From the IMG/VR virus record IMGVR_UViG_3300020421_000189, positions 1 through 20,113 of that record: DNA of 20,113 bases. One strand, written 5' to 3'. The notes below the pieces were generated by a model. That model searched no databases, was not told the origin of the DNA, and saw only the letters and a list, made by a program, of their open reading frames with translations. Both the position numbers and the translations under genes were made by a program. Every line of letters begins with the position of its first letter. Within the stretch, counting starts at the first letter, position 1. Positions 1 to 20,113 of this stretch are shown in pieces. This DNA comes from a virus.

Positions 1-449
1 GTCCTGTACAATCAACAACAGGTACTAACGTACAAAGCAATATTGCTGACGTAGGTTTTACAGTAGTTTCACAATCTGCTGCTGTAACACAAACTGCTAC
101 AGACCCAGCAACAACTATTATTATTCCTGCTTTTAGCAGAATTTTATCAATTCAATTATTTGTAACAACAGCTTGGAATGGCGCTGCTTCAACAGCAGGT
201 CTTGGATGGGATGATGGTACAATTGTAGATGCAACAGCCTTAACTACTGCAACTTCTGTTGCTGGTGGAACAATAGGAATGGACACTGATAATATTGAGC
301 CGGGTGCAAATGCTACTAGAACAAATAATTGGTTAGATACTGGCACAAACAAAAAAAGAATTAGACTTTTAAGTTCTAATGCTGGTGCAGGTGTAGGAAC
401 TCTTGTAGTAAATTACGTTCAAGCACAAAGCAAAGTATTTACTGTTTAG
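1..449 (+). CDS. C-terminal part of a beta-rich phage virion protein (start outside window)
   Basis: An open frame enters from the left edge (first full codon at position 3) and ends at TAG 447-449, giving 148 residues. The protein is rich in Thr, Ala, Val, Gly and Asn with alternating hydrophobic residues, as in an all-beta virion protein. There is no signal peptide or membrane segment in the visible part. The end (LVVNYVQAQSKVFTV) is a clean C-terminus, and the stop overlaps the AGGAGG ribosome site of the next gene. Its place upstream of the connector genes is where capsid-associated proteins usually lie, so a head decoration or fibre role is possible, but I do not recognise the family. 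The reading frame itself is secure. Confidence 0.8.
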   Translation, partial: PVQSTTGTNVQSNIADVGFTVVSQSAAVTQTATDPATTIIIPAFSRILSIQLFVTTAWNGAASTAGLGWDDGTIVDATALTTATSVAGGTIGMDTDNIEPGANATRTNNWLDTGTNKKRIRLLSSNAGAGVGTLVVNYVQAQSKVFTV

Positions 450-453
450 GAGG
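448..453 (+). promoter_or_regulatory. Strong Shine-Dalgarno AGGAGG overlapping the upstream stop codon
   Basis: A perfect AGGAGG begins inside the TAG stop (447-449) of the first gene and lies 5 nt before the ATG at 459. It is the most canonical ribosome site seen in the window, consistent with high expression of the 459-794 product, as expected for an abundant virion protein. Confidence 0.75.
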
Positions 454-458
454 CTTAA

Positions 459-794
459 ATGGCTGGACCAACTGAAGTCGCAAACTTAGGAGCAAGTGCT
501 ACTCAAGTTTTAGTTAATCCAAAATCTTCAGCTCCGAATGTTAAAAACATTGGAGGACCTAGTACTTTTGCTTATTTTAAAGGTGCTTATTTTGAAGCTG
601 GCGCTGGAGGTGAGGGTACTTTAAAAATCCAAACTCAAGTTAACGGCACATGGACTACTAAAACTGAATATGCTTTAGCAGCAAATGCGGATGACTCTGT
701 GTATGTTCCTGGAACACTAGGAATACGTTTAAAAGACGGACTAAGAGTTTTGACTAACGCTAATATTGCTAACGCTCAAATATTTTATACCTAG
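459..794 (+). CDS. Small beta-rich virion protein, 111 aa
   Basis: The ATG at 459 follows a perfect AGGAGG. The 111-residue product is Ala/Thr/Asn/Gly-rich with short beta-type segments (for example GTLKIQTQVNGTW near residues 53-65, and SVYVPGTLGIRLKDG near 80-94). It ends in AQIFYT. No signal peptide, membrane helix, Cys or catalytic motif is visible. Composition and position beside another beta-rich protein suggest a capsid decoration or other minor head protein. I do not recognise a named family, so the function is inference from context only. Confidence 0.8.
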   Translation: MAGPTEVANLGASATQVLVNPKSSAPNVKNIGGPSTFAYFKGAYFEAGAGGEGTLKIQTQVNGTWTTKTEYALAANADDSVYVPGTLGIRLKDGLRVLTNANIANAQIFYT

Positions 795-808
795 TTTAGG
801 GGGTTATA

Positions 809-1045
809 ATGGAAATGGATTTACTCTGGAATGTTGGGTTAACCATTCTCATAGCCCCTGGAACTTATGCTATTGCTAATTTATTTGTTAGAATGAATAA
901 AGCACAACAAGATATAAATGATTTTAAAGTTGAAGTAGCTAAAGAATATGTTTCTAAAGAAGATTATCAAGATAGTCTTGAACAGGTTTTAAGAAGATTT
1001 GATAAAATAGAAAGTAAAATTGATAGGATTATTGAAGGTGGCTAG
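809..1045 (+). CDS. Small membrane-anchored coiled-coil protein, 78 aa
   Basis: The ATG at 809 follows AGGGGG at 798-803. Residues about 6-26 (LWNVGLTILIAPGTYAIANL) form one hydrophobic segment. The rest is strongly charged and helical with heptad-like hydrophobic spacing (LRRFDKIESKIDRII near the end), as in a coiled coil. One N-terminal membrane segment plus a cytoplasmic or periplasmic coiled coil fits several small phage membrane proteins, including some holins and inner spanins, but no diagnostic residue separates these. The neighbours are structural genes, not an endolysin, so a lysis role is only a possibility. The gene overlaps the next small one by 8 nt. Confidence 0.75.
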   Translation: MEMDLLWNVGLTILIAPGTYAIANLFVRMNKAQQDINDFKVEVAKEYVSKEDYQDSLEQVLRRFDKIESKIDRIIEGG

Positions 1046-1163
1046 TGGTCGTTCTCAGTTTTCTAAACTTACTAGCACTTACAGTGGTAAATCTAAGCGT
1101 AAAAAAAACAAAGGATGTGGAAAAGTTATATCCAATAGAAGAAAGACAACAAGGTACACATAA
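1038..1163 (+). CDS. Small basic protein with GCGxV...NRRKxTxY C-terminus, 41 aa, GTG start
   Basis: This short frame begins at GTG 1038, inside the end of the preceding gene, and stops at TAA 1161-1163, which overlaps the next ATG (TAATG). AGGA at 1025-1028 lies 9 nt upstream. The 41-residue product has 13 Lys/Arg, no Asp or Glu, and ends GCGKVISNRRKTTRYT. From memory, a short basic C-terminus of this pattern (GCGxV then RRKxTxY) recurs in marine and other podovirus-like phages, which supports a real gene rather than noise. The role is unknown; the charge would suit nucleic-acid contact or packing within the head. It fills what would otherwise be an unexplained 117-nt gap in a tightly packed gene array. 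Confidence 0.7.
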   Translation: MASGRSQFSKLTSTYSGKSKRKKNKGCGKVISNRRKTTRYT

Positions 1164-1843
1164 TGACATTAAGCGGATCAACAAACTTTGAATTAAATGT
1201 AACAGAATACATCGAAGAAGCTTATGAAAGATGTGGTTTAGAGTTACGCAGTGGTTATGATTTAGAAACTGCTAAAAGGTCTATGAATTTATTGTTTGCT
1301 GATTGGGCTAACAGAGGCCTTAATCAATGGACGGTTCAACAAACAATTACAACATTAACGCAAGGCACTAATTATATATCGCCTGGTGCTGATACTATTG
1401 ATGTTTTAGATGCAGTTTTAAGAAGAACAGTTAACGGAAAAACTAGCGATATGTCTATGAATATGATAAGTCGTGCAGAATTTTTAAACATTCCTGATAA
1501 AGAAAATCAAGCTAGACCTAATCAATATTTTTTAGATAAACAAATTAATCCTAAACTTTATTTATGGCCAACACCAGAAAACAGTACTGATCAAATTGTA
1601 TTTAATCGATTAGTTCGTATGGACGATGCTGATTCTCCCACGAACACTGTTGATATGCCTTTTCGTTTTTATCCATGTCTTGCTAGTGGTTTAGCTTACA
1701 TGTTATCTGTTAAAAAAGCTCCTGATAGAATGCAAATGTTAAAAGCAGCTTATGAAGATGATATGAGAAGAGCTATTGATCAAGATGAGTCTAGAGCTTC
1801 GTTTAATGTAGCTCCAGACATGAGAAGTTATAGGTTAAGATAA
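1163..1843 (+). CDS. Head-to-tail adaptor, P22 gp4-like tail accessory factor
   Basis: 226 residues. The N-terminal half is helical (VTEYIEEAYERCG, then ETAKRSMNLLFADWANRGLN). The middle is a beta section carrying RPNQYF and LYLWPTPEN (residues about 118-140). The C-terminal half is helical (FYPCLASGLAYMLSVKKAPDR, then LKAAYEDDMRRAIDQD). I associate this order with the P22 gp4 / podovirus head-tail adaptor group, which binds the portal ring and seals packaged DNA; P22 gp4 is shorter (166 residues). The protein at 2183 shows the same architecture, so which of the two is the true gp4 counterpart is uncertain. The start is fixed by the TAATG overlap with the upstream gene, and its own stop overlaps the next start in the same way. 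Confidence 0.75.
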   Translation: MTLSGSTNFELNVTEYIEEAYERCGLELRSGYDLETAKRSMNLLFADWANRGLNQWTVQQTITTLTQGTNYISPGADTIDVLDAVLRRTVNGKTSDMSMNMISRAEFLNIPDKENQARPNQYFLDKQINPKLYLWPTPENSTDQIVFNRLVRMDDADSPTNTVDMPFRFYPCLASGLAYMLSVKKAPDRMQMLKAAYEDDMRRAIDQDESRASFNVAPDMRSYRLR

Positions 1844-2175
1844 TGTCTTATGCATTAGGAAAATTTGCTATTGCTCTTTGTGATATTTGTGGGCAACAGT
1901 ATAAATTAAGTGAATTAAGAAAACAATGGAATAACTGGAAGGCTTGTTCTGAATGTTATTCACCTAAACAACCTCAACTAGAAATACCTACAAATACTGT
2001 TGATCCTGAAGCTTTATATGAACCAAGACCAGATATGGATGTAGAAGCTGGTGATGGTGTTGTAAGAACGGAAAATCCAGGATTTGTCAATACAGAGGAA
2101 AATGTGATAGGATCAAGCTTTAGATTTAATTCTATAAATGGAAATATTGGAACAGTAAAAGTAACAACTACATGA
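1843..2175 (+). CDS. Zinc-ribbon-like virion/connector-associated protein, 110 aa
   Basis: Two CxxC pairs, C13/C16 and C35/C38, sit 18 residues apart, the classic layout for one structural Zn(II). They flank a basic aromatic stretch (LSELRKQWNNWKACSEC). The motif continues as YSPKQPQLEIP, which I recognise as a recurrent small phage protein pattern found among connector genes. After about residue 60 the chain is polar and probably flexible. Zinc binding is inferred from the cysteines; the biological role is unknown. The ATG overlaps the preceding stop (TAATG), tying its translation to the adaptor gene. Confidence 0.75.
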   Translation: MSYALGKFAIALCDICGQQYKLSELRKQWNNWKACSECYSPKQPQLEIPTNTVDPEALYEPRPDMDVEAGDGVVRTENPGFVNTEENVIGSSFRFNSINGNIGTVKVTTT

Positions 2176-2182
2176 GTAATAA

Positions 2183-2827
2183 ATGGCTTATACATACACA
2201 ACATTAAAAGCAGCTATCCAAGATTTTGTAGAAGATTCTGGTTCTACATTTATTGCTAATTTAGATAACTTTATTCAAAACGCAGAACAGAGAATTTTTT
2301 CTGAAGTAGATCTTCCTTTAGACAGAAAGAACTCTACAGGTAACTTAACAACTGCTAATAAATATTTAGCAACACCAGAAGATTTTTTATCAACATATAG
2401 TTTAAGTGTTATATCAAACAATACTCATCATTTTTTATTAAATAAAGATGTTAATTTTGTTCAAACCTATAATCCTGATCCTAGTGTAAAAGGTCTTCCA
2501 AAATACTATTCTTTATGGGACGATAATACCTTTATTGTAGGACCGTGTCCTGATCAAGCTTATGAAGTCGAGCTTCATTATTATTACAAACCTGAGTCTA
2601 TAACAACATCAGCAACAGGTAATTCTTGGTTAGGAACAAATGCACAAAACGCTCTTCTTTACGGATCATTGGTAGAAGCTTACACTTTTTTAAAAGGTGA
2701 GCCAGATCTTATTAAACTTTATAACGATAGATATAGAGAAGCATTATCTAGATTAAAAAATCTTGGTGAAGGCCGCAATCGTACCGATGAGTATCGTTCC
2801 ACTATTATAAGGCAGAGGGTAACATAA
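2183..2827 (+). CDS. Second adaptor / tail tubular protein A-like connector protein, 214 aa
   Basis: The N-terminus is helical (LKAAIQDFVEDSG; then NLDNFIQNAEQRIFSEVDLP at residues 26-45). A central beta domain contains LPKYYSLWDDNTFIVGPCPD (105-124) and VELHYYYKP. The C-terminal helices include ALLYGSLVEAYTFLKGEPD and LYNDRYREALSRLKN (179-193). I know this pattern from phage adaptor proteins that sit between portal and tail nozzle, such as the adaptors of short-tailed phages like SU10 and the T7 gp11 group. ATG 2183 lies 8 nt after the preceding stop and has only a weak ribosome site; an ATG at 2172 is in another frame and soon closes. The stop overlaps the next start (TAATG). Confidence 0.78.
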   Translation: MAYTYTTLKAAIQDFVEDSGSTFIANLDNFIQNAEQRIFSEVDLPLDRKNSTGNLTTANKYLATPEDFLSTYSLSVISNNTHHFLLNKDVNFVQTYNPDPSVKGLPKYYSLWDDNTFIVGPCPDQAYEVELHYYYKPESITTSATGNSWLGTNAQNALLYGSLVEAYTFLKGEPDLIKLYNDRYREALSRLKNLGEGRNRTDEYRSTIIRQRVT

Positions 2828-3117
2828 TGTTTTCACAAAAAGTAGAAATGACAACAGGTGATGTCAAAGTCATAACAACGCAAAACAGAGGTAAAACTCC
2901 AGAAGAAGTCGCTGAGATGGCAATGGAAAGAATTATTCATGTAAGCGGTGAAGCACCTGATATTATAAAACAACAAATTAACGCTTACCAACAACAGCTT
3001 TTTCATGTATTAGTATATTATATGAAAGAAATGGTTCAAAGCGATCGAACTAATGTCATTAACCTTCTTGAGAAAGAAGGTCATAGTTCGTTAGCTGACT
3101 TAATAAGGAGAATGTAA
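2827..3117 (+). CDS. Small conserved helical phage protein, 96 aa
   Basis: The start is fixed by TAATG overlap with the preceding gene. After a short beta-like N-terminus (KVEMTTGDVKVITTQNRG), the chain is nearly all helical: PEEVAEMAMERIIHVSG, then IKQQINAYQQQLFHVLVYYM, then NVINLLEKEGHSSLADLIRRM. I recall similar small proteins beginning with KVExTT and containing NRGxxPEEVAE, and ending in LADLIRR, from podovirus-like marine phages, always uncharacterised. It sits among connector genes, so it could be a minor virion component or assembly factor. No catalytic or membrane motif is visible. Confidence 0.75.
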   Translation: MFSQKVEMTTGDVKVITTQNRGKTPEEVAEMAMERIIHVSGEAPDIIKQQINAYQQQLFHVLVYYMKEMVQSDRTNVINLLEKEGHSSLADLIRRM

Positions 3118-3119
3118 GA

Positions 3120-3590
3120 ATGGCAATAACTCAAGCAATGTGTAGTTCCTTTAAGCAGGAATTATTACAAGGTCTTCACAACTTCACTAATGGAAGTGGT
3201 GGTGGCACTACAACATCAACTGGTACTGGTAATACTTATTACTGTGCGTTGTATACTAGCTCAGCAAATTTAGGAGCCACTACAACAGCATATACTACCT
3301 CTAACGAAACCACTAATACTGCTGGAGCAGCGTATAATGCTGGTGGACAAGGGTTAACTAACGTAACACCTTCTTTAGATGGTACTACCGCTATTACTGA
3401 TTTTGGCAATGTAACTTGGTCTGCAAGTTCATTAACAGCTAGAGGGGCTTTAATATATAATTTTAGTCAATCTGGTAATAATGCAGTATGTGTATTAGAT
3501 TTTGGGAGTGATAAAACAAGCTCTGCTGGTGATTTTACAATTAATTTCCCGGCTCCAGCTGCGTCTACTGCGTTAATTAGAATAGCTTAA
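3120..3590 (+). CDS. Beta-rich conserved virion-associated protein, 156 aa
   Basis: The N-terminus MAITQAMCSSFKQELLQGLH is a short helix. It is followed by Thr/Ser/Gly-rich beta segments: YYCALYTSSANLGATTTAY, then GGQGLTNVTPSLDGTTAITDF, then ARGALIYNFSQSG, and a C-terminus with VLDFGSDKTSSAGDFTINF. I recognise this as a widespread small phage protein found in tail or structural modules of many phages; its exact position in the virion is not known to me. Translation starts 2 nt after the preceding stop. It marks the border between the connector genes and the fibre cassette. Confidence 0.78.
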   Translation: MAITQAMCSSFKQELLQGLHNFTNGSGGGTTTSTGTGNTYYCALYTSSANLGATTTAYTTSNETTNTAGAAYNAGGQGLTNVTPSLDGTTAITDFGNVTWSASSLTARGALIYNFSQSGNNAVCVLDFGSDKTSSAGDFTINFPAPAASTALIRIA

Positions 3591-3610
3591 TTAAATAAAA
3601 GGAAAGGCTA

Positions 3611-5263
3611 ATGGCTCTCAAGTTTTTTGACAGAACCAAACAAGATGCCACAACTTCTGGAACTGGCACTTTTACCCTTTCTGGTACAGCGGCTGATGGT
3701 GGGTTTAGAACATTTGCCTCTGTCCATGCTAGTGGTGATGAAGTATTTTACTGTGCTGTTGACAGCTCTAGTGGTAATTTTGAAGTTGGCCAAGGAACTC
3801 TTACATCCGGAGGTAACTGGACTTTAACTCGTGACATAGTTAAAAGCTCAACCAACTCAAACAACAAAGTTAATTTTGCCTCACCACCAGAAATATTCTC
3901 TACATATCCAGCTGAAAACGCTGCTTTTTCTGATACAAATCTTTCAAATAATGTTGTTGAAACAGACGCTGTTTTTGACGAAACATTAACATCTAACAAA
4001 GCTCTTAGTGGTCAATTTAAAGGTACTCTTCAATTTAACAAAGCGTTCTTTACTATTACTGATTATACAGTTGCATCAGGTCAAACATTAACTGTTACTG
4101 ATAGTGCTGATTTATACGCTGTTGATATAGCCTCTGGAACAGTTATGGATAGAACAGCAGATTTTACTGATGATGTAACTATTTCTTCCGATACTATGTT
4201 TTCACCAGGTATTAATGCTTACGCTACTGTTACAATAGCAAATAACGTAAAAGCCACTGTTTCTCCTGTAGGAACAACTTTTGTAAATAATGGCGCAGGT
4301 ATAACAACAGGTGGCCCAATATCATGGAAACTACCAACAACAGATGGAGCTGCTAACACAGAAATTGTTACAAATGGTAGAGGTGGCTTTGCTATTAAAG
4401 GTGCGATTACTTCTGCTGGAGGCGTTGCCGTTGCTTCTCCAACAACAGAAGTTCATATTTCTACATTTGATTATAACTCTTACAGTCCCTCATCTCCTAT
4501 ACAATCATTAGAATGTATAGTTCCAACTAGCGTTGCAGCTACACCTGATTTAATAGAAAACTTTACAATTAAATTTTATTTTTTAAATTTTGGGCAACCA
4601 GATCAATCAAATCAAAGACAAGAAACTATGACATGGTTTATAGCTCCTCTATCAGCAGCTGGTGGTGATCCTATCCTTGATAGCACTTCTGCTCAATATT
4701 ATGGAGCTTTTCGTTGGAATTATGGGTATAATAATAGCTGGAATCAAAGTTTTCCTCTTGGATATAGCCGTAAAGGTGCAAGTGTAACTGTTAGCAATGG
4801 AACATACGATTGTGATACTTATGGTTTAAATATATTTGGTTATCAAGGTAATCCTCAATTAGCTTCTCTAGGTAATTCTAGTTATTATGGTCCTGATATG
4901 GCCAATAATCCCTTCAGTGTATCATCGGCTAACGCACAGTATAACAGAACTGATTTATGTGGTGAAATGAATCTTTTTAATAGAATAGATTCTTTAGATA
5001 GCTCTTATGATTTAAGATGGGGTGGTTATCAAGGTAATTATCAACAACAACCATATAGAATAACTGGTTATACAAGACCACAGGGAAACAACAACAATAC
5101 TGCTTATAACGTTACCACTGGTCATGCTCGAGGTTTTCGATTAAATTTTCTTCCTTATGATAAAAATTATTTAACTGGTTCTTCTATGTTTGGAATGATT
5201 GGAGGAAGAGTAGAAGTTTTTGCACATCTTAAACAATCTGCCGCGGAAATAACAGTAGCATGA
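3611..5263 (+). CDS. Tail fibre / receptor-binding-type protein, 550 aa
   Basis: The ATG follows a purine-rich AAAAGGAAAGG. Residues 1-105 form an N-terminal domain I recognise from many phage fibre proteins (MALKFFDRTKQDATTSGTGT start; VGQGTLTSGGNWTLTRDIVK; EIFSTYPAE), likely the virion-attachment module. Residues about 130-270 are a Thr/Asn-rich beta stretch with repeated short strands (TVTIANNVKATVSPVG), suggesting a fibrous or beta-helical shaft. The rest is rich in Tyr, Asn, Gln and Gly, typical of distal host-contact domains, and ends RVEVFAHLKQSAAEITVA. A fibre role is well supported by composition, N-terminal module and neighbours; the receptor is unknown. Confidence 0.8.
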   Translation: MALKFFDRTKQDATTSGTGTFTLSGTAADGGFRTFASVHASGDEVFYCAVDSSSGNFEVGQGTLTSGGNWTLTRDIVKSSTNSNNKVNFASPPEIFSTYPAENAAFSDTNLSNNVVETDAVFDETLTSNKALSGQFKGTLQFNKAFFTITDYTVASGQTLTVTDSADLYAVDIASGTVMDRTADFTDDVTISSDTMFSPGINAYATVTIANNVKATVSPVGTTFVNNGAGITTGGPISWKLPTTDGAANTEIVTNGRGGFAIKGAITSAGGVAVASPTTEVHISTFDYNSYSPSSPIQSLECIVPTSVAATPDLIENFTIKFYFLNFGQPDQSNQRQETMTWFIAPLSAAGGDPILDSTSAQYYGAFRWNYGYNNSWNQSFPLGYSRKGASVTVSNGTYDCDTYGLNIFGYQGNPQLASLGNSSYYGPDMANNPFSVSSANAQYNRTDLCGEMNLFNRIDSLDSSYDLRWGGYQGNYQQQPYRITGYTRPQGNNNNTAYNVTTGHARGFRLNFLPYDKNYLTGSSMFGMIGGRVEVFAHLKQSAAEITVA

Positions 5264-5305
5264 TAATTTGCAATACAATAAAATATAGGTTAAAAAGGTA
5301 ATATT

Positions 5306-6145
5306 ATGGCATCGTTAATAAAAACAAATAAAATAAGTACTCCAGGCGGGGAAGAGTTTACACTGCCTACAACTTATCCTAGTTCTACAGTTGATTTAAC
5401 ATCAACAAGTGGTGGTCAATTAGGTTACGGAACGGCTAATCCTATTGTTCAAAATATGTCTACATCAACAGGTAAAATTGCAGAACGTTTTTGTGATAAA
5501 TTAAGAGTAAATAATTCATCTAGCACTGTTGCAAATGCAACATTAAGTGCTTTACCATCTGATGTAACAGACGTATCAAGCATCGTTAGAACTCAAGTAG
5601 ATTTTGCTGGAGTATGTTTTGTGGGAAATGCTACTCCTTATCTTCAATTATTAGATGCTAGTAATAATAATGTTATAGGTAATTCTTATTCTTACAAAGA
5701 AAGAAGACAAGAAAATTATTCATCTGGCAGTACTGGTACTTTAAATAATGCTACTAGTGGAACTGCTAATTCAAATGGTTTTAAATTAACCTACACTCAA
5801 GCAGTAGTAGGTGCTTCTAAAAGTGGAGAAATTTTTACAAAAACTGCTAATGAAAATGACTTAGGTTTAATGTGTGGATATATTACTATAAGTCAATACA
5901 ATACGTCAGATGGGGCTGGAATAGAAGATAATGCAATGTTAATAGAAAGTTGTATTAATTATAATTATAATGGTACTTACACTAGCTCAACTAGGGGTTG
6001 TATAGTTCATAAATGGGTTAGATATTACAATACAAGCGGAGCTACTATTAATCCATACACACAAATTAAAATTTATGATTTAAGTGGAAATAATATAAGT
6101 GAAGGTATGTTTACAACATATTCTTATATTAACGTAAATAAATAA
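5306..6145 (+). CDS. Fibre-like paralogue 1 with conserved N-terminal leader, 279 aa
   Basis: The N-terminus (TNKISTPGGEEFTLPTTYPS within residues 7-26) matches those of the next two genes in order and spacing: T(N/D)KI, then about 11 residues, then LP.T.PS. This shared leader is probably the attachment segment. The remainder is Asn/Thr/Ser/Tyr-rich beta sequence, with RGCIVHKWVRYYNTSGA near residues 230-246, resembling RGCIRYYNGAG in the following gene. AAAAGG lies about 8 nt upstream of the ATG. The upstream gap of 42 nt holds no convincing promoter. I infer a short tail fibre or head/tail adhesin; the ligand is unknown. Confidence 0.75.
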   Translation: MASLIKTNKISTPGGEEFTLPTTYPSSTVDLTSTSGGQLGYGTANPIVQNMSTSTGKIAERFCDKLRVNNSSSTVANATLSALPSDVTDVSSIVRTQVDFAGVCFVGNATPYLQLLDASNNNVIGNSYSYKERRQENYSSGSTGTLNNATSGTANSNGFKLTYTQAVVGASKSGEIFTKTANENDLGLMCGYITISQYNTSDGAGIEDNAMLIESCINYNYNGTYTSSTRGCIVHKWVRYYNTSGATINPYTQIKIYDLSGNNISEGMFTTYSYINVNK

Positions 6146-6156
6146 GGTAATAAAAA

Positions 6157-7017
6157 ATGACAGTTAGAACAGATAAAATACAATCATTAACAGGATCAGC
6201 TCCTTTAACTTTGCCTAAAACTCTTCCCTCTTCAAAAACAAATTTAAAAGTAGATTCTTCAGGTAATATGACAACTAGCTCAGCTAGTCCTAGTTTTTCA
6301 TCTTTAGGTAAAGCTGGTGAAACAGGATGGGTTCTTTTAGGTAGTACACAAACAAATGATTGGACCAATGGATGTGAAGTAAGTATTGAAGGAAGTGGAT
6401 ATAGTGGTTCAGATATATATGTCTATAGAATAGAATTTGATATTGAAGGTAATAGACAAAATGGTAATAATATGAGATTTGATTTAGCTCCTTACGCTGG
6501 TACTACTAACATATCGAATCAAACTTTTACTAATAATGGTTTTAAAAATATGGATAATTCCATGTCTAATAGCACTAATGCCACCGGCGCTCAAACAGGT
6601 GCAGCTGGATATGAACTTTATATGGCTTATAATATTTCTGGAAATTCTAACAGTACTTATGATTATGAATCTATGTTTGATCCATCTATAGTTAATGAAA
6701 ATTACTCTTATAGAGGAGGTATGAGAGGCTGTATAAGATATTACAACGGAGCAGGAATGAGAGCTTCTTTTGCAGATCCTGTTGGTATGTATTGGGATGA
6801 ATGGGATTCATCTCGCTACAATAGCAATCAAGCATATTATTGGATGCAAGTTGTTAGAAGATCACAAACTGCGTACGATAACCCATCAAATTCTTCGTTT
6901 GCAGATAAATTTAGAATACATAATTCATCTTACTCACAAGATAATGGTGGATCAGGAAATACTTCTTATTATCAAAGAGGTATGATGACTCTTTATGGAA
7001 TACCAAAAACCGGTTAA
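6157..7017 (+). CDS. Fibre-like paralogue 2 with conserved N-terminal leader, 286 aa
   Basis: Begins MTVRTDKIQSLTGSAPLTLP and continues with TLPSSKTNLKVDSSGNMTTS, the same leader as its two neighbours. The body has a beta-sandwich-like pattern (SDIYVYRIEFDIEGN, then NNMRFDLAPYAG) and many Asn, Ser, Tyr and Gly. It ends YYQRGMMTLYGIPKTG; a terminal (L)YGI strand is common at the C-terminus of phage fibre head domains. The AAGG of its ribosome site overlaps the TAA stop of the preceding gene. No Cys pairs or enzymatic motif are seen. Role inferred: receptor-binding or decoration fibre. Confidence 0.75.
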   Translation: MTVRTDKIQSLTGSAPLTLPKTLPSSKTNLKVDSSGNMTTSSASPSFSSLGKAGETGWVLLGSTQTNDWTNGCEVSIEGSGYSGSDIYVYRIEFDIEGNRQNGNNMRFDLAPYAGTTNISNQTFTNNGFKNMDNSMSNSTNATGAQTGAAGYELYMAYNISGNSNSTYDYESMFDPSIVNENYSYRGGMRGCIRYYNGAGMRASFADPVGMYWDEWDSSRYNSNQAYYWMQVVRRSQTAYDNPSNSSFADKFRIHNSSYSQDNGGSGNTSYYQRGMMTLYGIPKTG

Positions 7018-7028
7018 GGAATAATAAT

Positions 7029-7925
7029 ATGTCAACATTAGCAACAAATAAAATAGGAACATTATCTGGTACAGCTGATATGTCTTTACCAACAACAAGA
7101 CCATCTCAAACATTATCAGCTTTTTTAGATTCTTCTGGAAACTTAACATTTGAAGAAACGTCTATTCCAGTAGAATTTTTTGTAGCAGACGGGACAGCAT
7201 TTGTTTCTTCTGTTCTAGTAGATACAGCTTACTTAACAAGTGCTGGTTGGACTTTAGATGCGTTAACAAATAGTAGTGGGCAAATTTATGGAGCCAGAGT
7301 AGGTATGTGGAATTTATCAGACGCAATTAAAACAAATTATCTTTTTCAAAAAAATTTAAGATGGTTTGAGTTAAATGCTTGGGGAGTTTCTACTGGAAGT
7401 AATAGTTCGTCTGACCTTTACATTCAATTATTAAATCCTACTGGAAATATGATGTATACTCAAGATCAAACCACGGCAAGGAAAGACTGTTCTCTATACT
7501 CAAGTAGTAGTACTGCTCAAGGCGGTTCTGGTACTGGGAATGGTTGGGTTGCTAGTAGTAGTGGTAATCAATATGGAACAGGCCTAATTTCTAAGGCAAT
7601 AGGCGAAGGTGATAGTGAGCCTCAGCCTTGGTCAGTAAGGGTTAGAGTATCAGCAAAAGTAAATTATGGTTTTAAAATAGATGCTGAAGGAACTATGTCT
7701 GAAGACCCTAACTATCCACCAGCCTGGTCTTATAGAACAGTTAGGCCTAAAGTTGATGAAGTTATATTAGCTGAATCTAATTTAGATAGAGGCGGTCCTT
7801 GGACTGATTTTGGTGGTTTTTATCTTGGAACTAGTGAACAAAGCACTAGTAAAAATACAACTGGGCAATTTGCATCTATAATTTTAAAAGCTCAAATAAA
7901 ACCAACAGCAGTTGTTACCGCATAA
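7029..7925 (+). CDS. Fibre-like paralogue 3 with conserved N-terminal leader, 298 aa
   Basis: The N-terminus (TNKIGTLSGTADMSLPTTRP, then FLDSSGNLTFE) is the clearest version of the leader shared with the two upstream genes. The body diverges completely from them and contains Trp-bearing beta segments (AGWTLDALTNSSGQIYGARV, LRWFELNAWGVSTGS) and a Ser/Gly-rich linker near residues 157-182. The C-terminal strand ASIILKAQIKPTAVVTA closes the domain. AAGGA at 7016-7020 overlaps the upstream stop. The pattern of conserved stem and unrelated tip is what fibre genes show when tips are exchanged; the specific receptor is unknown. Confidence 0.75.
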   Translation: MSTLATNKIGTLSGTADMSLPTTRPSQTLSAFLDSSGNLTFEETSIPVEFFVADGTAFVSSVLVDTAYLTSAGWTLDALTNSSGQIYGARVGMWNLSDAIKTNYLFQKNLRWFELNAWGVSTGSNSSSDLYIQLLNPTGNMMYTQDQTTARKDCSLYSSSSTAQGGSGTGNGWVASSSGNQYGTGLISKAIGEGDSEPQPWSVRVRVSAKVNYGFKIDAEGTMSEDPNYPPAWSYRTVRPKVDEVILAESNLDRGGPWTDFGGFYLGTSEQSTSKNTTGQFASIILKAQIKPTAVVTA

Positions 7926-7936
7926 AGAGGATTAGT

Positions 7937-8353
7937 ATGGCTTTACCAACAAAAAAAACTTTAACTAGAGGAAAAGTAAGTGTAAGAAACGAAAACTTTG
8001 AAAGAGTTTTGGTTGATGAAAGTGATGAAGAACTAGCTTTTCGTCAAGGTTTGCATGATGCATATATAGAAAATTATGTTTCAAATAAAATTAACAATTT
8101 TAACAATATGATTGATGACGTTCATAAGTCTTTTGATTGGACTCAGTTGGTTGACACCACTTTAACAGAAGACTCTCAAAAAGAATTTACAGATTATAGA
8201 GCTAATTTAAAAAAAATAGGAAAAAAATATTTTAATGCTAAAAACGAACCTTTAGATGTTAAAGATAATTTTTGGAATGAAAATTTTCCACTAGGAACTT
8301 TAGTTCCCGAACCACCAACCCCAGAATATAAACCAGAAGAAGAAAAGGAGTAA
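7937..8353 (+). CDS. Tail fibre assembly chaperone-like protein, 138 aa
   Basis: Directly follows the three fibre-like genes with AGAGGA upstream. The middle carries FDWTQLVDTTLTEDSQKEF followed by DYRANLKKIG and FWNENFP (residues 66-118). This closely follows the C-terminal signature of phage tail fibre assembly/chaperone proteins, where DW(T/S)xLxDxxLTxxxxxxWxxYRxxLRxI precedes a W-P segment. The C-terminus is Pro/Glu-rich (EPPTPEYKPEEEKE) and probably disordered. Such proteins help trimeric fibres fold or attach. Placement beside fibre genes agrees with this role. The N-terminal 65 residues are not recognised, so the call is fairly confident at the motif level only. Confidence 0.62.
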   Translation: MALPTKKTLTRGKVSVRNENFERVLVDESDEELAFRQGLHDAYIENYVSNKINNFNNMIDDVHKSFDWTQLVDTTLTEDSQKEFTDYRANLKKIGKKYFNAKNEPLDVKDNFWNENFPLGTLVPEPPTPEYKPEEEKE

Positions 8354-8398
8354 AATCAAATACTCGTATTTTCTTAAAGAATAGGATAATATAAAAAT

Positions 8399-9760
8399 AT
8401 GTTTGGTTTTAGTTCATTCGCACAAGATACCTTTGCATCATCAGGGTCAGGTCCTGTTAGTGTTACCGTTGATGCGACTGGAGTTGTTGGCACACTTACA
8501 TTAGGAAATGAAACAACATCATTTGACATGGTGTTTGATGTTACAGGATTTAATTTACAAACATCACTGGGAACTCCTCTTGTATTCGAGGGTACCACTG
8601 CAACTATTACACCTTTAAATGCCTTACAGTCATCTCTTGGAAACATTACTGTCTTTACAGGAATGTTTGTTAATGTAAATAACACAAACCTTCTAATGAC
8701 AGCAGAACTTGGTAATGCTGAAGCCAATTTACCTGTTCTTATAAATGCTACGTCACCAGGTGCTTTAACAGCTAATTTAGGTCAAGAAACAGTTATTGCT
8801 GGTAGTGTTATAGCTAAACCAAGACAAGATGAAACATTTAATGTAACCGTTGCAAATGGTGGTAGTGGTAATGTTTATTACATGAATTACTTTAAGCAGA
8901 CTACCGTTGATAGTTTGCATCCTCCATTTACATATAGATTTGATCAATCTGATTCTAGCAATGGTAATCATCCTTTAAGATTTTCTACAGTACCTGATGG
9001 TACACACGCAAGTAATGAAACATTTACCATTACCGTACAAAATGTTAATGGAGCAAATAAGTATTTTGTTAATGGCGTTCAACAACAAATGCCTATTGCC
9101 TTAAAAAAAGGCTCAACCTATAAATTTGATCAATCGGACAATACTAACAGTAATCATCCATTAAGACTTTCTACAACAGATAATGGCACTTGGGCTGGCG
9201 GATCAGAATATACTGACGGAGTTACAGTAGTAGGAGTACCGGGTCAAACTGGTGCTTATACACAAATTGTTGTAGCTAATAACGCTCCGTCTCAACTTTA
9301 TACTTATTGCACTAATCATAGTGGTATGGGCTTTGGTGTTCCAATTACAGAAGGTGTTGAGTATACAACAGGAGTTGTTAAAAACGGTGTGCCGGGAAAT
9401 CCTGGTGCTTATGTAGAGATAACACTAGCAGATGATACACCACAGCTGTATATATATTGTCAAAATCATAGTGGAATGGGCTTTAAGCTTGATCAAGATT
9501 ATAATGCTGAAATTATTGGAACAACTCAATTAAATAGTGTAATAATACAATCATCAGTATTTATTCAGGTTACAAATGCTGGTTTAGATACATTTGCTGA
9601 ACTAGCGGATGCATCAACGATAATAGTTTCTGGTTCGGCATTAGTAAGTCCAACAGGCGTGTCGGCTACAGGATTTATTTCTTCGAGTGACCCAGCTGTT
9701 AATGTTTGGGCCGTTATAAATGATTCACAAACGCCTGGATGGACGGAGATAGCAGCATAA
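8399..9760 (+). CDS. Virion adhesin-like protein with short beta repeats and two (apparently nested) cupredoxin-like units, 453 aa
   Basis: Residues 1-20 (MFGFSSFAQDTF start) resemble the N-termini of repeat-type structural proteins in marine phages. Residues about 21-140 hold five imperfect repeats of about 24 residues with an LxTxLGxxxV core. Residues 145-363 hold two cupredoxin-like units: His boxes at H191 and H253 (each in NHPLR(F/L)ST) and two CxxHxxM boxes, C304/H307/M310 and C354/H357/M360 (each in YC.NHSGMGF). The order is His, His, Cys, Cys, implying nesting or half-unit duplication. The end contains VSATGFISSSDPAVNVWAV and WTEIAA. The ligand set His...CxxHxxM is that of type-1 copper proteins, with amicyanin spacing; metal binding is inference. 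The ribosome site is weak (AGG at 8382-8384). The stop overlaps the next start (TAATG). Confidence 0.75.
   Translation: MFGFSSFAQDTFASSGSGPVSVTVDATGVVGTLTLGNETTSFDMVFDVTGFNLQTSLGTPLVFEGTTATITPLNALQSSLGNITVFTGMFVNVNNTNLLMTAELGNAEANLPVLINATSPGALTANLGQETVIAGSVIAKPRQDETFNVTVANGGSGNVYYMNYFKQTTVDSLHPPFTYRFDQSDSSNGNHPLRFSTVPDGTHASNETFTITVQNVNGANKYFVNGVQQQMPIALKKGSTYKFDQSDNTNSNHPLRLSTTDNGTWAGGSEYTDGVTVVGVPGQTGAYTQIVVANNAPSQLYTYCTNHSGMGFGVPITEGVEYTTGVVKNGVPGNPGAYVEITLADDTPQLYIYCQNHSGMGFKLDQDYNAEIIGTTQLNSVIIQSSVFIQVTNAGLDTFAELADASTIIVSGSALVSPTGVSATGFISSSDPAVNVWAVINDSQTPGWTEIAA
8459..8818 (+). repeat. Five imperfect ~24-residue coding repeats (LxTxLGxxxV type)
   Basis: Within the 8399 gene, residues about 21-140 contain units centred on ATGVVGTLTL, LQTSLGTPLV, LQSSLGNITV, LMTAELGNAEANLPV and LTANLGQETV. 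The spacing is about 22-27 residues. One further relative, VSATGFISSSDPAVNV, occurs near the C-terminus (residues 421-436). The repeats are protein-level; the DNA copies have diverged. Confidence 0.6.
9314..9484 (+). repeat. Direct repeat of the CxxHxxM box at both DNA and protein level
   Basis: The 21-nt segments 9314-9334 and 9464-9484 (both AATCATAGTGGnATGGGCTTT) differ at a single base and lie 150 nt apart in the same frame. They encode NHSGMGF. The matching His-box segments near 8969 and 9155 are also alike (TTTGATCAATC upstream of AATCATCC). This supports an origin by internal duplication. Confidence 0.75.
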
Positions 9761-11205
9761 TGGCAAGTACATATTCAAATTCTTTACGATTAGAACTTAT
9801 GGCAACCGGAGAACAAGCTGGTACTTGGGGTTCAACTACTAATAGAAACTTAGGAACTTTGTTGGAACAAGCAATTTCTGGTGTAGAAACAATAACAATT
9901 ACTGGAAATACAACTCTTTCAACTAATAACGGACAAGTAGATCAATCAAGAAATGCAGTTTTAGAAGTTAATGGGTCAATAGGCTCTGCTGCTTCTATAT
10001 TTATTCCTGCTCAAGAAAAAATATATATTGTTAAAAATTCTACAACAGGTGGTCACGATATAAATGTACAGGTTGCTGGCCCTACAGGGTCTGCTGTAGC
10101 TATTCCTAATGGAAAAACAGGTATTGTTTATAGTACAGGGTCAAACGTTAATTTAGCTTCTAATTTTGCAGATACTTTTGATATGGGTAATATACGCATT
10201 ACAGGAAATACAATTAGTTCTACTAATACAAATGGTAATATTGCTATTGAACCTAATGGTAATGGCACCGTAAATGTAAGTAAAAATTTAAACGCTGCAA
10301 GTAACCTTACAGTAACAGGAGTAACAACTCTTAACGGAAACACAACAATTGGTGATAATACATCTGATGTAACAACAATTAATAGTAACACTATAACTAC
10401 CCCTAATGGTCTAAATTTTGACACAAACACTCTTGTTTTAAATCAAACAAATAATCGTATAGGTATAGGCCAACAAAATCCTTCATCTTCACTACATGTT
10501 TCTGGAAGAACTATAACGGATGACTTAACTATTGGTGGTACTGGTGGTTATCAATTACCAAGTAGTTCTGGAACAACTAGTCAAATCTTACAAATGAACA
10601 GTTCTGGTAATATGCAATTTGTTGATATTGGTAGTATTGGAGCATGGTCTACTGTAGGAAAAGCTACTAGTGCTGGTGCAAACTCTATGACAGTTTTTAG
10701 TGCCACAAGTTATGATATTTATTGGGCTGTATTTAGATTACTTTATGACACTGCTATTGCTACTGACTTTAGAGTTGGTTTAGTAGATTCTGGAGGAACA
10801 AGAGTTTCTGCTAGTAATATATTTAATAATAGTTATATCTATCAAGATGTTTCCAGTGCTGGAACTGTTAGCTCTACAGCTGTTAAAGTTTCTGGTGTTG
10901 CTGATGCTATTATTGCTTCATCACCCGCTCCAAGCACAAGCACAGAAGTTGTTGTCGAAGGTACAGTGTATTTAGTGCGTGCGCCAGGATATAGCACTGG
11001 TCAAAACTATTATGGAAATGCTCAAGCAACTTCTACAAAAGACGGTGGTGCTTCTGGCAATATAGATCAAACAACTCAGAGTTATTTTAAAGAAGCATCT
11101 GCAAACTCTACTGCTGTTTTTGGTTTAATATTTACACAACAAGGTGGTAATACTTTAAAATCAGGATCTCGTGTAGATGTTTATGGTGCATCTTTCCCAT
11201 CATAA
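9760..11205 (+). CDS. Long tail fibre protein with conserved N-terminal module, 481 aa
   Basis: I place the start at ATG 9760 (MASTYSNSLRLELMATGEQA), not the in-frame ATG at 9739. The 9760 start makes the usual TAATG overlap and begins exactly where the conserved N-terminus of this fibre family begins (LRLEL..TGEQ.GTWG..TN.NLG). CGGAG at 9744-9748 serves as ribosome site. Residues about 140-225 are shaft-like beta repeats (GNTTIG, GNTISSTNTNGNIAIEPNGN). A neck segment RIGIGQQNPSSSLHVSG (233-249) resembles the GIG...P...LHVSG necks of trimeric adhesins. Then comes YQLPSSSGTTSQILQMNSSG and a C-terminal beta domain (YDIYWAVFRLLYD) ending SGSRVDVYGASFPS. Probably a trimeric tail fibre that contacts the host. 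Confidence 0.82.
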   Translation: MASTYSNSLRLELMATGEQAGTWGSTTNRNLGTLLEQAISGVETITITGNTTLSTNNGQVDQSRNAVLEVNGSIGSAASIFIPAQEKIYIVKNSTTGGHDINVQVAGPTGSAVAIPNGKTGIVYSTGSNVNLASNFADTFDMGNIRITGNTISSTNTNGNIAIEPNGNGTVNVSKNLNAASNLTVTGVTTLNGNTTIGDNTSDVTTINSNTITTPNGLNFDTNTLVLNQTNNRIGIGQQNPSSSLHVSGRTITDDLTIGGTGGYQLPSSSGTTSQILQMNSSGNMQFVDIGSIGAWSTVGKATSAGANSMTVFSATSYDIYWAVFRLLYDTAIATDFRVGLVDSGGTRVSASNIFNNSYIYQDVSSAGTVSSTAVKVSGVADAIIASSPAPSTSTEVVVEGTVYLVRAPGYSTGQNYYGNAQATSTKDGGASGNIDQTTQSYFKEASANSTAVFGLIFTQQGGNTLKSGSRVDVYGASFPS

Positions 11206-11213
11206 GGTGACTA

Positions 11214-13298
11214 ATGGCGTTAGAAAATATACAGTTTAAACAAGGTGTTGTAAAAGATGGCACACGTTACACCAATAAAGGCGGTTGGTACGATTCAGAT
11301 AAAGTAAGATTTCGTTATGGTTTTCCAGAAAAAATAGGTGGATGGGAAAAAAGAGGTAACTCAACTTTTCAAGGCATTTGCCGTAGTTTAAATCAGTGGG
11401 CTGCTATTGATGGTTCACAGTTTATTGGTGTTGGAACTAATTTAAAATTTTATATTTCTGTTGGTGAAGCTTATAATGATATCACACCTATTCGATCAAC
11501 TGGAAACATTAACAATCCTTTTACAACAACAAGTGGATCAACTTTAGTAAATGTTACCGATACGGGACATAACGCTCAAGCTAATGACTTTGTTACTTTT
11601 TCTGGGTCAAGTGCTGTTGGTGGTATAGCTGCCGCTGATTTTAACAAAGAACAACAAATTGTAACTGTTATTGATAATGATAATTATACAATAAATGTAG
11701 ATAATGCAGCTAGCTCTAACGCTGGACCTGGCGGTGGAACGGTTACAGCGACGTATCAAATAAACACAGGATCAACAGATTATACAGCTGGTGTAGGTTT
11801 TGGAGCTGGTTTTTGGGGTGGAACACAAATAGGTGTTGCGACAACAGTTTCTACAGGAACTACATCTAACTCTGCAACTACAATAAATGCATCATCTACA
11901 ACTGGTTTTACAACAAACGGAACAATACTTATTGGAGAAGAACTAGTAACTTACACAGGAAAAACAGCTGGAAGTTTTACAGGTTGTACACGAGGTCAAT
12001 CTGGGACTACAGCAGCTTCTCATAGTGCAAGTACAACTATACAACAAGCTGATACTTTTATTGGATGGGGTAATGCGGCAACATCATTGACTGATGGTCA
12101 ACAATTACGTTTATGGGGTAAAGATAATTTTGGTGAAGATTTAGTCTTTAACGTACAAAATGGTGGTGTTTATTATTGGGATAAATCAACCAATGTAACA
12201 TCAAGAGCAATACCTTTGTCTACTATACCGGGTGCTGATTCTCAAGCACCTACTTTTGCTACACAAGTTCTTGTAAGTGAATTAGGAAAACATGTTGTTT
12301 GTTTAGGGGCTAATCCTGTTGGCTCAACAACGCAAGACCCTATGTTAATTAGATGGTCTGACACAGAAGATCCATCTACATGGGAAGTTCTTAATGGTAA
12401 TTCCGCTGGTGATTATAGATTATCTTCTGGCAGTAAAATTATTGGAGCAATAAAAACAAGACAAGAAATTATTATTTGGACCGACACTTCTTTATATGCC
12501 ATGTCTTATACTGGTACTAACTTTGTGTTTAGTTTTAGTTTAATAGCTGAAGGTACTTCTATTATTAGTCCTAATGCTGCTGTTAACGCTAATAACGTTA
12601 TTTACTTTGCTGACAATGAAAACTTCTATGTGTATGACGGCAGTGTTCGTACGCTTCCATGTACTGTAAGAAATTATGTTTTTGATGATATTAATATATC
12701 ACAACGTTATAAAATATTTGCTGGTCGTAATGAAAACTTTAATGAAGTTTCTTGGTATTATCCAAGCGCTGACTCTACTGAAGTAAATCGCTATGTTACA
12801 TTTAACTATGTTGATAATACTTGGGTTGTAGGAACTTTAGACAGAACTGCTTGGGATGATGTAGGAACGTCAGTAACTAATCCAATTGCTGCTGGCACAA
12901 ATAACTACTTATATAATCAAGAAACAGGTGACGATGATGATGGATCACCTATGATAGCCTTTATAGAATCAAGTGATGTTGACATAGGTGCTGGTAATCA
13001 AATTATGTTTATAAGACGTATTTTACCTGATGTATTTTTTTACGGAACAAATGCTACTCAGTCTTTAGATTTAACGGTAAAAGTTAGAGACTTTGGCTCT
13101 AGTTTAAATCAACCAACAACAGACCAAACATTTACTTTTCAAACAAACGCTTCTAATACTGGAGATACTGGAAGCCAAGAATTATATTCACGCATAAGGA
13201 GTAGACAAGCTATCTTTAAGTTTGAAACAAATACACTAGGACAGCAGTGGAGACTTGGCGGAATACGTTTAGATATGAGAGCGGACGGCAGAAGATGA
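11214..13298 (+). CDS. Tail nozzle / packaged-DNA stabilisation protein, P22 gp10-like, 694 aa
   Basis: The N-terminus (KQGVVKDGTRYTNKGGWYDS, then KVRFRYGFPEKIGGWEKRG) and later segments (MLIRWSDTEDPSTW at 377-390, IIIWTDTSLYAMSYTG, IYFADNENFYVYDG, VTFNYVDNTWVVG, and the end WRLGGIRLDMRADGRR) fit the gp10-like nozzle family. That family forms the tail tube end and holds packaged DNA. P22 gp10 has 472 residues. The excess here is mostly two inserts: about 103-183 (VTFSGSSAVGGI...NYTINV) and about 208-280 (a module with GTILIGEELVTYTGK and CTRGQSGTTAASH, common in phage structural proteins). AAGGTGA overlaps the preceding stop. The last 4 nt (ATGA) overlap the next start. Confidence 0.8.
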   Translation: MALENIQFKQGVVKDGTRYTNKGGWYDSDKVRFRYGFPEKIGGWEKRGNSTFQGICRSLNQWAAIDGSQFIGVGTNLKFYISVGEAYNDITPIRSTGNINNPFTTTSGSTLVNVTDTGHNAQANDFVTFSGSSAVGGIAAADFNKEQQIVTVIDNDNYTINVDNAASSNAGPGGGTVTATYQINTGSTDYTAGVGFGAGFWGGTQIGVATTVSTGTTSNSATTINASSTTGFTTNGTILIGEELVTYTGKTAGSFTGCTRGQSGTTAASHSASTTIQQADTFIGWGNAATSLTDGQQLRLWGKDNFGEDLVFNVQNGGVYYWDKSTNVTSRAIPLSTIPGADSQAPTFATQVLVSELGKHVVCLGANPVGSTTQDPMLIRWSDTEDPSTWEVLNGNSAGDYRLSSGSKIIGAIKTRQEIIIWTDTSLYAMSYTGTNFVFSFSLIAEGTSIISPNAAVNANNVIYFADNENFYVYDGSVRTLPCTVRNYVFDDINISQRYKIFAGRNENFNEVSWYYPSADSTEVNRYVTFNYVDNTWVVGTLDRTAWDDVGTSVTNPIAAGTNNYLYNQETGDDDDGSPMIAFIESSDVDIGAGNQIMFIRRILPDVFFYGTNATQSLDLTVKVRDFGSSLNQPTTDQTFTFQTNASNTGDTGSQELYSRIRSRQAIFKFETNTLGQQWRLGGIRLDMRADGRR

Positions 13299-13471
13299 CA
13301 CAAGTACCTGAACAAGTTCTTACTAAAACAACCTTATCATTGCCAGGAGATGCATACGAACAGTCTTATTTTCGTAGGTTAGTTGGTGATATTCAAAGAA
13401 TTTTTAACAGTATACAGACACCTACGGAGGCAAGAGAATCATCTGAAAGTTTTTCTTGGTTTATTAATTAA
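13295..13471 (+). CDS. Small conserved protein following the nozzle gene, 58 aa
   Basis: The start is taken at ATG 13295, which makes an ATGA overlap with the nozzle gene stop; an upstream in-frame ATG at 13247 lies well inside that gene and is unlikely. The 58-residue product contains LPGDAYEQSYFRRLVGDIQR and ends SESFSWFIN. I recall short proteins with this helical FxRxLxxxIxRxFNxIxTP-type stretch in podovirus-like marine phages next to the gp10-like gene; the role is unknown. Tight coupling to its neighbours argues for a virion or assembly function. Confidence 0.72.
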   Translation: MTQVPEQVLTKTTLSLPGDAYEQSYFRRLVGDIQRIFNSIQTPTEARESSESFSWFIN

Positions 13472-13800
13472 TGGCAAGTGCTTACTTAAATGTTGTTAAA
13501 AATGGTTTAAGTTCTGGTAATACGGATATTTATGTTTGTCCAACTGGTGGACAAGCTATCATTAAAGTAGTAAATATATATAATACCACTGGTGGTGCTG
13601 TTAATTCTACTGTAAGTGTCTTTGACAGTTCTACAAACACGACAGGTATATGGGATACGAGTTCAGTTGCTGCAACAACGCAAGAAGGAGTTCTTCAAAA
13701 CGGAGAAGTTATTAACCTGGAAGCAGGTGATAAATTAATAATTAATGCTGGTACAGGAACAGCACTAGATGTTATTGTATCATTATTGCAGATAACGTGA
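13471..13800 (+). CDS. Small beta-sandwich-like virion protein, 109 aa
   Basis: TAATG overlap fixes the start. The sequence is almost all beta-type: SAYLNVVKNGLSSGNTDIYV, QAIIKVVNIYNTTGGAVNST, a short Trp-containing turn GIWDTSS, then VINLEAGDKLIINAGTG and a final strand DVIVSLLQIT. The layout (interface strands, N-T-G-G turn, 'L.aGD.l.i..gt') resembles small jelly-roll-like phage structural proteins. No Cys pair, signal peptide or enzymatic motif is seen. It likely belongs to the tail or fibre attachment structure, by position between the nozzle and ejection genes; this is inference. Confidence 0.75.
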   Translation: MASAYLNVVKNGLSSGNTDIYVCPTGGQAIIKVVNIYNTTGGAVNSTVSVFDSSTNTTGIWDTSSVAATTQEGVLQNGEVINLEAGDKLIINAGTGTALDVIVSLLQIT

Positions 13801-13807
13801 GGATTTC

Positions 13808-14968
13808 ATGAGCTGGATAACAGATTTATTTACTGACATAGGAACATACGGAAGAGAATTTATAGACCCTGAAAATCTCGCTAAATCTTTAGGAACAGCT
13901 GGTGTCATGTCTTTATTTGGTGGCAACAGTGATGATTTCGCAAGAAACTTTTTAATGACTAACTTAGGAAGAACTATTGGCGGAGTAAGAAAAGGTAAAA
14001 AACCAACACCTAAAAGTTTATTACAACAATACAATCAATTAACTCCTACTCAAAAACAACAATATGTAAGTAATTTTGAGTCTGGCAATCTTTCTGAAAA
14101 ACAATTTAATGATTATAAAAATCTTTTTGGAGGTCAAGGTTCGGGAACGTCTTACGAAGATTATGTAAAAGTATATGGTAACAAACCAGCATTAAGCGGT
14201 CCTCCTCCTATGAATCCTGATCCATTTAATCAAAATCAAGACCCTTATGGCGGTTCATTGCAAAACGCATCTTTTAGTCCAGCTAGTCAAACAACAATAT
14301 CAGGTGGTAGCGAGGTGGCTGAGGTTACAAATTATGATCCTGCTGGTTTATTTGGTAGTTCGGCGCCAACAACAGGGATTGCATCTGTGCAGCAACAAGG
14401 TCCAATGGGAACAGAATTTACTGAACAAACTTTTCCAAATGGAGGAAGGGTTATAACTAATCCTGCTACTGGAAAACAAGTCTATATAAATCCTATGGGA
14501 GTACAAAGTGTTTTAACGCAAGCAACAAAAAAAGCTCCAGGTTTTGGAGAAGGGATAGGATATTTTGCAGACAGGTTAGAAAAATATCCTCAAATAGCAA
14601 TAGGTGAAGAAATTCTAAAAAAATTAAATCCTGACTATTTTGAAAAAAGAGACTTTCAACAAGAAGCTGAGGATAGAGATAAAAGATTAAGAAATGAATT
14701 TAGAAGAGAAACATTAGATCCTGCAAGAGGTGGTTTTTCAAGAACTATGAGAGCAAGGCGTTATGCTTCTGGAGGCATAGCTGACTTACGATCTGGTGGT
14801 GCAGCTAATGGTCCAGGAACTGGTACTAGCGATTCTATTCCGGCACGATTATCAGATGGTGAGTTTGTTATGACTGCTGAAGCCGTAAGGAATATGGGTA
14901 ACGGTTCAAGAGAAAAAGGTACACAAAAAATGTATGACCTTATGAATAACCTTGAAAGGAGAATGTAA
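13808..14968 (+). CDS. Virion/ejection-associated protein with C-terminal LSDGEFV module, 386 aa
   Basis: TGAGGAT overlaps the preceding stop and serves as ribosome site. Residues 1-65 are helical (TDLFTDIGTYGREFIDP). About 105-215 is Pro/Gln/Ser/Asn-rich and probably disordered. About 270-317 is charged and helical. The C-terminus has two GG elements (YASGGIADL at 319-327, RSGGAANG at 328-335) and then GTSDSIPARLSDGEFVMTAE (339-358). This TSDSIPAxLSxGEFVMxAxxV motif recurs near the C-termini of many phage virion proteins, including tape-measure proteins of long-tailed phages. A tail-tape or ejection role is plausible given the following genes; no enzymatic site is visible. Confidence 0.75.
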   Translation: MSWITDLFTDIGTYGREFIDPENLAKSLGTAGVMSLFGGNSDDFARNFLMTNLGRTIGGVRKGKKPTPKSLLQQYNQLTPTQKQQYVSNFESGNLSEKQFNDYKNLFGGQGSGTSYEDYVKVYGNKPALSGPPPMNPDPFNQNQDPYGGSLQNASFSPASQTTISGGSEVAEVTNYDPAGLFGSSAPTTGIASVQQQGPMGTEFTEQTFPNGGRVITNPATGKQVYINPMGVQSVLTQATKKAPGFGEGIGYFADRLEKYPQIAIGEEILKKLNPDYFEKRDFQQEAEDRDKRLRNEFRRETLDPARGGFSRTMRARRYASGGIADLRSGGAANGPGTGTSDSIPARLSDGEFVMTAEAVRNMGNGSREKGTQKMYDLMNNLERRM

Positions 14969-16059
14969 TGGCAGAGATAGGACAATCAACTCAGTCTTAT
15001 ATGGATCCTGTTAAAAGGGAATTATTAAACTTCTTAGTTCAAGAGTCTATGAACTTAGTTAGCGGTATGCAACCTAAGTTGGATGAGGCTGGTAATATTA
15101 TTTACAGCACAACACGAAAAGATTCTTTAGGTAATCCAATGCCAGAAATGGAATATATTGGTCGTCCATTTAGTCAAGATGCTGTTACTAGAAATATAGC
15201 TCCATTAACTGGTTTAGAAGAATCAGCGTACCAAGCCGCAGGCGCAGGTATAGGGCAATTTCAACCTTATCTACAAGATGCTAAAGCCTTATATGGTGAA
15301 GCTGGAGCATTACAAAGAGAACAAACACCTTTTATAACAGAAGGAATTTTAGGTACTAGAAAAGGTATGGATATAGTAGAAAGTGCCTTACCTATTTATC
15401 AAGGGCTTAGAGATAGAAATCCTTTTACAGAAGAAGTTGCTGATAGATTAACTGATAGATTAAGAGAACAAGAAGCTGTTCAGTTAACAAATTTAGCTAG
15501 ATCAGCGGCAGGAAAAGGTGCTTTAGGTGGTTCTCGATACGCTGTAGAAAGAGCTAACATACAAGACAACACATCAGAAACTTTAGCAAATTCTTTAGCT
15601 AATTTATACAACACTAACTTTCAAAATCAACGTCAAGCTGATCAAGTAGCAGCACAAGGTATATCAGGTCTTGGTAGTACTTATGCAAACATGGCACAAC
15701 AAGTTACAAATACAGCTGGAGGATATGGTCAGGTAGGGTCTGGTTTAAGTAGTTTAGCCGGAGACTTTACAGGACTAGGACAAGCTGCTCAAAATATGTA
15801 TGGAAGTGATTTAAATCAAGCAAGAACCTATGGTCAGTCATTAAGAGACTACAATCAAAATTTATTAGATACACGACAGTCTAATCTTTATGCTGAACAA
15901 TCGTTACCATTCCAGTTATTAGGATACATGTCTGGCGTAACAGGAAGCCTACCAAACAACACTTATTCAATTAATACACCTTTACCAAATCAAGGTGATG
16001 CTTATGGAATGGCGTCAGGAATTGCAGGAGTAGGACCGTTTGGCGGAGGTTCTGTATAA
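14968..16059 (+). CDS. Putative DNA-ejection/internal virion protein, 363 aa
   Basis: TAATG overlap, with AGGAG at 14957-14961 upstream. Mostly helical and Ala/Gln/Gly-rich. A conserved stretch at residues 151-196 (NPFTEEVADRLTDRL, then SAAGKGALGGSRYAVERA) follows the NPxxxxV...G(A)xGGSRxxV pattern I know from phage internal/ejection-type proteins. After it come repeated Gln/Asn/Gly helices (QQVTNTAGGYGQVGSGLSSL) and a Gly/Pro-rich tail ending GPFGGGSV. No signal peptide. In short-tailed phages, proteins of this kind leave the virion during infection and help carry DNA across the periplasm. Role inferred from motif and position. Confidence 0.72.
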   Translation: MAEIGQSTQSYMDPVKRELLNFLVQESMNLVSGMQPKLDEAGNIIYSTTRKDSLGNPMPEMEYIGRPFSQDAVTRNIAPLTGLEESAYQAAGAGIGQFQPYLQDAKALYGEAGALQREQTPFITEGILGTRKGMDIVESALPIYQGLRDRNPFTEEVADRLTDRLREQEAVQLTNLARSAAGKGALGGSRYAVERANIQDNTSETLANSLANLYNTNFQNQRQADQVAAQGISGLGSTYANMAQQVTNTAGGYGQVGSGLSSLAGDFTGLGQAAQNMYGSDLNQARTYGQSLRDYNQNLLDTRQSNLYAEQSLPFQLLGYMSGVTGSLPNNTYSINTPLPNQGDAYGMASGIAGVGPFGGGSV

Positions 16060-17867
16060 TGCCTAATTGGAAAAATAGACCTATGATGATGAAGTCTGGC
16101 GGTTCTGTAAATAAAGAAACATTAATAGATCTTGCAAAAAGATTACAAGAAGAAAGAGTTGACTTTGGTCCACTTTATTCAAACAAGAAATCTAGAGGAG
16201 CCAGATTTGGTGTTAGAGATGGTATTCTTGATCTTATACAAGATAGAGAGTCTGGTAAAAAATCTTTAAAATATTCTAGAGGCCCAGCATCTTTAGAAGC
16301 ATATACAGATGATCCTTACGCTGGTTCTGGTGTTAAAGGAAATATAACTTTACGTTTTAATAAAGGAGGAGAAGTTAAAAGTTTTGTGCCTGGAGTTAAT
16401 CCTTTTGATTTACAAGATAAAACAATATATATAGACCCCTTCACACGCGATAAAGCTGAATTTCAATTTATGAATGATCGACAAATAAATGCTATAATAA
16501 ATACTCAACAAAGAAAACAAAGAGAAAAAGAAAGACGCGATGCTATTAATAAAAAAAAATATAGCATGCAACGTTCAGCAGATCCTATCAACATAAATAC
16601 TATAGTTAATACAAATAATGCTCTTAGAAATCTTAATAGTAGATTGCCTCAAAAAAGAGAAGAAGCAAAAGAATTTTTAAATAATACAGCCGTTGAAACT
16701 GTTATGGAAAGATTTGGCGGTAATTTTGATGATTTTGCTGAATACCTTAATTCTGAAAATATAACAGAAAATGATTCTAAATTATTTAGTAGTATTGACT
16801 TAGGAACTGTTGAGAGTAATTTAGAAGAAATTCAAAATAATATCGCACAATCAAGAGAAGGTACTGAAAAGCCTAAAGAAATATCAACAAAGGCAGAAGA
16901 AGTAACATCAGAAGAATCTGGACAAGGTGATGGTCAAAGTGATCAAGAAACTGAGACACCACCTGAACAACAAGCTAAAGAAAAAACAGACTTTCAATTA
17001 TTTGCTGATGAAATAGCTATAAGAGATGAAGGCTCTTATTCTCCTGAAGCTCAAAGAGCAGGACAAGTTGCATCAATGTATGGGCAAGTTTCACCAGGAC
17101 AGGTTGGTGGATTTGGTGTAGCGGAGGCTCGCGGAGCGGCCGCCGCCGAGGCAACACAACAAAAAATAGAAGCCGATGAAAGAGAGATAGGTGGCGCACT
17201 TGCTAAGAAAAGAATGGAATTAGCAGCGGCTCCTAAATATGGCGACATTGGAAAAATTGATTTAGGACCATTAGGTGATAAAGATATGACTGCTCAAGTT
17301 TATAAAAGTAAAAATCCTGGAACAGGTGCAGGACAATATGGATCTTTGTTCGTTGAAGGTTCAGCCGATGCTGTTGTAGGTGAAGCATTTACCAGAGCGG
17401 CTGTTTTAAATAGACAATTACAAGCTATGCAGTATCTATTTGATAACGCTGAAAAAATTACTGGCGGTCCTAAAAAGGTTGTAGCATTAGCGGAAAGTTT
17501 AGGGGGTCTATTTGGTTTAAATCCTCCAGCCGGTGGATTTACTGATGCAAAAGCTGCTGTCCAATTTTTACAATTAGAGTTAGCAAAAGAACTATTAGGA
17601 GAAGGTGGTAAAACTATTTCTGACACAGAAAGGGAAATGGTTAGGAAAGCTTTAGGAGAGCCTGGAGCAACAACTACACCAGCACAACTAAAAGCAAGAA
17701 TTAGTAAAGTTATAGAAAAATTACAAGGCAATACTGCACAAGTTCGAAGATTCTTAGACCAAAATGCAAAAGCACATCCAGCTATAGCAAAAGCTTTACA
17801 AGATGCCAACGCTAGATTAAGTGCTAAAAATAATATAGTTCCAAAAACTGCATACATGGGTAAATAA
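16059..17867 (+). CDS. Large internal virion / ejection-type protein, 602 aa
   Basis: TAATG overlap fixes the start. Residues 12-106 form a compact basic domain bounded by two GG elements (KSGGSV at 12-17, NKGGEV at 101-106) and containing ARFGVRDGILDLIQDRESGK. Residues 140-210 are very basic and helical (QRKQREKERRDAINKKK). Residues about 255-312 are an acidic Glu/Gln/Thr linker. Residues 355-365 (AEARGAAAAEA) lie in an abrupt GC-rich patch. The C-terminal 200 residues are helical, with KTISDTEREMVRKALGEPGA (518-537), a motif I associate with phage internal virion proteins. No enzymatic signature is seen. The next gene starts immediately after its stop. Confidence 0.72.
   Translation: MPNWKNRPMMMKSGGSVNKETLIDLAKRLQEERVDFGPLYSNKKSRGARFGVRDGILDLIQDRESGKKSLKYSRGPASLEAYTDDPYAGSGVKGNITLRFNKGGEVKSFVPGVNPFDLQDKTIYIDPFTRDKAEFQFMNDRQINAIINTQQRKQREKERRDAINKKKYSMQRSADPININTIVNTNNALRNLNSRLPQKREEAKEFLNNTAVETVMERFGGNFDDFAEYLNSENITENDSKLFSSIDLGTVESNLEEIQNNIAQSREGTEKPKEISTKAEEVTSEESGQGDGQSDQETETPPEQQAKEKTDFQLFADEIAIRDEGSYSPEAQRAGQVASMYGQVSPGQVGGFGVAEARGAAAAEATQQKIEADEREIGGALAKKRMELAAAPKYGDIGKIDLGPLGDKDMTAQVYKSKNPGTGAGQYGSLFVEGSADAVVGEAFTRAAVLNRQLQAMQYLFDNAEKITGGPKKVVALAESLGGLFGLNPPAGGFTDAKAAVQFLQLELAKELLGEGGKTISDTEREMVRKALGEPGATTTPAQLKARISKVIEKLQGNTAQVRRFLDQNAKAHPAIAKALQDANARLSAKNNIVPKTAYMGK
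17121..17152. other. Abrupt GC-rich coding patch with a NotI-type palindrome
   Basis: 28 of 32 bases are G or C, while flanking DNA is strongly AT-rich. The patch contains the 8-bp palindrome GCGGCCGC at 17136-17143 and encodes AEARGAAAAEA with codons (GCG, GCC, GAG, CGC) that are otherwise scarce in this window. The reading frame is intact through it. Confidence 0.85.
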
Positions 17868-20113
17868 ATGGGAAGTATTACTTTAACATTACCATCAGGT
17901 GAAAATCAAACTTTTGAAATTGATGGAGATGAGCCAACTCAGGAAGAGTCTTTAGCAATTAACAATTACATTAGTTCTAACCGGTCTGTTAATGAAAGAA
18001 ACTTAGATGATTTTTTTGGATTAGCTGGACAAGGATCAAGCTCTGGCCTTTCATCAGCACCTGAAGAATATCAAGATTCTTTTATAGGAATGTCTCCTAA
18101 TCGAGATATGTATGATAAAGATGTTGACTACTCTAGCGGTATAAAAAATCAAGGATTTCGTTTAGCATTTTCTAATTTAAATAATGATAGAGAAAGAGAA
18201 CTGTATCTAAATAAAAAACTTGGACCTAGAGGAGAGTTTTGGGATACTGACAAAGGCGGAAGATTTATATTAACAACTCAAGGAAGACAAAAACTAGGTA
18301 ACGCTGGTGAAGGTAAAATAGCTATTGATGAAGAAGGATTAAGTTGGAGTGATGTTACTGATTTTATTGGTGAAGCAGGTCTTCCTTTGGCAGGGGCTGT
18401 ATTAGGAACAGTAGCAGCTATAGGTTTAGCCCCAGTTTCGGCACCACTTTTAGCAGCTTCAGGTTTAGCTGGTTTAGGAGCAGGTATTGGAAGTTTAGCT
18501 GATGAGGCACAGCAAGCAGCGCGTGGCGTTGCTGATGAAGACGCAAAATCTGTTGCATCAAGAGCGCTTACAGAAGCAGTTTTAGCATCTGCGGGAGAGT
18601 TTGTTGTAGGTGCTGGTTTAAACACAGCAAGAAGACTTATTAAAGGAGCCGGCGGAGTTGGTAAGACCAATAAATTAGGGTTTGCTGAAGATGTGTTCCT
18701 TGGAAGAGCTACAAGTGATGCAGGTAAAAAAACAGCCGCAGAGTTACAAGCATTAGTTGATGATGGTTATAAATTAGATATTACTGGCGAAGGTTTAGCA
18801 GATAGGCCTATAACAGGAATTAATGTAAGATTATTTGAAACTATTATGCCAGGAAGATTAGATGAAAATGCACAAGTATTAAGACGACAAATACAAGAAG
18901 AACTTTTTAATGGTGCGGAAGTTGTTGATGCTAATGAACTTGCAAAAGTAATAAAAGAATTTCAAGCTGGAGAATTAAAGCTTGGAGAAGATATAACAAA
19001 AGCAGCTCAAAAAGAAGTTGAAGATGTTTTAACACAGGCCTACGACAATATTTTATTAAAAGTAGGTAACGAAGGATTAGACCCTGCACAAGCAGCAAAA
19101 GATTTAAGTGATATACAAAGATCTTTTCATAAAACTATGGACGATACTTACGAAGCTATTGATTTAGATATGGGTGCAGCTAATGCAAAGTTCTTAGACA
19201 TAATGAAAAAAGGTGATCGAAAGAAATTTAATCAAGCTTTAAATAAAGCAGGACTTAATTTAGATGAGTTAAACATTCAAAATGTGGCAAAAGGAGGTGG
19301 CCCAAGAGGACCTAGATTTATTAAACCTATAGAATTTAAAAGATTTTTAAAAGATCATATAGACGAATTAAAACTAGATATCAGTAAAATAGAAGGAGAT
19401 GGATCAGGAATAGTTAAGGCTATTCTTGATGAAGATGAACCTTTAGAAGCATTAAGTTTAAGACAAGTTAATGCGGTTAGAACTTTTGTAAATAGTTTTG
19501 ACGCAGAAAGAGTTTTAGCAGGCGAAGCCTCTACATTTTCTTTAGGAAAATTAAGAGGGGCTTTAGATAATGATATCGCTGATAGTGCTGCACGAATTAG
19601 AAACGCAAGAAATTCTATGGCAAAAAAACCTACAGCACCAGAAACAAAAGCTATTGCAGAAGCTTTAGATATTATGACAAAAAGCATAGATGACTTAGAT
19701 GAAGCTCAAGTTATTTATAAAAATTTTATGGAACATCAGGATGATGCCTCTATAAGAGCAATGGTAAGAGCAGTCGTTAATGGAGATGCAACTGCTTTAA
19801 AACAAGCTCAAAGTTTAATAGAAGACCCTACTCAAATGGCTAAATTTTTATCAGCTGTAAGAAAAGCAAAAAGTGCTTTAGGTCAAGCAGACTCTACTAT
19901 CAAAATAAACAAAGATGCAGGTTTTGATATTTTAAATGAAGCTGGAGAAGTTACAGGTAGATCTGTATTTTCAAAAGGAGAAAGATCAACGATTGAAAGC
20001 ATTGCACAAACTGTAGGTAAAGATGGAGACACTTTAGTAAGAGAAGTTGAAGAAAAAATTATTGCTGGTCAGCCGGTAGATGTAAAAGAAAGAGCTATAA
20101 AAAATATTATTGA
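17868..20113 (+). CDS. Very large internal virion / ejection protein, 5' part (at least 748 aa, runs off window)
   Basis: ATG 17868 directly abuts the preceding TAA. The frame has no stop to the window end. The N-terminus ITLTLPSGENQTFEIDGDEP (residues 4-23) is a short beta element of a type I have seen at the start of large marine phage internal proteins. A Gly/Ala-rich hydrophobic stretch (GLPLAGAVLGTVAAIGLAPV from 171, continuing through LLAASGLAGLGAGIG to about 206) could insert in membranes. The remainder is long, charged, helical sequence. No lytic transglycosylase, peptidase or ATPase motif is visible so far, but the C-terminal part is missing. Size, position and hydrophobic hinge fit a channel-forming ejection protein, by inference. 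Confidence 0.75.
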   Translation, partial: MGSITLTLPSGENQTFEIDGDEPTQEESLAINNYISSNRSVNERNLDDFFGLAGQGSSSGLSSAPEEYQDSFIGMSPNRDMYDKDVDYSSGIKNQGFRLAFSNLNNDRERELYLNKKLGPRGEFWDTDKGGRFILTTQGRQKLGNAGEGKIAIDEEGLSWSDVTDFIGEAGLPLAGAVLGTVAAIGLAPVSAPLLAASGLAGLGAGIGSLADEAQQAARGVADEDAKSVASRALTEAVLASAGEFVVGAGLNTARRLIKGAGGVGKTNKLGFAEDVFLGRATSDAGKKTAAELQALVDDGYKLDITGEGLADRPITGINVRLFETIMPGRLDENAQVLRRQIQEELFNGAEVVDANELAKVIKEFQAGELKLGEDITKAAQKEVEDVLTQAYDNILLKVGNEGLDPAQAAKDLSDIQRSFHKTMDDTYEAIDLDMGAANAKFLDIMKKGDRKKFNQALNKAGLNLDELNIQNVAKGGGPRGPRFIKPIEFKRFLKDHIDELKLDISKIEGDGSGIVKAILDEDEPLEALSLRQVNAVRTFVNSFDAERVLAGEASTFSLGKLRGALDNDIADSAARIRNARNSMAKKPTAPETKAIAEALDIMTKSIDDLDEAQVIYKNFMEHQDDASIRAMVRAVVNGDATALKQAQSLIEDPTQMAKFLSAVRKAKSALGQADSTIKINKDAGFDILNEAGEVTGRSVFSKGERSTIESIAQTVGKDGDTLVREVEEKIIAGQPVDVKERAIKNII

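Follow-up and report, generated by a model that had tools for sequence, protein, structure and literature searches.

Gene layout at the locus

The window analysed here, i.e. the whole stretch of 20,113 bases, is the entire virus record IMGVR_UViG_3300020421_000189. Three of its genes, called A, B and C here, lie head to tail on the plus strand with spacers of 11 bp between the ORFs. An earlier note on this DNA had taken them (5306-7925) as the unit of interest. These limits are too narrow, as the unit that behaves jointly extends from the middle of g3611 (about 4000-4330) to about 8398, and we refer to it as the cassette. The features are the following.

3611..4330, plus strand: N-terminal part of g3611, read as the fibre base or trunk, with its last ~300-400 bp as the candidate left recombination anchor (DNA identity profile, homology to HTVC023P gp58)
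4331..5263, plus strand: variable C-terminal tip of g3611 (low amino acid identity between near-identical backbones)
5264..5431, plus strand: conserved intergenic segment together with leader A (MASLIKTNKISTPGGEEFTLPTTYPS...), with DNA conserved between divergent cassettes
5306..6145, plus strand: gene A, 279 aa, putative adhesin of a class-specific family; disordered leader 1-59, then a body predicted by AlphaFold as an 11-strand beta-sandwich
6157..7017, plus strand: gene B, 286 aa, putative adhesin of a class-specific family; leader 6157-6282 (MTVRTDKIQSLTGSAPLTLP...)
7029..7925, plus strand: gene C, 298 aa, putative adhesin of a class-specific family; leader 7029-7154 (MSTLATNKIGTLSGTADMSLP...), body related to that of A by profile
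7937..8353, plus strand: g7937, probable tail-fibre/tail assembly chaperone and cassette member (phrog_4697 and PF16778 matches; co-variation)
8354..8398, plus strand: 45-bp conserved intergenic element (CAAATACTCGTATTTTCTTAAAGAATAGGATAATATAA, with ATACTCGTAT inside), the candidate right anchor (DNA identity across divergent backbones)
8399..9760, plus strand: g8399, backbone fibre gene directly outside the cassette (PHROG tail fibre matches; DNA identity recovers)

Internal repeats such as YCQNHSGMGF occur in g8399 (about 8827-9327), whose middle portion varies in the related contig L008 and in other relatives, making a second and smaller variable spot outside the cassette.

Leaders and bodies of three gene families

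The leaders carry T(N/D)KI and LP.T.PS, and those of B and C also carry DSSGN(M/L), just as the earlier note described, and its claim of a common leader over ~45 residues is borne out. When the first 52 residues are aligned locally, the z scores are 8.7 (A-B), 8.7 (A-C) and 13.0 (B-C), none of which was reached by any of 2000 shuffles for each pair, and z is about 2 or less when the leaders are aligned with the five neighbouring genes tested as a control. The profile-profile comparison that the note had proposed finds the leaders related, with E values of 3e-7, 6e-7 and 2e-9 for A-B, A-C and B-C, respectively, using about 20 relatives per class. A mid-protein stretch (TIGGTGGYQLPSSSGTTSQILQMNSSGNMQFVD, residues about 262-294 of the fibre ORF 9739-11205) weakly resembles the second half of these leaders; a fourth leader copy in g9739/9760 (LPSSSGTTSQILQMNSSGNM, residues ~262-294) was considered and rejected, the E values being only 0.004-0.6 and the profile P 0.006.

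Viral contig scans started from each of the three genes in turn and from the alignments of their families jointly gave 27 related IMG/VR contigs, most of which were recovered from more than one seed gene; the seeds were leader, base-fibre or backbone peptides, so this set may miss cassettes with other leaders. When all ORFs were screened with a leader profile, every contig spanning the site proved to have three leader genes, ordered A-B-C. The mean amino acid identity of the leaders within a class is 84%, 75% and 75% for A, B and C, respectively, and 35-37% between classes. The leaders are thus class-specific. This suggests separate or ordered docking positions for the three leader classes and makes doubtful the single attachment site that had been proposed for all three proteins.

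The earlier note had considered the bodies diverged almost beyond recognition. This stands for single sequences (z of 1.1, 1.4 and 2.9 for B-C, A-C and A-B) and nearly so for the A-B and B-C family profiles, which are marginal (scores 18.6 and 18.8 vs best shuffles of 17.6 and 17.5), and it does not stand for A and C, whose bodies are related by family profile (score 40.5; none of 60 controls with shuffled columns exceeds 21.0). The profile of the g3611 tip is suggestive of a relation to the B body only (P 4e-4), those to A and C being not significant. The RGCI...RYYN motif, said to be common to the first two genes, turned out to be an accident of the window genome: in the A family alignment it is found in the window only, is degenerate in L003 and is missing from the other 15 members, and the part conserved in the B family is G..RYYNG only. 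Each body matches its own class best, with scores of at least 83 for its own class and at most 80 for another. Because the leaders are near-fixed within each class, the order is constant and the bodies fit their own class best, A, B and C are, as far as sequences can tell, three old position-fixed families and not one leader with interchangeable tips.

These families have no significant match in Pfam or PHROGs. The match of C to Endotoxin_C (E 0.057) is under the cut-off and was taken as chance. In tblastn searches of isolate phages, nothing matches A up to E 1, and the matches of B and C are attributable to chance. A has no confirmed match in cellular genomes (genome_contigs). At this sensitivity, neither source contains a relative that can be recognised.

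Farther relatives have other arrangements at the cassette site: one long fibre in L130, three g3611-like paralogues in L164 and none of these in L132. The paralogues in L164, a distant relative (10854-13548; also in L166), stand in tandem, correspond to the N-terminal base domain of g3611, occupy the same site and differ in their C-termini. A different g3611 N-terminus (40-45%) occurs in L117 (5079-5417), L118 (7703-8243) and L128 (10457-12149), whose backbones are close to that of the window or of L012 and whose contigs end inside. A cassette lacking A-B-C may lie behind this other type of g3611.

Exchange of the cassette between backbones

The window was compared with five contigs (L003, L008, L022, L023 and L031) whose backbone is 89-100% identical in DNA and whose upstream genes are 92-100% identical in amino acids. 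In these pairs most amino acid identities of the cassette products, from the g3611 tip through A-C to g7937, lie at 29-75%; the bodies of A, B and C fall in this same range, the g3611 tip is 35-67% identical between backbones 97-100% identical, and g7937 is 91% identical in L003. The DNA identity is ~0.9-1.0 upstream of 3930-4330, i.e. up to a point inside g3611, and then falls to ~0.5 (0.6-0.8 in L003). It peaks at each leader (0.64-0.96) and is back to 0.93-1.0 at 8327-8399, so that g8399 starts at 93-100% between near-identical backbones. The DNA of the cassette bodies is ~50% identical in L008 and L023 and 71-82% in L003, which has the closest allele, and the leaders and intergenic DNA are less diverged.

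The reverse case is also observed. The cassettes of L020 and L024 are 76-88% identical on backbones of 41-69%, and with the similar pair L004/L005 included the ranges are 66-88% and 41-74%, respectively. In L021/L023, A-B-C is 95-98% identical in DNA and the next gene 49%. Mantel-type tests on only 14 non-duplicate complete cassettes, some of the contigs being near copies, show that the cassette parts are mutually correlated (rho 0.53-0.71, permutation p 0.001), as are the backbone genes among themselves (rho 0.75, p 0.001), whereas cassette and backbone are not (rho 0.02-0.10, p > 0.2). Since the cassette parts correlate with each other and not with the backbone, and since reverse cases exist, the cassette alleles, from the g3611 tip through A-C to g7937, are, judged from these sequence comparisons, traded as a block between phages. 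The contigs are metagenome assemblies in which mosaic joins could be assembly errors, though the same anchors recur in independent samples.

The bodies change faster than the backbone genes in amino acid sequence. Their dN/dS is mostly 0.3-1.9 (4 in one low-divergence pair), and that of the backbone genes of close pairs is 0-0.23. Such values, which in some pairs reach or exceed 1, could be read as fast evolution in place with no exchange at all, driven by diversifying selection or by hypermutation, e.g. by a diversity-generating retroelement. However, divergent cassettes are close to random at their synonymous sites while the flanks are ~100% identical in DNA, and similar cassettes sit in divergent backbones. 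Variation produced by diversity-generating retroelements is confined to the adenines of the template, whereas the substitutions here are of all types and at all codon positions, with 52-71% involving A. On this spectrum retroelement hypermutation was rejected, and we hold evolution in place as a whole to be very improbable.

Another reading is the replacement of each tip independently downstream of a common leader, close to the duplication plus tip replacement that the earlier note had put forward. In its favour, the leaders and the DNA before them form islands of higher identity between divergent bodies, e.g. 75-96% DNA identity at 5264..5431 (pre-leader DNA plus leader A) where the cassette bodies are at ~50%. 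The identity at 4-fold sites is 0.54-0.69 in the leaders and 0.41-0.46 in the bodies, with 0.40 expected at random; because it is higher in the leaders, these may have a more recent shared ancestry than the bodies or be under nucleotide constraint, and the value is compatible with either recombination through the leaders or a constraint near the gene starts. Partial exchanges are also observed at the border of g3611 and A: the g3611 tip agrees and A differs in L007/L012 and L023/L030, and in L012/L016 the tip differs (52%) and A-B-C agree. These discordant pairs indicate that crossovers also occur between g3611 and A, and the tip usually moves with A-B-C and sometimes alone (L012/L016, L007/L012). 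Against independent replacement, no body of one class was found on the leader of another class in any of the related contigs, and in similar-cassette pairs the identities of the A, B and C bodies differ by no more than about 20 percentage points. We regard it as improbable. What survives of the earlier proposal is that the leaders are paralogous and that bodies are replaced between phages with the leaders kept; single-tip swaps at constant boundaries are not seen, as the order is fixed and the bodies fit their own class and change jointly with the g3611 tip and g7937. The note had set tip exchange against relatives that always carry the same three genes without it, and the relatives fall between the two, always carrying the same three classes with alleles exchanged as a block.

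The edges of the exchanged block can be located. Over nt 301-800 of g3611 the DNA identity is 94-97% in window/L004, where the upstream DNA is at 65%, and 92-94% in L023/L030, where it is at 64%. The 45-bp element is 96% identical in both pairs though g8399 is only 48-50% identical; it is single copy in the window and occurs once per contig at the 8354-8398 site. Its conservation might equally reflect a regulatory role of its own, and a promoter scan found no excess over shuffles, giving no support either way for such a role. The block would be swapped by homologous recombination with the left crossover in the conserved 5' part of g3611 and the right one in the 45-bp element, and leader A would supply the homology for the occasional partial exchange between g3611 and A.

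Block travel could also have a structural origin if A, B and C were the subunits of one hetero-oligomeric fibre with one copy per class. The fixed order and number, the class-specific leaders and C-termini, the co-varying bodies and the profile shared by the A and C bodies are in line with this, but the short distance between the genes would by itself give similar block travel, and we consider such a fibre possible though unlikely. We put forward, as a tentative idea with a similar standing, a three-slot array in which the leaders would serve both as class-specific plugs, ensuring that each assembly site receives a single protein of every class, and as DNA homology anchors; together with the 45-bp element they would let co-infecting phages trade the whole set across divergent backbones in one recombination.

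Predicted function and known systems

The AlphaFold model of A (pLDDT 71, pTM 0.71) has leader residues 1-59 disordered and the body as an 11-strand beta-sandwich. Its matches in BFVD are predicted phage proteins with E about 1e-9 to 1e-7, several of them annotated as tail fibre or collagen-repeat proteins, and those among solved structures in the PDB are weak and mainly galectin and legume-lectin sandwiches (Z <= 7.0). The model of B is poor (pLDDT 60, pTM 0.66), with lectin-like beta-sandwich matches at Z <= 5.5. The A and B bodies are thus predicted beta-sandwiches, and their PDB matches indicate a lectin-type beta-sandwich and nothing beyond that.

The g7937 protein matches phrog_4697, a tail assembly chaperone, with E 1.4e-4. 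In its family, 11 of the 15 members match Phage_tail_APC (PF16778) with E <= 0.01 (best 1.7e-5), the window protein itself scoring 18.4 bits against a curated cut-off of 26.6. It co-varies with the A, B and C bodies (rho 0.58-0.72), and we take it to be a probable tail-fibre/tail assembly chaperone that belongs to the cassette and might act on A-C. The N-terminus of g3611 is homologous to HTVC023P gp58 (48%); g3611 has no Pfam or PHROGs match, and no T4 gp10-like docking or branching domain was recognised in it.

The upstream neighbours of the cassette are connector-like structural genes. As A-C lie directly after them, and as short leader-type attachment peptides could suit a capsid site too, the three proteins might be capsid decoration or head fibres instead of tail adhesins. 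On the other side, however, the chaperone-like gene is accompanied by fibre genes and by a homologue of tail needle/stabilisation proteins, and the fold matches of A include tail-fibre proteins; we give a capsid or head location little credence. The fold of A, the chaperone-like g7937 co-varying with the bodies and the raised dN/dS of the bodies together support a reading of A-C as secondary tail adhesins that would be docked by their leaders and serve in host recognition. The three genes probably encode distinct tail proteins that grab the host, each fitted with its own matching plug. The fibre or adhesin character that the earlier note had assumed is supported by the phage-fibre matches of A in BFVD (E about 1e-9) and the tail context with a chaperone-like gene.

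We therefore favour, as the likely explanation, a host-recognition cassette exchanged as a block via conserved anchors. A, B and C would be three secondary receptor-binding proteins of a tailed marine phage, each docked on the virion by its class-specific N-terminal leader, most likely on the g3611 base fibre or the tail, with the beta-sandwich body binding the host surface. The variable g3611 tip, A-C and the chaperone-like g7937 would form one host-recognition cassette of ~4 kb.

Parts of this arrangement are known from other systems. Metaviromic islands are non-matching regions in near-identical marine phage genomes that hold fibre and carbohydrate-binding genes (Mizuno et al. 2014, PMC3909814), and their proteins have a conserved N-terminus and a variable C-terminus (PMC3909814). 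The exchange pattern of the A-B-C cassette is alike, being a dissimilar region between flanks of 89-100% DNA identity. Unlike the islands as described, it is an ordered cassette with three leader-bearing paralogue families, a base-fibre tip, a chaperone-like gene, anchors and concordance statistics. The branched receptor-binding systems of the K1-5, G7C and Klebsiella KP32 type combine an anchored fibre with secondary adhesins that have a short conserved N-terminal peptide and a variable body (PMC6872550). The short-leader architecture of the putative adhesins A-C resembles these, with leaders 75-84% identical within a class vs bodies averaging 24-31% in divergent pairs. The A-C leaders are longer (~40 aa) and of three homologous classes, however, the bodies are predicted beta-sandwiches and not depolymerases, and the gp10-like branching domain was not recognised in g3611 with the libraries used (Pfam, PHROGs). 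In distantly related Alteromonas phages a host-recognition module of one fibre and its cognate chaperone moves between unrelated backbones (PMC10579305). The chaperone-like g7937 likewise travels with the adhesin bodies, whereas the cassette here has a base tip plus three adhesins and is also exchanged among near-identical genomes.

HTVC023P-type pelagiphages have a base protein homologous to the g3611 N-terminus and, behind it, a tandem array of genes whose starts are of the M.E(I/V)K(T/V)NKI type. In HTVC023P these are gp59-gp62 (L034 2235-7931), four fibre-like genes in tandem that have short related starts and C-termini rich in glycine. The leader similarity is weak (E 5e-5 for gp62 in a six-sequence search, and E 3e-5 over 14 columns). 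The gp59-gp62 bodies are longer and glycine-rich and match phrog_2295 (E about 1e-45 to 1e-56), a PHROG that no member of the A, B or C family matches. HTVC023P, a cultured pelagiphage, is possibly a cultivable analogue of the A-B-C layout. What is new here is the fixed three-slot layout, the families absent from Pfam and PHROGs and the mapped anchors.

The 'variable tail region' thus becomes a defined and testable unit, with co-moving genes, crossover sites and constant short peptides. If the leaders are docking plugs, they would mark secondary adhesins of uncultured marine phages even where the bodies match nothing in the databases. Our analysis suggests that these marine phages change host by trading the three-gene set whole, and with such block exchange the prediction of hosts from backbone genes can fail in these phages.
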